From positions 1 through 63,144 of the forward strand of contig VXNP01000090.1 in the NCBI GenBank assembly GCA_009840525.1: a stretch of 63,144 nucleotides of DNA, read 5' to 3'. The DNA comes from Gammaproteobacteria bacterium. GTDB taxonomy: Bacteria > Gemmatimonadota > Gemmatimonadetes > Longimicrobiales > Gaopeijiaceae. Shown here piece by piece: positions 1 through 63,144 of this stretch (positions within the stretch are counted from its first letter, which is position 1; each line of letters opens with the position of its first letter). Made by a program: the position numbers and the translations under genes. The notes beneath the pieces were generated by a model. That model ran no database searches. It was not told where the DNA came from and saw only the letters and a program-made list of their open reading frames with translations.

Positions 1-2628
1 CTCTCCCACACCCCTGCCCCGCGGGCTACCATTTTTCTGGGCCTCTTGGCTGGATCGGGGGGTGCTGGGGGATGTGTGGGCGGGCCGGTCGGGTTCCCGT
101 GCGGGGTGGGTGGATTCCCGTGCGGGGGTCGTGGGCTCCTGTGAGGGAGTCATGGACTCCGGTGCGGGGCGGTCGGATACGAGATTGGGAATGGCGGATT
201 CGTGTTCCCGGTCCGCTGATGGGGCCGCCATATCCGCGGTTTCGGACACGGAGGGACTCGATTCAAATGCGGGGCGGTCGGATGCGGGATTGGGAATTGC
301 CGCAGTTGAATGGCCGCTTCTGCGCATCAGCAGGTGGCCGCCGGGGAGCACGACCGCCCCCCAACCCCGCGGGACGACCGTGGTGGTCTGGGGCTCCACG
401 ACCAGGGCCGGTCCCTCGACCCGCATCCCCTCCGCGAGCCGGCGGCGGAGGTGAACGGCCGCCGCGACCGGCCCGCCTGCCACCCCGTCGACCATTTCGG
501 CCTGGCGGACGGCTGGGGGTGTGTCGGGGATGAGCGGGCCGCCGGACTGACTCCCTTCGGGCGAGCCTCCGGACGGACTTGCCTCGACCGGACCTCCAGA
601 CGGGGTTCCCTCGGGTGGGCCGCCAGACAGGTGCGACCCGGGGGGACGGCTTCCAGCGCCCGCGTCCCGACTCGCTAGCGAAGTCGGCCCGGAAGGCGAG
701 CAATCGGGTTCCCGTATTCGCATCCCGTCGCCCGCGACCGATCCGGCGGAGGCCGTGTCCGTAGCCGATCCCAACCGTCCCCGCACTCCCTCCGCCGTCA
801 CCACCAGCGTCCAGCTCAGCACCTCCACGTCCAACCCCGGAATGACGCGGCCGTAGACGGCGCGGTACGCCTCGTCGAACGCTCCCCGCAACGCTGCCAC
901 CGAACCGGTGCCCGCCACCACCTCCGCCGGTACCTCCACCCCGATTTCGTGGCCCTGGCCCACATACCGCATGTAGGCGCGCACCTGTTCGCTGGTCGGC
1001 GACCCTGGCGCACCGCTGGCCACCACGGCGGTCGCCTCGGCCCGCATCTCCGCGATGACCTCGCCAACCACCCCCGCATCGAACGCCGACAGGCGCATGT
1101 AGCGGCTGCGCACCACCTCGTAGGAAATCGGCGCCAGCAGGAACCCGACCGCCGACCCCACCCCCGCGTCGGCGGGAACCAGGAAGCGGTCCAACGCGAG
1201 CTTGTCCGCCAGGCGGGCGGCGTGGATGGGGGCCGAGCCCCCGAACGCCACCAGGGTCCGGCCAGCCAGACCCTTTCCCCACTCGACAGCGTGCGTGCGC
1301 GCCGCGTTGGACATGTTCTCGTCCACCATCTCGCCGATCCCGAGTGCGGCATGCGTCTCATCCAGCCCAAGTTTCGCCCCTGGCCCGTTGCGAACGGCCG
1401 CCGCAGCCCGGTCGCGGTCGAGCGGGATCGTGCCACCCGCGAAGAACCCCGGATCGATGCGTCCCAGCACCACGTCCGCGTCGGTGACGGTGGGGTCGGT
1501 CCCGCCCCGGCAGTAGGCCGCCGGGCCCGGCTCCGCTCCGGCGCTGGCCGGTCCCACCTGGATGCGGCCGAGGTCGTCCACCGTCGCGATGGACCCGCCC
1601 CCGGCGCCGATCTCGACCATCTCGATCACCGGAATGCGGACCGGCAGCCCGCTCCCCTTCTTGAAGCGGTAGCTGCGGGCCACTTCGAAGGCGCGCGACT
1701 GCAGGGGCCGGCCCCCGTCGATCACGCACAGTTTTGCCGTCGTGCCCCCCATGTCGAACGAGAGCACGTCGCCCAGCTCCAGCCGTCGCGCGAGGTGGCT
1801 TGCCAGAATCGCACCTCCCGCGGGACCGGATTCCACCAGCCGCACGGGCGCCGCCATTGCGGTTTCGAGCGTGGTGAGCCCGCCCCCGGAGGTCATGAGC
1901 AGGAAGGGACAGTCGAGCCCCGAGGCCACGAGCGACTCCGCCAGCCCCTTCAGGTATCGGGACATCAGCGGCTGGACATAGGCGTTGGCGCACGCGGTCG
2001 AAAGGCGTTCGTACTCGCGCACCTCCGGGCAGACATCCGAGGCCAGCGTCACCGCAAGCTCCGGGCATTCATCCGCGAGAATCGCGCCGATGCGCCGCTC
2101 ATGGTCCGGGTTGGCGTACCCGTGAATGAGCCCCACGGCGACGGACTCGACGCCGTGCTCATCGAGAATCGGCAGCAGCGCGCGCACCGAATCCTCGTCG
2201 AGCGGCACCAGCACGCGCCCGTGCCGGTCCACGCGCTCGGTGACGGGCAGGCGCAGGCGGCGCGGCACCAGGGGCTCGGGCCGGTCGATGCCGATGTCGT
2301 ACTGCTCGAAGCGGTTCTCGCGCGCCATCTCCAGGGCGTCGCGATGTCCCAATGTGACGATCAGGGCCGTGCGCGCTCCTCTGCGCTCGATGATCGCGTT
2401 GGTCGCCAGCGTGGTCCCGTGAATGACCAGCCGCACCTCCGAGGGCGCCACGCCCGCGATCTCCAGCACCTTGTGCACACCCGACAGGACCCCCTGTTCG
2501 GGGGCCGCGGGCGTAGTGAGCACCTTGGTGGTGACCGGGGGCCCGCCGGCCTCCAGGGCCACATCGGTAAAGGTGCCTCCGATGTCGATGGCCAGGCGCA
2601 CGCCGCCCGAGCCAGAACGATCAGGCAT
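1..2628 (-). CDS. Hydantoinase/oxoprolinase (HyuA-type) subunit, 3' end outside window
   Basis: The reading frame opens with ATG at 2628 and has no stop down to base 1, so 876 codons are visible and the C-terminus is missing. Residues about 10-190 form the Hydant_A_N domain, with the ATP-binding motif AIDIGGTFTDV near residue 14. The central hydantoinase A domain carries DMGGTTAK near residue 295 and AFGGSAPIHA near residue 459. Members of this family are ATP-dependent cyclic-amide hydrolases or acetone-carboxylase-like enzymes; the substrate cannot be told here. Two regions are odd: a Gly/Ser/Pro/Glu segment around residues 640-697, made of 9-residue units starting SGG, sits inside the C-terminal domain, and a Pro/Ser/Glu-rich tail follows the last recognisable HyuA strand. 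A fused or adjacent HyuB would lie to the left. An SDR gene lies 101 bp upstream on the same strand and is probably cotranscribed. Confidence 0.88.
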   Translation of the reverse strand, partial: MPDRSGSGGVRLAIDIGGTFTDVALEAGGPPVTTKVLTTPAAPEQGVLSGVHKVLEIAGVAPSEVRLVIHGTTLATNAIIERRGARTALIVTLGHRDALEMARENRFEQYDIGIDRPEPLVPRRLRLPVTERVDRHGRVLVPLDEDSVRALLPILDEHGVESVAVGLIHGYANPDHERRIGAILADECPELAVTLASDVCPEVREYERLSTACANAYVQPLMSRYLKGLAESLVASGLDCPFLLMTSGGGLTTLETAMAAPVRLVESGPAGGAILASHLARRLELGDVLSFDMGGTTAKLCVIDGGRPLQSRAFEVARSYRFKKGSGLPVRIPVIEMVEIGAGGGSIATVDDLGRIQVGPASAGAEPGPAAYCRGGTDPTVTDADVVLGRIDPGFFAGGTIPLDRDRAAAAVRNGPGAKLGLDETHAALGIGEMVDENMSNAARTHAVEWGKGLAGRTLVAFGGSAPIHAARLADKLALDRFLVPADAGVGSAVGFLLAPISYEVVRSRYMRLSAFDAGVVGEVIAEMRAEATAVVASGAPGSPTSEQVRAYMRYVGQGHEIGVEVPAEVVAGTGSVAALRGAFDEAYRAVYGRVIPGLDVEVLSWTLVVTAEGVRGRLGSATDTASAGSVAGDGMRIREPDCSPSGPTSLASRDAGAGSRPPGSHLSGGPPEGTPSGGPVEASPSGGSPEGSQSGGPLIPDTPPAVRQAEMVDGVAGGPVAAAVHLRRRLAEGMRVEGPALVVEPQTTTVVPRGWGAVVLPGGHLLMRRSGHSTAAIPNPASDRPAFESSPSVSETADMAAPSADREHESAIPNLVSDRPAPESMTPSQEPTTPARESTHPAREPDRPAHTSPSTPRSSQEAQKNGSPRGRGVGE

Positions 2629-2729
2629 CGCTCCGTCCCCCGCCTTCATCGATCCGCCCACAGACGCGTTTCATCTGAAACCCGCGGCCCTGCGCTCCGC
2701 CGCGGCGCCACGCTGCCCCGCGGGAACCT

Positions 2730-3518
2730 TCAGCCATCGCCGCGCAGCGGAACCGTGTAGTTCAGCGCCAGCCGGCCACCGTCCGGGTAGATGGTCTCAC
2801 CGGTGAGGTAGGACGCGTAGTCGCTGGCCAGGAAGACGGCCACGCTCGCCACCTCCTCGGGCTCCCCGACCCGCCCCATCGGCGTGCGCGACAGGATCGT
2901 CCGCCGGGCCTCCTCGTCCGCCATCACCTCGTCCAGCATCCTCGTGGCAATGGACCCCGGCCCGATGGCGTTGACCCGGATGTCGTGCGGCGCGAGCCCC
3001 ATCGCCATGACCTTGGTGAGCTGCGCCACCCCGCCCTTGGAGACGGCGTACGCGAGCTGGTTCGGGATGGTCACCACCGCGTTGGTGGAAGACATGTTCA
3101 CGATGGCTCCCTTTACGCCCCGCTCGACCATGTGGCGGGCCGCGAGCCGCGACATCAGCCAAGTCCCTCGAAGGTTCACCGAGAGCACGCGATCGAAGTC
3201 CTCCACGGTGCCGTCCAGAATCGAGCCCGGCAAGATGATTCCGGCGTTGTTCAGGAGGATGTCGCAGTCCCCGAACCGCTCCGAGCAGGCGTCGAGCAAT
3301 CCGGCGCAATCCTCTTCCTGGCTCACGTCCGCCCGAATCGCCACGGCGGATGCCCGCGTCTCGTCGCGAATGTGGCGCGCGGTTTCCGCGCAGTCTTCCT
3401 CCAGCACGTCCCCGAGCACGACGTTGGCTCCGTGGCGGGCGAACGCCAGCGCGCACGCGGCCCCGATGCCTCTCGCCGCGCCCGTGACGATTGCATTCCT
3501 GCCCTCGAGTGAGATCAC
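2730..3518 (-). CDS. SDR-family dehydrogenase
   Basis: This 262-residue classical short-chain dehydrogenase/reductase has every expected motif: the NAD(P)-binding TGAARGIG at 12-19, NNAG at 90-93, catalytic Ser143/144, and YAVSK with Tyr157 and Lys161. Near the C-terminus PGSIATRM and YLTGETIYPDGG are typical of the 3-oxoacyl-ACP reductase/glucose dehydrogenase branch. An acidic residue (Asp37, in GDVLE) after the second strand suggests NAD preference. The start is GTG at 3518, with GGAG about 9 nt upstream. It precedes the hydantoinase/oxoprolinase-type gene on the same strand. The substrate is unknown; the pairing suggests catabolism of a cyclic amide or keto compound, which is inference. 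Confidence 0.9.
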   Translation of the reverse strand: MISLEGRNAIVTGAARGIGAACALAFARHGANVVLGDVLEEDCAETARHIRDETRASAVAIRADVSQEEDCAGLLDACSERFGDCDILLNNAGIILPGSILDGTVEDFDRVLSVNLRGTWLMSRLAARHMVERGVKGAIVNMSSTNAVVTIPNQLAYAVSKGGVAQLTKVMAMGLAPHDIRVNAIGPGSIATRMLDEVMADEEARRTILSRTPMGRVGEPEEVASVAVFLASDYASYLTGETIYPDGGRLALNYTVPLRGDG

Positions 3519-3840
3519 TTCGCCGGCTCCTCTGAAGATGCACGTCCGATCGGCGCCACCGGCGTTGCCGCGCCGTGGCCCGCCCCAAGCTCACATCTTT
3601 CGCGGTTCGTGGCGAGCGACGGCATTCACGGAACCGCGGATGGGAGGCCGGGGCACTCGGCGAACCGCTGATGGCCTGGCGCTTGCTCCGGCATGGCTCG
3701 CACGGCGTGAGCCAGCGGCGGGTCATCGGCTGACCACCGGGGCCGCAAACTGCGGGCCGACGCCGGCGAGTTCCCGCCAAACCCTTGACCCTCCTTTCTC
3801 CGTACACGTCCTTATCGTTGATGCCGGCATCCGGCAGCCG
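3519..3840. other. Divergent intergenic region
   Basis: This stretch of about 320 bases lies between the divergent SDR gene and the mechanosensitive channel side. It presumably holds promoters for both directions, but I found no well-spaced -35/-10 pair. A short imperfect hairpin (CCGCA-AAC-TGCGG at 3743-3755) is visible. No convincing gene is seen. Confidence 0.5.
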
Positions 3841-3936
3841 ATGCTCGAAAAACCGAACAAGGACGGCTCCGCCATGATGCGAATTCTCAGGTACGCCTTG
3901 CGCCTCGTCCTGGACTGGCTGCGCAAGAAGATCTAG
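3841..3936 (+). CDS. Possible 31-residue small protein upstream of the channel gene
   Basis: A short frame opens at ATG 3841, with alternative in-frame ATGs at 3874 and 3877, and stops at 3936, 27 bases before the mechanosensitive channel. The last 19 residues (MRILRYALRL then VLDWLRKKI) would form a strongly amphipathic cationic helix. A GGACGG stretch precedes the internal ATGs. It could be a real membrane-associated small protein, a leader peptide or chance; there is no family match to lean on. Confidence 0.25.
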   Translation: MLEKPNKDGSAMMRILRYALRLVLDWLRKKI

Positions 3937-3963
3937 CTCGCGCGCGAGCCGGAGACACAACCC

Positions 3964-5223
3964 ATGCCCTTCCTCCCCGACAACTGGCTCAGTCTGGTCG
4001 CCGGTCTCGTGATCCTCGTCGCCGCGGCGTGGATCGCGGACTGGGTGACCACCCGAATCGTCCACGGCGTAATCCGGCGGGTTGCGGCGCGGACCCGCTC
4101 CTCCTGGGACGACCGCGTCATCGAGCGCAAGGTCTTCGCGCGCCTCGCCCACATCGTGCCCGCCGCCATCGTCTACTACGGCATCGGGCCGGTGCTGGGT
4201 GTGACGCCCCTCGAGGCGGCCACCGGAACCGCATCCGCCGGGCTCATTCTGGCCTGGACGTTCGCGCGCCGACTCTCGGCCGCCGTGATCGTGATGGCCG
4301 CGGCGGCGGCGTTCAGCGCCTTCCTCGACGCGGTCAACGACATCTACGTGGAGGCCTTCGAGCAGTCTCGCTCGCGGCCGATCAAGGGCTACCTCCAGGG
4401 CGTGAGCCTGCTGGCCTACCTGGGGGCGGGCGTCGTCGCCATCGCGATCCTGGCGAACCAGAGCCCCCTGGTCTTCCTCTCCGGGATCGGCGCGCTCACC
4501 GCCGTCCTCATGCTCATCTTCCGCGACACCATCCTGTCGCTGGTGGCGAGCATCCAGATCATGTCCAACGACATGATCCGCATCGGCGACTGGGTTTCGA
4601 TGCCCCAGGCCAACACCGACGGGGACGTCATCGAGATCGCTTTGCACACGGTCAAGATCCAGAATTGGGACAAGACCATCTCCACCATCCCGACCCACAA
4701 GTTCATCAGCGAGTCCTTCAAGAACTGGCGCGGGATGACGGAGTCCGGGGGACGGCGCATCAAGCGGTCGCTGCGCATCGACATGAATTCGGTGCGCTTC
4801 CTGAGCGACGATGAAATCGAGCGGCTGTCGCGCTACGAGACGCTGAAGGACTACATGGCCGAGGCGCGGCGCAAGATCGAGAGCTACAACGCCGCCAAGG
4901 CGACGGGCGAGTCCGGCATCATCCCGGAGATCCGGCGGCTGACCAACCTCGGAACGTTCCGCTTCTACGTCCTCAACTACCTGAAGGCCAACCCCCGCGT
5001 CAGCCAGCAGATGACGGTGCTGGCGCGGCAGCTCGAGCCCGGACCGAAGGGCGTGCCCATCGAGATCTACTGTTTCTCGAGCGACACGGCGTGGGCGAAC
5101 TACGAGGGACTTCAGGCCGACCTCTTCGATCACCTGATCGCGATTCTGCCGGAGTTCGGGCTGAGAGCGTTCCAGGAACCCAGCGGATCGGACTTCGCGG
5201 AGGCAATCGCGGATCGCGCCTGA
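3964..5223 (+). CDS. ybdG: YbdG/MscM-type mechanosensitive ion channel
   Basis: This 419-residue inner-membrane channel closely matches the length and layout of the E. coli miniconductance channel YbdG (415 residues). Several hydrophobic segments occupy roughly residues 8-200. They are followed by the MscS-type pore helix and beta domain, containing RIGDWVSMP, then DGDVIEIALHTVKIQNWD, and a conserved region around SFKNWRGMTESGGRRIKRSL that is diagnostic of the YbdG branch. The C-terminal cytoplasmic domain is complete. Such channels open under membrane tension and protect cells from hypo-osmotic shock. A GGAG lies about 10 nt before the ATG. It is followed by a GAF protein after a 111-bp gap. 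Confidence 0.92.
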   Translation: MPFLPDNWLSLVAGLVILVAAAWIADWVTTRIVHGVIRRVAARTRSSWDDRVIERKVFARLAHIVPAAIVYYGIGPVLGVTPLEAATGTASAGLILAWTFARRLSAAVIVMAAAAAFSAFLDAVNDIYVEAFEQSRSRPIKGYLQGVSLLAYLGAGVVAIAILANQSPLVFLSGIGALTAVLMLIFRDTILSLVASIQIMSNDMIRIGDWVSMPQANTDGDVIEIALHTVKIQNWDKTISTIPTHKFISESFKNWRGMTESGGRRIKRSLRIDMNSVRFLSDDEIERLSRYETLKDYMAEARRKIESYNAAKATGESGIIPEIRRLTNLGTFRFYVLNYLKANPRVSQQMTVLARQLEPGPKGVPIEIYCFSSDTAWANYEGLQADLFDHLIAILPEFGLRAFQEPSGSDFAEAIADRA

Positions 5224-5334
5224 CGTGCGCTCGATCGCGTTACCTTTCATCTTGGGGATGACGGGGATGGGGACGGCGGGGCAACCAGGAACCGGCGGGG
5301 CCAGAGGCGCCGCACCACGGAGAAGATCGACAAC

Positions 5335-5802
5335 ATGGTGAACACCGTTGAATTGCTCGGCGACCTGCAGCGCCTGAGAGAGCAGGGGTATCTGTCGGAT
5401 GCCCTCCTGCGTCACGCGGTTCGGGGACTGTCCGGGACCGATAACTTCGACTGGGTCGGCGTCTATCTGCTGGGCAAGGACGAGGATGAACTCTGGCTCC
5501 ACAACTACATCGGAGCCAGCACCGAACACGCGAAGATCCCCGTGGGCACTGGTGTGTGCGGCACCGCCGTGGCGACCGGCAAGAACCAGAACGTCCCCGA
5601 CGTGGGCGCGGTCGACAACTACCTCTCGTGCAACCCCGGCGTGAAGTCCGAGCTCGTGGTCCTGATCCGGGCGGGCAAGGAGATCTTCGGGCAGATCGAC
5701 ATCGACAGCCGCACGCCGGCGGCCTTCAGCGACGACGACGAGCTGGCCGTGCAGATGATCGCCGACAAGCTCGCCGAGCAGTTCGTCCACGAGCGACGCT
5801 AG
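5335..5802 (+). CDS. GAF-domain protein, free-methionine-(R)-sulfoxide reductase-like
   Basis: This 155-residue protein is a single GAF domain. It has WVGVYLL at 40-46, the GTGVCGTAV motif with Cys75, and YLSCNPGVKSELVVLI with Cys99; both cysteine contexts match free-methionine-R-sulfoxide reductases (YebR/MsrC type). In the E. coli enzyme, as I recall, Cys118 (equivalent to Cys99 here) is catalytic and Cys84 resolves it. The position corresponding to Cys84 falls in STEHAKIP and has no cysteine, so the enzyme would need another reductant partner or Cys75 as resolving residue. A plain ligand-sensing GAF protein is the alternative. Confidence 0.75.
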   Translation: MVNTVELLGDLQRLREQGYLSDALLRHAVRGLSGTDNFDWVGVYLLGKDEDELWLHNYIGASTEHAKIPVGTGVCGTAVATGKNQNVPDVGAVDNYLSCNPGVKSELVVLIRAGKEIFGQIDIDSRTPAAFSDDDELAVQMIADKLAEQFVHERR

Positions 5803-5863
5803 CGGACTCAGGCCTTCGAGTTGTCCCGGGCATGACCGTGGGAGGGACCGGTCCGCGCGCGCT

Positions 5864-6601
5864 ATGATCCGCCCCCGCGCCGTCACGGCAGCCAATCCGG
5901 GGCCCTTCACCCTCGACGGCACCTGTACGCACATCGTCGGGCGCGAAATGGCGGCGGTAATCGATCCGGGCCCTGACGATGCGGATCACCTGCGTGCGCT
6001 CCGGGCCGCGGTGGCGGATGCGCGCCGGGTCGTCGTGCTGGTGACCCACGACCATGCCGACCACTCCGGCTGCGCCCGCGCCCTGGCGGACGCGCTGCGA
6101 GCCCCCTTGCTCGGGCCTTGTCGCGATGCGGATGGCCCGCTCGCCGACGGAGGCGCGGTGGAGACCGACGAGGGTGGGCTGCTGGCCGTGGACACGCCGG
6201 GGCACTGCGCCGAGCACCTGTGTTTCTGGTGGCCGCGCGCCGGGGCCCTCTTCGCGGGCGACCTGATGCTCGGCGAGGGCAGCACCACCTGGGTGGGGGA
6301 GTATCCGGGGTGCGTGCGCGACTACCTGGCTTCGCTGGCGCGGGTCGAGGCCCTGGCGCCCAGGGTGATCTACCCGGCGCACGGGCCTCCGATCGAAGAT
6401 GTGCCGGGGACGCTCGCCGCCTACCGCGAACATCGCCTCGCCCGCATCGAACAGGCGGAGCAGGCGCAGCGCGATCACCCCGGCGCCACGCCGGCGCAAC
6501 TGGTGACGACAATCTACGGAGACGACCTGCCGCCCAGGCTGCGCGACGCCGCCGAGGCGAGCATCGTGGCCATGCTCGACTATCTGGCCGGCGGGGGGTA
6601 G
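5864..6601 (+). CDS. Metallo-beta-lactamase-fold hydrolase (LACTB2-like)
   Basis: This 245-residue protein has the dinuclear metal motif THDHADH at 61-67, a second histidine in TPGHCAEH, the bridging aspartate in FAGDLMLG and the late histidine in YPAHGPPI. A helical C-terminal segment with EHRLARIEQ matches the LACTB2 winged-helix-like tail. The family includes glyoxalase II-like thioesterases and LACTB2 nucleases; the substrate is not determinable. The ATG follows a GGGAGGG stretch, although the spacing is long. It sits 82 bp before glcD in a same-strand run and may be cotranscribed with it. Confidence 0.85.
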   Translation: MIRPRAVTAANPGPFTLDGTCTHIVGREMAAVIDPGPDDADHLRALRAAVADARRVVVLVTHDHADHSGCARALADALRAPLLGPCRDADGPLADGGAVETDEGGLLAVDTPGHCAEHLCFWWPRAGALFAGDLMLGEGSTTWVGEYPGCVRDYLASLARVEALAPRVIYPAHGPPIEDVPGTLAAYREHRLARIEQAEQAQRDHPGATPAQLVTTIYGDDLPPRLRDAAEASIVAMLDYLAGGG

Positions 6602-6682
6602 TATTCCCCTGACGCGGCGCGCGTTACCGGCGGCGGCCCGTTCCCGCCGGACGCGCGCTTCTCTTTCACCGGGAGCCGTGCC

Positions 6683-8167
6683 GTGATCGCCAAAGCACCG
6701 CGCCTGACGACCGGGCTGGCCGAGGAACTCGTCCGCATCGTGGGCGACGACGCGGTCATCACCGATCCCGCCCGGTTGATGGTGTACGAGTCCGACGGGC
6801 TCACCGCCTACCGCTATCCGCCGCGGGCGGTCGTGCTCCCCCGGGACGGAGACGAAACGGCCCGGGTGGTCCGGGCGATCACGGCCGAGCGCGTGCCCTT
6901 CGTGGCGCGCGGATCGGGGACGGGCCTCTCCGGGGGCGCGCTCGCGGTCGACGGGGCGGTGGTGGTGTGCACGGCGCGCATGAACCGCATCCTCGAACTC
7001 GACCTGCACAACCGGCGTGCGCGCATCCAGCCCGGAGTCGTGAACGCCCACCTGACGGCGGCCACTCGGCCGCACGGGCTCTATTACGCCCCGGACCCCT
7101 CGTCGCAGAGCGCCTGCTCGGTCGGCGGCAACGTCGCCGAGAACTCGGGCGGGCCCCACTGCCTCAAGTACGGGGTCACCTCCCGCTACATCCGGGGACT
7201 GGACGTGGTGCTGGCGGACGGCAGCCGCGTGTACCTCGGAGACCGCGGGCTGGACACCGGGGAACTCGACCTCGCGGGGCTCTTCGTGGGATCGGAGGGC
7301 TGCTTCGGCATCGCGGTGGAGATCGATGTCGAACTGCTGCCGCTGCCGCAGGCGACGCACACGCTGCTTGGCATCTTCGAGCGGCTGGAGGACGCGGGGC
7401 GGGCGGTGACCGCGATCATCGCGGACGGTCTGCTCCCGGCGGCGCTCGAGATCATCGACCAGGCCACCATTCGGGCCGTGGAGGAGAGCATCTTCGCCGC
7501 CGGCTACCCGACCGACGCGGCGGCCGCGCTGGTGGTGGAGTTCGACGGCATCGAGGCGGGGCTCGAGGCCGAGGCCGCGCGGGCGGAGGCGGCGTGCCTG
7601 GAGTGCGGGGCGCGCGAGGTGCGGAGGGCCACGTCCGCGGATGCGCGCGCGGCGCTCTGGAAGGGAAGGAAGAAGGCGTTCGGCGCCATGGGGAGGATCG
7701 CCCCCGACCTGCTGGTGCAGGACGCGACCGTCCCGCGCACGCGGCTTCCCGACGTCCTGGCCGAGATCGCGCAGATCGGCGTGCGCTACGACCTCAAGGT
7801 GGCCAACGTCTTCCACGCCGGAGACGGCAACCTGCACCCCAACATCCTCTTCGACCGGCGCGACGCCGCCGAGATGGAGCGGGTGGAGCGGGCCTCCAAG
7901 GAGATCATGCGCATCTGCGTCGAGGCCGGGGGAACGATCACCGGTGAACACGGCGTGGGGCTCGACAAGCGCGACTACATGTCGCTGATCCACTCCGATG
8001 ACACGCTGTGGGCGATGGAGTCGGTGCGCCGCGTCTTCGATCCCGCGGGCCTGTGCAACCCGGGCAAAGTGCTCCCGGACCGGATCCGCAACGCGCACCT
8101 GGCGGGCGTAGGCGAGGCTGGCAGTGAGAGCGCGCGTGCGACCGTGCCCGCGGGTGCGACGGCATGA
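6683..8167 (+). CDS. glcD: FAD-linked glycolate/D-lactate oxidase subunit GlcD
   Basis: This 494-residue protein carries an FAD_binding_4 (PCMH) domain, with the flavin-contacting stretch around ARGSGTGLSGG and PDPSSQSACSVGGNVAENSGGP, followed by the FAD_oxidase_C domain with HAGDGNLHPNI and GGTITGEHGVGLDKRDYM. This is the catalytic subunit of membrane-linked glycolate oxidase, oxidising glycolate to glyoxylate (D-lactate in related enzymes). GTG at 6683 is chosen because GGGAG lies 8 nt upstream and the frame matches the conserved N-terminus. It overlaps glcE by 4 nt (ATGA), so the two are translationally coupled. No glcF iron-sulfur subunit follows. Confidence 0.92.
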   Translation: MIAKAPRLTTGLAEELVRIVGDDAVITDPARLMVYESDGLTAYRYPPRAVVLPRDGDETARVVRAITAERVPFVARGSGTGLSGGALAVDGAVVVCTARMNRILELDLHNRRARIQPGVVNAHLTAATRPHGLYYAPDPSSQSACSVGGNVAENSGGPHCLKYGVTSRYIRGLDVVLADGSRVYLGDRGLDTGELDLAGLFVGSEGCFGIAVEIDVELLPLPQATHTLLGIFERLEDAGRAVTAIIADGLLPAALEIIDQATIRAVEESIFAAGYPTDAAAALVVEFDGIEAGLEAEAARAEAACLECGAREVRRATSADARAALWKGRKKAFGAMGRIAPDLLVQDATVPRTRLPDVLAEIAQIGVRYDLKVANVFHAGDGNLHPNILFDRRDAAEMERVERASKEIMRICVEAGGTITGEHGVGLDKRDYMSLIHSDDTLWAMESVRRVFDPAGLCNPGKVLPDRIRNAHLAGVGEAGSESARATVPAGATA

Positions 8168-9453
8168 GCCTGGAAGCGCTGGAAGACGCGTCGGCGGTGC
8201 GCGATGACGAAGGCGGGAAGGAGCCCGCAGGCGGCGAAGCGAACCCCGGCGATGCGCCGGCAATGAACGGCGGAGCTGCGGCGGTCGCCCGGGCGACGGA
8301 GGCTGGCGGCGCCCCCGTGGTGGCGCCGCGGACGGTCGGAGAACTGAGCAACCTGATAGCGCGCGCGTCCCGCGACGGACGGCAGGTTCGCTTCATCGGC
8401 AATGCCACCTCCCTCCCCGCCGGCTATCTGGACCGACCGGTGGACCTGGTGGTAAGCACGCGCGCGCTGGACACGGTTCACGCGTACGACCCAGCCGACC
8501 TGACCCTCACTGCGGACGCCGGGGTCTCCCTCGGCCAACTGGAACGGGTCACCGCCGACCAGGGCCAGTGGCTCCCCCTCGACCCGCCCGGGCGGGCCCG
8601 GCGCAGCCTTGGAGGCGTGCTGGCGAGTGGGGCGTACGGACCGCTGCAAGGGAAGTTCGGCACCCCCCGCGACCACGTCCTCGGCCTGACGCTGGTGACC
8701 GGGGACGGGCGCGTGCTCGAGCTGGGCGGCCGCGTGGTCAAGAACGTCGCCGGCTACGACCTGGTGAAGCTCGCGGTGGGGAGCAGCGGACGGCTCGGGA
8801 TCGTGACCTCCGCCACCGTGCTCCTGCACCCGTTGCCGGTCCGGGACGTGACCCTCCTCTACCAGACCCCCCGGCTGGCGCTGGCCGTGGTGCTGGCCCG
8901 CTCACTCGCCACGGCACCGCTGCGCATCCCGGCGCTGGAGCTGCTCGCCGGCCACGGCGAGGAGCCGACCGTGGCCGTGCGCCTGCTCGGCTCGCCCGAG
9001 GCCGCAGCGGAATCGGAGCGAATCCTCAACGCGCGCGTGGGACGGAAGGCCAGCCGACGCCTGGAGGGCGAGGCTTCAGCCCGGTGGTTCGCGGCGCTGG
9101 AGCGCTTCGAGGACGACGCGGCCGCCGTGGCGCGCGTCAGCCACCTGCCCTCGCGCCTGGGCGACCTGGTGGAACCGGCCGTGGAGTGCGGCACGGTGGC
9201 CGCGCACGTCTCGCTGGGCGTGCTGCGGGTGGCGGTGCGCGGGCCCGGCGCCTCCGCGGCGGCCGTCTTCGACGCGCTCACCCGCCTGCGTGACAACGTC
9301 GCGCAGGCCGGCGCGACCTTCCGGGTCTCGCGCGCGAACATCCCCCGTTGGCCCGCCCCCGAGCCGGCTGCCGCGCCGGGCGTCCTCGCGCTCACGCGCG
9401 GCATCGTGGACAGCTTCGACCCCGCCGGGGTGCTCTCCCGGCCGGCCTCGTAG
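8164..9453 (+). CDS. glcE: Glycolate oxidase FAD-binding subunit GlcE
   Basis: This 429-residue protein has an FAD_binding_4 domain beginning around residue 55 (VAPRTVGELSNLIARA) and including RRSLGGVLASGAYGP, FGTPRDHVLGL and GGRVVKNVAGYDLVKL, which are characteristic of GlcE. The first 50 residues are a poorly conserved Ala/Glu/Gly-rich extension; a later start is possible, but the 4-nt overlap with glcD supports this one. GlcE is a non-catalytic flavoprotein partner of GlcD in the GlcDEF complex. Here GlcF is absent, and the next gene, 25 bp on, is a CcdA-like membrane protein. Confidence 0.9.
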   Translation: MSLEALEDASAVRDDEGGKEPAGGEANPGDAPAMNGGAAAVARATEAGGAPVVAPRTVGELSNLIARASRDGRQVRFIGNATSLPAGYLDRPVDLVVSTRALDTVHAYDPADLTLTADAGVSLGQLERVTADQGQWLPLDPPGRARRSLGGVLASGAYGPLQGKFGTPRDHVLGLTLVTGDGRVLELGGRVVKNVAGYDLVKLAVGSSGRLGIVTSATVLLHPLPVRDVTLLYQTPRLALAVVLARSLATAPLRIPALELLAGHGEEPTVAVRLLGSPEAAAESERILNARVGRKASRRLEGEASARWFAALERFEDDAAAVARVSHLPSRLGDLVEPAVECGTVAAHVSLGVLRVAVRGPGASAAAVFDALTRLRDNVAQAGATFRVSRANIPRWPAPEPAAAPGVLALTRGIVDSFDPAGVLSRPAS

Positions 9454-9478
9454 ACCGCCGCACCCCGGGAGCCGGGCC

Positions 9479-10207
9479 ATGTCAGCCGTCTGGACCGCCG
9501 CCGCACAGATCGGAGGCATCTCCGAGAGCCTGAGCGCGAGCCCCCTGCTGGCCATGGGGCTGCTCTTCTGGGCCGGCGTCCTGACCAGCCTGACCCCGTG
9601 CGTCTACCCGATGATCCCCATCACCGCGTCGGTCATCGCCGGGGCTTCCAGGGACAAGGCGCCGCGGACGCGCATCGTGGGGCTGACCCTCACCTATGTC
9701 ACCGGGCTTGCGATGTTCTACGCCCTGCTCGGCCTGGTGGCGGGGCTGAGCGGCACCCTCTTCGGCACGGTGAGTGCAAACCCGTGGGTACGGTTCGCCA
9801 CCGCCAACCTGCTCATCATCTTCGCGCTGGCCATGCTGGACGTGATCCCGGTGAGCGCGCCCAAGCGGCTGCTGCATTGGGCGGGCGGGCTGGGCGGCGG
9901 GTCCTACCCGGCGGTCTTCCTGCTGGGCGCCACCTCCGGCATCGTGGCCGCACCGTGCGGCGCCCCCGCCTTCGCCGTGGTCCTCACCTGGGTGGCGGCG
10001 ACCCAGGCCGGCGCCATGGGGTTCATCTACCTCTTCGTGTTCTCGCTGGGGATGACCTCGCTGCTGGTCGCGGTCGGGCTCTTCTCGGGCACCGCCGCCT
10101 GGCTGCCGAAGTCCGGAGCATGGATGGTATGGATCAAGAAGGCGGCGGGTATCATTATGCTGGGTGTGGCGGAGTACTACCTGATTCAAACGGGACTGGT
10201 GATGTGA
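9479..10207 (+). CDS. CcdA/DsbD-type thiol-disulfide transmembrane protein
   Basis: This 242-residue polytopic membrane protein has the paired cysteine motifs of the DsbD/CcdA transmembrane domain: SLTPCVYPMIPIT in the first helix and APCGAPAF in the fourth. Six hydrophobic segments can be picked out. The family carries reducing equivalents from cytoplasmic thioredoxin across the inner membrane to exported thioredoxin-like proteins. ATG 9479 lies just after a GGGAG; a longer in-frame extension into glcE is rejected because it reads as arginine-rich shadow. The next gene, a TlpA-like thioredoxin, starts in a GTGA overlap, which makes a complete membrane-to-periplasm relay. Confidence 0.9.
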   Translation: MSAVWTAAAQIGGISESLSASPLLAMGLLFWAGVLTSLTPCVYPMIPITASVIAGASRDKAPRTRIVGLTLTYVTGLAMFYALLGLVAGLSGTLFGTVSANPWVRFATANLLIIFALAMLDVIPVSAPKRLLHWAGGLGGGSYPAVFLLGATSGIVAAPCGAPAFAVVLTWVAATQAGAMGFIYLFVFSLGMTSLLVAVGLFSGTAAWLPKSGAWMVWIKKAAGIIMLGVAEYYLIQTGLVM

Positions 10208-10746
10208 ATACGGTCAGACGGAATCTTCTGGCGGCAGTGACGGTGCTCAGCGCCGTCGTGATGCTCTTCAGCGGCGCAGGCGCGCAGGAACGGGGCGAGA
10301 TCGGCATCGCCGTGGGCGAGACGCCGGCCCCCCCCACCATCGAGAACCTCGACGGAGAACCTGTCGACCTCGAGGACTACGTCGGCGAGCGGCCCCTCCT
10401 GCTCGAGTTCTGGGCCAGTTGGTGCGAGCAGTGCGAGGCGCTGCAGCCCAGCATGGACGCCGCCTTCGAACGCTACGGCGACGAGGTCGGCTTCCTCGCG
10501 GTCGCGGTGGCCGTGGCCCAGACCCAGCGCGCCGTGCGCCGGCACCTCGAGCGGCACGCCATCCCCTTCCCGATGCTGTGGGACACGCGAGGCGCCGCCA
10601 CGCGCGCCTTCCTGGCGCCGGCGACCGCCTACGTGGTCATCCTGGACGCGGAGGGCAAGGTCGCCTACACCGGCATCGGCCCGCAGCAGGACATCGTCCA
10701 GGCCGTGGGGGACGTGCTGGCGGCGGAGGCATCGGCCGACAGGTAG
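10204..10746 (+). CDS. Exported TlpA/ResA-like thioredoxin
   Basis: This 180-residue protein has an N-terminal signal peptide (MNTVRRNLLA followed by a hydrophobic stretch, ending near GAGAQE, about residue 28) and a thioredoxin fold with the redox motif WCEQC (Cys74 and Cys77) preceded by LLLEFWAS. The cis-Pro loop is in APATAYVVI. It starts with GTG overlapping the stop of the CcdA-like gene by 4 nt, so the two are coupled. It is the likely periplasmic electron acceptor of that protein, used in cytochrome c maturation or cysteine reduction. The WCEQC dipeptide is less common than WCxPC and may shift its redox potential. Confidence 0.88.
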   Translation: MNTVRRNLLAAVTVLSAVVMLFSGAGAQERGEIGIAVGETPAPPTIENLDGEPVDLEDYVGERPLLLEFWASWCEQCEALQPSMDAAFERYGDEVGFLAVAVAVAQTQRAVRRHLERHAIPFPMLWDTRGAATRAFLAPATAYVVILDAEGKVAYTGIGPQQDIVQAVGDVLAAEASADR

Positions 10747-10764
10747 CCAGACTCGGTACGGGAT

Positions 10765-11256
10765 TCAGACGCCGAACTGGCGGAGATGGTAGTCGAGGTG
10801 CTTCCAGCACAGAAAACTCCACTCCCGGCCTGAAATCCGACCGAACAGCGGATGTGGCGCCCACGTCTCCGCGACGTCTTTCCGACCCACGCGGTCGACC
10901 AGGGAGTGGAGCACCGCGACATCTCCATGCCACTCGACCGGGGCCGTTGTAAACATCTCGGGCGCGGCCCCAAGGCGTGCCCTGGGCCATGGCAGCCAGC
11001 CCACCGCAATCCGTCGGTAGAACTCGAATCGGAGCGGTCCCAGCGGCGCCTTCAGCTCGCGACTGCCGAATCTGAACCGGAGCGGTCCAGGCTGGGTCTC
11101 GATATCGCCCATGGCGATCCGCAGCTGGTCGGCGGCATGGCAGATCATCTCATGCGCAGACATGGTCCCCCACTGCCGGCCGCTCTCCGGCGAGAGCCGG
11201 TCGATGCGCGCGTGCATCGCGTCCCGCGCTTCGGCGCCAGCAAGTGTCGTGCTCAT
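10765..11256 (-). CDS. DUF1569/DinB-like four-helix protein
   Basis: About 163 residues. The N-terminal half contains SAHEMICHAADQLR and the C-terminus ends in KHLDYHLRQFGV; these histidines match the metal-binding triad of DinB/YfiT-like four-helix bundles, in the DUF1569 branch. The function is unknown; related proteins are thiol-dependent S-transferases. ATG 11256 is preferred; a TTG at 11331 would extend the frame and overlap the stop of the upstream peptidase gene. The ribosome site is weak in both cases. It lies downstream of the DPP-IV-like gene on the same strand. Confidence 0.75.
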   Translation of the reverse strand: MSTTLAGAEARDAMHARIDRLSPESGRQWGTMSAHEMICHAADQLRIAMGDIETQPGPLRFRFGSRELKAPLGPLRFEFYRRIAVGWLPWPRARLGAAPEMFTTAPVEWHGDVAVLHSLVDRVGRKDVAETWAPHPLFGRISGREWSFLCWKHLDYHLRQFGV

Positions 11257-11323
11257 GCGGCTCGGTGTCTCGGGCCGGGGGGCGGCGGCCTGGCGAGTCT
11301 GCCAGGCCGTTCTCAGCGCCTCC

Positions 11324-13753
11324 TCACCCAACCGGTCTTCGAAGCTGCCCGAACTCGTAGTTCGCCGGAGGCTCAGCGCCCATGAGATGGCGCACGAAGT
11401 AGTCCCAGCGCTTGCGCATCATGTAGGGCTCGTTGCCGAAGCCGTGGCCTCGATTCGGAAACAGCACCAGGTCGAAGTCCTTGTTCGCGGCGATGAGCGC
11501 ATCCACCACAAGCATGGTGTTCGAGTGCGGCACGTTGGTGTCCATCGTGCCGTGGGCGATGAGCAGCTTGCCTTGCAGATTCCCCGCCACCAACTGGTTC
11601 GCCTGGTTGTCGTAGTTGGTGGTGCCGTCGTCGTATTCCTCGAGCAGCCCCTGCCACTTCTCGCCCCAGTCGTCTTCGTAGTTGCGGTTGTCGTGGTTGC
11701 CGGCCTGTGACACCGCCACCTTGTAGAACTCCGGATAGCGCAGGATGCCGGCCGTCGACGCAAAACCGCCGCCCGAGTGCCCGAAGATGCCGACCCGGTC
11801 GATGTCCATCCACTCGTGCCGCTCGGCGAGCTGCTGGATTCCGGTGATCTGATCGGGCAGGCCGTTGTCGCCCATGTTGCCGTAATACGCCTCGTGGAAG
11901 CTCCGCGAGCGCATCGGCGTGCCCATGGCATCCAGCTCCACCACCACGAATCCCAGCTCCGCGATCGCCTGCAGATCCCGGTGCGCGGCGCGGAAGCTGC
12001 GGCTCCCGACGCTGCCGCTCTGAGGACCCGGATAGAGGTAGTTGACGATCGGGTATTGCAGCGACGGGTCGAAGTTGGACGGGCGGAACATCAGCCCGTA
12101 GAGATCCGTGACGCCGTCGCGTGCCTTCACTTCGAAGGGGATGGGGGGCTGCCAGCCGGCTGCCTGCAGAGCGGAAACGTCGGCCCGCTCCAGCTCCACC
12201 ACGACCTCCCCGCTCATGTCGCGGACAACGCTCGCGGGCGGGGTCACGGGCGTGGACCAGTTGTCGACGAAGTACTCGCCGTCGGGGGAGCGCGAGATGG
12301 TGTGGTCGGCGCTGTCGGGGGTGAGCAGCCGCACGTCGCCGCCGTCCAGTCCGATCTGGTAGAGGTAGCGGAAGTAGGGATCCCCGTCCTCGCGCTCGTT
12401 GCCGATGAAGAGCACGGTGCGCGCGTCGGTGTCGACCTCCAGCACCTCCAGCACATTCCACTCCCCGGAGGTGATCTGCCGCTTAAGGTCGCCCGACTCC
12501 AGGTCGTAGAGATAGAGATGGCTCCAGTTGTCGCGCCGGGAGAACCAGATCACCTCGTTGCTCTCCTCGAGGACACGCCAGTTGTGGGATCCGTCACCGG
12601 ACTCGAAGAAGGTCTCCACCCGCTCTTCGAGAACGTCGCGTACGGCGCCGGTGCGGGCGTCGGCAACCCGCAGGATGGCCTCCTTGTGGTCGCGGGAACT
12701 CGACACGAAGGCCACCTGGCTGGCGTCGTCGCTCCATTCCACGTCCGCGAAGGTGCCTCCGCAGGCGACGTGGTCGCACACCGTCGAGCGGTGCTGGTCC
12801 GGAGGCATGTCGAAGCGCACCAGGCGTGAGTCGGCGGACGCGTCCAGGTCCAGCACCACCCGGTGGATGCGGAAGATCACAGAGTCCTCGGGCAGGGGAT
12901 AGCGCCAGGCGTCCAGCTCGGGATGGCCGACCTGGGTGTTAACCATGTACATCATCCCCACGCCGCGCGCGTCGTGCTGGAAGGTGGCGATCCTGCGGCT
13001 GTCCGGAGACCAGCGCAGGACCGGACGGGGGCTCCGCACCCAGCCGGCATTGTTGGTCGCGTAGCCGAAGTCCTCTTCGCCGTCGAAGGTCAGCTGCGTC
13101 TCCTCCCCGGTATCCGTCTCGCGCACCCAGAGGTTGTGGTCGCGGATGAACGCCTCGCGCCCCTGATCCGGCGAGACGACGCCGGCCGAGCGGCGGAAGG
13201 CCGCCTCGAAGCCCATGGATATCGCCATGTAGTTGGCCCGGCGCTGTTCCGGAGAGCCCTCCAGCTCCTCGCAGCGGTAGGCGATCGTGCTACAGCGGAA
13301 GGCGCGCCCCTCGTCGCTGAAATCGTCTCCTTCGGGGGCGAAGAGAACCACCGCGGCCCCGGGGATGAACTGCCCCCCCGGCAGGCCCGCCGCCGTCGCG
13401 CCCGCGCCCGCCACTCCCGACAGCGCGTTCGCCATCCGCTCGTGGTCGAAAGCAGGTTGACGGCTGCCCGCACCGGGGTCGACCATCACGTACTCGCTGC
13501 CCTGCGGCGTCTGGTTGCGGTACCAGAAGCGTCCGTCCGGCATCCAGTCGGGATCGACCGCGCCGTTGAACACCAGCGGGTTCATGTTCGCTCCGAGGTG
13601 GCGCTCGGCCCGGGCATAGTCCTCGGCCGTCAGCGCGCGCGGCGCGTCCTGCGCGGTAACGGCGGTGGGAGCCAGAGTGACAAGGAAAGGGACCAGGATC
13701 AGGAACAGACTCGACATCCCGAGTTGTGTCGGATGCACTCTTGGCGGCCGCAT
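11324..13753 (-). CDS. Secreted S9B dipeptidyl-peptidase IV-like serine peptidase
   Basis: This 809-residue exported protein has a signal peptide (MRPPRVHPTQ, then a hydrophobic run ending near TAVTAQDA), a DPP-IV N-terminal beta-propeller and a C-terminal alpha/beta-hydrolase domain. The nucleophile lies in GIFGHSGGGF, the acid in HGTMDTNVPH and the histidine in FPNRGHGFG. DPP-IV enzymes release dipeptides, usually Xaa-Pro, from peptides. The start is ATG 13753, with GGAGGAAG 5 nt upstream; much longer in-frame extensions through the divergent aldehyde dehydrogenase region are shadow. It faces mmsA across a 246-bp divergent gap. Confidence 0.93.
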   Translation of the reverse strand: MRPPRVHPTQLGMSSLFLILVPFLVTLAPTAVTAQDAPRALTAEDYARAERHLGANMNPLVFNGAVDPDWMPDGRFWYRNQTPQGSEYVMVDPGAGSRQPAFDHERMANALSGVAGAGATAAGLPGGQFIPGAAVVLFAPEGDDFSDEGRAFRCSTIAYRCEELEGSPEQRRANYMAISMGFEAAFRRSAGVVSPDQGREAFIRDHNLWVRETDTGEETQLTFDGEEDFGYATNNAGWVRSPRPVLRWSPDSRRIATFQHDARGVGMMYMVNTQVGHPELDAWRYPLPEDSVIFRIHRVVLDLDASADSRLVRFDMPPDQHRSTVCDHVACGGTFADVEWSDDASQVAFVSSSRDHKEAILRVADARTGAVRDVLEERVETFFESGDGSHNWRVLEESNEVIWFSRRDNWSHLYLYDLESGDLKRQITSGEWNVLEVLEVDTDARTVLFIGNEREDGDPYFRYLYQIGLDGGDVRLLTPDSADHTISRSPDGEYFVDNWSTPVTPPASVVRDMSGEVVVELERADVSALQAAGWQPPIPFEVKARDGVTDLYGLMFRPSNFDPSLQYPIVNYLYPGPQSGSVGSRSFRAAHRDLQAIAELGFVVVELDAMGTPMRSRSFHEAYYGNMGDNGLPDQITGIQQLAERHEWMDIDRVGIFGHSGGGFASTAGILRYPEFYKVAVSQAGNHDNRNYEDDWGEKWQGLLEEYDDGTTNYDNQANQLVAGNLQGKLLIAHGTMDTNVPHSNTMLVVDALIAANKDFDLVLFPNRGHGFGNEPYMMRKRWDYFVRHLMGAEPPANYEFGQLRRPVG

Positions 13754-13999
13754 GGCCTTCCTCCGATGCGGGGAAATGGTTTGCTTGAGGAAGATGGCCC
13801 GACGGCGTCCGCCGGGGCAACGACATTCCCGGTGCGAAAGGGCTGGGATTGACAAGGTTGCGGCGCGTCCGATCCCTTGACCAGGAAGGGCGCTGATGGG
13901 ACACTTCAGAGCCATCCTTGGACCCTGGGTTGAGAGCGATTCTTCGGCCTGAGGTTGCCGCCCTGCCCCTCCCTGCCGCCATCTGCGGGAGTTGACGCC

Positions 14000-15478
14000 A
14001 TGTCCGCCGATACCGCCACCATCGACGCCTCCCCCCGGCCCATCTCCAACTATGTCGCGGGCCGCTGGACGGCGCCGTCGGGCACCGGGTCGCTGCCGGT
14101 AACCAATCCCACCACCGGTGAGCCGCTGGGACGGGTGCCGCTTTCCACGGGCGCGGATGTGGACACCGCCGTCGCCGCGGCCACCGCTGCGTTCCCGGCA
14201 TGGCGCCGCACCCCTCCGGTCGAGCGGGCGCGAGTGTTCTTCCGCCTGAAGCATCTGCTCGAAGAGCACAAGGAGTCGCTGGCCCGCTCCCTGGTCATCG
14301 AACACGGGAAAAACCTGGACGAGTGCAGGGGCGAGCTGCAGCGGGGCATCGAGAACGTCGAGCACGCCTGCGGCATCCCCACGCTGATGATGGGCGATGT
14401 GCTCGAGGACGTGGCCCCGGGCATCGACTGCGAGGCCATCCGGCAGCCGCTGGGGGTGTTCGCGGTGGTTTCCCCGTACAACTTCCCCGTGATGATCCCG
14501 CTCTGGTTCTGGCCGTACGCCGTGGCCGCGGGCAACACGGTGGTGCTCAAGCCCAGCGAGCAGGATCCGATCACCCACCAGCGCGTGGTCGACCTCGCCG
14601 AGCAGGCCGGGCTGCCCCCGGGCGTGCTCAACGTGGTGCACGGAGACCGGGAGGCGGTGACCGCGCTGCTCGAGCATCCCGGCATCGCCGGGGTCTCCTT
14701 CGTGGGATCGAGCCAGGTGGCGCGCATCCTCTACAGGAAGGCGGGCGCGTCCGGCAAGCGCGTGCAGGCGCTCGGCGGGGCCAAGAACCACATGATCGTG
14801 CTCCCGGACGCGGACTACGACCTGGTGGCCGACGCGGTGGTGTCGTCGATCTTCGGCTCGGCCGGACAGCGGTGCCTGGCGGGCAGCGTCGTGGTGGGGG
14901 TGGCCGACGCCTACGCGAACATCCGCGAGCGGATTCTCGACCGCTCGGCCTCGCTGTGCGTGGGCAACGGCCTCGAGGACGGGGTGGACATGGGGCCGGT
15001 GATCTCCGCCCGCCACCGCGACCGGGTGATGGGCTACATCGACAGCGGCGTGAAGGACGGCGCCTCGCTGGTGATGGACGGCCGGGGCGCCACGGTGCCC
15101 GGGTACCCCGACGGCAACTGGGTCGGCCCGACCATCTTCGAGGACGTGCACCCCGACATGGCTATCGGCAAGGACGAGATCTTCGGGCCGGTGATGGGGA
15201 TGTCGAAGGCCGATACCGTGGAGGACGCAATCGAGCTGATGCACCAGAGCGAGTACGGCAACGCCACCTCGATCTTCACGACGAGCGGGCGGGCGGCGCG
15301 CGAGTTCCGCTACCACGCCGGCATCAGCATGATCGGCATCAACATCGGCGTGGCGGCGCCGATGGCCTTCTTCCCGTTCGGGGGGTCGCGCGGCTCCTTC
15401 TTCGGCGACCTCAAGGCCCAGGGCCGCGACTCCGTCGAGTTCTTCACCGACAAGCGCGTGGTGATCACGCGGTGGTAA
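14000..15478 (+). CDS. mmsA: CoA-acylating methylmalonate-semialdehyde dehydrogenase
   Basis: This 492-residue aldehyde dehydrogenase has the catalytic cysteine at Cys292 in SAGQRCLAG and SPYNFPVMIPLWF at 158-170. The usual general-base glutamate is replaced in QALGGAKNH, a hallmark of the CoA-dependent methylmalonate/malonate semialdehyde dehydrogenases. The reaction oxidises (methyl)malonate semialdehyde with NAD and CoA to propionyl- or acetyl-CoA plus CO2, in valine, beta-alanine and inositol breakdown. ATG 14000 is chosen over an upstream in-frame ATG because the first residues then match the family and GGGAG precedes it. It overlaps the aminotransferase gene by 7 nt, pointing to amino-acid (beta-alanine or beta-aminoisobutyrate) catabolism. 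Confidence 0.93.
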   Translation: MSADTATIDASPRPISNYVAGRWTAPSGTGSLPVTNPTTGEPLGRVPLSTGADVDTAVAAATAAFPAWRRTPPVERARVFFRLKHLLEEHKESLARSLVIEHGKNLDECRGELQRGIENVEHACGIPTLMMGDVLEDVAPGIDCEAIRQPLGVFAVVSPYNFPVMIPLWFWPYAVAAGNTVVLKPSEQDPITHQRVVDLAEQAGLPPGVLNVVHGDREAVTALLEHPGIAGVSFVGSSQVARILYRKAGASGKRVQALGGAKNHMIVLPDADYDLVADAVVSSIFGSAGQRCLAGSVVVGVADAYANIRERILDRSASLCVGNGLEDGVDMGPVISARHRDRVMGYIDSGVKDGASLVMDGRGATVPGYPDGNWVGPTIFEDVHPDMAIGKDEIFGPVMGMSKADTVEDAIELMHQSEYGNATSIFTTSGRAAREFRYHAGISMIGINIGVAAPMAFFPFGGSRGSFFGDLKAQGRDSVEFFTDKRVVITRW

Positions 15479-16761
15479 CGCGGGAACTGATCGAGCGCCA
15501 GCGCGCCTCCATCTTCCCCTGCGTAAAGCCGTTGTACGACGAGCCCCTTGTGCTCGTGGAGGCGGAGGGCGTGCGGGCCAGGGGCGCCGACGGGCGGGAA
15601 TACCTCGACCTGTTCGCCGGCATCCTCACCACCTCGATCGGGCACTGCCATCCGCGGGTCGTCGCGGCGGTGCAGGACCAGGTCGCGCGCCTGGGCCACA
15701 CCTCGAACCTCTATGTGACGGAGCCCTACGTGGCCGCGGCCGAGCGGCTTACCGGTCTCGCACCCGCCGGTCTCGACCAGGTCATGTTCACCAACAGCGG
15801 CACCGAGGCCATCGAGACCGCGGTCATGCTGGCCCAGATGCATACCCGGCGCAGCGAGATCATCGGACTGCGGCTCGGCTACTCGGGGCGCAGCACGCTG
15901 GCGACCAGCCTGACCGGACAGGCCCAGTGGAAACCGCTGCCGGCGACGGCCCCGATCCGGCACGCCATCGCGCCCTACCCCTACCGGCATGCCGATGGCG
16001 ACAATGTAGACCGCTACATCGACGAGCTGGTCGAGGTCATCGAGACCACGACCACGGGGCGCCCCGCCGCCCTGCTCGCCGAGACCATCCAGGGGGTGGG
16101 AGGCTACATCGTTCCGCCGCCGGGATACCACAAGCGCGCGGCCGAGGTGATCCGCGCGTACGGGGGCGTGTTCATCTGCGACGAGGTGCAGGCCGGGCTC
16201 GGGCGCACGGGCGACCGCTGGTTCGGCATCGAGCACTGGGAGGTCGAGCCGGACATCATGGTGGTCGCCAAGGGGGTGGCGAACGGCTTCCCGGTGGGCG
16301 GCACGCTGGCCCGCGAGGAGATCGCCGCGGCCTGGACGGGCCTTACCTTCTCCACCTACGGGGGCAGCCCTGTGTCCATGGTGGCCGCGCGCGCGACCAT
16401 GGACGTCATGGTCGAGGAAAACACCCCCGCCCGCTCCGCCGCGCGGGGGCGCCAGATGCGCGAAGGGCTGGAAGCGCTCCAGCGCGACTACCCGTGGATC
16501 GGCGACGTGCGCGGCATGGGGTTGATGATCGCTCTGGAGCTGGTGGAAGACCCCGTCACCAAAGAGCCCGGCGCCCAACTCGGCAAGGCGCTCCTGGAGG
16601 CCGCCCGCCAGGAAGGCGTGCTTATCGGCCTCGGCGGCATGGGCGGCCACGTCATCCGCATCGGCCCCTCCATGCTGATCACCCGGCAGGAGGTGGCCGA
16701 AGGGCTGGGGCGGCTGGGCCGGGCCTGTGCGCGGGTGGAGGCGGTGAGACAGGCCGCCTGA
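15472..16761 (+). CDS. Class III PLP aminotransferase (AGXT2/beta-alanine transaminase-like)
   Basis: This 429-residue class III aminotransferase has the PLP-contacting TNSGTEAIE at 107-115, the aspartate pair motif FICDEVQAGLGRTG with Asp237, and the Schiff-base lysine Lys267 in MVVAKGVANGFP. The overall pattern, with LFAGILTTSIGHCHP near the N-terminus, resembles alanine-glyoxylate aminotransferase 2, which also handles beta-alanine and (R)-3-amino-2-methylpropanoate. GTG 15472 lies inside the end of mmsA (7-nt overlap), so translation is coupled. With MmsA it would turn a beta-amino acid into its semialdehyde and then an acyl-CoA; the substrate is inferred from context. Confidence 0.9.
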   Translation: MVTRELIERQRASIFPCVKPLYDEPLVLVEAEGVRARGADGREYLDLFAGILTTSIGHCHPRVVAAVQDQVARLGHTSNLYVTEPYVAAAERLTGLAPAGLDQVMFTNSGTEAIETAVMLAQMHTRRSEIIGLRLGYSGRSTLATSLTGQAQWKPLPATAPIRHAIAPYPYRHADGDNVDRYIDELVEVIETTTTGRPAALLAETIQGVGGYIVPPPGYHKRAAEVIRAYGGVFICDEVQAGLGRTGDRWFGIEHWEVEPDIMVVAKGVANGFPVGGTLAREEIAAAWTGLTFSTYGGSPVSMVAARATMDVMVEENTPARSAARGRQMREGLEALQRDYPWIGDVRGMGLMIALELVEDPVTKEPGAQLGKALLEAARQEGVLIGLGGMGGHVIRIGPSMLITRQEVAEGLGRLGRACARVEAVRQAA

Positions 16762-16770
16762 TCAGCCCGC

Positions 16771-17814
16771 TCACGCGCCGCTCCCCGCATCGACGCGGAC
16801 CACTCCTTCCTCCACCACGAGTTCCTGAACGCGCTCCGCCTCGTCGAACAGGAAGGGCCAGCGGCCCGACGCCCCGTCCGCCAGCCGCACGCGCCGTATG
16901 CCGTCCAGCGAGAGGGGCCTGCCCGACTGAACGACGGCCGGACCCGTCGCCTCGTACATCCAGACCGCGCCGCCTCGCACCGAGGACACCCGGTAGCTGT
17001 CGTCCTCGATCTCCAGGGCCGCCCCCTCATCGATCCCGATCCCGACGAAGGAGCCCGAGCGGTCCTCAGCCAGCAGGCGCCCGAGGAACGCGAGCAACCG
17101 CCCCTCGCGGGAGCGTTCCGTGAAGTGGGAGTCCACGATCATGTTGCGAAGCTCGGGCTGGGGCATGCCGGATGGCCCGACGCTGACCGAGACACCCGCC
17201 GGGTCCGCGAGGGCTTCGGCCGATGTGACCGTACCGTGCCGGGCATCGAATGCGGCCTCGCCCATCGAAACCGCCCCCGCGCTGGTTCCGCCCATGGCCG
17301 CGCCGCGCTGCCCTGCCTCCCTGATGGCAACGTGGACCGATTGCGGCCATCGCCCCAGATAGTCCCACTGGCTTCCACCCGCGAGCCAGATCGCTTCCGC
17401 TCTGTCGAGGCGGCAGAGGACGCTGGGATGGTCCGCCAGCGGAGGGGTGTCGGTGCGGATCGTGGTCACCGAGGCCGGGTGCGGGCTGGGACTCAACTCG
17501 GCCGAGAAGTAGTCCGGATAGCTGGTCAGCGATCCCGTCGCGCGCAACACAACGATGTCGCCTCCGGCAGCCGCTTCCGCGAAGCGCCGGGCGGCGCCGT
17601 CCTCCTCCGGACCGCCTCCCATGAGCACCAGCCGCCGCACGGGAGACGGGGTAGCGTCGGCCCCGCTGCCCGTAAGGCCTCCGATCGTGGTGCCCGCGCC
17701 CGGTTCGGGGCAGCCCTCGCGCGGACCTTCCAGCGAGGTGATCAAGCCGGACTCGGCGCACGTTGCGAGGGCTGGCACGGCGGCCAGACTGACGAGCGCC
17801 ATCGCGATTCTCAC
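16771..17814 (-). CDS. Exported cyanophycinase-like S51 peptidase
   Basis: This 347-residue protein has the S51/cyanophycinase nucleophile elbow GGTSAGAVSMG (Ser178), the earlier LMGGGPEEDG and AIWLAGGSQWDYLG motifs, and a late GIGIDEGAALEIE. The first 20 residues form a signal peptide, perhaps a lipoprotein signal with Cys19 in ALATC, so it probably acts outside the cytoplasm. The family hydrolyses beta-aspartyl or related isopeptide bonds; cyanophycin itself need not be the substrate. GTG 17814 overlaps the stop of the upstream MerB-like gene as GTGA, so translation may depend on ribosomes finishing that gene. It converges with the aminotransferase gene across 9 bp. Confidence 0.85.
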   Translation of the reverse strand: MRIAMALVSLAAVPALATCAESGLITSLEGPREGCPEPGAGTTIGGLTGSGADATPSPVRRLVLMGGGPEEDGAARRFAEAAAGGDIVVLRATGSLTSYPDYFSAELSPSPHPASVTTIRTDTPPLADHPSVLCRLDRAEAIWLAGGSQWDYLGRWPQSVHVAIREAGQRGAAMGGTSAGAVSMGEAAFDARHGTVTSAEALADPAGVSVSVGPSGMPQPELRNMIVDSHFTERSREGRLLAFLGRLLAEDRSGSFVGIGIDEGAALEIEDDSYRVSSVRGGAVWMYEATGPAVVQSGRPLSLDGIRRVRLADGASGRWPFLFDEAERVQELVVEEGVVRVDAGSGA

Positions 17815-18497
17815 GACGTATGAAGCTGCCAGAAGGAGCCTTCGAGGCCCGCCTCCCGCAGGAGAGCCTGCTTCGACTCCGCCGAAGAGGGGCGCCAGTG
17901 GTCGTGGAGCCTGCCGGCATACCACCCCCGGCTCAGCTCTCCCAGCGTCTCGAGCGGCACCGTCGCGCCAAGGTCGACGCCCCGTGTAACCGCCCACCGG
18001 GCCGCATCCGCTTCCGACCGGAAGGCCACGATGTTGCGTCAGGTGAAGCCGATGTCGTCCCAGAAGTGCCGGGCCGGTACGGGGAAGCGGACTACGGCGC
18101 CATCTGCGGGTTCAACACGCCCGTCGGCAACCGACAGGTCGATGGGAGCACCGGACTGGGGACAGGTAGTCGGTGTCCGCCCGTCCACATCGAGGAGCAG
18201 CGGGATCGCGAGCGCGTCCCAGGCGCAGTTGGCCCAGTAGTCCGTCCGGGGGGTACGCACGCGGAAGGGCGTTTCCACGGCGGAAAAGGGATGGGCCATC
18301 CACACCTCGCCCGCCTCGTCCAGAACCAGAACGTGCGCGTCTGCCAGGAACGCGAGAGCTTGATCCACTTCGCCCGCCGCCGCGCCCAGTCCCTCCCCCA
18401 GTTCCGCACGACCGGGGACGAGCCCCGAATCGCGGATGCGCCGGTACAGATGGCCGCGCAAGCGCCACGCGAGGGCATCATCCCGGCTTTTCTTCAC
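17811..18497 (-). CDS. MerB-like (alkylmercury lyase family) protein with in-frame UGA at the catalytic Cys: candidate selenoprotein
   Basis: Reading from GTG 18497, residues 1-152 and a further 75 residues after an in-frame UGA (18041-18039) form one continuous alkylmercury lyase-family protein of 228 residues. The active-site pattern of MerB (in E. coli plasmid MerB, Cys96, Asp99 and Cys159) is seen as NCAWD with Cys91 and Asp94, and as FWDDIGFT-U-RNIVAFRSE, where the UGA falls exactly where the second catalytic Cys is expected. The sequence after the UGA keeps family character (FRSEADAARW) and ends in GTGA overlap with the next gene. A hairpin suited to be a SECIS lies just after the UGA. 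MerB cleaves carbon-mercury bonds by protonolysis; homologues without mer genes nearby may act on other substrates. Alternatives are a nonsense mutation or a sequencing error (TGC or TGT to TGA). No SelA/B/C/D gene is in this window. Confidence 0.78.
18005..18041 (-). promoter_or_regulatory. Candidate bacterial SECIS element after the UGA codon
   Basis: On the minus strand the UGA (18041-18039) is followed 19 nt later by the apical loop GGTC, closed by a perfect 5-bp stem CTTCC/GGAAG (18011-18024). A second helix CATC/GATG (18030-18033 with 18005-18008) extends it below a 5/2-nt internal loop. A G in the apical loop about 20 nt after the UGA is what bacterial SelB-dependent SECIS elements require. 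The structure was found by eye; folding energy was not computed. Confidence 0.6.
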
Positions 18498-18680
18498 GCG
18501 CCACCCCCTCGGATTGCCGAGCTGCCCGCCTCTGCCGTCACCCGGGCACCATGGCGAGCCGCCACTGGAACGTCCAGCCCGGTCAGAACCCGTTGCAGCC
18601 CGCCCATCCTGCGGCTAGGCTTTTCCGAGCAGGCAACCTGGCGCACACCCGGCGGACGTGAGAGGAGGTCGCACACGATC

Positions 18681-19136
18681 ATGACGCAGCCATGGCGACG
18701 ATGCCTTGCGGCAGCGGTACTCATGCTGTCCGGCGCTGCATGCGGCGACGATGAGCCGACCGGACCCATTCCCGATGTCGCGGGCACCTACACCGGATCG
18801 TTTATCGTCCAGTTCCTGCTGAACCAGCAGGGTATACAGGGGTCGATGCAGGTCGTCGTCGCACAGGCCGGGGAGAGCGTGACGATTACCGGCGAGATCC
18901 AGGCTGCCGGCGGCGCGGCCGAGATTCCGTCCGTCACAGGAACACTGGACGCCACCGGATTCCTCGAGTTGACCGGTGGAGGCTTCTCCGCCTCGGTCAA
19001 CGAGGAGTTCTGCGGTCCCACCAGAACGCTCAGTTCGACCGTGAGATTCTTCGGCAGAAGCGCGGAGGTTTCCGAGCATGCCGACACCGACTTCTGCGGG
19101 CGCGTAATCCTCTCGGGCTCGCTGGCCCGTCAATAA
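18681..19136 (+). CDS. Small lipoprotein of unknown function
   Basis: This 151-residue protein begins with a type II signal peptide (MTQPWRRCLAAA, then VLMLSGAAC, the lipidated Cys at 21), followed by GDDEPTGPIPDVAGTYTG and beta-rich sequence. The GxYxG-type start after the lipobox and the repeated short strands suggest a small lipocalin-like or beta-barrel fold, common in Gemmatimonadota surface lipoproteins, but no function is assigned. AGAGGAGG lies 13 nt before the ATG. It is divergent from the MerB-like gene (183-bp gap) and 16 bp upstream of the epimerase gene, probably as one transcript. Confidence 0.8.
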   Translation: MTQPWRRCLAAAVLMLSGAACGDDEPTGPIPDVAGTYTGSFIVQFLLNQQGIQGSMQVVVAQAGESVTITGEIQAAGGAAEIPSVTGTLDATGFLELTGGGFSASVNEEFCGPTRTLSSTVRFFGRSAEVSEHADTDFCGRVILSGSLARQ

Positions 19137-19152
19137 CCAGGGAGAACACACC

Positions 19153-20337
19153 ATGAACCCGACGCGACGGGACTTCCTGCGCGCAGCCGGAATCGCCGGG
19201 GTAGGGCTGGGACTCGGGCTGGGCGCCCCCGGAATCGGCCTCGCCTCCACCAACGGTACCCCCAGGCGTCGAGCCGGCGACGACTCCGGCCGGCAGCCCC
19301 AGCAGGCCCCCACGCCCAGGAGGCTCCTCATCCTGGGCGGCACCGGCTTCATCGGGCCGCACATGGTTCGCTACGCGGTGGAGCGCGGACACGAGGTGAC
19401 CATCTTCACGCGAGGCCGCGCGCAGGCTGACCTTCCCGACGTGGAGCATCTCATCGGCGACCGCGCCGGGGACCTCGCCGCCCTCGAGGGGCGCAACTGG
19501 GATGTCGTGCTCGACAACAACACGCAGAACTATCGCTGGGCGCAGTTGAGCACGGAACTGCTGCGGGACGCCGCCGAGCAGTACATCTTCGTCTCCTCGA
19601 TTTCGGCCTATATCAGCCCCGGGCTCGCTTACGAGCACAAGGACCGCGTCCTCTACGAGCATCTCATCAACGAGGACTCGGAGCGCTTCACACCCCCCGA
19701 CGGCTGGCAGGACGGGGATGAAGCCCACTACGGCCTCATGAAGGCGCTGAGCGAGGACATCGCCCACGCCGCCTTCCCGGGGCGCGCCACCATCGTGCGC
19801 CCGGGCCTGATCGTGGGACCCGGCGACCGGACCGACCGCTTCACCTACTGGCCGCTGCGCATCTTCGACGGCGGCGAGGTGCTCGCCCCCGGCAACCCGG
19901 AGCACGCCAACCAGATCATCGACCAGCGCGACATCACCGAATGGATCGTGCGCCTGGCCGAGGACGGCGTCGCCGGCGACTTCAACGCCACCGGTCCCGC
20001 CTCCCGCATGTCGATGGCCGAGATGCTCTACGGCATTCGCGCGGCCACCTCGATCCCGGTCGAGTTCACCTGGGTCCCGGAGGACTTCCTGGAGGCGCAG
20101 GGCGTGAGGCCCTTCGGCCAATTGCCCGCATGGGCGCCCGGAAGCGATCTGATGTTCGTGGACATCGACCGCGCGCTCGCGGCCGGCCTCACCTTCCGCC
20201 CGCTGGCGGTGACCAGCCGCGACACGGTGGACTGGGACGGGACGCGTCCCGAGGACGAGCGCCTCAACCGGCGCGCCGGGATAAGCCGAGAGCGGGAGCG
20301 GGAGGTTCTGGATGCGTGGAGGGCGGCCGGCGCTTAG
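19153..20337 (+). CDS. Tat-exported NAD-dependent epimerase/dehydratase
   Basis: This 394-residue protein starts with a Tat signal (MNPTRRDFLRAAGIAG, then a Gly/Leu-rich stretch). The mature part is an extended SDR: nucleotide-binding LGGTGFIGPHMV (GGTGFIG at 62-68) and catalytic YGLMK with Tyr193 and Lys197, followed by RPGLIVGPGDRTDRF. Export by Tat fits a cofactor-bound oxidoreductase folded in the cytoplasm. Similar proteins are annotated as epimerases or as CSP41-like; the sugar or other substrate is unknown. An AGGGAGAA ribosome site precedes the ATG. It follows the small lipoprotein gene and converges with a secreted hypothetical gene. Confidence 0.87.
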   Translation: MNPTRRDFLRAAGIAGVGLGLGLGAPGIGLASTNGTPRRRAGDDSGRQPQQAPTPRRLLILGGTGFIGPHMVRYAVERGHEVTIFTRGRAQADLPDVEHLIGDRAGDLAALEGRNWDVVLDNNTQNYRWAQLSTELLRDAAEQYIFVSSISAYISPGLAYEHKDRVLYEHLINEDSERFTPPDGWQDGDEAHYGLMKALSEDIAHAAFPGRATIVRPGLIVGPGDRTDRFTYWPLRIFDGGEVLAPGNPEHANQIIDQRDITEWIVRLAEDGVAGDFNATGPASRMSMAEMLYGIRAATSIPVEFTWVPEDFLEAQGVRPFGQLPAWAPGSDLMFVDIDRALAAGLTFRPLAVTSRDTVDWDGTRPEDERLNRRAGISREREREVLDAWRAAGA

Positions 20338-20346
20338 GCGGGACCG

Positions 20347-20982
20347 CTAACAGAGCGCCCGCTCGTCGCTGGCCACCTGATCCAGCCGTTGGGCGCGCGC
20401 GCTATCGCCGAGAGCCAGAGCCGCGATGATCCCTCGCCTCGCCAGGGCCGGCCCGAAGCACCTGGCTTCCAGCTGATCCACGAAGGCGTCCACCTGCGCC
20501 CGGTATTCGCCGGAGCGCCAGGCCTCAGCCCAGATCCCGAGCGGCTCCATGAGCTCGGCCACCCTTGGCGCATAGAGGTCCGCGAGCTCCTGCGACTCGT
20601 GCGAGAGCAACTCGATGGCCCAGGTGGCGTCGTAGTGATTCGACAGGAGAAGCGCCACGGAGTAGAACTCGGCGCTCGCGCAGTCCTGCGGCACGCAGGT
20701 CGCAACCACCACCACCGACAGCGCATCCGGCTGCGCGGTGGCGAGCAGGTTGAGGCCCATCCGGCGTCCGAGCGACTCCTGAAACGCCGCTTCCAGCACG
20801 CGATTGGCGGTGGGATCGTCGAAGGCGAGGACGACGTCGATGCCCGCCAGATGCTCGAAGCCCATTCCCGGCTCCTGGGCCAGGGCAACGCGCGGCACGC
20901 CCAGGGCGAAGCCGCACAGGAGAAGGAACCCTGACGTGGACAAAGACGAAGTGCACGTCATCGACCTGGAATCGCAGTTCAT
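20347..20982 (-). CDS. Secreted protein of unknown function
   Basis: This 211-residue protein is not recognised. It has an N-terminal signal peptide (MNCDSRSMTC, then a hydrophobic run ending near PRVALAQEP). The mature part is rich in Ala, Leu and Glu, looks helical, and contains four cysteines (in ATCVPQDC, EARCFG and the terminal DERALC) that could form disulfides. ATG 20982 is preferred because AGGAAC lies about 7 nt upstream; ATG 20961 is an alternative. It converges with the epimerase gene (9-bp gap) and diverges from the penicillin acylase gene. Confidence 0.7.
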   Translation of the reverse strand: MNCDSRSMTCTSSLSTSGFLLLCGFALGVPRVALAQEPGMGFEHLAGIDVVLAFDDPTANRVLEAAFQESLGRRMGLNLLATAQPDALSVVVVATCVPQDCASAEFYSVALLLSNHYDATWAIELLSHESQELADLYAPRVAELMEPLGIWAEAWRSGEYRAQVDAFVDQLEARCFGPALARRGIIAALALGDSARAQRLDQVASDERALC

Positions 20983-21083
20983 CGATTGTTCCTGTTTGCG
21001 TGGACCCGGTTCCGTCCCGAAGCTAGTACCCTGCGCGAGTTCCGGCACCGCGTCCAGCCGCAACACTTCCCCTGGAGAACCCC

Positions 21084-23390
21084 ATGCGCCCCATCCGTAT
21101 CTCCGGATTCGCCCGGCACCCGGGCATTGCCGCCGCCTCACTCGGCTTCCTGGCCTTCATCTGCGCGTGCGCGGATGGGCCCACCGCGAGCTTCGAAGAG
21201 CTGGCCCGCGCGCAGCTGCCACAGATCGACGGACGTATCGAAGTTCCGGGACTCGAGGCCGAAGTCGAGGTGCTGCGCGATCCCTGGGGCATCCCCCACA
21301 TCTACGCCTCGGGCCTCGACGACCTCTTCTTCGCGCAGGGCTTCGTCCAGGCGCAGGATCGCCTCTGGCAGATGGAGATGTACCGGAGGGCCGGCGAGGG
21401 GCGGCTGAGCGAGGTGCTGGGCGAGGAGGCGCTGCAGCACGACCGCGTCGCGCGCCTGCTCATGTTCCGGGGCCCGTTCGATGACGCCGAGTTCACCACC
21501 TACCACCCGGAGGGTCGGCGCATCCTGGAGGCCTTCGCGTCGGGCATCAATGCCTATATCGATCATGCGACGGCGGCCGGGGAGCTGCCCGCGGAGTTTC
21601 TGCTCACGGGTCTCGAGCCCGAATACTGGAGCGCCGAGACGCCTCTGCTGCGCATGCAGACGGCGATGCCGGTGGCGGATGTGCGGCGGGAGCTGCAGCT
21701 GGCGCTGCGCGTCGCCGAGTTGGGCGCGGAGGAGGCCAACCGCCAGGCGAATCCGACCCCGTGGCGGGAGCTGGCCGTTCCGGGCGGCGTCGACATGTCG
21801 CTGATCTCGGGCGAGGTGCTGGGGGGCGTGACGGGGTTCCGCAACGCGATGAGCAGCCCGCCCCTGGTCGCGCCCTACGACGGCTGGACCGGGTCGGAGA
21901 TGGCGCTCAACCTTGGCGCCCGCGAGACCTCCCCGGGGAGCAACAACTGGGCGATCCACGGGAGCCGCACCGCGAGCGGCCACGCGATCGTCGCCAACGA
22001 CCCCCATCGCGGCGTAACCAACCCGTCGCTCCGCTACGTCGTTCACCTGGACGCACCCGGCTGGACCACCATCGGCTCGACCGAGCCGGTGCTTCCCGGG
22101 GTGGCCATCGGGCACAACGGGCGCATCGCGTGGGGGCTCACCATCGTCGGCACCGACCAGTCCGACGTGTACGTCGAACAGGTGAACCCGGACAACCCGA
22201 AGGAGGTGCGCTGGGGCGACGGCTGGGAGGAGCTGCGCACCATCACCGAAACCGTCCAGGTCAGGGACGGCGAGCCCGTGACCCTGGAACTCGAGTTCTC
22301 CCGGCACGGCCCGATCTTCCACCGGGATCCCGGGAACCACCTCGCCTACGCCATGCGCTCGACGATGCACGAACCGGGAACCACGGGATACCTGGCCGGT
22401 CTGCGGCTCAACGTGGTCTCCGACTGCAGCGCGTTCCTCGAGGAAATGCGCTACTGGCTGGCTCCGACGGAGAACATGATCTGCGGCGACGCGGACGGGA
22501 ACATCGCCTGGCAGGCCGCCGCGCTCTCGCCGAGCCGCCCCAACTGGCACGGGCGCCTTCCGGTGCCCGGGACCGGGGAATACGAATGGGACGGATTCCG
22601 CGATGATCTGCCCACCGAATACAACCCGGAGCGCGGCTGGGTGGGGACCGCCAACCACGACATCCATCCCCCGGGCTATGACCCTCCGCTCTTCTTCAAG
22701 ACGGCCGGCCCCTTCGCCCGCTTCGCGCGCGTGCAGGAGGTGTTGAACGCGGGCAGCGACTTCACGCCCGAGGACTCGCGGGCGCTTCAGCAGGACGCCT
22801 ATTCGGCGTCGGGCGCCGCCCACGCGGCCCTCTTCGGCGGGTGGATGGCAGGCGACGCGGCAGTGGAGCCCTACCGGGCCGAACTCGCGGCCTGGAACGG
22901 GGTGTTCTACCGGGACAGCCGGGCGGCTGCGATCTACCGCCGTATCGACGGGGACGTGCTCGACCAGGCGGGGGGCGACGGGGGCGGGGACTCAGCAGCC
23001 GCACTGGAGGCGGCTCTCGCCGCAGCCCTGGACCAGATCGCGCGCGACCAGGGCGACGATCCCGCAGGGTGGCGCTGGGGACGCGACCACACGAACGAGT
23101 TCCCGCACGCGCTGGTGACCGCCTACGACCTGCCGTCGGCGGAGCGCTCCGGGGGCGCGGGCACGGTGGCGGCTACGGGGGCCACCTACCGCCACATCGT
23201 CGACTTCGCCGACCTGGACGGGTCGCTGTTCACCAACGCGCCCGGGCAGTCGGGCCGGCCGGGAAGCCCCTATTACGGCAACCTCACCGAGGACTGGGCC
23301 AATCAGGACTACTTCCCGATGCTGTTCTCACGCGAAGCCGTGGAGGCGCAGGCCGAGAACCGGCTGGTGCTCGCGCCGGGAGGGTCGTAG
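21084..23390 (+). CDS. Penicillin acylase-family Ntn-hydrolase
   Basis: This 768-residue exported precursor has a signal sequence (hydrophobic to about Cys29, possibly a lipoprotein), an alpha-chain region with LRDPWGIPHIYA at 65-76 and FVQAQDRLWQMEMYRR at 87-102, and the autocatalytic cleavage site before Ser286 in SPGSNNWAIHGSRTASG. Downstream NDPHRG and the beta-chain residues FSRHGPIF and TANHDIHPPG are present. The family hydrolyses amide bonds of beta-lactams, N-acyl homoserine lactones or acyl amino acids; which one is not evident. Gly-Ser-Asn-Asn-Trp is fully conserved, so self-processing is expected. The gene stands alone, divergent from the secreted hypothetical. Confidence 0.93.
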   Translation: MRPIRISGFARHPGIAAASLGFLAFICACADGPTASFEELARAQLPQIDGRIEVPGLEAEVEVLRDPWGIPHIYASGLDDLFFAQGFVQAQDRLWQMEMYRRAGEGRLSEVLGEEALQHDRVARLLMFRGPFDDAEFTTYHPEGRRILEAFASGINAYIDHATAAGELPAEFLLTGLEPEYWSAETPLLRMQTAMPVADVRRELQLALRVAELGAEEANRQANPTPWRELAVPGGVDMSLISGEVLGGVTGFRNAMSSPPLVAPYDGWTGSEMALNLGARETSPGSNNWAIHGSRTASGHAIVANDPHRGVTNPSLRYVVHLDAPGWTTIGSTEPVLPGVAIGHNGRIAWGLTIVGTDQSDVYVEQVNPDNPKEVRWGDGWEELRTITETVQVRDGEPVTLELEFSRHGPIFHRDPGNHLAYAMRSTMHEPGTTGYLAGLRLNVVSDCSAFLEEMRYWLAPTENMICGDADGNIAWQAAALSPSRPNWHGRLPVPGTGEYEWDGFRDDLPTEYNPERGWVGTANHDIHPPGYDPPLFFKTAGPFARFARVQEVLNAGSDFTPEDSRALQQDAYSASGAAHAALFGGWMAGDAAVEPYRAELAAWNGVFYRDSRAAAIYRRIDGDVLDQAGGDGGGDSAAALEAALAAALDQIARDQGDDPAGWRWGRDHTNEFPHALVTAYDLPSAERSGGAGTVAATGATYRHIVDFADLDGSLFTNAPGQSGRPGSPYYGNLTEDWANQDYFPMLFSREAVEAQAENRLVLAPGGS

Positions 23391-23454
23391 ACCAGATAGT
23401 TTCCAGCAGATGTCAGTGTAGTTGTCAGTAGATGTCAGGACCGGGCAAAGCGCG

Positions 23455-24375
23455 TCAGTCCCGCCCCATCCAGTCGATGTCGGACAGATGAGCCAGCGCG
23501 AGTTGGAGCGCGTGGGTTCCCCTGTGTCCCTTACCCTGCGCGCGAAGGGCGTTATACAGCTGGTGCGCCAGCGCCAGTCCCGGAAGCGCCAGCTTCATGC
23601 GGCCCGCCTCGGCGAGGGCAATCTCCATGTCCTTGACGAAGTGCTCGACGAAGAACCCGGGATCGAAGTCGTTGGCGATCACGCGCGGACCGTAGTTGGA
23701 GAGCGACCAGCTGCCTGCGGCCCCGGGAGCCACCGACTTCATCACCGTCTCCAGATCGAGCCCTGACCTGTAGGCGTAGAGCAGTCCCTCGCACATCCCG
23801 ATCATCAGCGGGCCGATCAGAACCTGGTTGACCATCTTGGTGTGCTGTCCCGCCCCGGGCCCTCCCTGACGCACGATGGCCTTCCCCATCGCCCGCCAGC
23901 ACGGATCCAGTGCCTCCACCACGTCCTCGTCGCCCCCGATCATGATCGACAGGCGGCCCTCGCGGGCCCCGATGTCGCCACCCGACACGGGGGCGTCGAC
24001 GCTGGCCACCCCCTTCGCGCGGGCGGCCTCGTAGATCTCGACCGCGAGCGAAGGCTCGCTGGTGGTCATGTCCACGAGGACGTTTCCGGGCTCGCATCCC
24101 GCCAGGGCGCCGTCCTTGCCCAGGATCACCTCGCGCACGTCGCGCGGGAAGCCGACGATGCTGAAGATCACGTCGCTCTGCTCGGCCACGGCCCGGGGGC
24201 TGTCCGCCCACACCGCGCCCTTCTCGAGCACCGAGGCCGCCGTGGAGCGCGTGCGTGTGAAGACCGTCGCTTCGAACCCGTGGTCCATGACGTGCGCGCA
24301 CATGCTGCGGCCCATGACGCCCAGCCCGATCCAGCCGATGCGGGTCCTGCCCGGTTGAATGTCGAGATCAGCCAT
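23455..24375 (-). CDS. 3-hydroxyisobutyrate dehydrogenase-family oxidoreductase
   Basis: This 306-residue beta-hydroxyacid dehydrogenase has the NAD(P) motif GLGVMGRSM (17-25), substrate-binding [14 protein letters not shown] (127-140) and catalytic Lys180 in GQHTKMVNQ. The family oxidises 3-hydroxyisobutyrate, tartronate semialdehyde or related acids. Because mmsA and a beta-amino acid transaminase lie about 7 kb away, 3-hydroxyisobutyrate is a reasonable but unproven substrate. ATG 24375 is chosen; a longer in-frame start at 24447 reads through a His/Pro-rich stretch without family similarity. It is divergent from the amidase gene. Confidence 0.88.
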
Positions 24376-24525
24376 GTTTCCGTCTCTGCCATGTTGTGGA
24401 GGATGCGTGATGGACACGATAGTGTTGGAGCCGGATGCCCGGGGCAATCACAAGCGCCTCGCGGAACCGGCAATCTCCGCTTCCACCCCCTTCTTCCACC
24501 GACGCGAACCCGCCGGAGAACGCTG

Positions 24526-26142
24526 ATGAATCGCAGATGGCTTCCCTCGTCCCGGACGACGCGCTCCCGCACCCGCACCTTCCGCCCGATCAGGCTCCTG
24601 CTGACCGTCAGCCTGCTCCTGGCCGCCCCGGGCGCCGCGTTCGCCCAGGATTTCGAGCTCGAGGAGGCGACCATCGCCGAGGTGCACGCCGCCTTCCTCT
24701 CCGGTGACCTGACCTGCGTGGACTTGGTGCAGGGCTACCTGGACCGCATCGAGGCCTACGACCAGCAGGGACCGCAGCTCAACACCATCGCCAACCTGAA
24801 CCCGGCCGCCCTCGACGAGGCCGCCCGCCTCGACCAGAGTCTAGCCCGCGGCGGACTCAGCGGGCCGCTGCACTGCATCCCGGTCCTCCTCAAGGACCAG
24901 GTCGAGACCCGCGACATGCCCACCACCTACGGATCGGCGCTCTTCGCGGATTTCGTGTCCTCCCGGGACGCCACCATCGTCACCCGCATGGAGGACGCGG
25001 GCGCACTCATCATCGCCAAGACCAACATGGGCGAGTTCGCATCGCGCTACGTGGGCTCGGGGTTCGGCTTCATCCGCAATCCGTACGACCCGCGGCGCAA
25101 CCCGAGCGGCTCTTCCGGGGGAACGGGGGCGGGCGTGGCCGCAAACCTGGGGATGATCGGCATCGGGGAGGACACCGGCGGCTCCATCCGCGGCCCGTCG
25201 GCGGTGCACGCGCTGGTCGGGCTCAGGCCCACCCTCCAACTGGTCAGCCGTTACGGCATGATGCCCGCCAACCCCACCACCGACACCATGGGGCCGATGA
25301 CCCGGACAGTGATGGACGCGGCGATCCTGCTGGACGCCATCGCCGGGTACGACCCCAACGATCCGGTGACCGCGATGTCGGCGGGCCAGCTCCCCGATTC
25401 CTACAGCGACGGGCTCTCCGAGGATGGGCTCGATGGGGCCCGCATCGGCATCATCCGCGACCCCATGGACCAGGCGCTGGACACGGACTCGGAGGGATAC
25501 CGGCAAGCTCGCGCGATCGTCGATGCGGCCGTCGAACAGTTGCGCGCGCTGGGAGCGGAAGTAGTGGACAACGTCGCCATCCCCGGGGTCGACGGGGTTA
25601 ACGCCATCTACTCCATGAACCCCCACGAGACCGAGACCGCCACCAACGACTACCTGGCGGAACTCGACGATCCCCCTTACACGACCCTGCGCTCCATCCT
25701 GCTCAGCGGCCGGGTGACGCCCTGGCGGGCAACCGGGCTGGCGAACTCACTCGGAAAGACGACCCGCGACCCCGGCTACCTGGCCTACCTGCTGGCCCGC
25801 GACCAGCTCCGCCAGGACGTCTATCAGGTCATGGCCGACCACAACCTGGACGCGCTGGTGCACACCACCTTCGACCACCCGCCGTCCCTGATCGCCCCGG
25901 ATGTCGAGACCAATCCCTCACCGGCCGACAACTACGGCCTCGGCGACAACCGCCTGCTCAGCCCGCTGACGGGCTGGCCCGCGCTCACGGTACCTGCCGG
26001 CTTCACTCCGGACGGCCTGCCCATCGGCATCGAGTTCCTGGGCCGTCCCTTTACTGAAGGGATGCTGATTCGCTTCGGTTATGCTTTCGAGCAGGCAACG
26101 GGGCACCGGCGCCCGCCGGAGAGCGCGCCACCGCTGCGCTAG
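24526..26142 (+). CDS. Exported amidase-signature hydrolase
   Basis: This 538-residue protein has a signal peptide (basic first 23 residues, hydrophobic LLLTVSLLLAAPGAAFA, then QDFE) and a full amidase-signature domain. The catalytic triad is visible as Lys123 in VLLKDQVET, the cis-serine in NPSGSSGGTGAG (about 196-197) and the nucleophile Ser220 in EDTGGSIRGP. The C-terminus, with GWPALTVPAGF and LPIGIEFLGRPF, is complete. Such extracytoplasmic amidases hydrolyse amides of unknown identity. GGAG lies 10 nt before the ATG. A related amidase with the same export plan is found at 57693. Confidence 0.9.
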   Translation: MNRRWLPSSRTTRSRTRTFRPIRLLLTVSLLLAAPGAAFAQDFELEEATIAEVHAAFLSGDLTCVDLVQGYLDRIEAYDQQGPQLNTIANLNPAALDEAARLDQSLARGGLSGPLHCIPVLLKDQVETRDMPTTYGSALFADFVSSRDATIVTRMEDAGALIIAKTNMGEFASRYVGSGFGFIRNPYDPRRNPSGSSGGTGAGVAANLGMIGIGEDTGGSIRGPSAVHALVGLRPTLQLVSRYGMMPANPTTDTMGPMTRTVMDAAILLDAIAGYDPNDPVTAMSAGQLPDSYSDGLSEDGLDGARIGIIRDPMDQALDTDSEGYRQARAIVDAAVEQLRALGAEVVDNVAIPGVDGVNAIYSMNPHETETATNDYLAELDDPPYTTLRSILLSGRVTPWRATGLANSLGKTTRDPGYLAYLLARDQLRQDVYQVMADHNLDALVHTTFDHPPSLIAPDVETNPSPADNYGLGDNRLLSPLTGWPALTVPAGFTPDGLPIGIEFLGRPFTEGMLIRFGYAFEQATGHRRPPESAPPLR

Positions 26143-26153
26143 CAGAACAAAGC

Positions 26154-26207
26154 ACACTCGAGGCGGCGACCCCGCCGCAGATCCTGTTATCGAAAACACC
26201 CGAGTGT
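26154..26207. repeat. Inverted repeat and hairpin upstream of the RecQ-PRTase gene
   Basis: ACACTCG at 26154-26160 and its complement CGAGTGT at 26201-26207 bracket a 6-bp GC hairpin (GCGGCG-ACCC-CGCCGC, 26163-26178). The hairpin could end the amidase transcript, though no T-run follows. The outer repeat lies in the only gap before the helicase gene and may be an operator or junction remnant. Confidence 0.35.
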
Positions 26208-26237
26208 CGGGGCAAACCCAACACCGGGAGATCCGTC

Positions 26238-28316
26238 ATGCGACGACAGGCGTTCAACAGCCACCAAGCCCTCGAGCTTCTCAGGAAGGGTACCGGCCTT
26301 CCTGTTGCCAGATTCCGGCCGGGACAGGAAGAAGCCATCCGCCATGTAGTCAGGGGCGAGGGGCGACTCCTCGTTGTTCAGAAGACGGGCTGGGGAAAGA
26401 GTTTCGTCTACTTCATCGCGACCAAGCTGCTCCGGGACGCAGGCGCCGGACCGACCCTGTTGGTGTCCCCATTACTCTCCTTGATGCGCAATCAGATCGC
26501 CGCCGCCACGCTAATGGGCGTGCGTGCCGCGCGCATCACGTCGGACAACGTCGACGATTGGTCGAGGGTGGAGGAACTGCTGGACCGCGACGAAGTGGAC
26601 ATCCTGCTGATCGCCCCCGAGCGGCTGGCCAACGAACGCTTCCGTGACGAAGTCCTCTCCCGCATCGCCGGGTCTATCTCCATGCTCGTCATCGACGAAG
26701 CCCATTGCATCTCGGATTGGGGACACGATTTCCGGCCCGACTACCGGCTCATCGAACGCATCGCCCGCACGCTGCCGCCCAACCTGAGGCTTCTCGCGAC
26801 CACGGCCACGGCGAACGACCGCGTGATGAGCGATCTGCGCGAGATCCTGGGACCTGATCTGAAAGTCCAACGGGGTGACCTCGCGCGTCCATCCCTCCTC
26901 CTGCAGACCATTCGGCTACCCCGTCAGGAGGAGCGACTGGCATGGCTCGCCGGGACGGTCCCGCAACTTGCAGGTCACGGAATCATCTACACGCTGACCA
27001 TCCGTGATGCGGATCTGGTGGCGGAATGGCTCCAATCACAGGGTCTGGACGTCCAAGCCTATACAGCGAAGAAGGAAACAGAGGAAAAGGAGGAGTTGGA
27101 ACGGGCGTTGCTCAAAAACCAAGTCAAGGCCCTGGTTGCGACCGTCGCACTGGGCATGGGATTCGATAAGCCCGACCTCGGTTTCGTGATCCACTACCAG
27201 ACGCCGGGGTCCGTGGTGTTCTACTACCAGCAGGTAGGCCGCGCTGGGCGGGCTCTGGAGGCCGCCTACGGAGTGCTGCTGAGCGGAGAGGAGGAGACCG
27301 ACATCACGGACTACTTCATCGACACCGCATTCCCTAACCGCAATCAGGTACAACGAGTGATCGACACGCTGGAAGAGTCACCGCAGGGGGCAACGCTAAC
27401 AGACCTTCGGCGTAGCCTGAACATCAGCGGCGGCCGTATCAAGCAGACGATGAAACTGCTGTCTCTTGAGTCGCCACCGCCCGTCGTCAAGCAGGGTTCG
27501 AAGTGGCAGCTTACGGCGGCAACCCTGGGACAGGCCTTCTGGGGCCGCGCCGAGCGGTTGACCGAGTTGCGACGAGAGGAGCAGCGTGAAATGCAGGAGT
27601 ACGTCGCACTTCGGTCGGGGCACATGGAATCCCTGGTTCGGGCACTCGACGGTGACCTTGAAGCGTTTGAACCGCCGGATCTGCCGTCACTGTCTACGAG
27701 CGTGGCCCCTGTTCTCGTGCGAGAGGCCGTGGCATTCCTGCGCCGCCGGGCTTTGGTGATCGAGCCGCGCAAGATGTGGCCAGCTGGCGGATTGCCCCAA
27801 TACAAGATCAAGGGGAAGATTCCCGATGAGCTTCGTGCGAACGACGGGAGGTCGCTCTCCGTGTGGCGCGATCGGGGATGGGGCGAGTTGGTCCGGCAGG
27901 GAAAACACGGAGGAAGATTCGGCGATGAACTTGTTGACGCCTGCGTCCGGCTGCTGCAACGATGGAACCCGGAACCCACTCCGTCGTGGGTAACCTGCAT
28001 ACCCTCGCGCCGGAACCCGGATCTGGTTCCAGACTTCGCCCGAAGGCTGGCACGTGCCCTGCGCTTGCCATTTCGCGCAGTTCTCCAACCGACCAGGAAG
28101 CCTAGAGAGCAAAAGTCGATGGCCAACAGCCTGCAACAGGCACTAAACCTGGATGGCGTGCTGGAGGTGCACGAGGAGCCACTGCCTGGGCCCCTTCTTC
28201 TGGTGGACGATATCGTCGGTTCGCGCTGGACCTTCACGGTGGCCGCGTGGCTCTTGCGCCACCATGGAAGCGGCGAGGTGTGGCCGTGCGCTCTCTCGTC
28301 CCTGCGTGGAAGCTGA
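26238..28316 (+). CDS. RecQ-type helicase fused to a ComF-like phosphoribosyltransferase domain
   Basis: This 692-residue fusion protein has a RecQ-like SF2 helicase core: RFRPGQ at 25-30, Walker A QKTGWGKS at 48-55, DEAH at 153-156 followed by [13 protein letters not shown], and motif [10 protein letters not shown] at 331-338. The RecQ zinc cysteines are missing; a winged-helix-like region follows (about 370-430). The last 120 residues resemble ComF/ComFC phosphoribosyltransferases: [20 protein letters not shown] at about 585-604 and the PRPP-loop-like [13 protein letters not shown] at 653-665, in which the usual TTGAT is replaced by GSRWT, so catalysis is uncertain. It overlaps the DprA-like gene by 1 nt. 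A PRTase plus DprA pair is the makeup of the ShosTA defence/toxin-antitoxin system. Codons are less GC-rich than in the neighbours, suggesting transfer. Confidence 0.87.
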
Positions 28317-29749
28317 TGGCCACCGATCTAAGCCCAAACGCGCAGGCGATTCTGCTGTTGACCGCGCCGTTGCTCACGGGCCGGCGGAGGCGCCCTCCGA
28401 GGCCGCGGACCCAGAGAAGTAGCGTACGTGCGGCCAAGCTGCGGCCACTGAGCACCGCCGAGTATCGCGATTTCGCCAAGCGGCTTCGGGCCATCCGCCG
28501 CGAGCCAGCCGATTTGCTCGGTAGTGACGCTCGGGAAACGGTGCGGGAATCCCTCGCCAGCCTGGACGCCGAGCGAATTCACCGGCTTCTCGGCCGCGGG
28601 TTTCTCTTGGCGCAAGCGATCGAGCGATGGGGCGCGCGCGCCCTATGGGTGATTACCCGGGCCGATCCAGACTATCCGCGAAAGCTGAAGGCCCGGATGC
28701 GAGGAAACGCTCCGCCGGTCCTATACGGGTGCGGGGATAGCACGATTCTGGACGGTGGTGGACTGGCGGTTGTGGGTTCCAGGAAGGTCAAGGAAGATCT
28801 CATCGAGTACACGGAAGGCGTTGGCAAGCTCAGCGCTGAAGCGAACACGACGATCATCTCCGGCGGCGCGCGCGGAGTCGACCAGGCCGCGATGAGGGGC
28901 GCATTGGAGGCCGGAGGCCGGTCGGTCGGTGTCCTGGCCAACGGCCTTGAACGCGCGGCTCTGAACCGGGAAAACCGCAGTGCCCTGATGGACGGACAAC
29001 TCGTTCTTGTTTGTCCCTACGATCCCGCAGCCCGCTTCGTGGTGGGCCACGCCATGCAGCGCAACAAGCTCATCTACGCGCTGTCCGACGCCGCCCTTGT
29101 GGTCAACTCGGACCATGGGCATGGGGGTACCTGGGCAGGGGCAACCGAGCAACTGGCCAAGTTTAGATTCGTGTCGGTTTACGTTCGCGCCAGCGGCAGC
29201 CGCTCCAAAGGCCTCGAGGGCCTGCTTGACCATGGTGCCAGGTCATGGCCGAACCCTAGGACACCAGAGGAATTGGCACAAGTGCTCCGCCGTGAGCCCC
29301 TCGAAGATCAGTCCCTCCCGCCGGTTCCGCCTACCGCATCCGGGCAGTACGACCTTTCCCTTGCCGAGTCCTCGGAAGTACGGGAGGATAGGCCGGATCA
29401 GCCGGCCAGAGCACAACGGGAGGACGCGACCAGCGCTCGACCCGACGACCGTACAGCCGCTGCCATCGAGCACCTACCGGAGGTGGCTGAGACTGCTTCC
29501 CTGACCACACCCCAAGAGAAACTGCTGCTCGCCATCTCGGGCGACATGAGCCGCCAGGACATCTTGACCGCGTTGGGACTCCGGAATCTCGGCCATGTGC
29601 GTAAGCGGTATCTCAAGCCCTGTCTTGAGCAGGGCTGGATCGAGATGACGATTCCCGAGAAGCCAAGCAGCGTCAACCAGCGGTTTCGGCTAACCCCAGT
29701 GGGCCGCGATCACCTCAAGGAACTCGGCCTGACACCAACCGGCAGCTAA
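28316..29749 (+). CDS. DprA/Smf-like protein with C-terminal winged helix (ShosA-like)
   Basis: This 477-residue protein has a DprA Rossmann domain with [24 protein letters not shown] (150-158), [14 protein letters not shown] (180-193) and [15 protein letters not shown]. About 80 residues of low-complexity linker (roughly 325-405) lead to a winged-helix domain with [20 protein letters not shown] and a C-terminal [15 protein letters not shown]. DprA proteins bind single-stranded DNA and load RecA during transformation; DprA homologues are also the second gene of ShosTA. ATG 28316 shares one base with the helicase stop (TGATG), so the two proteins are made from one transcript with coupled translation. 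The first 40 residues are basic and unlike DprA. Confidence 0.88.
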
Positions 29750-30219
29750 CCCCCGCCGATCCCCGTCGCGGTCGGCCGGCAGTTCCTCATCGTGGCCAGC
29801 GTGGAATCGATGCTCAGGAAGAGGGCTTCGCCGGGATCGACGATCAGCTCCTCCGTCGTGCAGGTGCCGCCCGCGAGCAGCGAAATCTCGATCGAGAGCG
29901 TCTGCGACATGTCCCAGTCCAGGGTGTAGTTGGCCTCGGTCTTCCCCGTGAGCATGCCGATGTACTCGCGCCCGCGCGGGTGCACCGCGTACATCCGCGC
30001 GTCGCTGAAGTTGTTGTTGATGATCCGGATCTCGATCTGATCCTCGAGCCCGGGCGTGATGGCGGGGTTCCCCTCTCCGGCACGCGCGGCGCAGGCGGTG
30101 GCGAGCGCCGTCACCGCAGCTACCAGCATCGCCCGCATGAGGAAAAGTGCCACTCCGCCGACTCTCCCCGTTGCCGCACTGTCCACCACGGTGGACACTC
30201 CCGATCTCCCCATCATCAT
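29746..30219 (-). CDS. Putative lipoprotein of unknown function
   Basis: This 157-residue protein has a hydrophobic N-terminus with a lipobox ending in ALATAC (Cys at about 43), then [23 protein letters not shown] and a beta-rich domain with two cysteines (GGTCTTEE and MRNCRP). No family is recognised. ATG 30219 is chosen because GGAGG lies 5 nt upstream; ATG 30138 would give a more ordinary signal length but lacks a good ribosome site. Its stop overlaps the DprA stop in convergent orientation, so it marks the right edge of the transferred-looking pair. Confidence 0.65.
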
Positions 30220-30376
30220 CGCTGCCTCCATGCGCTTCGGGCGCGCGGCCGATTCGGGTCGCGCCCTCCGTTGACTCGCTGTTATTCTTGCGTGCGCCCG
30301 GATTCCCCCGGCTCCATCACTCATCTTCGCCTCCCTCTCGGTCAGTCTCATTACTCAATCTGTACAGGAGTTCATC

Positions 30377-32416
30377 ATGAAGGCTCTCGCAACGGCAGCC
30401 CTCGGGTTCGCGCTATTCGCGGCGGCGCTCGCGCCTCCAGCCGCAGTCGCGCAGGAGCGGCGCAACATCACGGTCGACGACCTGTTCGAGCTCGAGAACG
30501 TCGGCTCGCCGGTGGTCAGCCCGGAGGGCGACTGGGTCGCGTACACGGTCTCTCGCACCTCCCTGGAGGATGAACGCTCCTATACGCGCGTCTACATGGC
30601 GCCGGTCGCGGGCGGCGACCCCGTCCCGCTCACGCGCGACAAGCAGTCTGCCGGCTCTCCCGCCTGGAGTCCGGACGGTCGATACCTCACCTTCACGGCG
30701 GCGCGCGACGGCGACCCGACCCAGGTGTGGGCGCTCGACCGGCGCGGCGGCGAAGCCTTCCCCCTGACCGACGTCGAGCAGGGTGTCGGCGGATACCGCT
30801 GGTCGCCCGACGGCACGCGCCTCCTCCTCACCATCCGCGATGCCGAGGAAGAGGACGAGGATGCGAAGCCCAACGCTCCGCAGGATCCGTGGGTCATCGA
30901 CCGCATCCAGTTCAAGCGGGACGGAGCCGGATACCTGACCGGCTCACGCATGACGCACCTGTATGTCTACAAGATCGATGCCAAGGAGTTGCAGCAGCTC
31001 ACTACGGGGCGCTGGAACGAATCGCTGGGCGTCTGGAGCCCCGACGGAACGCAGATCGCGTTCGTCTCCAACCGCACGGAAGACCCCGATCTCAACGCCA
31101 ACAACGACATCTGGGTTGTCTCGGCGGACCTCGAGGAACCCACCGACTCGCCCCGGCAGATCACCACCAACCCCGGTTCCGACGGCTCACCGCAGTGGAG
31201 CCCGGACGGCCGCTGGATCGCCTACAGCACCGGCATCCGCCCCGACCTGATCTGGTACGCCACCACCCACCTCGCAGTCGTCTCCGCGGACGGAGGCGAG
31301 CCCCGCCTGCTCACCACGGAGCTGGACCGCAACGTGCGCTCGCCCCGCTTCTCACCGGACGGCGAGTGGATCTGGTTCGGCCTCGAGGACTCGTCCGAGA
31401 ACCACATCGCCCGCATCCGCCCGGATGGCTCGGACCTGGAGCGGCCGGTGTCCGGCGGGCTGTCGGCTTCGGGCTTCGACCGGCGCGGCGGCACCTTTGC
31501 GGCCCTGGTCAACCACCTGGACCGCCCCGGCGAGATCTACGCCGTCGAGGACTTCGATGACGGAGAAGCCTCGCTCCGCCGCATCACGGGTCACAACGAC
31601 GACTTCCTCGAAACCGTCAACATCGCCGAGACCCGCAACATCCAGTTCCCCTCGGAGGGGGGGATCGAAGTCGAAGGGTTCGTCACATTCCCGCCGGACT
31701 ACGAGGAGGGCCGTGCCTATCCCACGATCCTGCGCATCCACGGGGGCCCGGTTTCCCAGTACAGCCACTCCTTCCAGTTCGAGTCGCAGCTCTTCGCGGC
31801 CCACGGCTACGTGGTCGTGCGCACCAACCCGCGCGGCTCGTCCGGCTACGGCCAGGACTTCTCGGCGGCGCTGTGGGCGGACTGGGGCAACCCCGACTTC
31901 AAGGACGTGATGGCCGGCATCGACTACGCCATCGAGCAGGGCTGGACCGATCCCGACCGGCTGGGCGTGGGCGGCTGGTCGTACGGCGGCATCCTCACCA
32001 ACTACGTCATCACCCAGACCGACCGCTTCGAGGGCGCCATCACCGGGGCCAGCGAAGTGCTCTACATCGCCAACTACGGCCACGACCACTACCAGCGCCA
32101 GTGGGAGGCCGAGCTGGGGCTCCCCTGGGAGGGCGACAACCGCGACAACTGGGAGCGCATCAGCCCCTTCAACAAGGTGCACGAGGTCACCACCCCGACC
32201 CTCATCATGGGCGGCGAGGACGACTGGAACGTGCCCATCCTCAACTCCGAGCAGCTCTATCAGGCGCTGCGCCGGCGGGGCGTGCCCACCCAGCTCGTGG
32301 TCTACCCGGGCCAGAGCCACGGCCTGCGCATCCCCAGCTACCAGAAGGATCGCTACGAGCGCTACCTCGCCTGGTACGACCGCTGGGTCATGAACGCCAA
32401 CCGCCCGGTGAGCTGA
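30377..32416 (+). CDS. Secreted S9 prolyl-oligopeptidase-family peptidase
   Basis: This 679-residue protein has a signal peptide (MKALATAALG, cleavage near AAVAQE), a TolB/WD40-like propeller with repeated WSPDG motifs (residues about 40-400) and a C-terminal alpha/beta-hydrolase domain. The nucleophile is in VGGWSYGGILT, the acid in GGEDDWNVP and the histidine in PGQSHGLR; LRIHGGPVSQY forms the oxyanion region. This is the S9C acylaminoacyl-peptidase/DPP branch, which trims short peptides. AGGAG precedes the ATG. It is followed after 3 bp by the formyltransferase gene. Confidence 0.93.
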   Translation: MKALATAALGFALFAAALAPPAAVAQERRNITVDDLFELENVGSPVVSPEGDWVAYTVSRTSLEDERSYTRVYMAPVAGGDPVPLTRDKQSAGSPAWSPDGRYLTFTAARDGDPTQVWALDRRGGEAFPLTDVEQGVGGYRWSPDGTRLLLTIRDAEEEDEDAKPNAPQDPWVIDRIQFKRDGAGYLTGSRMTHLYVYKIDAKELQQLTTGRWNESLGVWSPDGTQIAFVSNRTEDPDLNANNDIWVVSADLEEPTDSPRQITTNPGSDGSPQWSPDGRWIAYSTGIRPDLIWYATTHLAVVSADGGEPRLLTTELDRNVRSPRFSPDGEWIWFGLEDSSENHIARIRPDGSDLERPVSGGLSASGFDRRGGTFAALVNHLDRPGEIYAVEDFDDGEASLRRITGHNDDFLETVNIAETRNIQFPSEGGIEVEGFVTFPPDYEEGRAYPTILRIHGGPVSQYSHSFQFESQLFAAHGYVVVRTNPRGSSGYGQDFSAALWADWGNPDFKDVMAGIDYAIEQGWTDPDRLGVGGWSYGGILTNYVITQTDRFEGAITGASEVLYIANYGHDHYQRQWEAELGLPWEGDNRDNWERISPFNKVHEVTTPTLIMGGEDDWNVPILNSEQLYQALRRRGVPTQLVVYPGQSHGLRIPSYQKDRYERYLAWYDRWVMNANRPVS

Positions 32417-32419
32417 AGG

Positions 32420-33334
32420 ATGAGAATCATCGTCAACGGCCAGCAGGCCTTCGGCGCGGCCGTCCTCAAGGCGCTGGTGGAGCGCGGCGAGGACATCGTC
32501 GGCGTCTACACCCGTCCCGAAAAGCCCGGTCAGCGACCCGACCCGCTCGCGGACGCGGCCCGTGAACACGGCCTGCCCCTCTTCCAACCATCCTCCTTCA
32601 AGAACGAGGACACCTGGGCGCAGATGAAGTCGCTCCGCCCCGACCTGGGCGTGATGGCCTACGTGACCCTCTTCGTGCCCGAGCAGGCGCTCGACATCCC
32701 GACCCACGGGACCATCCAGTATCATCCCTCGCTGCTCCCGCTGCATCGCGGCCCCAGCTCCATCAACTGGCCCATCATCTGGGGCAGGGAGAAGACCGGG
32801 CTCTCGATCTTCTGGCCCGACGACGGGCTCGACGAAGGGCCGATTCTCCTCCAAAAGGAGGTCGATATCGGGGATCACACCCTGGGCAGCCTCTACTTCA
32901 ACCACCTCTTCCCCATGGGCGTCGACGCCATGCTCGAAGGCGTGGACCTGGTGCGCGCGGGCGAGGCGCCGAAGACCCCGCAGGATCATTCCGCGGCCAC
33001 CTACGAGGGGTGGTGCAAACACGAGCACGTGCGCTTGTCCTGGAATCTGCCGCTGCGCCGGACGTGGAACCTCGTGCGCGGCGCGGACCCCCAGCCGGGG
33101 GCGTGGAGTACGTTCAACGGCGCGTGGGTCAAGCTCTACGGCGCTTCGCGGATCGACGAGGCGCTTTCGATGCGCCCCGGGCAGGTGACCGGCGTCGGTC
33201 CGGAGGGCGTTCGCGTCGCCGCTCCGGACGGCCAGTTGCTGATCGCCAAGGTGCGGCCCGAAGGGGGGAAGAAGATGGCCGCGGGCGAGTGGGCGGAGTC
33301 GGTCGGGTTGGCAAAAGGCATGTTCTTTATTTGA
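32420..33334 (+). CDS. Formyltransferase-fold enzyme resembling the 10-formyl-THF hydrolase domain of ALDH1L
   Basis: This 304-residue protein has a formyltransferase N-terminal fold with the catalytic stretch YHPSLLPLHRG (His102) and IFWPDDGLDEGPIL (Asp138), plus the C-terminal domain seen in methionyl-tRNA formyltransferase. The sequence around INWPIIWGREKTGLSIFW and DHSAATYEGWCKHE is much closer in character to the first domain of vertebrate 10-formyltetrahydrofolate dehydrogenase (ALDH1L) than to bacterial Fmt. It would bind 10-formyl-THF and either hydrolyse it or transfer the formyl group. No ALDH or acyl-carrier domain is attached. It starts 3 bp after the S9 peptidase stop. Confidence 0.85.
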   Translation: MRIIVNGQQAFGAAVLKALVERGEDIVGVYTRPEKPGQRPDPLADAAREHGLPLFQPSSFKNEDTWAQMKSLRPDLGVMAYVTLFVPEQALDIPTHGTIQYHPSLLPLHRGPSSINWPIIWGREKTGLSIFWPDDGLDEGPILLQKEVDIGDHTLGSLYFNHLFPMGVDAMLEGVDLVRAGEAPKTPQDHSAATYEGWCKHEHVRLSWNLPLRRTWNLVRGADPQPGAWSTFNGAWVKLYGASRIDEALSMRPGQVTGVGPEGVRVAAPDGQLLIAKVRPEGGKKMAAGEWAESVGLAKGMFFI

Positions 33335-33389
33335 TGGACGGAACGTATTCGAGAGACGGCTGCATGCACCTGGGACCAGGGGACACGGC

Positions 33390-33845
33390 GTGAAGAACGC
33401 GGCTTCGCAGGAAGACAGACGGCGGGCGCTGGAGGGGATGATTTCGCAGGTCGGCCGTCGCTTTCCGGATGTGAAGACCATCAGCGCGGCGGCGCTCCGC
33501 GAGCGCTTGCCCGCCGACGATACCGTGCTCGTCGACGTACGCTCTCCGGCGGAACGAGCGGTGTCCACCCTGCCCGGAGCGATCACCCCCGAGGAGTTCG
33601 AGGGCCAGCTCGAGGACCTGGGGGACTGTACCGTGGTCGCCTACTGCACGGTGGGTGCGCGGAGCTCGAAGTACGCACGCCGCATGAGCAGGAAAGGCGT
33701 GCCGGTGCTGAATCTGGAGGGCAGCCTGCTCGCCTGGACGCACGCGGCCGGCGAACTCACCGACGGCTCGTCGACGACGACGAAGCTTCACGTGTTCGGG
33801 CCCAGGTGGAACCTCGCCGCGGACGGATACGAGGGCGTTTGGTAG
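33390..33845 (+). CDS. Rhodanese-like sulfurtransferase
   Basis: This 151-residue protein has one rhodanese domain: LVDVRSPAERAVSTLPGA at 47-64 and the active loop YCTVGARSSKYA with Cys86. The C-terminal FGPRWNLAADGYEGVW is a recurrent tail in this rhodanese subgroup. The domain transfers sulfur from a persulfide on Cys86 to thiols or other acceptors; the physiological partner is unknown. No signal peptide is seen, so it is cytoplasmic. It follows the formyltransferase by 55 bp and is 11 bp before the DUF481 frame. Confidence 0.87.
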   Translation: MKNAASQEDRRRALEGMISQVGRRFPDVKTISAAALRERLPADDTVLVDVRSPAERAVSTLPGAITPEEFEGQLEDLGDCTVVAYCTVGARSSKYARRMSRKGVPVLNLEGSLLAWTHAAGELTDGSSTTTKLHVFGPRWNLAADGYEGVW

Positions 33846-33859
33846 CACGAGGGCGTTTG
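33829..33859. repeat. 13-bp direct repeat at a gene junction
   Basis: ACGAGGGCGTTTG occurs at 33829-33841 and again at 33847-33859, an 18-bp period. The first copy encodes the end of the rhodanese protein; the second carries the GAGGG and TTG that may start the DUF481 gene. It looks like a local slippage duplication. Confidence 0.7.
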
Positions 33860-34744
33860 TCGATTGGGCGCCCGCCGGGGGTGGGCGGCTGCGTGCCTTT
33901 CTCCCTGGTGCTCGCGCTTCTGCTGGGTACCGGCACCAACGCCAGCGCGCAGATCCCCCGGATTCCTCTCCCGCCGGAGTGGTCCAACTCCAGCGAGTTC
34001 AGCTTCATCCAGACCCGCGGCAACACCGAATCGACCACGTTCGGGCTCGCCAACGAGCTGATCACGGAATGGGAGAGGACCGAGACCAAACTGGAGTTCG
34101 GAGCGCTGCGCACCAACACCAGCCGCTTCAAGCGCTCCGCCATCGGCACCGCCGACGACTATCGGGTCGAAGAGGAGAGCGAGACCCGGGTATCCGCGGA
34201 GAACTACCACATCCGCTTCCGCGGCGACCGCGAGTTCTCGGAGCGGTCGTCGGTGTTCGGCCAGTTGGGATGGACCCGCAACACCTTCACGGGCATCGAT
34301 GGCCGCTACGTGCTGGTCGCCGGCATGTCGACACGCTGGTTGGAGGATGAAGTGCACCAGTTGCGCAGCTCCTACGGGCTCACCGTGACCAGGCAGGACG
34401 ACGTGGTGCCCGATCCCGACGCGGCCAACACCTTCATCGGACTCCAGGTCTCCGGCGAATACGAGATCCAGCTGACCGACAACACGGAGTTGAAGAGCAC
34501 CCTGGTGGTGGACGAGAACGGCTTCAATCCGGCGGACCTGCGCGCGGACTGGGTGACCTCGCTGGGCGTTTCGATGAGCGAGCACTTCGGCCTGCAGGCC
34601 AAGTTCCAGTACCAGTTCGACAACCGGCCGTCGCTGGTCGACGTTCCGCTCACCAGCATGCAGGGGGAGTCCGCGGGCAAGGTGCCCATCCCGCTGGACA
34701 AGTCGGATCGGGTGCTGACCATGGCTCTGGTGGTGAATTTCTAG
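33857..34744 (+). CDS. DUF481-family outer-membrane beta-barrel protein
   Basis: About 295 residues, with a signal peptide (hydrophobic FSLVLALLLGTGTNASAQ) and then amphipathic strands throughout, including SSEFSFIQTRGNTESTTFGL, and a final MALVVNF ending in Phe, as expected for an outer-membrane barrel. DUF481 proteins (YdiY type) are salt- or stress-induced barrels without known transport role. The start is uncertain: TTG 33857 gives a basic n-region and has GAGGG upstream, but GTG 33881 or 33893 are possible. A hairpin followed by a T-run lies 18 bp after the stop. Confidence 0.8.
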   Translation: MSIGRPPGVGGCVPFSLVLALLLGTGTNASAQIPRIPLPPEWSNSSEFSFIQTRGNTESTTFGLANELITEWERTETKLEFGALRTNTSRFKRSAIGTADDYRVEEESETRVSAENYHIRFRGDREFSERSSVFGQLGWTRNTFTGIDGRYVLVAGMSTRWLEDEVHQLRSSYGLTVTRQDDVVPDPDAANTFIGLQVSGEYEIQLTDNTELKSTLVVDENGFNPADLRADWVTSLGVSMSEHFGLQAKFQYQFDNRPSLVDVPLTSMQGESAGKVPIPLDKSDRVLTMALVVNF

Positions 34745-34761
34745 GACTGTTGCATTTGCGC

Positions 34762-34777
34762 AAACCTACGGGTTTTT
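34762..34777 (+). terminator. Short hairpin with T-run after the DUF481 gene
   Basis: AAACC-TACG-GGTTT (34762-34775) runs straight into TTTTT (34773-34777), 18 bp downstream of the DUF481 stop. The stem is only 5 bp, so it is a weak intrinsic terminator at best. Confidence 0.4.
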
Positions 34778-34824
34778 CGACTTTTTCAGGCCCGACAGTC
34801 GATCCGTTACATGGAGTAACCGAG

Positions 34825-36810
34825 ATGAAGATCCGTCCTGCCAGCGTCCTCTGCTTCCTCGCCCTTCTCGCGCTCGGCGCGCCGTCCCTCACCGCCCAGG
34901 AACCTGCGCGCATCGTCGTGGAGGAAGGGGTGCTCACCCTCGAGCCCGGTGAGAGCGGGCAGATCACGGCCAGCGTTGTCGATGCCGACGGGAACGCCGT
35001 CGATGCCCCGATCATGTACATGGCCCGGGGCGCGCGCGGGCGTCTGGACGTGAACAGAACCACCGGCGCCGTCGAGGCGGTGTACGGGGGTGACTACCTG
35101 GTGACGCTGATGGTCGCCACCGACCGCAACATCCGCGCGGAGATGACGGTCTCGGTGCCGTACCCGGCCCTCGACCGGGTCGAGATCTCGCCGGGCGGGA
35201 GCGGGCGCTTCTACGTGGGCACGGTGATGCGCCACCGGGCCACCGTGTACGACGCGGTCGACGATGTTCGCGGCGACGTGGAGCTGGGCTGGAGCACCAG
35301 CGACGAGTCGGTGGCCAGCGTCGACCGCTTCGGCGTGTTCAGCGCGCACGCGCCCGGCAGGGTCACCCTGACCGCGGCGGTCGAGGGCGTCGCCGGAGAA
35401 GTGGTCTACGACGTGGTCGCGAGCCCGGTCACCTCGATTTCGCTGTCGGGGAGCCAGGAGGTGGGCCGCACCGGCGACGTGATCCGCTTCGAGGCCGCGC
35501 CCATGGCGGGCAACGAGGCCAGCGACGTGCCCGTGACCTATTCGGTCGTGCCCTACGCGGACATCGAGGCCACCGCGGACTTCGCGCCGGCCGAAATCGA
35601 CCAGCAGGGCCGCTTCGTCGCGTACCGGCCGGGCGTGTACACGGTCATGGCCACCGTTCCGGGCCACTCTGCCAACCAGACGATCCGCATCGAGCCGCGC
35701 AACGTGAGCGAGACCGTTGAGTTCATCGGCCAGGGCGCCGTGCGCGACGTTCCCACCTCCGACCTGTGGGTGTGGGAGGGCGTCGACGGCCGCGACTACG
35801 CGATCACCGGCACATGGGGCGCCTATGGCGCGACCTACTGGTGGGACGTGACCGATCCGGCGGCTCCGGTCATGACCGATTCGCTGGTGGTGGACGCGCG
35901 CACCACCAACGACGTGAAGGTCTCCGAGGACGGCCGCGTCTGCGTGATCTCGCGCGAGGGCGCCTCCAACCGGCGCAACGGCATCGTCATCGTCGACTGC
36001 TCGGACCCGCGCAACGTGGAAATCCTCTCCACCTTCGACGACGAGTTGACCGGCGGGGTCCACAACGTCTTCGTCTACGACAACCACGTGTACGCGGTGA
36101 ACAACGGCGTCCGCTTCGACGTGATCAACATCGAGGACCCGACCAGCCCGCACCGGGTGGGCCGCTTCGAGCTGGACACCCCCGGCCACGGCATTCACGA
36201 CATCTGGATCGTCGACGGGATCGCCTACACCTCCAACTGGGCCGACGGGGTGGCGGTCATCGACGTGGGCGGCGGCGACCGGGGCGGCAGCCCTGCCAAC
36301 CCCGTGCTCATGACCCGTTTCGCCGACATCGGCGGGGCGACCCACGCAGCCTTCCCGTACTGGAGCCCGACCGGCCGCTTCTACATCTTCATGGGCGACG
36401 AGATCGGCCGCCCCGGCTTCAACGATCTGGACGCCGAGCGCACGCCCCCGCGCATGGCCGGCTACATCCACGTCGTCGACTTCACCGACCCCAACAACCC
36501 CGAAGAGGTCGCGCGTTACGAGATCCCGGAGGCCGGGTCGCACAACATGTGGATCGACGAAGACCGCCTTTACGCGGCCTACTACAACGGTGGCACCCGC
36601 GTCATCGACATCTCCGGGGAACTCAAGGGCAACCTGGGGCTGCAGGGCCGCGAGATCGCGCACTACGCCGCCAACGACCCCGACGCCTTCGTGCCCAACG
36701 CGCCCTTCAGCTGGGGCCCGCAGATCCACAAGGGCCACCTGTTCATCGCCGAGCACCACTCCGGGCTCTGGTCGGTCAGGCTGCAGCCGAGGAGGACGCT
36801 GGTTCCGTGA
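34825..36810 (+). CDS. Secreted protein with BIG2-like Ig domains and an LVIVD-type beta-propeller
   Basis: This 661-residue protein has a signal peptide (MKIRPASVLC, cleavage near SLTAQEP). Residues about 25-290 read as two or three bacterial Ig-like domains (LTLEPGESGQITASVVD; WSTSDESVASVDRFGVFSA is BIG2-like). From about 295 to the end, repeats such as GRDYAITGTWG, WWDVTDPAAP, GIVIVDCSDP and FDVINIEDPTSPHRVG mark an LVIVD-repeat propeller. No enzymatic residues are evident; a binding or adhesion role is likely. It is the first of three coupled genes: its stop overlaps the next start as GTGA. GGAG lies 9 nt before the ATG. Confidence 0.85.
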   Translation: MKIRPASVLCFLALLALGAPSLTAQEPARIVVEEGVLTLEPGESGQITASVVDADGNAVDAPIMYMARGARGRLDVNRTTGAVEAVYGGDYLVTLMVATDRNIRAEMTVSVPYPALDRVEISPGGSGRFYVGTVMRHRATVYDAVDDVRGDVELGWSTSDESVASVDRFGVFSAHAPGRVTLTAAVEGVAGEVVYDVVASPVTSISLSGSQEVGRTGDVIRFEAAPMAGNEASDVPVTYSVVPYADIEATADFAPAEIDQQGRFVAYRPGVYTVMATVPGHSANQTIRIEPRNVSETVEFIGQGAVRDVPTSDLWVWEGVDGRDYAITGTWGAYGATYWWDVTDPAAPVMTDSLVVDARTTNDVKVSEDGRVCVISREGASNRRNGIVIVDCSDPRNVEILSTFDDELTGGVHNVFVYDNHVYAVNNGVRFDVINIEDPTSPHRVGRFELDTPGHGIHDIWIVDGIAYTSNWADGVAVIDVGGGDRGGSPANPVLMTRFADIGGATHAAFPYWSPTGRFYIFMGDEIGRPGFNDLDAERTPPRMAGYIHVVDFTDPNNPEEVARYEIPEAGSHNMWIDEDRLYAAYYNGGTRVIDISGELKGNLGLQGREIAHYAANDPDAFVPNAPFSWGPQIHKGHLFIAEHHSGLWSVRLQPRRTLVP

Positions 36811-37991
36811 CGAAGGGCCTGTCGCGGCGCGGTCGCCGCGCCACGTCACACCGGCTCGCGGCCGCCGCGCTGCTGGCCGTGCTCGCCTTCGCGCCCGAAC
36901 CAGCCCAGGCGCAGTCGTACCGGGCCTACGTCGCCGCGGAGTCCGAGGACGAGGTCGCGGTGCTCGAGTTCACGCCCGAAGCCGGGCTCTCGGTGGAGAA
37001 GGTAATCCGGGTGGGCCGCTGGCCCGCCGAGATCGAGGGGCCGCACGGGATGTTCTTCGATCCGTCCGGCGAATACTGGTACCTGACGCTCGGGCACGGC
37101 TTCCCGAACGGCTATCTGCTCAAGTACGAGACCGGCCCGGACACGGTGGTGGCGGCGACCGAACTCGGTTTCTTCCCCGCGACCGTGTCCCTCACCCCCG
37201 ACGGCGTGCTGGCCTTCGCGGTCAACTCGAACTTCTACGGCGACCACGTCCCGAGCACGGTGTCGGTGGTGGACACCGAGGACATGTACGAGATCGAGCA
37301 GGTGACGACCTGCACCATGCCGCACGGATCGCGCATGTCGCCGGACGGCATGCACAATTACTCGGCCTGCATGATGGACGACCAGTTGGTGGAGATGTCC
37401 ACCTTCTCGCTGGAGGTGACCCGGCGGCTGAACCTCGTAACGGGAGAGCCGGTCGCCGAACCGGTCGCCCATGGCGCGGGGATGGGCGCTGGCGGGATGG
37501 CCGGCGGGACCACCGGTGACATGGCCGGCACGATGGGCGGCTCCGGCATGGCCGCCTGCTCGCCGACCTGGACCACCCTCTCCGGCGACGGGCGCTTCGT
37601 GTACGTGGCCTGCAACCGCGGCAACGAGATCGTCCAGGTGGACATCGAGTCCTGGAGGGTCGCCCGGCGCATCCCCGCTGACGGCGCGCCCTACAACCTG
37701 GCCCTCACCCACGACGGATCCCGCCTGCTCGCGACCCTCAAGGGCAGCGGCCACCTGGCGGTGTGGGACCTCGACACCGGCGAGCCGCTGGCGAAGATCG
37801 AGAGCACCCAGGAGGTTACGCACGGGGTCGTCGTGACGTCGGACAACCGCTTCGCCTTCGTCACCGTCGAAGGAATCGGGGGACAGCCGGGCATCGTCGA
37901 GGTCATCGACCTCGCGACCTACGAGCGAGTGGGCATGGCGGAGACAGGCAAGCAGGCCGGAGGCATCACGCTGGTTCCCGGAGCCGGCTAG
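36807..37991 (+). CDS. Secreted YVTN/cytochrome cd1-like beta-propeller protein with a Met/Gly-rich loop
   Basis: This 394-residue protein has a signal peptide (basic N-terminus, LAAAALLAVLAFAPEPAQAQ) and a seven-bladed-type propeller with repeating strands such as YVAAESEDEVAVLEF, VSLTPDGVLAFAVNS, TLSGDGRFVYVACNRG and LALTHDGSRLLATLKG. Between two blades (about residues 220-250, bases 37466-37557) it carries a Met/Gly/Ala-rich insertion with several methionines and His-Gly-Ala-Gly-Met, which could bind copper or simply be flexible. GTG 36807 overlaps the previous stop by 4 nt, and its own stop shares a base with the DUF2723 start, so all three genes are coupled. Confidence 0.85.
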   Translation: MTKGLSRRGRRATSHRLAAAALLAVLAFAPEPAQAQSYRAYVAAESEDEVAVLEFTPEAGLSVEKVIRVGRWPAEIEGPHGMFFDPSGEYWYLTLGHGFPNGYLLKYETGPDTVVAATELGFFPATVSLTPDGVLAFAVNSNFYGDHVPSTVSVVDTEDMYEIEQVTTCTMPHGSRMSPDGMHNYSACMMDDQLVEMSTFSLEVTRRLNLVTGEPVAEPVAHGAGMGAGGMAGGTTGDMAGTMGGSGMAACSPTWTTLSGDGRFVYVACNRGNEIVQVDIESWRVARRIPADGAPYNLALTHDGSRLLATLKGSGHLAVWDLDTGEPLAKIESTQEVTHGVVVTSDNRFAFVTVEGIGGQPGIVEVIDLATYERVGMAETGKQAGGITLVPGAG

Positions 37992-40261
37992 TGGCCTCGG
38001 GCAACACACCTCCCTACCGCTGGGCGGCCGGGGTGGCGGGCGCCGTGTTCGTCCTCTACGCGGCGACCGTGGCTCCCACCACGGCGTTCTGGGATACGAG
38101 CGAATACATCGCCACCGGGCACATGCTCGGCATCCCGCATCCCCCGGGGAACCCGCTCTTCGTCGTGCTCGCCCGCGCCTGGGACCTCCTGCTGGCTCCC
38201 CTGGGTATCTCGACCGCGGTCCGCATCAACCTGCTTTCGGCGGCAGTGAGCGCGGCCGCCCACGGGTTCTGGTTCCTCGTCGTCCATCATATCCTGCGCT
38301 TCTTTTCCTCCGACCGGCGCTTCCGGCTGGTGGGGGCGTGCGCGGCGGTCCTGATCAGCGCGACGGCGTTCACGGTCTGGAACCAGTCCAACGTGAACGA
38401 GAAGGTCTACACGGTCTCCCTCCTGACTATCGCTCTCCTGACCTGGCTCACCTTCCGCTGGCAGGAAAACCTCGGAAAGGGAAGGGAAGACAACCTCCTG
38501 GTATTGATGGCGTTCATCATGGCGCTCTCGGTGGGCAACCACCTCATGGCGCTGCTGGTGCTGCCGTCCCTCTTCCTTTTCATTCTCGCGGTGCGCGCGC
38601 GCACGCTCCTCAGCCCGCGCCTTTACGCGAGTTCGCTCGTGGCGGTCCTCCTCGGGCTTAGCATCCACCTCTTCCTCCCCATCCGCTCCGGCCTCGATCC
38701 GGTCATCAACGAGGCGCAGCCGACCTGCGAAGGGGTCTCCGACGCGCTGGTGAGCATCGCCACCTACGGCAACGCGGGATGCGAGGAGCTGTCGTCGGCG
38801 CTCAAGCGGGAGCAGTACGCCAAGCCGCCGCTGGTGCCGCGGCAGGCGCCGCTCCTCGCCCAGTACGGGAACTGGATGCAGTATTTCGACTGGCAGTGGG
38901 CCCGGGGCGTCGCCTTCGAGGACAACCGCTTTCCTCCAAGCCGGCTCCTCTTCACGCTGCTGTTCCTGGCGCTGGGCGCACTCGGCCTGCGCGAGCACTA
39001 CCGGAAAGACCGTGCCAGCTGGCTCTATCTGGCCTCGCTTTTCGGCATCCTCTCCGTCGGGCTGGTCTACTACCTGAACTTCAAGCTCGGGTACTCCTTC
39101 CCCGACCAAGGGATCGAGAAGGAAGTGCGCGAGCGGGACTACTTCTTCGTCGTCGGCTTCTCGGTCTGGGGCCTCATCTCGGGGATCGGCCTGGCGGGGC
39201 TGTGGAAGTCGCTTTCGAGAAGCCTGGGCTCGCTGAAGGCGGCCTCGCCGGTGCTCGTGCTGGCGCTGGTGCCTCTGTTTCTCAACCTCGAACGGGCGAG
39301 CCGGGAAGGCGACTATTCCGCGCGCGACTGGGCGTACAATCTGCTCATGAGCGTGGAACCCTACGCGCTCATCTTCACCAACGGCGACAACGACACCTTT
39401 CCGCTCTGGTACCTGCAGGAGGTGGAGGGCATCCGGCGCGATGTCGTCGTGGCGGTCACGTCGTACCTGAACACCGACTGGTACGTGAAGCAGTTGCGGG
39501 GCCTGAGCCGTCCCTGCGGTCCCGGCGAGGACCCGGACGCGGACCCGACCCGCATCCTCTGCCAGCGCCCGTACACGCCGGTGGGCACGGCGGCGCTGTA
39601 CACCGACAACCCGGCCTCGGCGCAGGCTGCGGGACTGGTGCCGCTGGTCCTGCGCGAACCGATCTCGCCCCCTGCGCGACCGGTGGTCAGCCCCGAGTTG
39701 ACCGACGACATGATCGAACGGGTCGTCATGACCGGCGTCGCGCCGCTCGCCGAGGAGCGCCGTTTTCGCCTGGGCCCGGTCACCGCAACGGTCGCGCAGG
39801 GACGCCTGATGCAGCCGTGGATGCAGTTCGCGCTGTCCTTCATCGCCAACTCCATCGACGACCGGCCCATCTACTTCGCCTCCGCCGTCGGAGCCCCGGA
39901 GGACATGGGGCTGCGCAGGTACATCGTCCGCCAGGGGGTGGCCTATCGGCTGTGGCCCGGAGACCCGGCGCCGCTGCAGGCCCGCGGGATCGCCCAGGTG
40001 GGTGACCCGAACCGGGTGTCGGGGGTCGGAGTCTGGGTCGACACCGAGCGCACGCGCACACTGGTGGACGAGGTGTACGTGCACCGGAGCGGTCTCCCCG
40101 ACGGGTGGGACTACTGGCGCGACCCCAGCAGCCTGGGGATTCCCACCTATTACGCCCTCGCCTACTTCGCCCTCTACCGCGAAGCCGGCCTGCGCGGCGA
40201 TACGGCAACCGCCAACCGGATGCTTGAGCGGATGGAGGCCTGGAACGAACTCGGGCTGTGA
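37991..40261 (+). CDS. DUF2723 multi-spanning GT-C-type glycosyltransferase
   Basis: This 756-residue membrane protein has about ten hydrophobic segments in the first 460 residues and a soluble C-terminal domain. The first loop contains the acidic catalytic-type motif FWDTSEYIATGHMLGIPHPPGNPLF split around residues 40-64, typical of DUF2723. The DUF2723 family includes human TMEM260, a protein O-mannosyltransferase acting on Ig-like domains. The C-terminal part has DGDNDTFPLWYLQEVEGIRRDV. GTG 37991 shares one base with the upstream TAG. Being coupled to a secreted Ig-domain protein makes that protein a plausible acceptor; this is inference. Confidence 0.87.
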   Translation: MASGNTPPYRWAAGVAGAVFVLYAATVAPTTAFWDTSEYIATGHMLGIPHPPGNPLFVVLARAWDLLLAPLGISTAVRINLLSAAVSAAAHGFWFLVVHHILRFFSSDRRFRLVGACAAVLISATAFTVWNQSNVNEKVYTVSLLTIALLTWLTFRWQENLGKGREDNLLVLMAFIMALSVGNHLMALLVLPSLFLFILAVRARTLLSPRLYASSLVAVLLGLSIHLFLPIRSGLDPVINEAQPTCEGVSDALVSIATYGNAGCEELSSALKREQYAKPPLVPRQAPLLAQYGNWMQYFDWQWARGVAFEDNRFPPSRLLFTLLFLALGALGLREHYRKDRASWLYLASLFGILSVGLVYYLNFKLGYSFPDQGIEKEVRERDYFFVVGFSVWGLISGIGLAGLWKSLSRSLGSLKAASPVLVLALVPLFLNLERASREGDYSARDWAYNLLMSVEPYALIFTNGDNDTFPLWYLQEVEGIRRDVVVAVTSYLNTDWYVKQLRGLSRPCGPGEDPDADPTRILCQRPYTPVGTAALYTDNPASAQAAGLVPLVLREPISPPARPVVSPELTDDMIERVVMTGVAPLAEERRFRLGPVTATVAQGRLMQPWMQFALSFIANSIDDRPIYFASAVGAPEDMGLRRYIVRQGVAYRLWPGDPAPLQARGIAQVGDPNRVSGVGVWVDTERTRTLVDEVYVHRSGLPDGWDYWRDPSSLGIPTYYALAYFALYREAGLRGDTATANRMLERMEAWNELGL

Positions 40262-40268
40262 GGTATCG

Positions 40269-40291
40269 GACTTAGTTCTATGGACTAAGTC
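40269..40291. terminator. Bidirectional hairpin between convergent genes
   Basis: GACTTAG (40269-40275) and CTAAGTC (40285-40291) form a perfect 7-bp stem with a 9-nt loop, 7 bp after the DUF2723 stop and 6 bp before the end of the convergent reductase gene. No T-run follows, so it is either a factor-assisted terminator or a protein site. Confidence 0.5.
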
Positions 40292-40297
40292 TACTCC

Positions 40298-41281
40298 TTA
40301 AACCGTCCCCTCCCGCACACCCTTGTCGAGCAGCGCCACCAGCGCCTGGATCGCGTCGACGCTCGGCGTCGGCACGCCCACCAGCCGGCCGAGCTCGGAA
40401 ACCACGCCGATAATGGCGTCGATCTCGAGCGAGCGGCCCGCCTCGACGTCCTGGAGCATCGAGGTCTTGTGCGCGCCCACTCGTTCGGCGCCCGCGATGC
40501 GCCGCTCGATCCCGACCCGGAATGTGATTCCCAGCTTGCCCGCCACCTCCTGGGCCTCCTCCATCAGCGTGCGCGCCAGTTGACGCGTGAGCGGATACTG
40601 GCAGATGTCCACCAGCGTGGCGCGGGTGAGGGCGCTGATCGGGTTGAACGAGAGGTTGCCCCAGAGCTTGAGCCACATCTCGGCGCGGATGTCCTCGATG
40701 ACGAACGACTTGAAGCCGGCGCGCGTGAGCAAGTCCACGAGCTGCTGGGCGCGCTCCGTGCGCGAGCCGTCCAGCTCGCCGATGGGGAAGCGGTTGCCCT
40801 CGGTGTGGCGCACCACCCCGGGCGATGCAATCTCGCCCGCAGGGAAGGTCACGGTGCCCACGATGTTGTCGACGGGGATGCTGTCGGCCAGGACGCCGTC
40901 GGGATCCAGCGACTGCAGCCTGTGCCCGGCGAACGGGCCGCCGTGCTTCTCGAAGTACCACCAGGGAAGGCCGTTCTGAACCGGGACGACCATCGTCTCG
41001 GAGCCGAGCATGCCGCGGACCCCCGGGGCCACCACCGGCAGCACCTGCGCCTTCACCGCCAGAATGACGAGGTCCTGCTCGCCCACGCCGTCCATGTCGC
41101 CGCGGGCGTCGAGCACGGCATGATGCTCGGAGCCGTCGGCCATGATCAGGCTGAGCCCGCCCTGCCGGATGGCGTCCAGGTGCGGACCCTGGTCGATGAC
41201 CGTCACATCCTCTCCCGCATTCGCCAATTTCACGGCGAGCAGTCCGCCGATGGCGCCCGCGCCCACCACGCAGATCTTCAT
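40298..41281 (-). CDS. Ketopantoate reductase (ApbA/PanE) family oxidoreductase
   Basis: This 327-residue protein starts with the NADP-binding MKICVVGAGAIGG and has the ApbA domains in order: AVKAQVLPVV, VPVQNGLPWW, RHTEGNRFPIGEL, and the C-terminal helical domain with EMWLKLWGNLSFNPISALT carrying the catalytic lysine. Asn in NGLPWW and the later SMLQDVEAGRSLEIDAIIG match PanE. The reference activity is 2-dehydropantoate to pantoate in CoA synthesis, but many paralogues reduce other 2-oxoacids, so the role is tentative. It lies 67 bp downstream of the M14 peptidase gene on the same strand. Confidence 0.85.
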   Translation of the reverse strand: MKICVVGAGAIGGLLAVKLANAGEDVTVIDQGPHLDAIRQGGLSLIMADGSEHHAVLDARGDMDGVGEQDLVILAVKAQVLPVVAPGVRGMLGSETMVVPVQNGLPWWYFEKHGGPFAGHRLQSLDPDGVLADSIPVDNIVGTVTFPAGEIASPGVVRHTEGNRFPIGELDGSRTERAQQLVDLLTRAGFKSFVIEDIRAEMWLKLWGNLSFNPISALTRATLVDICQYPLTRQLARTLMEEAQEVAGKLGITFRVGIERRIAGAERVGAHKTSMLQDVEAGRSLEIDAIIGVVSELGRLVGVPTPSVDAIQALVALLDKGVREGTV

Positions 41282-41348
41282 TCGGTCGTTCCCATGTTGA
41301 GATGGTGCCGGCGCGTATTCCGCCGGCGCGCGTTCCTTTCGTCGCTCT

Positions 41349-43970
41349 TCAGCGCCCCGGTCCGAGCAGCACCGCGTTCATGAACAGAAGCTGGGTCGCC
41401 TCCGCGTACGCACGGTAGTTGGGATCCTCGGCGAAGGCCACGATCTGGCCGGATCCCACGGGCTGATGGATCAGGAACGCCTTGTTGGCCAACTGGGGCC
41501 GGGACTCCTCCCAGACGATTCCGCCCAGCAGCAGATCGTCCTCGTCCGCGTAGCGTCCGACGTTGGTTCCGTCGTCCAGCGTCACCGGGCGGAACACCCG
41601 CGACCCCTCCACCAGAACTCCGATCTCGCCGTCGGTCCCGGAGGCGAGCCAGTGCTCATCGTCGAGCAGCACCCTGAGGATGGCGCCGGGCACGGCCGCC
41701 GGAGCTTCGTCCGCCGGGACGATGGCATCCAGGTATTCGATGGGCTGGTCGGGCGTGCCGGGGTCCGGGGGATCGTCGGCCTCGGCACGGCCGCCGCGGC
41801 GCTCGGCGGTGCTGGCGAGCAGCCCCGCCCGCGTGGCCCAGCGGGTTGACTCGGCCATGGTGATCAGGGTGCCGCCGCCGCGCATCCACTCGCTCAGCCG
41901 ATCCTGCAGGCCGCCGCCGACCGCGCCCGAGTAGTTGCCGCTGGGGAAGACGATCACGTCGTAGCGGTTGAGGTCGGCGCCTCCCAGGCTGGAGGCGCGC
42001 ACGACCGTGGTGGCCTGGGCGTAGCGGCGCTCCAGGACATAGCGGGTCCAGCCCACCGAGTAGGTCTGGCCGGGCTCGTCGTAGACCAGCAGAACCCTCG
42101 GCTCGCGCAGCCCGCGAGTGGCGTTGCTGCCGAGCGACGTCCCCTCGGTCACGTAGGCGCCGTCGATGGGGACGACCTCCGCCCCGTGGGCTCCGGCGAT
42201 GCGCCCCAGCGTCGCGCCGAGGTCGGGCCCGTTCTCGGTCGTGCGCACGATCGCGGTACCCATCGGGAATTCGCGCCCGTCCAGGGTGAAGCGGCCGCCG
42301 GCGGCCCGCACGCGTACGCCTTCGCTGAGGGCTTCCACGACCGCGCCGGCTGCGTTGGTGCCCCACGGCAGGAGGTAGCCTACCGTTGCCTCCGGGAGCG
42401 CGAGGGCCTCCGGCTCGCGGGTGGCCGTGACGGGAGCGCCGGCTGCCCCGGTTGGACGGTCGACGGTGATCGCCTCCACGTCCCAGAGCAGCGACTGGCT
42501 CCACGCGGTCAGGTCGTAGATCTGGTCGGGCTCGCGCCGGGAGCGCCGGTCGATCTGCTCCTGAAGGAAGTCCTCCGCCATGGGCACGTGCGCGTCGAGC
42601 AGGTTGCGCGCGAACCGGTGCGTCGGCTGGTCCATCGGGACGATGAAGGTCCCCTCGGCCGGGAGCTGGCGTCCGGCCACGCTTACCGGCCCGCTGGCCT
42701 CACGCACCTCGATGCCGTTGCGCACCAGCATGCGCGCCAGCCGCTCCGCCATCCCGGGGTCGTGTGCCGAGTGCAGCACGTACTCGGCCACACCCTGGCT
42801 TCCCAGTTCGATCCCCTCGCGGCGGAAGGCCAGGTAGTCGCGCAGGATGCGCTCCCGGTTGACGGCCGAGGTGTGCGCCGTGGCCATCGCCGCGGTGAAC
42901 TGGTGCAGCACGCCGTCCCCGTAGGTAAGCACATCGCCGTCGGACTGCTCGAGCACCAGCGCGCGCGCCGACGCCTGCTCGTAGGTCATCCCGAGAGCGC
43001 CGTGGTTCATCGGCCACATGTCCACGTAGCCTGGATAGAAGAGGTCGTAGACTTCGCGGTTGAAGTAGGCGAAGCCGCGCGCGTCGAACGCGGCGGCGTT
43101 GGCGCGGCCGAACACGTCCATCAGCGCGATCTGGCGCTCGCCGTACCACGGGTTCTCCGGGGGTGCCGTGGGCGGAAAGAAATAGGTGGCGTCGCCACCC
43201 ATCTCATGCAGATCGGCCACGATGTGCGGCCAGTACTCCAGGAAGATGCGCACCTTGCCCTGCGTCTCCACCTGGCTCTGGATGAAGAGGTCGCGGTTCA
43301 GGTCGAACAGGTAGTGGTTGACGCGCCCGCCCGGCCAGCGCTCGTCGTGCTCCGCCGAGTACGCCTCGACGTTGGGCCGGACCGCCGCCGCCATGGTGTT
43401 CTCCTGAACGAAGCGGTTGCGCCCGTCCGGGTTCTCGATCGGATCGATGAGCACCAGCGACTCGGCGAAGATGAGGTCGACATCGGGGTCGTTCTGTGCG
43501 GCCAGCAGGTGGTAGGCCTCCATCATGGCCGCCCCGGAAGGGCTGATCTCGTTCCCGTGGATGCTGTGCATGAGCGCGGTGACCACCGGCAGCCCGGCGA
43601 TGAGCTCGTCGGCCTCGGCGTCCGAGAGCCCTTCGGGGTGGGCCAGCCGCGCCAGCCCGGCCTTGATCGCGTCAAGCGATGCGATCCTTTCCGGCGACCC
43701 GATCACCATGATCACCAGCGGCCGCCCTTCCCAGCTGTCGGCGTAGTGGACCAGGTGGGTGCGTGCCGGGGCCGCCCCGGCCAGCACCTCGAAGTAGCGC
43801 ACGACCTGGTCGGGCGGCGTGACCACTTCCCAGACCTCGTGTCCCACCACGGACTGTATCGTGGGGATGGCGGGGTCGTACGTCGTACCGGGAACGAACT
43901 CGCCCGGCGAGGCGGGCGCCTGGGGACCGGGGAGCTGCAGCAGGGCGGCGAGGGCGATGGTGGCAAGCAT
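41349..43970 (-). CDS. Secreted M14 zinc carboxypeptidase-family protein
   Basis: This 873-residue protein has a short signal sequence, then an M14 domain with the zinc motif HSIHGNEISPSG (His138, Glu141), LIDPIENPDGRNRF, and the third ligand region ADLHEMGGDATYFF. After about residue 400, glutamine-amidotransferase-like or carbohydrate-binding folds follow, with VGYLLPWGTNAAGAV and FPSGNYSGAVGGGLQDRL. Such large M14 proteins are widespread in Gemmatimonadota and Bacteroidota and probably act on exogenous peptides. The start ATG 43970 lies near GAG; the gene is divergent from the hydroxyacid dehydrogenase across a 317-bp gap. Confidence 0.9.
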   Translation of the reverse strand: MLATIALAALLQLPGPQAPASPGEFVPGTTYDPAIPTIQSVVGHEVWEVVTPPDQVVRYFEVLAGAAPARTHLVHYADSWEGRPLVIMVIGSPERIASLDAIKAGLARLAHPEGLSDAEADELIAGLPVVTALMHSIHGNEISPSGAAMMEAYHLLAAQNDPDVDLIFAESLVLIDPIENPDGRNRFVQENTMAAAVRPNVEAYSAEHDERWPGGRVNHYLFDLNRDLFIQSQVETQGKVRIFLEYWPHIVADLHEMGGDATYFFPPTAPPENPWYGERQIALMDVFGRANAAAFDARGFAYFNREVYDLFYPGYVDMWPMNHGALGMTYEQASARALVLEQSDGDVLTYGDGVLHQFTAAMATAHTSAVNRERILRDYLAFRREGIELGSQGVAEYVLHSAHDPGMAERLARMLVRNGIEVREASGPVSVAGRQLPAEGTFIVPMDQPTHRFARNLLDAHVPMAEDFLQEQIDRRSRREPDQIYDLTAWSQSLLWDVEAITVDRPTGAAGAPVTATREPEALALPEATVGYLLPWGTNAAGAVVEALSEGVRVRAAGGRFTLDGREFPMGTAIVRTTENGPDLGATLGRIAGAHGAEVVPIDGAYVTEGTSLGSNATRGLREPRVLLVYDEPGQTYSVGWTRYVLERRYAQATTVVRASSLGGADLNRYDVIVFPSGNYSGAVGGGLQDRLSEWMRGGGTLITMAESTRWATRAGLLASTAERRGGRAEADDPPDPGTPDQPIEYLDAIVPADEAPAAVPGAILRVLLDDEHWLASGTDGEIGVLVEGSRVFRPVTLDDGTNVGRYADEDDLLLGGIVWEESRPQLANKAFLIHQPVGSGQIVAFAEDPNYRAYAEATQLLFMNAVLLGPGR

Positions 43971-44287
43971 GATTCTCGCGGAGGATGGGGGTCAGGCGTG
44001 CGTGGTCCGCGCAACGCGAGCGGAACCAGAAGGCACGGGGACGGAACCGGATGATTCTAAGGAGGCGGCGGGGTTACCGGAACCTGCAGAAGCCCGAGTG
44101 GGGGGTTGTGGGCCAACGCGTCGGCGGCAACTCGGGCACCCGCCGGTGATGCCGCCCATCTGCGCGCGAGGCCTCGACGTGTAGGTTGTTCGAGGGCCAG
44201 TCCCTCGACGATCTGTGAGGACGCAGGGCCGCTGCCCCCACCCAATCAACGGACTCCCGCCATTCCGCACATCTCCCAACATCTACC
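43971..44287. other. Divergent intergenic region with a hairpin
   Basis: About 317 bp separate the M14 peptidase from the D-2-hydroxyacid dehydrogenase. No convincing gene is seen on either strand. A perfect hairpin TCGAGGG-CCAGT-CCCTCGA spans 44190-44208, 80 bp before the dehydrogenase ATG; it may be a leader structure or protein site. Confidence 0.5.
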
Positions 44288-45346
44288 ATGATTCCGAACC
44301 GCCTCAACATCTTCATCGCCAGCCCACTCGAGCCCGAGCAGGTGGACCGCATCCGAGCCGTCGACCGCGAGCGGCTCGAAGTCGTCCACGACCCGGATGT
44401 TCTTCCCCCAAAACGCTACGAGGCCGACCACACCGGTCCGGCCGACTTCCGCCGCACACCCGAACAGCAGGCGCGCTGGCGAGCGCACCTGGGGCGGGCC
44501 GACATCCTCTGGGACTTCCCGCCACGCAATCCGGACGGCAGCGGGGGGCTCGCATACGCCCCCAACGTGCGCTGGATCCAGGGCACCAGTTCAGGGGTTG
44601 GCCGCACGGTCGAAGCTTTGGGGCTCCTAAACTCGGACCTGCTCATCACTACCGCGCGCGGCGTGCACGGCGGCCCGCTGGCCGAGTTCGTCTTCCTGAT
44701 CCTGCTCGCGCACGTGCGCAAGTTCGCGCATCTCGCCGACCTTCAGCGCCGGCACGTGTGGGAGCGTTTCTGCGGAGAGGAGCTGGAGGGAAGGACGCTC
44801 GCGATTATCGGGGCGGGGGAAGTCGGCCGCCAGGTGGCGCGGGTCGGCCGAAGCTTCGGGATGAGGGTCGTGGCGCTGGCCAGCCCGGGATCGCGTCGTT
44901 CTGCCGCGGAGCTTGGCGTGGACGCGCTCCATCCCAACGACGCCATGCACGAAATGCTCGCGGAAGCCGACGCGCTGGTCCTCAGCGTCCCCCACACGCC
45001 GGAGACGGACAGGCTCATCGACGCCTCCGCGTTGAGGGCCCTCAAGCCTGGCGCCGTCCTGGTCAACGTCGCGAGGGGTGGCGTAGTCGACGAACCCGCC
45101 CTCCTCGAGGCCCTGCGCGACGGACGCATCGCGCTCGCGGGCCTCGACGTGTTCGCGGACGAGCCACTCCCTCCCGAAAGCCCCTTCTGGGACATGCCCA
45201 ACGTGATCGTCAGCCCCCACTCCTCGGCGAACGCCGCAAGCGAGAACCGGAAGATCACCGACATCTTCCGATACAACCTTCGCTGCTACCTGGACGGTCG
45301 CCTGGGCGACATGCGCAACGTCTTCCGGAGCGAGCGGATGTACTAG
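44288..45346 (+). CDS. D-isomer-specific 2-hydroxyacid dehydrogenase
   Basis: This 352-residue protein has the D-2-hydroxyacid dehydrogenase NAD fold with GAGEVGRQVARVGRSFGMRV (GAGEVG at 175-180) and the catalytic Arg in LVNVARGGVVDEPAL. DVFADEPLPPESPFW with Glu, and SPHSSANA with His, follow. The family reduces 2-oxoacids such as hydroxypyruvate or phosphoglycerate precursors. No C-terminal ACT domain is present, so it is not a long-form SerA. The N-terminal 100 residues have DILWDFPPRNPDG, found in phosphoglycerate dehydrogenase-like hydroxyacid enzymes. It converges with the GYD gene. Confidence 0.88.
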   Translation: MIPNRLNIFIASPLEPEQVDRIRAVDRERLEVVHDPDVLPPKRYEADHTGPADFRRTPEQQARWRAHLGRADILWDFPPRNPDGSGGLAYAPNVRWIQGTSSGVGRTVEALGLLNSDLLITTARGVHGGPLAEFVFLILLAHVRKFAHLADLQRRHVWERFCGEELEGRTLAIIGAGEVGRQVARVGRSFGMRVVALASPGSRRSAAELGVDALHPNDAMHEMLAEADALVLSVPHTPETDRLIDASALRALKPGAVLVNVARGGVVDEPALLEALRDGRIALAGLDVFADEPLPPESPFWDMPNVIVSPHSSANAASENRKITDIFRYNLRCYLDGRLGDMRNVFRSERMY

Positions 45347-45374
45347 CGGGCCACGGCGCCTGCTTTCCGCAACC

Positions 45375-45695
45375 TCAGGCCCCCGGCAACCGGTACGACA
45401 CGGACTTGCCTACCGCTTTGTCTACGGTCTCCGGGGTTAGCAGAACGGTCACGGACACCGTGAGCGCACCCGCGGCGGCGATGTTGAGCGAGAGCGCCGT
45501 CGCTGCAGCCTCGTCGGGAAGGTCGACGATCAGAATGAGGTCCGTGTCGCCGAAGGCGTAGTAGAACCCCTCCAGACTTCCGCCCACGCTCTCGACGGTC
45601 TGACGCAGGGCAGCTTCACGGCCGCTGCCCCCCTCGGCGAGCAGCCCCTTCAGGCCGGATCGCGTGTAGCTGGTTCGAAACATGTACTTGGCCAT
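45375..45695 (-). CDS. GYD-domain protein
   Basis: This 106-residue protein has the GYD family pattern: MAKYMFRTSYTRSGLKGLL at the N-terminus, GGSLEGFYYAFGDTDLILIVDLPD (containing the YxxxGxxD core) and a terminal TPETVDKAV. The family forms small ferredoxin-like alpha/beta dimers of unknown function. ATG 45695 has AAGGAG 8 nt upstream; a longer start reading MAIDHLGKEN is less likely. It lies downstream of the Fic gene on the same strand, 41 bp away. Confidence 0.85.
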   Translation of the reverse strand: MAKYMFRTSYTRSGLKGLLAEGGSGREAALRQTVESVGGSLEGFYYAFGDTDLILIVDLPDEAAATALSLNIAAAGALTVSVTVLLTPETVDKAVGKSVSYRLPGA

Positions 45696-45736
45696 GCTGT
45701 TCTCCTTGCCCAAGTGGTCGATGGCCATGGGGCTAT

Positions 45737-46936
45737 CTACTCACGTGCAGGCTCATATCCGAAGTCCCTCTCGATCGCTCCGAAGTCGATCTGGACGGTG
45801 TACTCGCCCGACTCGGGCAGATGATCGAACACGATAAACCCCAATTCAGCCAACCGCGTAAGTTCCCGCCGGAACGTCCGGTTGGTTACGTCGCGATAGG
45901 TGCTTCTCACGTACGGCGAGTTCACCAGGTCATCCAGACGAATGCGTTCAGACGGAACCTCGGAGAACGGATCTTGCGGCTCGGTTTCTTCAAGAAGGAA
46001 ACGAAGAAGCTGGTACTCCCGGGCATTGAGCAAGTGACGGCGCTTGCTCACTCGCTGACCGAGCGCGTTGGTGATCGTATCGCGGTACACCAGGCGGTTC
46101 ATCTTCGTCTTGATGAAGTTGTTGATCCCTTCCAACTCGTCCTCGAAGCCATGCAGCCCGAAGACTACGAAGGGCACCATGTCGAACGGCTGGACTCGGC
46201 GGCATTCCTGCAGCCGCTTCTTGTAATCGTCCCCGTTTCGGTAGAAGTAGTTCGAGAGCCCGTAGAACCCGTGGATGTTGTAGCCTCCCTCATAGAGGAT
46301 GGCCGCTTCGACGAGACGAGAGACCCGACCGTTTCCATCCCCGAACGGGTGGATCGTGACGAGGAAGAAGTGGGCGAGCAGGGCCCTGACCACAGGGTGT
46401 TCGCGCTTGAGTTGGGCCGAGTTCACGAAGTACACGAAATCTGTCATGAGCGAGGGAAGATCTTCGTAGGGTGCCCCCACATGGACACCCCCCATCTCCA
46501 GAGTGCCGACCTGAACGTCGTGCGTGCGCAGGTGGCCCGGAACGTTGTTGGTCTCGTCGGATAGCCTCGTCATCAACTCGTGCATCTGCAGAATGTCCTC
46601 AAGCCTGATCGGTGCTTTCCCAGGCCCGAACCGGCGCTTGACCCACTCCTGGGCCGCATCGGCGTTCTGAATCTGCCGCATGTCCCTGCTCAGGGGATCT
46701 AGCCCGATCCTGCCCTCAAGGAATTGGCCGACCTGGGTCTCCGAGAGAGGGTTACCCTCCAGGGCAGTCGATCCATGGATCGTTCTGATGCGGCCCGGGA
46801 GGTCGAGTCCTTCCTTCCACTCCGAGGGAAGGTACAGGTTCATTGCTGCCTCCTTGCGCCCTTCAATGCGGATGAGCAGGGGCAGAAAGCCCGCGAGATC
46901 GAGACGGTACTCGAAGCCGAACCGGGACCAATCCAT
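45737..46936 (-). CDS. Fic-family AMP-transferase-like protein with inhibitory motif and winged helix
   Basis: This 399-residue Fic protein has the complete catalytic motif HPFGDGNGRVSRL (196-208) and, in its N-terminal part, the self-inhibitory helix motif STALEGN (56-62, Glu60), which places it in the class with the inhibitory helix N-terminal to the Fic core. The C-terminal 120 residues, with RLLRFLLEET-like and TFRRELTRLAELGFI, form a winged-helix DNA-binding domain. Fic enzymes transfer AMP or other nucleotides to target proteins; the DNA-binding tail suggests a self-regulating unit. ATG 46936 is chosen because two operator-like repeats lie immediately upstream. No separate antitoxin gene is seen. 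Confidence 0.9.
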   Translation of the reverse strand: MDWSRFGFEYRLDLAGFLPLLIRIEGRKEAAMNLYLPSEWKEGLDLPGRIRTIHGSTALEGNPLSETQVGQFLEGRIGLDPLSRDMRQIQNADAAQEWVKRRFGPGKAPIRLEDILQMHELMTRLSDETNNVPGHLRTHDVQVGTLEMGGVHVGAPYEDLPSLMTDFVYFVNSAQLKREHPVVRALLAHFFLVTIHPFGDGNGRVSRLVEAAILYEGGYNIHGFYGLSNYFYRNGDDYKKRLQECRRVQPFDMVPFVVFGLHGFEDELEGINNFIKTKMNRLVYRDTITNALGQRVSKRRHLLNAREYQLLRFLLEETEPQDPFSEVPSERIRLDDLVNSPYVRSTYRDVTNRTFRRELTRLAELGFIVFDHLPESGEYTVQIDFGAIERDFGYEPARE

Positions 46937-46950
46937 TGTTTTGCACCTTG

Positions 46951-46971
46951 TCTGACACGTTCTGTGACAGA
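46951..46971. promoter_or_regulatory. Operator-like inverted repeat next to the Fic start
   Basis: TCTGACAC - 5 nt - GTGACAGA forms a near-perfect inverted repeat 14 bp before the Fic ATG. Its position over the expected ribosome entry region would block expression if bound; the Fic protein's own winged helix is an obvious candidate binder. Confidence 0.6.
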
Positions 46972-47012
46972 TCAAGATAATATATTACAACGAGATACAA
47001 AAGGTCATCTCG
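46972..47012 (-). promoter_or_regulatory. AT-rich promoter region of the Fic gene
   Basis: On the minus strand TTGTAT is followed about 15-16 nt later by TATTAT/TATATT (around 46975-46990), in a window far richer in A+T than the surroundings. A short inverted repeat CGAGAT/ATCTCG (46991-47012) overlaps the -35 side. It is the best -10/-35 candidate in the region and lies between the two operator copies. Confidence 0.45.
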
Positions 47013-47015
47013 TAA

Positions 47016-47036
47016 TCTGACACGTTATTTGGCAGA
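47016..47036. promoter_or_regulatory. Second operator-like copy upstream of the Fic promoter
   Basis: TCTGACAC - 5 nt - TTGGCAGA repeats the same element 65 bp from the first copy. The left half is identical and the right half is degenerate. The spacing of about six helical turns would allow looping across the promoter. Confidence 0.5.
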
Positions 47037-47093
47037 TACTACGACCGCTTATCTGCCCCGAGCCCGACGCCAGCTGCTACGTTCTCGTTCCGT

Positions 47094-48029
<936 letters not shown>

Positions 48030-48103
48030 CGTTCCAAAGCCTCCATTAGTTCGGAGAAACCTCGTCCCGACACGGCCGCGTCAGGCGGCGGAAACGGTAA
48101 CCC

Positions 48104-48778
48104 ATGAAGCGAAGGCGGGCCATCGGCGTGCTGGGCGGGATCGTGGGCGGTCCCCTGCTCGCGCCGGAAGGGGCCTTTGCGGAGCTGGTCGCCTGGGCCG
48201 ACCGGGTGCGCGCCTCGGCCGGGACACCTGCGGGAGGGGGCCCGACGGGGCCACAAGTGGCCGCGAGCCTCCTCACCCCGCCCCGCGCGCGCGTCATGGC
48301 CGCCATGGCCGAGGCGATCATCCCCGTGACCGACACCCCGGGTGCATCGGAAGCCGGGGTGACGGAATTCGTGGCTGCACTGGTGGACGGTTGGCTGGAC
48401 GACGACGACCGCGACCGCTTCCTCGCCGGCCTCGACACGGTGGATCCGGCAGCCCGCGACCGATTCGGCGCCGACTTCGCCGACTGCACCAGGGCCCAGC
48501 AGGCCGCCCTGGTGGGCAACCTCGACGCCGAGCTGACCCGCCTCCGCGACGACGCCGATACGGACGAGACGCAGCACTTCTTCCACGACGTGAAGCGGTT
48601 CACCCTGACCGCATACTTCACCTCGGAGGTCGGCCTGGAGGCCATCGGCTACCGCATCACCTTCCCGGCCTTCGAGGGGTGCGCCCCGCTGACCGACGCG
48701 GAAGCCGGCCGGTCTCCCGGTGCGGACACGCGGGGCTCCTCGCCGACCGCGGCGCCTGCGCACGGCGCGCACCCATGA
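48104..48778 (+). CDS. Gluconate 2-dehydrogenase subunit 3-like protein
   Basis: This 224-residue protein has a twin-arginine-like N-terminus (MKRRRAIGVLGGIVGG) and the subunit 3 domain: ARVMAAMAEAIIPVTDTPGASEAGVTEFV followed by helical sequence ending YFTSEVGLEAIGYRITFPAF. This small subunit accompanies GMC-type membrane dehydrogenases and helps export and assemble the flavoprotein. It overlaps the GMC gene by 4 nt (ATGA). The C-terminal 30 residues are low-complexity. Confidence 0.87.
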   Translation: MKRRRAIGVLGGIVGGPLLAPEGAFAELVAWADRVRASAGTPAGGGPTGPQVAASLLTPPRARVMAAMAEAIIPVTDTPGASEAGVTEFVAALVDGWLDDDDRDRFLAGLDTVDPAARDRFGADFADCTRAQQAALVGNLDAELTRLRDDADTDETQHFFHDVKRFTLTAYFTSEVGLEAIGYRITFPAFEGCAPLTDAEAGRSPGADTRGSSPTAAPAHGAHP

Positions 48779-50472
48779 ACATCCGCCGCCGGCGCCAGGA
48801 ATACGACGCCATCGTCGTCGGCTCGGGGATGTCCGGCGGATGGGCGGCCAAGGAGCTCACCGAACTGGGCGCGTCCGTCCTCGTCCTCGAAGCCGGCCCG
48901 ATGATCGTGCCCGAACGGGACTACGCCGAGCACACCCGCCCGTCGGAAATGCCCTACCGGGGTTGGAACGACCGCAAGGCCCTGGCCGCCGACCAGCCCA
49001 TCCAGAGCCAGTGCTACGCGTGCGACGAAGTGGCGCGCAAGTTCTTCGTCAACGACAACGAGCATCCCTACACGAGCGACTCGGAAGAGCCCTTCCTCTG
49101 GATCCGCGGACGCCAGGTGGGAGGCCGCTCGATCATGTGGGCGCGCCAGTGCTACCGGCTGAGCGACCTCGACTTCGAGGCCAACGCCCGCGACGGCCAC
49201 GGCATCGACTGGCCCATCCGCTACGCCGACATCGCCCCCTGGTACGACCACGTCGAGGCCTTCGTGGGCATCAGCGGACAGGCCGAGGGGCTGCCGCAGG
49301 TGCCTGACGGTGTCTTCCTTCCGCCCATGCCGATGTCGTGTGTCGAAGAGCACATGCGCGACTCGATCGAGAGCGCGTTCGGCGGCACCCGGCGCATGAC
49401 CATCGGGCGTACCGCGGTGCTCACACGCGACCACAAGGGCCGCCGCGCCTGCCACTACTGCGGCCCCTGCCATCGCGGCTGCCGCACCCGCAGCTACTTC
49501 AGCTCCATCAACGCGACCCTGCCCGCGGCGGAGGCGACCGGCCGCCTGACCCTCCGCGCCAACAGCGTTGTGCCCAGCGTCATCTGGGATCCGCAGCGCG
49601 GGCGCGTAACCGGCGTGCGTGTCATCGACCGCGAGAGCCACGAAGAGCTTGAGTTCCACGCGCGCACCGTCTTCCTCGGGGCTTCGGCCCTTGAATCGAC
49701 ACGCATCCTGCTCAACTCGATGTCGTCCGACTTCCCCGACGGCCTGGCCAACTCGAGCGGCGTGCTCGGCAAGTACCTCATGGACCACGCCATGTGCGAC
49801 GATTCGGTGGCCACCTTCGACGGCTGGGAGGACCGGACCACGCGCGGGCGCCGTCCCAACGGCATCTACATCGCCCGCTTCGCCAACGTCACCGAGCCGT
49901 CCTCCGATTTCGTGCGCGGCTACGGGTTCCAGGGCGCCGCGGAGCGGCTGGGATGGGGACGCGGGGTCTCCATGCCGGGCTTCGGAGCCGACTTCAAGCG
50001 CGAGCTCATGCGCCCGGGACCGTGGCAGTTCCGGCTGCACGCCTTCGGCGAATGTCTTCCGCGGGAACGGAACCACGTGGCCCTCGACCCGGAGCAGGTC
50101 GACGCGTGGGGCATCCCCACGCTGCGCATTCGCTGCGACTGGAGCGAGAACGAGCGCGTGATGATGCGCGAGGCCGTCGAGCAGGCCGCCGAAATGCTGG
50201 AAGCCGCCGGCGGCCGGGACGTCCGGCCCCAGCCGGTCATCTCGCCCCCGGGGCTGGCCATCCACGAGATGGGAACCGCGCGCATGGGCCGCGATCCGGC
50301 CACCTCGGTGCTGAACGGCTTCAACCAGGCGTGGGACGTGCCCAATCTCTTCGTCATCGACGGCGCGGCCATGAGCTCGTCCGGATGCCAGAACCCGTCG
50401 CTCACCTACATGGCGCTCGCGGCCCGCACGAGCCACTACGCGGTGTGGGCGTCGCGCAGGGGCGAAATCTAG
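48775..50472 (+). CDS. GMC oxidoreductase (FAD subunit of a sugar/alcohol dehydrogenase)
   Basis: This 565-residue protein has the FAD motif YDAIVVGSGMSGGWAAKEL (GSGMSGG at 16-22), GRQVGGRSIMWARQCYR, and the C-terminal GMC region with HEMGTARMG and SSGCQNPSLTYMALAAR. A cysteine-rich stretch CHYCGPCHRGC (around 225-235) is typical of the gluconate 2-dehydrogenase large subunit group and may bind a cluster or disulfides. No signal is seen, so it would ride out with the Tat-tagged small subunit. Substrates in this group include gluconate and glucosides oxidised at C3. No cytochrome subunit follows. Confidence 0.9.
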   Translation: MNIRRRRQEYDAIVVGSGMSGGWAAKELTELGASVLVLEAGPMIVPERDYAEHTRPSEMPYRGWNDRKALAADQPIQSQCYACDEVARKFFVNDNEHPYTSDSEEPFLWIRGRQVGGRSIMWARQCYRLSDLDFEANARDGHGIDWPIRYADIAPWYDHVEAFVGISGQAEGLPQVPDGVFLPPMPMSCVEEHMRDSIESAFGGTRRMTIGRTAVLTRDHKGRRACHYCGPCHRGCRTRSYFSSINATLPAAEATGRLTLRANSVVPSVIWDPQRGRVTGVRVIDRESHEELEFHARTVFLGASALESTRILLNSMSSDFPDGLANSSGVLGKYLMDHAMCDDSVATFDGWEDRTTRGRRPNGIYIARFANVTEPSSDFVRGYGFQGAAERLGWGRGVSMPGFGADFKRELMRPGPWQFRLHAFGECLPRERNHVALDPEQVDAWGIPTLRIRCDWSENERVMMREAVEQAAEMLEAAGGRDVRPQPVISPPGLAIHEMGTARMGRDPATSVLNGFNQAWDVPNLFVIDGAAMSSSGCQNPSLTYMALAARTSHYAVWASRRGEI

Positions 50473-50498
50473 AAGCGAATCGCCCTTCGAAGATCCCC

Positions 50499-51086
50499 AT
50501 GGAAGACACCACTCCTCACTTCTTTCCCACCCCCGAGGACCTGCGCGCCTGGTTCGAGGCCAACCACGACACGGTCGACGTGATGTGGGTCGGGTACTAC
50601 AAGAAGGCCACCAAACTCCCCAGCGTCACCGTCGGTGAATCCGTTGATGCCGCCCTCTGTTTCGGCTGGATCGACGGCCTGAAGCGCACCGTCGACGACA
50701 AGGCCTACAAGGTCCGATTCACCCCGCGGCGACGCCGCAGCCATTGGAGCCCCCGCAACCTGGGCCGCATGAAGCAGTTGCTCGCGCAGGGAGTCGTGAC
50801 CGAAGCGGGGCTGGCCGCATACGAGAGACGCGACAAGAGCAAGGATCGCGCTGCGTACGAACCGGATATCACCAAGCTGCCACCGAAGTACGAGAACCGG
50901 ATCAGGGCCGATCCGGCAGCCTGGGACTACTTCCGCAACGCGCGCCCGTCGTACCGCAAGCAGGTGGCGCGCTGGGTGGTGAGCGGGAAAAAGGAGGAGA
51001 CACGGCTGCGGCGTCTCGGCATCCTCATCGAGTCCAGTGCCAGCGGGAAGGTGATCCCGCTCATGCGCTGGCTAGAGAAGAGTTAG
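50499..51086 (+). CDS. YdeI/OmdA-family protein
   Basis: This 195-residue protein has the YdeI-like pattern: HFFPTPEDLRAWFEANH, VMWVGYYKKATKLPSV, ESVDAALCFGWIDGLKRTVDD and FTPRRRRSHWSPRNLGRMKQL, followed by a helical C-terminus with a PSYRKQVARWVVSGKKEETRLRRL segment. Members are described as bacteriocin-protection or peptide-resistance proteins (OmdA), without a clear mechanism. The start is ATG 50499. It converges with the amidohydrolase gene: the stop codons overlap. Confidence 0.83.
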   Translation: MEDTTPHFFPTPEDLRAWFEANHDTVDVMWVGYYKKATKLPSVTVGESVDAALCFGWIDGLKRTVDDKAYKVRFTPRRRRSHWSPRNLGRMKQLLAQGVVTEAGLAAYERRDKSKDRAAYEPDITKLPPKYENRIRADPAAWDYFRNARPSYRKQVARWVVSGKKEETRLRRLGILIESSASGKVIPLMRWLEKS

Positions 51087-54000
51087 CGCCCTACCCCCGG
51101 CACCCCGTTCGGCTCGTCGTCCCACCACCAGAGCGGCGCCAGCGGCCGCTCGCGCGGATAGAGTTCGTCCAGCGTGTCGGCGTCGTACAGGCGGCCGTTG
51201 AGCATCACCCGGTCGATGGCGTTGGTGTTGCGCAGGTCGTCGAGCGGATTGGCCTCGAGGATGACCAGGTCCGCCAGCTTGCCCGCCTCGATGGTGCCCA
51301 GGTCCTGGTCGAGCCCGATCGCCTCGGCGCCGAAGATGGTGGCCATGCGCAGCGCGTCGTGCTCGTCCATGTCCGCCGCCGCCATGGCCCACAGCTCCCA
51401 GTGGTACCCGAGCCCCTGCAGCTGGCCGTGGCTGCCGACCCCCGCCTTGCCTCCACCCGCGACCAGGTCCTTCACGAACTCGCCGTGCCGCGAGAAGGTG
51501 TGCTGGTCGCTGTGGAACCACTGCGGGCGGCGCAGGGTGCGGCTGTCGATCTCGTCGTGGGGGGTGAAGCGACGCAGCTTGACGTCGTCGTGCGGGTTCT
51601 CGCGGCTGTAGAAGTAGTTCTCCGCCCAGGGGCCGCCGTACGTCACCAGAAGCGTCGGCGTGTACACGCGGCCGGTCTCGGCGAACAGCCGCACGTAGTC
51701 GTCATATACCGGGAAGATCGGAATGGAATGCTCCAGTCCCGGATATCCGTCGAGGGTCTCGGTCAGGTTCTGGCGGATGTTGAGCGAGCCCTCGGTGGTG
51801 GGCATGAGCCCCAGCTCGCGCGCCGCCATGATGATGTGCTGTCGGCCCTTGCGGGCGGCGGCCACGTACATCTTGATGGTCTTGGTGTCGAAATAGTCGG
51901 AGTAGCGCTTCAGGACGTCGTGCGCCTCTTCGGCGGTGTCGATCTGGTCCTGCCAGAAGACGCCCGGCCCGGTCGAGTAGACGCGCGGCCCGAGTATCGA
52001 GCCGGTGCGCACCATGTCCGCGTATGAGAGGACTTCCGTGTTGCCGGTCTGGGGATCGCGGGTGGTGGTCACGCCGTAGGCCAGGTTGGCCAGATAGGGC
52101 CACACGTCCGTCCGGTGCAGTTCGTCGCGCGCCCGCAGGTGGGCATGCGTGTCCACGAAGCCGGGCACGATGGTGCGCCCCCTGACATCGATCATGGTTG
52201 CGCCATCCGGAACCATCACCGACCCGCTCCGGCCCACCGCTTCGATCCGGTTGTTGCGAACCACGATGTCGGCGTTTTCGATGACTTCGTCGCCGTTCAT
52301 GGTGATCGCGCGCCCGCCACGGAGCACCGCCAGGCCCTCGGGGATGTCGCGTGGCGCCTCGATGAGCACCCGGACCTCCGCGGCGCGGTACTCGTCGTCC
52401 TCTTCGTTCTCCGCCACCTCCTCGCCTTCCTGTTCCTCAGCCTCCGCCGCCTCAGCCTCCTCTTCCGCTTCTTCCCCTTCCTCCGCGGCCGCCACGCTGT
52501 CCTCGAAGGCCTCGGCGGCATCCAGGTCGTAGACGAAGTGCGCGTTGCCCAGTGACCAGTGCACCGAGCGGCCGTCGCCGCTCCAGGCCGGAAACTCGCC
52601 GCCGATGTCGGTCAGCTGCCGGGCCGGGAAGGCCGCGTTGTCCGGGTTTGTGACGTTGATGGTGGGCGTGATGCCGATGCGCGGGACGGTCACGCTGTAG
52701 ATCTGGCGCTGCAATTCCACAAGCGCCTGGTCCCCGCGCGGCGCCATCTGCACGGTCGTCGGCGCGAGACCCTGGGTCGCGCCGGTGAGGGTTGCGCCCC
52801 GCACCTGCACGTGCTCCCTCTCGTCGCTTCCGTCCCAGCGGATCGACACCAGCAGGTCGGGCGGGCGGAACATGAAGATTCGGTCCTCGCCTTCGACGAA
52901 GTGCAGATCGCGCCGTCCATCGCTGGGCGCGATCACGGTCACGGCACCCCCGTCATCGTCGTCGGGTTCGGTGGACACCTGAACGATCTCGTTCCCCGGA
53001 GTGCCCGCCTCGCCCTGGCTCTCGTAGGCGCGGATGAACCCCCTTAGCGCAACCAGGCGGTTGCCCGGCCCCCACGCGGGGAAGAAGTAGGCTGCGGGCT
53101 CGGCGGTCAGCCGCTCCGGATCCCCGCTGCCATCGGCCCGCGACTTGTACATGTGCCCGGCCTCTCCGTCCCAGGTCGAGTACGCGATCCACTCCCCGTC
53201 CGGGGACCAGGCCGGGAAGTGCTCGGAGCGGTCGGCCTCGGTGATTCGTGTCGGGTTGGAGCCGTCGGCATCGGAGACCCACAGCCGGTCGAGCGCGGTG
53301 AAGGCGAGCATTTCGCCGTCGGGCGACGGCGCTGCATCCCGAATCTGACGCACCCTGAAGGTGGGCGTGTCCTCGATCGGGTAGTCGAAATCGACCCGCG
53401 GCCCGAGAGTCAACTCCATCTGCACCCGGAACGGGATCTCCTCCGCGGCCCCTCCCTCGACCGGCAGCTTCCACATCCTGCCGCCGTAGGAAACCACCAG
53501 GTAGCGCGAATCGGGAGTGAAGGACATCCCCGGCAGGACATCGAGCGTCGCGCGCGACTCCTGGTCGTCATGCTGCACCGGATACGCCAGCCAGCGCTCC
53601 TCGCTGTTCTCCAAGTCGCGGATCAGGAGCCCGGTGTGGTCGTCGTGGCGGGTTCCGAACACCAGCCAGCGGCCATCGGGCGAGAGCGTGGGGCGCACCG
53701 CAGAGCCGTAGCGCGACGACTTCGGATAGCGCTCGCCGTCCTCGCGGTCGTAGGCCTCGAGCTGGTACTGCGGGAACTGCGCGTTGTATTGCCAGTCGCC
53801 GGTGCGGCGCGCGTACCAGATGTGGCGGCCGTCGGGCGAGACCGCAGGCCCTGTCACCTTCATGTTGTCGGGCTCCGAGACGAGCTCGATGCCACCGCCC
53901 CCGTCCACGTGGAACATCTTCAGCTTCGGCAGATTCCCGCCCCGGAAGTTGCCGATGGCCGCGACGACGTAGTCCCCGTCGGGCATCCACTCGGGCGATT

Positions 54001-54457
54001 CGGTGCGATTCGATGCCCCGCGCGACACCTGCACCGTGTCGGAGCCGTCGAGCGACATGATCCAGACGTTCTGGCCGCCGTCGTAGTCCGAGGTGTAGAC
54101 GATGCGCGTGCCGTCAGGCGAGAAACGAGGCTGGGCGTCAAAGGCCATCCCGGAGGTGAGCTGGGTCGCGGTGCCGCCCCCGATGGGGATGGTGAAGAGA
54201 TCGCCCAGGAAGTCGAAGACGATGGTCTGCCCGTCGGGACTCACGTCCAGCGAGATCCAACTCCCCTCGGTCATGTCGATGGACACGGTCCGGTCGACGG
54301 GAAGGGGAAGATCCTCGTTCTCGGGGGCGTCGCCGTTTTCTTGCGCATCGGACGGCTCCTGCGCCAGCGCACCCTGCGGGGTGAGGGCCGAGACGACGAA
54401 GAAGGCGAGGGGCAGGAGAACTTCCCGAGCGAGCGGACGAAGGTGACAGCTGTCCAT
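51083..54457 (-). CDS. Secreted TolB-propeller amidohydrolase with an acidic linker
   Basis: This 1124-residue protein has a signal peptide (ATG 54457, preceded by GGAAGGA; hydrophobic [19 protein letters not shown]), then a TolB/tricorn-like propeller with many PDG motifs (about 60-640), then a highly acidic Glu/Ala linker (about 652-690), and a C-terminal amidohydrolase domain with [21 protein letters not shown] and [18 protein letters not shown], where a His stands near the usual catalytic Asp. The acidic linker separates the two domains. Such propeller-amidohydrolases are common in Gemmatimonadota; their substrate is not established. The gene converges with the YdeI gene and is divergent from the amine oxidase. 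Confidence 0.9.
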
Positions 54458-54541
54458 CTGATGTCCTTCCTGACGGGAGTCTGCGTGCGAGACACGGCTG
54501 GACGGTGCGGAACTCATGAAGTGAACGCGCATAGAGCGCGG

Positions 54542-55723
54542 ATGCAACGCATGAATCGACGCGACTTTCTTATTCGCGCAGGCGGGCTGGCGGGACTCGG
54601 CCTGGTTTCCTGCAGCGATCTCGTCGGCCCGGAGGAATCTCCCGGAGTGCTGACTCCCGCTGCCCGGACGCGGCGCGTCGTCGTGGTCGGCGCCGGCATA
54701 TCCGGCCTGGCGGCCGCCTACGAACTCGTCCGCGCCGGGCACGACGTGACCGTGCTGGAAGCCCGTGACCGAGTCGGCGGGCGGGTGCTCACGCTGCGCT
54801 CCCCTTTCGCGTCCGGGCACTCGGCCGAAGCGGGCGCCGCGCGCATTCCGCCGGAGCACGATCTGACGCTCGGATACGCCCGTCACTTCGGATTGGAACT
54901 CGACCGCCTCTACCCCGACAGCGGGCTCTATCTTCAAGTCCGAAGCGGAGATATCGAGTTCGTGCCAGCACCCTCCTTTCTCTCCGAACGCCCTGACTAC
55001 GTAAAGATCCGCGGCGGAAGCGACCGTCTCCCCGCCGCCCTTCGGGCAGCGCTGGGCGAGCGGGTGGTCCTGGGATCGCCGGTGACCGACATCGCCGCCG
55101 GCACCCAGGTTCGCACCACGTCCATGGGCGGTCGATCGTGGGAATCGGACCGTGTGCTCGTGACCGTGCCCGTGCCGCTTCTGTCGCGCATCCGCTTCTC
55201 GCCGGCGCTTTCGTCTGCCAAGGCGGAGGCGATGGGCGGCGGCTTCAGTTACCAGAGCGCGACCCGCGTCTTCGTCCGCTTCCGGACGCGGTTCTGGGAA
55301 GCAGAGGGACTGAACGGCTGGGGAACGACCGACTGGCCGGAAGAACTCTGGCATCCCTCATGGGACGCTCCCGGTCCCGAAGGCGTGCTGCTCACCTACG
55401 TGCGCGGCGCGCGCGCCGAAGAACTGGATGTCCTCGACGACACTGCCCGCGTCGCCCGCGTGCTCTCCCATTGGGAAACGTTCCTCACGGGAGCCTCCAG
55501 CCAGGTCGTCAGCGGGACATCCCACTCATGGCAGCGGGACCGCTGGTCCCGGGCCGCCTGGGCCGAGCCAACGCCCGGGCAGGACCGTGAACTCGCCGGT
55601 GATCTCGCCAGACCCGAAGGACCAATCCATTTCGCCGGAGAGCACATCTCCGGAGCCCGCGGATGGATGAACGGCGCCCTCGAGTCGGGACTGCGCGCCG
55701 CAGCCGAGATTCACAGCGGTTGA
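54542..55723 (+). CDS. Exported flavin-containing amine oxidase-family protein
   Basis: This 393-residue protein has a Tat-type signal with lipobox ([21 protein letters not shown], Cys24) followed by the FAD motif [19 protein letters not shown] and RDRVGGRV. The C-terminal FAD region [22 protein letters not shown] is complete. Twin arginines plus lipobox point to a folded flavoprotein anchored outside the membrane. The substrate, an amine or amino acid, is unknown. ATG 54542 is preferred; ATG 54551 is nine bases further. It is divergent from the amidohydrolase gene (84-bp gap) and precedes the creatininase-like gene. Confidence 0.87.
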
Positions 55724-55867
55724 CTGCCGCGAACGTTACCGGATGGCCCCCTGTCCCTGCTTACGCGGGGGACTCGCACCGAAACCATTCATGAAGTACG
55801 ATGTGCGTCTGCCCGTGCACACGGCTCGTTCAGGCTCGTGCACCTATCGGAACCAGGAGGAAGGATC

Positions 55868-57658
55868 ATGAGGACCGCCCTGCTCGTCGGAGCCCTGCTC
55901 GTCACCTCGACCGCCGCCACGGCCCAGCAGCGCCCCGAGCGCGACCCGAACAGCATGGGGGGCGGCGATTGCGCCGCCAACGTCTACAACTGCCGGGCCA
56001 CGCCCAACCCGCTGCCTGAAGCGAACACGGTCTGGATCGAGGAGATGACGTGGATGGACGTCCGCGACGCCCTCGCCGACGGCAAGACCACTGCCATCAT
56101 CCCCACCGGCGGCGTCGAGCCCAACGGTCCCTGGCTGGCCACCGGCAAACACAACTTCGTGCTGCGCGCCAACTGCGACGCCATCGCCCGCGAGCTGGGC
56201 GACGCCCTGTGCGCTCCGGTCATCAAGCTGGTCCCCGAGGGCAGCATCGACCCGCCCAGCGGGCACATGACCAGCCCCGGAACCCTCAGCCTGCAGCAGG
56301 AGACCTTCGAGGCACTCCTGACGGATGTCGCCCACAGCCTGAAGATGCACGGCTTCCGCAACATCATCTTCATCGGCGACAGCGGCGGGAATCAGGGCGG
56401 CCAGCGCGCCGTCGCCGAGCGGCTGAACGAGCAGTTCGCCGGCGCCGCCGTCGTGGCGCACGTGCAGGAGTACTACGACTACAACTCCGTCACCGGCTAC
56501 ATGGCCTTCCGGGGGCTTGAGGACGGCGAGAGCGATAGCCTCCACGACGACCCGATCATCACGCTCAACATGTTCTATGACGACCCGTTCTCGGTGCGCT
56601 TCGACGAACGGGTCGCGGCGGGCAAGGCGACCATCAACGGCGTCTCCATCGAGGACCGCGTGCAGTCGCTGGAATGGGCCCGCGAGATCGTGGAGTTCCG
56701 CGCGGAGCATACCGCGGGCGCCATCCGCAACGCGATCGCCAACCGGGGCACCCTGCCCGCTCCCGACAGGTCCGCGATGCGCGCCCGCTTCGAGGCCATG
56801 CGGGCAGCGGGTGGTGGCGGTCCGCCGCAGCGCCCCGAACCCGATCCCCGCTCCATGGGCGGAGGGAACTGCAGCGCCAACGCCTACAACTGCGTGGACA
56901 CCCCCAACCCGCTGCCCGAGGTGAGTACGCCCTGGATCGAGGAGATGACGTGGATGGACGTCCGCGATGCCCTCGCCAACGGCAAGACCACCGCCATCAT
57001 CTCCACCGGCGGCGTCGAGCCCAACGGCCCCTGGCTGGTTACCGGAAAGCACAACTACGTGCTGCGCGCCAACTGCCCGGCTATCGCGAAGAAGCTCGGG
57101 AACGCGCTCTGCGCCCCCGTGATCGAGACCGTGCCGGAAGGCAACATCGATCCGCCCAGCGGCCACATGACCAGCCCGGGCACCATCAGCCTGCGCCAGG
57201 AGACCTTCGAGGCGGTGCTGACCGACGTCGCGCACAGCCTGAAGGTGCACGGCTTCGAGAACATCGTTCTCATCGGCGACAGCGGCGGGAACCAGCGCGG
57301 CATGGACAACGTGGCCAATGCCCTGAACGATGCCTGGGGCGACGAGGCCGCCGTGCACTTCATCCCGGAGTACTACCGCACCCCGCCGGGCACCCCGAAC
57401 GTGCTGCGCGACCTCGGGATCGTCACCGACGACATGCCGCGCGACGGCCTGCACGACAGCCCCGGCATCACCTTCAACATGATGCTCGACGACCCGGCCT
57501 CGGTGCGCTGGGCGGAGCGCGTGCGGACGGGCCAGGCGGTCATCAACGGCGTCTCCATCGCCGACCTGGGCAAGTCGCTTGAGATCGCGCACCAGATCTC
57601 CGATGCCCGCGCCGAGCGCACCGCACGCCTCATCGAGGAGAGGATCAGGAACAGGTAG
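55868..57658 (+). CDS. Secreted protein with two tandem creatininase-like domains
   Basis: This 596-residue protein has a signal peptide (MRTALLVGALLVTSTAATAQ) and two creatininase-like domains about 300 residues apart. Stretches of identical DNA recur with a 900-bp offset, for example around 56041 and 56941. Each copy has the same altered active-site pattern: GGVEPNGPW with Glu84 and Asn86, then GKHN with His95 (first copy numbering), and IGDSGGNQ where creatininases have NGHGGN. The canonical Glu/His/Asp/His set is therefore changed to Glu/Asn/His/Ser in both copies. Export and duplication make a structural or altered-specificity role likely. AGGAGGAAGG lies 5 nt before the ATG. The next gene is an exported amidase. 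Confidence 0.88.
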   Translation: MRTALLVGALLVTSTAATAQQRPERDPNSMGGGDCAANVYNCRATPNPLPEANTVWIEEMTWMDVRDALADGKTTAIIPTGGVEPNGPWLATGKHNFVLRANCDAIARELGDALCAPVIKLVPEGSIDPPSGHMTSPGTLSLQQETFEALLTDVAHSLKMHGFRNIIFIGDSGGNQGGQRAVAERLNEQFAGAAVVAHVQEYYDYNSVTGYMAFRGLEDGESDSLHDDPIITLNMFYDDPFSVRFDERVAAGKATINGVSIEDRVQSLEWAREIVEFRAEHTAGAIRNAIANRGTLPAPDRSAMRARFEAMRAAGGGGPPQRPEPDPRSMGGGNCSANAYNCVDTPNPLPEVSTPWIEEMTWMDVRDALANGKTTAIISTGGVEPNGPWLVTGKHNYVLRANCPAIAKKLGNALCAPVIETVPEGNIDPPSGHMTSPGTISLRQETFEAVLTDVAHSLKVHGFENIVLIGDSGGNQRGMDNVANALNDAWGDEAAVHFIPEYYRTPPGTPNVLRDLGIVTDDMPRDGLHDSPGITFNMMLDDPASVRWAERVRTGQAVINGVSIADLGKSLEIAHQISDARAERTARLIEERIRNR

Positions 57659-57692
57659 GACCATCGCGGGGCGACAGGTAAGGAGAGCGAGA

Positions 57693-59318
57693 ATGGATCG
57701 AAGAACTTTCATAGGCACGACCGCGGCAGGCGGTGCGGGACTGGCGATGACCTCCGCGTGTTCCGCACCCGCTTCCGACTCGCCCGGCGGCGCACAGGCA
57801 GCGGGCGAGATCCCGCCCTTCGAGTTCGACGAAGTCACGGTCGATGATCTGCAGCGCATGATGGAGTCGGGCGAACACACGGCGCGCTCCATCACGCAGG
57901 CCTACATCGAGCGCATCGAGGCGATGGACCGGCAGGGCCCCGAGCTTCGCTCGATGATCGAGATCAACCCGGACGCGCTCGAGATCGCCGACGAGCTGGA
58001 CGCCGAGCGCCGCGCCGGCGGGCCGCGCGGACCGCTGCACGGTATTCCGGTCGCCCTCAAGGACAACCTCGACACCCACGACCGCATGACCACCACGGCG
58101 GGGTCGCTCGCGCTCGAGGGCTCCATCCCGCCGCGCGACTCCTTCGTTGCCGAGCGCCTGCGTGCCGCCGGGGCCATCCTGCTGGGCAAGGCCAACATGA
58201 GCGAGTGGGCCTACTTCCGGGGCGAGCGGGCCACCAGCGGCTGGAGCGCGCGCGGGGGCCAGTGCGTGAACCCCTACGCCCTCAACCGCAACCCCTGCGG
58301 CTCCAGCTCCGGCTCCGGTGTGGCTGCCTCGGCCAACCTGTGTGCCCTCACCGTCGGCACCGAGACCGGCGGCTCCATCATGTGCCCCTCCTCCAGCAAC
58401 GGCATCGTGGGCATCAAGCCCACGGTGGGCCTGTGGAGCCGCTCCGGCATCATCCCCATCTCACACTCGCAGGACACCGCCGGGCCCATGACCCGCACCG
58501 TGCGCGATGCGGCCATCCTCCTGGGCGGAGCCGTGGGCGTCGACCCGCGCGACGAAGCCACCTCCCGCAGCGACGGGAACTTCCACACCGACTACACCCA
58601 GTTCCTCGACTCCGCCGGCCTCCAGGGGGCGCGCATCGGCGTGGCGCGCTCCTTCACCGGCTTCGATCCGCGCGTCATGGCGCTCTTCGAGGACGCCATC
58701 CAGGCGATGCGCGACGCGGGCGCGGTGATCGTGGACCCCGCCAACCTGCCCGTGGCAAACTGGAGAGACGAACTCCCGCTCATCGTACTCGAATACGAGT
58801 TCAAGACGGACCTGAACGCCTACCTGGCGACGCTGGGACCGGACGCGCCGGTGCGCACCCTGGCGGAGATCGTCGAGTTCAACGAACAGAACGCCGAACT
58901 GGAGATGCCCTTCTTCGGCCAGCAGCGCATGATCGCGTCACAGGCGCGCGGACCCCTCACGGACGAGGTCTACCTGAACGCGGTGCGCACCATCCAGCGC
59001 GGCAACCGAGAAGAAGGCATCGATGCGCTCATGAACGAACACCAGTTGAACGCCATCGTGGCCCCCACCCGCGACCTCCCCTGGACCACCGACCACATCA
59101 AGGGCGACCGGCTGGACGGCGGGAGCAGCGCGGGACCAGCCGCGATCGCAGGCTACCCCGACATCAGCGTGCCCATGGGGTTCGTGTCGGGGCTGCCGGC
59201 GGGCATCTCCTTCTTTGGGCGTGCGTGGAGCGAGCCCGTGCTCATCCGCATTGCCTACGCCTTCGAGCAGGCCACGCAGCACCGCCGGGCGCCGACCTTC
59301 GCGACCACGCTGGGATAG
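57693..59318 (+). CDS. Exported amidase-signature hydrolase
   Basis: This 541-residue protein starts with a Tat/lipoprotein-like signal (MDRRTFIGTTAAGG, then MTSACSAPAS) and has an amidase-signature domain. Catalytic Lys123 is in ALKDNLDTHD, the cis-serine in NPCGSSSGSGV (about 204-206) and nucleophile Ser228 in GTETGGSIMCP. It is about the same size as the amidase at 24526 and shares PLHGIPV and the late IAYAFEQAT region, so the two are paralogues. AAGGAG precedes the ATG. The gene sits between two creatininase-family genes, one each side, which suggests a shared amide or lactam substrate; this is inference. Confidence 0.9.
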   Translation: MDRRTFIGTTAAGGAGLAMTSACSAPASDSPGGAQAAGEIPPFEFDEVTVDDLQRMMESGEHTARSITQAYIERIEAMDRQGPELRSMIEINPDALEIADELDAERRAGGPRGPLHGIPVALKDNLDTHDRMTTTAGSLALEGSIPPRDSFVAERLRAAGAILLGKANMSEWAYFRGERATSGWSARGGQCVNPYALNRNPCGSSSGSGVAASANLCALTVGTETGGSIMCPSSSNGIVGIKPTVGLWSRSGIIPISHSQDTAGPMTRTVRDAAILLGGAVGVDPRDEATSRSDGNFHTDYTQFLDSAGLQGARIGVARSFTGFDPRVMALFEDAIQAMRDAGAVIVDPANLPVANWRDELPLIVLEYEFKTDLNAYLATLGPDAPVRTLAEIVEFNEQNAELEMPFFGQQRMIASQARGPLTDEVYLNAVRTIQRGNREEGIDALMNEHQLNAIVAPTRDLPWTTDHIKGDRLDGGSSAGPAAIAGYPDISVPMGFVSGLPAGISFFGRAWSEPVLIRIAYAFEQATQHRRAPTFATTLG

Positions 59319-59372
59319 GAGCCCCGGCCGGCGACCGTACCCCGTGCCGGACGCGGCAGGCTTGCGCCCGGG

Positions 59373-60269
59373 TTACCGCCCCATGCTCTCCCGGATCGCG
59401 CGCACCGTGATTTCGGTGCGGTAGGCGATCAACGCCTCGCCGATCTCGATGGTCCTCTCCACCGGCCCCAGCTCCACCTCGTTGATCGAGTAGAGCCCCG
59501 CCTCCATCCGCTGCCGCGCCCGGATGCGCTCCGTATCCGTGGTGGCCACGATCGACGAATAGTGCACGTCGTCGTGATAGATGTCGCGCGTGGCGGAACA
59601 GATATCGGGCTTCTGGAAGATCCCGAGTTCCTCCTCCAGGAACTCGCAACTCCAGATGTCCTCCCGGTAATACTCCTCGATGTAATGGGCCCGCGCGGTG
59701 CCGCCCCAGTACTCGTTGAGTTTCTCGGCCGTGTCCGACATGCCGTTCTGATTTCCGCCGCTGTCACCGATGAAGACGATATCCGTGAACCCCTGACTCT
59801 TCAGGCTGTTGGCCACATCCTCGAGCACCATGCGGAACGTCTCCTGGCGCACGCTCAGGGTGCCCGGATAGCGGATGTTCTCCGGATCCCCCTCGGGCAC
59901 GTACTTCATCACCGGCGCGCACAGCGCGTTGCCGAGCTCGCGCGCGATCGCGTCGCACATCGCCTCGAGCACGTAGTTGTGCTTGCCGCCCGCCATGTAG
60001 GGGCCGTTCTGCTCGACGCCCCCGGTCGCGATGATGCCGATCGTCTTCCCGGACGCGATCTCGTCGCGCGCTTCCATCCAGGTCAGCTCGTCGATCCAGA
60101 TCGAGTTGATGCCCTCGATGGGCCGCGCAGCGGTCCTCATTTCCTCCATGCGGCGCTGCCGGTCGGCCTGCTGCTCGGGAGTCAGGTTGCGGCGGGCCTG
60201 CGATTCGGCCGGGATGGCCGGGAGCAACGTGAGCACCAGTATTCCGAGGATCCACTTCGCCGGTTTCAT
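59373..60269 (-). CDS. Secreted creatininase-like protein, single domain
   Basis: This 298-residue protein has a signal peptide (MKPAKWILGI, hydrophobic, cleavage near PAESQA), then a single creatininase-like domain. GGVEQNGPYMAGGKHNYVL carries Glu86, Asn88 and His97, and IGDSGGNQNG (168-177) replaces the usual NGHGGN. The same substitutions occur in both domains of the fused protein at 55868, so this is a distinct clade with changed metal ligands rather than a decayed creatininase. It converges with the amidase gene, and lies on the opposite strand to the other two members of the cluster. Confidence 0.87.
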   Translation of the reverse strand: MKPAKWILGILVLTLLPAIPAESQARRNLTPEQQADRQRRMEEMRTAARPIEGINSIWIDELTWMEARDEIASGKTIGIIATGGVEQNGPYMAGGKHNYVLEAMCDAIARELGNALCAPVMKYVPEGDPENIRYPGTLSVRQETFRMVLEDVANSLKSQGFTDIVFIGDSGGNQNGMSDTAEKLNEYWGGTARAHYIEEYYREDIWSCEFLEEELGIFQKPDICSATRDIYHDDVHYSSIVATTDTERIRARQRMEAGLYSINEVELGPVERTIEIGEALIAYRTEITVRAIRESMGR

Positions 60270-60439
60270 TTCGTCCGCTCCTTTCAGATGACTCCGTCCT
60301 GACCATCCCCGCAGCCGGGGATCCGGGTATTGTGCGCCGGAAGTCGGCAGGGGTCAAACGGCGCGCTGTCGCCTTGACACCTTGCGCCACCGAAGGCAGC
60401 TTGCTGCATCAGATCGGAGTGCCCTCCGGCGGCATCCGG

Positions 60440-60814
60440 ATGTACCCAGCCGGCATAGCTGTGAAGTCGATTTCTCCTCGATTGCTGGACCTTCGCCGCT
60501 TCGGCGTCCTCTCCCTCTCGGTATTTCAGTTCGCTCTGTTCGCTGGTCTTCCGGCGGCGGACGCGGTGCTCGAAATCAGAGGGCTGAGCACCGTTGTGCA
60601 CATTGTAGGGGAGAACAGCGAGCACAGCGACACCGGGCACAGCCACCTGCTGTGCCAGTTGGCGCGCACGTTGTCGTCAGAGGTTGCTCCGCTGATTCTG
60701 GCCGACCTCCCGCTGGTAATCGAAACCAGCCTGGACACCCCGGCCGCGACCGCCTGGCAAAACCGCCCGACTCCGCCCGGCGGCAGCGGTCCGAGGGCGC
60801 CTCCGCCGGCCTGA
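60440..60814 (+). CDS. Small secreted His/Cys-containing protein upstream of the TonB receptor
   Basis: This 124-residue frame has a hydrophobic signal (FGVLSLSVFQFALFAGLPAADA) followed by VHIVGENSEHSDTGHSHLLCQLARTL, in which four histidines and one cysteine lie close together, then a Pro-rich tail. The motif suggests metal binding (zinc or copper). Together with a ZnuD-like TonB receptor 160 bp downstream on the same strand it may form a metal-uptake unit. The start is uncertain: ATG 60440 is used, but GTG 60461 is possible. It overlaps no other strong frame; the gene call is moderate. Confidence 0.5.
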   Translation: MYPAGIAVKSISPRLLDLRRFGVLSLSVFQFALFAGLPAADAVLEIRGLSTVVHIVGENSEHSDTGHSHLLCQLARTLSSEVAPLILADLPLVIETSLDTPAATAWQNRPTPPGGSGPRAPPPA

Positions 60815-60975
60815 CCCTCTACAGGGTTGGCTGTCCCGGAAAACATCATCCGCTCGTTACGCGGCAACAGCCATTCCCGCAATTCGCGCTAACCGCTGAT
60901 GCATTTCGGCGAGACACACCGCACAGCCTGGCGCAGGAACGAAGGCACGCCGGTGGGGCTCGACCAAGGCTGTCC

Positions 60976-63144
60976 ATGACTTTGAAGCTGCTGGCCGGTG
61001 CCATTCCGGCAGTTCTGGCATTGGCTCTTGGAGCCGTCGGTTCGTCCGCACAGGTCGAGCACGAGGGCGAGATCGAGGGCGTTGTACGCGACGCGGACTC
61101 GAGCGAGCCTCTGGCCGGCGCCGTGGTGTCCATCCATGCGGCGGCGGGGATGGCGGTTTCGCATGGTGACGGCACGTTCCACGTCCCGGTGCCGGGTCCG
61201 CGCATATACACCGTGAGGGTCGAGCGTCTGGGCTATCGCACGATTTCGCTTGAAGTGGATGCGTCGAGCGCGGAGCTCGTGGTGGTGGAGATGGAGGCCA
61301 ATCCCATCTCTCTGCCGCCGGTTGTGGTCACCGGATCCCTCGTGGCGCGCGCTGCCAACGAGGTGTTGCGCCCAACCAGCGTATTCGCGGGAGAGGATTT
61401 GCAGCGCCGCCTGGCCGGAACCCTGGCGGAGACGCTGTCCTCCGAGCCGGGACTTGCGGTGAGCACCATGGGTCCGGCATCCGCGCATCCGGTGATCCGG
61501 GGCCTGAGCGGAGACCGAATCCTCATGCTCGAGGATGGCGAGCGGGTGGGCGACGAGTTTGCGAGCGGTCCCGACCACGCCACGGCCATCGACCCTTCGT
61601 CCGCGCGCCGGATCGAGGTCATCCGCGGGCCGGGAGCCATCCTCTACGGAAGCAACGCCCTCGGGGGCATCATCAACGTCGTGCGTGACGACGTGCCTTC
61701 CTCCGTGCCCCACCATTTCACGGGCGCGTTCACCCTTCAGGGACAGAGCGTGAGCAACGCGGCCGGCGGAAGCCTGAACGCCACGTACGGCCTGGCCGAC
61801 CACATCCCCGTGCGGCTGGAAGTGGCGCGGCGTACCAGCGGCGACCTGAAGACCCCGGTCGGAGTGCTCCAGAACACCAGCACCGATGTCTGGGAGCTCT
61901 CGGCCGGAACATCGTGGGTGGACGACTGGGGCCACGCCGGCGCCACCTTCCGCTACTACGGCAACGACTACGGCATTCCCGGAGGATTCGTCGGGGGTCA
62001 CAAAGCCGGGGTTCGCATCGAGATGGAGCGGACCGCGACCCGGCTCAGGAGCCTTCTCAGGCCCCAGGGCGTCTTCGAGACCATCGAGATCGACGCAGGG
62101 TACACCTGGTATCGACACAAGGAGATCGAGCCCCCCGACATCCTGGGAACGCTCTTCGAGCGCCAGACGGTCAGCGCCGAACTCCTGGCCCGCCACGCGG
62201 ACTGGGGAGCGTTCTCTTCGGGAGGAGTGGGCGCGAGGGCTTCCTGGGAAGACTTCGGGTTCGGAGGCGCGCTGTACACTCCGAACTCGACGCACACTTC
62301 CCTGGCGGTATTCGCGCTGGAAGAAATCGATCTGAGTCCGATACGCCTGGAAGCCGGCCTTCGCTACGACTGGGCGCGCGTACAGCCCGAACGGGAAGAT
62401 CGCTCCTCCGATATCGGCCACATCCGTACGCGATCCTTCGGTGCGGCATCCGGATCGCTGGGGGCGCTTGCAAGGCTGACGCGGCACCTCACGGTGGGCG
62501 CCTCCTTCGCCCGGGCCTTTCGTACCCCGAGCGTCAACGAGCTCTTCTCGGAAGGGCCCCACCTGGCGGCCTATGCCTTCGAAGTGGGGAATCCGTCGCT
62601 CGATACCGAGCGCGGCGCCGGCGTCGACGCATTCGTACGCCTCACGGGAGACCGGCTCAACGCCGAGATGACGGTGTTCCGCAACGCCATCTCGGGGTAC
62701 GTCTTCCCCCTCGAGACGGGAGAGCTGAGCCGGGTGCGGCTGCCCATCTTCCAGTTCCACGGGGAAGACGCCGTGCTCGCAGGCTTCGAGAGCGCGCTGG
62801 AATGGGCAGTGGTCGGTGATCTGACCGTGGAAGCGGTGGCATCGTATGTCCGCGGCAGGATTGAAGCAACCGACGAACCGCTTCCGCTGATCCCACCGCT
62901 GCAGGGACGTTTCGCGGTCGGGTATGCGCCGCGCGCCTGGTTCGTCGAGGCCGAGACCCGAGTTGCGGCACGCCAGGACCGGACGGGCCCCTTTGAGAGC
63001 GCAACCGATGGATATGCTATTTTCGATCTCTCCGCCGGAATCCGGATCACGGTCAGGGGGCGGCTGAACGTGATCACGGTACGGGGAGAGAATCTTGGCA
63101 ACACCGAATACAGGAACCACCTGTCGCGCGTGAAGGAGATCATG
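60976..63144 (+). CDS. TonB-dependent outer-membrane receptor with carboxypeptidase-regulatory-like N-domain, C-terminus cut
   Basis: ATG 60976 opens a frame that runs to the window edge; 723 codons are seen and the last few of the barrel are missing. A signal peptide (MTLKLLAGAIPAVLALAL, AQVEH) is followed by a carboxypeptidase-regulatory-like domain with GVVRDADSSEPLAGAVVSIHA (about 33-53), the plug domain with LAETLSSEPGLAVSTMG, HPVIRGLSGDRILMLEDGERV and IEVIRGPGAILYGSNALGGIINVV, and a beta-barrel. The end VRGENLGNTEYRNHLSRVKEIM resembles ZnuD-type receptors for zinc or other metals. The preceding small His/Cys protein supports metal uptake. No TonB or Zur-type operator was recognised nearby. 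Confidence 0.9.
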   Translation, partial: MTLKLLAGAIPAVLALALGAVGSSAQVEHEGEIEGVVRDADSSEPLAGAVVSIHAAAGMAVSHGDGTFHVPVPGPRIYTVRVERLGYRTISLEVDASSAELVVVEMEANPISLPPVVVTGSLVARAANEVLRPTSVFAGEDLQRRLAGTLAETLSSEPGLAVSTMGPASAHPVIRGLSGDRILMLEDGERVGDEFASGPDHATAIDPSSARRIEVIRGPGAILYGSNALGGIINVVRDDVPSSVPHHFTGAFTLQGQSVSNAAGGSLNATYGLADHIPVRLEVARRTSGDLKTPVGVLQNTSTDVWELSAGTSWVDDWGHAGATFRYYGNDYGIPGGFVGGHKAGVRIEMERTATRLRSLLRPQGVFETIEIDAGYTWYRHKEIEPPDILGTLFERQTVSAELLARHADWGAFSSGGVGARASWEDFGFGGALYTPNSTHTSLAVFALEEIDLSPIRLEAGLRYDWARVQPEREDRSSDIGHIRTRSFGAASGSLGALARLTRHLTVGASFARAFRTPSVNELFSEGPHLAAYAFEVGNPSLDTERGAGVDAFVRLTGDRLNAEMTVFRNAISGYVFPLETGELSRVRLPIFQFHGEDAVLAGFESALEWAVVGDLTVEAVASYVRGRIEATDEPLPLIPPLQGRFAVGYAPRAWFVEAETRVAARQDRTGPFESATDGYAIFDLSAGIRITVRGRLNVITVRGENLGNTEYRNHLSRVKEIM

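Follow-up and report, generated by a model that had tools for sequence, protein, structure and literature searches.

A MerB-like protein family with predicted selenocysteine at the Cys159 position in Gemmatimonadota and Chloroflexota

The organomercurial lyase MerB, with Cys159 among its essential residues, is the standard textbook example of an enzyme that breaks down methylmercury. SaoL, a member of the 'selenocysteine-assisted organometallic' system, was reportedly described by Haft and Gwadz in 2023 from Clostridioides difficile and others. It is the one MerB-like selenoprotein included in the 2022 and 2026 selenoprotein reviews, and its motif consists of Cys and Sec side by side, 'CU' (PMC13188914). 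MerB2 (PDB 5C17) and the MerB-like 99Ser/117alt variants (PMC8261052) carry a single Cys at the 159 position. Surveys of mer genes drop sequences without Cys159 (PMC8261052; PMC12874090), and in one of them MerB was reported from one Gemmatimonadetes and seven Chloroflexi genomes only (PMC8261052).

In the window (the whole 63,144-nt stretch of DNA that was analysed), a MerB-like gene occupies positions 17811-18497 of the minus strand; with its internal TGA read as Sec it comprises 229 codons, from a GTG start to a terminal TGA at 17813-17811, and encodes a 228-aa product in which residue 153 is Sec. The earlier note had proposed that the frame is broken solely by the UGA at 18041-18039, that this UGA falls at the second catalytic Cys of MerB, that the first active-site motif is intact, that coding continues for 75 residues past the UGA and that the gene ends in a GTGA overlap with the next one, and all of this was borne out. 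Codon 153 (18039-18041, minus strand) is the sole internal stop and aligns with Cys159 in the alignment to R831b MerB (C160S) and MerB2, in agreement with the codons of the homologues; NCAWD is found at residues 90-94; 75 sense codons separate the internal from the terminal TGA, and the latter overlaps the GTG of a peptidase S51 (cyanophycinase-like) gene (16771-17814, minus strand; Pfam Peptidase_S51, E 8e-7). Interruption by a single TGA is by itself a weak pattern, with 105 long frames of this kind in the GC-rich window, and the verdict that the gene product is very probably a real selenoprotein of the MerB superfamily rests for this reason on the homologues.

The Pfam MerB model (PF03243) matches residues 71-193 (E 4.3e-26; 91.8 bits against a gathering score of 27), and the gene is its only match in the source genome. 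The AlphaFold model, computed with residue 153 as Cys and with a homologue alignment that left out two plasmid-record rows, reached pLDDT 96.1 and pTM 0.92; the 11 PDB structures matched at E <= 0.001 all belong to MerB or MerB2, the top seven with Z 14-18, led by Hg-bound MerB2 (Z 18.1, rmsd 3.6, 191 residues). The protein shares with MerB (R831b; NF033555/PRK13239; PDB 3F0O, 3F2F) the fold, the equivalents of the catalytic triad and that of the structural Cys117. C91, D94 and U153 are the counterparts of Cys96, Asp99 and Cys159: Cys91 (codon at 18225-18227, minus strand) and Asp94, which corresponds to the proton donor (18216-18218, minus strand), are each present in 56/56 Sec-type proteins, and Cys112 (18162-18164, minus strand), the equivalent of Cys117, in 51/56. 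In the canonical MerB residue set, Cys96, Asp99 and Cys117 have their equivalents in C91, D94 and C112, and the fourth residue is Sec, not Cys159. The protein also differs from MerB in having Arg, Ala or Ser at the Cys160 position, in an identity of 21-26% in structure alignments and in the lack of a mer operon, and the NCBI MerB models score far under their cut-offs (41.5 against 200 bits for NF033555; 47.8 against 193 for another). SaoL (NF040728) is likewise a predicted selenoprotein of the MerB superfamily; in contrast to its 'CU' motif, the motif here is T-U-[R/A/S] (Thr152-Sec153), with no Cys adjoining Sec, and no SAO-type neighbours were seen. In this comparison, made by profile score and listed motif, the SaoL model (cut-off 140) gave 37.4 bits and covered only residues 37-130. 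MerB2 and the MerB-like variants resemble the Cys-type relatives of the present protein in their single Cys at the 159 position but differ from its Sec-type relatives, which have Sec there and keep Asp where the 99Ser group has Ser99. The Sec-type proteins form a branch separate from and larger than SaoL, apparently undescribed in the available literature.

The reading favoured here, and considered highly probable, is that of a selenoprotein with SECIS-directed Sec153, most likely with MerB-like chemistry and with methylmercury or another organomercurial as the leading substrate. SelB with Sec-tRNA(Sec) would decode the UGA at 18041-18039 as selenocysteine, directed by a GGUC-loop hairpin starting 14 nt downstream; Sec153 would then stand in for MerB Cys159, with Cys91 and Asp94 of the triad kept. 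The Cys91 thiolate and the Sec153 selenolate would hold the metal of an organometal, or another soft electrophile, Asp94 would protonate the leaving carbon, and cellular thiols would take the product away. A MerB-like working of the protein is most likely because Cys, Asp and Sec are kept at the three catalytic positions, and the proposal draws on the published mechanism of MerB (PMC4525700); from this analogy we infer that methylmercury or another organomercurial would be the leading substrate. The broader proposal is more tentative, its chances falling slightly short of even: that selenium-dependent organometal lyases of two phyla, with Sec for Cys159, break down methylmercury or some other organometal in the absence of both a mer operon and canonical MerA, and would be missed by surveys that require Cys159.

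A substrate other than an organomercurial has a modest though appreciable probability; the selenoprotein may act on another soft electrophile or organometal (organoarsenic, organotin, an electrophilic xenobiotic), or may bind metal without cleavage. Mercury binds selenolate very tightly, and this could slow product release. The genomic context also points in this direction, since neither a shared partner nor mer genes were found among 65 neighbours in the Pfam scan, the neighbours differing by lineage. In the neighbour survey, other lineages do not have the peptidase S51 gene conserved next to the MerB-like gene. An apparent conserved operon obtained by ORF clustering was rejected, the clusters being mostly shadow frames of GC-rich DNA. 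No MerA above the cut-off was found in the source genome; the best two matches, both below it and without the C-terminal Cys pair, resemble lipoamide dehydrogenase and a MerA-like flavoprotein, and were rejected as MerA. Against a non-mercury substrate, however, the full MerB triad is retained, with Sec only at Cys159, and the lack of MerA is compatible with mercury as the substrate because about half of the merB-bearing genomes in a large survey are without merA (PMC8261052). Methylmercury or another organomercurial is kept as the leading substrate of the predicted selenoprotein.

Protein searches identified relatives in 40 of the 121 genomes of the same family, in 66 of 395 sampled genomes of the phylum and in 23 of 400 sampled Chloroflexota genomes, and eight named records were taken from a contig collection (six Gemmatimonadetes, one Gammaproteobacteria of doubtful label and one Chloroflexia). 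Among the 109 sequences covering position 153, the codon is TGA in 84, TGC or TGT in 25 and any other codon in none; the first set contributes 68 TGA and 17 Cys codons, and the Chloroflexota set 16 and 8. The figure of 84 counts loci rather than independent genomes: among them are a repeated Chloroflexia locus, a Rubrobacter plasmid copy in partial decay, and named MAG records duplicating genomes of the other set. The TGA copies occur in both Gemmatimonadota and Chloroflexota, at identities as low as ~30%. The earlier note had looked to an alignment of homologues for Cys at the UGA position and a conserved UGA in close relatives, and this is the pattern obtained: intact close relatives all have UGA, and distant ones UGA or Cys. 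These data make it very improbable that the UGA acts as a true, regulated stop and yields a functional 152-aa product, or that it is read through with an ordinary residue such as Trp; annotation pipelines do end the protein there, as in the Rubrobacter plasmid copy annotated as 89 aa, but the non-UGA homologues invariably have Cys there, and neither Trp nor Arg nor a truncated end occurs; the hairpin downstream is lost wherever Cys is encoded, and conservation extends over the C-terminal 75 residues, W168, W192 and G217 among them.

The putative bacterial SECIS, CTTCC-GGTC-GGAAG, lies at 18011-18024 of the minus strand (+17 to +30 from the T of the UGA). Its stem is of 5 bp (+17 to +21 with +26 to +30), and its loop, GGUC at 18016-18019 (+22 to +25), is placed ~19 nt past the TGA, close to the ~20 nt at which a hairpin with a G-containing loop had been claimed; the geometry falls within the bSECIS limits on loop, stem and spacing published in PMC13188914. 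A stem of at least 4 bp with a loop opening in GG is present in 70/70 distinct intact TGA sequences versus 0/24 Cys sequences, and would be expected in 22% under random synonymous recoding. The loop codons are invariant (Arg160 CGG in 56/56, Ser161 TCG in 52/52; diversity zero against ~2.1 bits expected), and besides the neighbouring Phe159 codon no conserved column approaches this synonymous freeze; the +16/+31 pair directly below the stem is U-A or C-G, with many mismatches too. The argument for a SECIS is one of conservation and not of energy, because the stability of the hairpin in its context is unremarkable (z ~0 against shuffles). The value of -7.6 kcal/mol in a 30-nt context, against a bSECIS limit of -7.5, was obtained with a different fold from that of the conserved hairpin, and energy, being no better than in shuffles, was dropped as evidence. 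Rfam and tRNA scans of the 63,144-nt window gave no matches. SECIS-directed Sec insertion at codon 153 appears strongly supported by these comparative data.

The base in question is really A, as it is the same in dozens of independently assembled genomes, and the read error that the earlier note had named as a possible refutation is set aside. A pseudogene, or a TGA produced by sequencing or assembly error, has a negligible probability and was refuted, since frames with one in-frame TGA are common by chance in GC-rich DNA but this one is shared by 84 homologues from two phyla and separate assemblies, with frozen synonymous sites and, downstream of the TGA, a dN/dS far under 1. Among close relatives this ratio is ~0.19-0.47, similar to or somewhat above that of the part before the TGA, and is affected by the frozen SECIS sites, which lower dS there. 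Purifying selection after the TGA indicates that the C-terminal third is translated and needed.

The selenocysteine machinery on which the earlier claim depended is present in the source genome (98% complete), which holds a tRNA-Sec on contig C112 (68 bits; ARAGORN SeC), SelA (520 bits), SelD (308 bits) and SelB (308 bits), selB being cut by the contig end. Among family genomes of at least 90% completeness, tRNA-Sec is present in 28/28 gene-bearing versus 31/45 gene-lacking genomes (Fisher p 5e-4, a figure inflated by shared ancestry). It was not found in 3 of the 40 gene-bearing family genomes, these three being 81-83% complete, or in a Chloroflexia MAG (L029; a 2.3-Mb assembly of unstated completeness).

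The Sec form is spread over both phyla, with ~4 Sec/Cys changes in the tree to which Chloroflexota were added, the deep branches of the Sec/Cys trees being weak. A single origin of Sec, suggested by a first tree with Sec on one side of a branch, was dropped after this addition. The Asp94 position is Cys in 13/13 Cys-type relatives examined, and CxWC replaces CxWD in the Cys relatives of Gemmatimonadota and in two proteobacterial plasmids. In these plasmids, from Paraburkholderia and Sphingomonas (L065:3001-3687 and L066:2992-3675), and in L095-L103 and L109, all Cys-type relatives with Cys at the position of the catalytic Asp99, the site contains three cysteines (CxWC ... C), unlike that of canonical MerB. 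With predicted Sec at this position in dozens of species, natural Sec/Cys pairs make the effect of Se for S on Hg-C cleavage directly testable. Gene callers terminate the Sec-type proteins at the UGA. Because mer surveys that require Cys159 also exclude them, what may be a reservoir of demethylators in these two phyla, Gemmatimonadota and Chloroflexota, would be invisible to both.

Some individual records deserve mention. On the Rubrobacter radiotolerans plasmid NZ_CP007515.1, the 89-aa 'organomercurial lyase' annotated at 103195-103464 (L068:1435-1960) stops at the equivalent UGA position (FA*ANILL); this copy is without a hairpin after the UGA, its sequence looks frameshifted, and it is probably a decaying gene. 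A MerA-like flavoprotein (GGDCLNFGCVPSKA; L113, G000:C108:34946-36322) is without the C-terminal vicinal Cys pair and scores below the MerA cut-off. The MAG record JAPPJO010000090.1 (L025), labelled Gammaproteobacteria, has a gene 86% identical to that of the window and a protein identical to those of the same-genus genomes G008 and G009, and its label is probably wrong. In one assembly the gene is split across two contigs (L044, G012:C137:8-499, and G012:C24:21818-21991).
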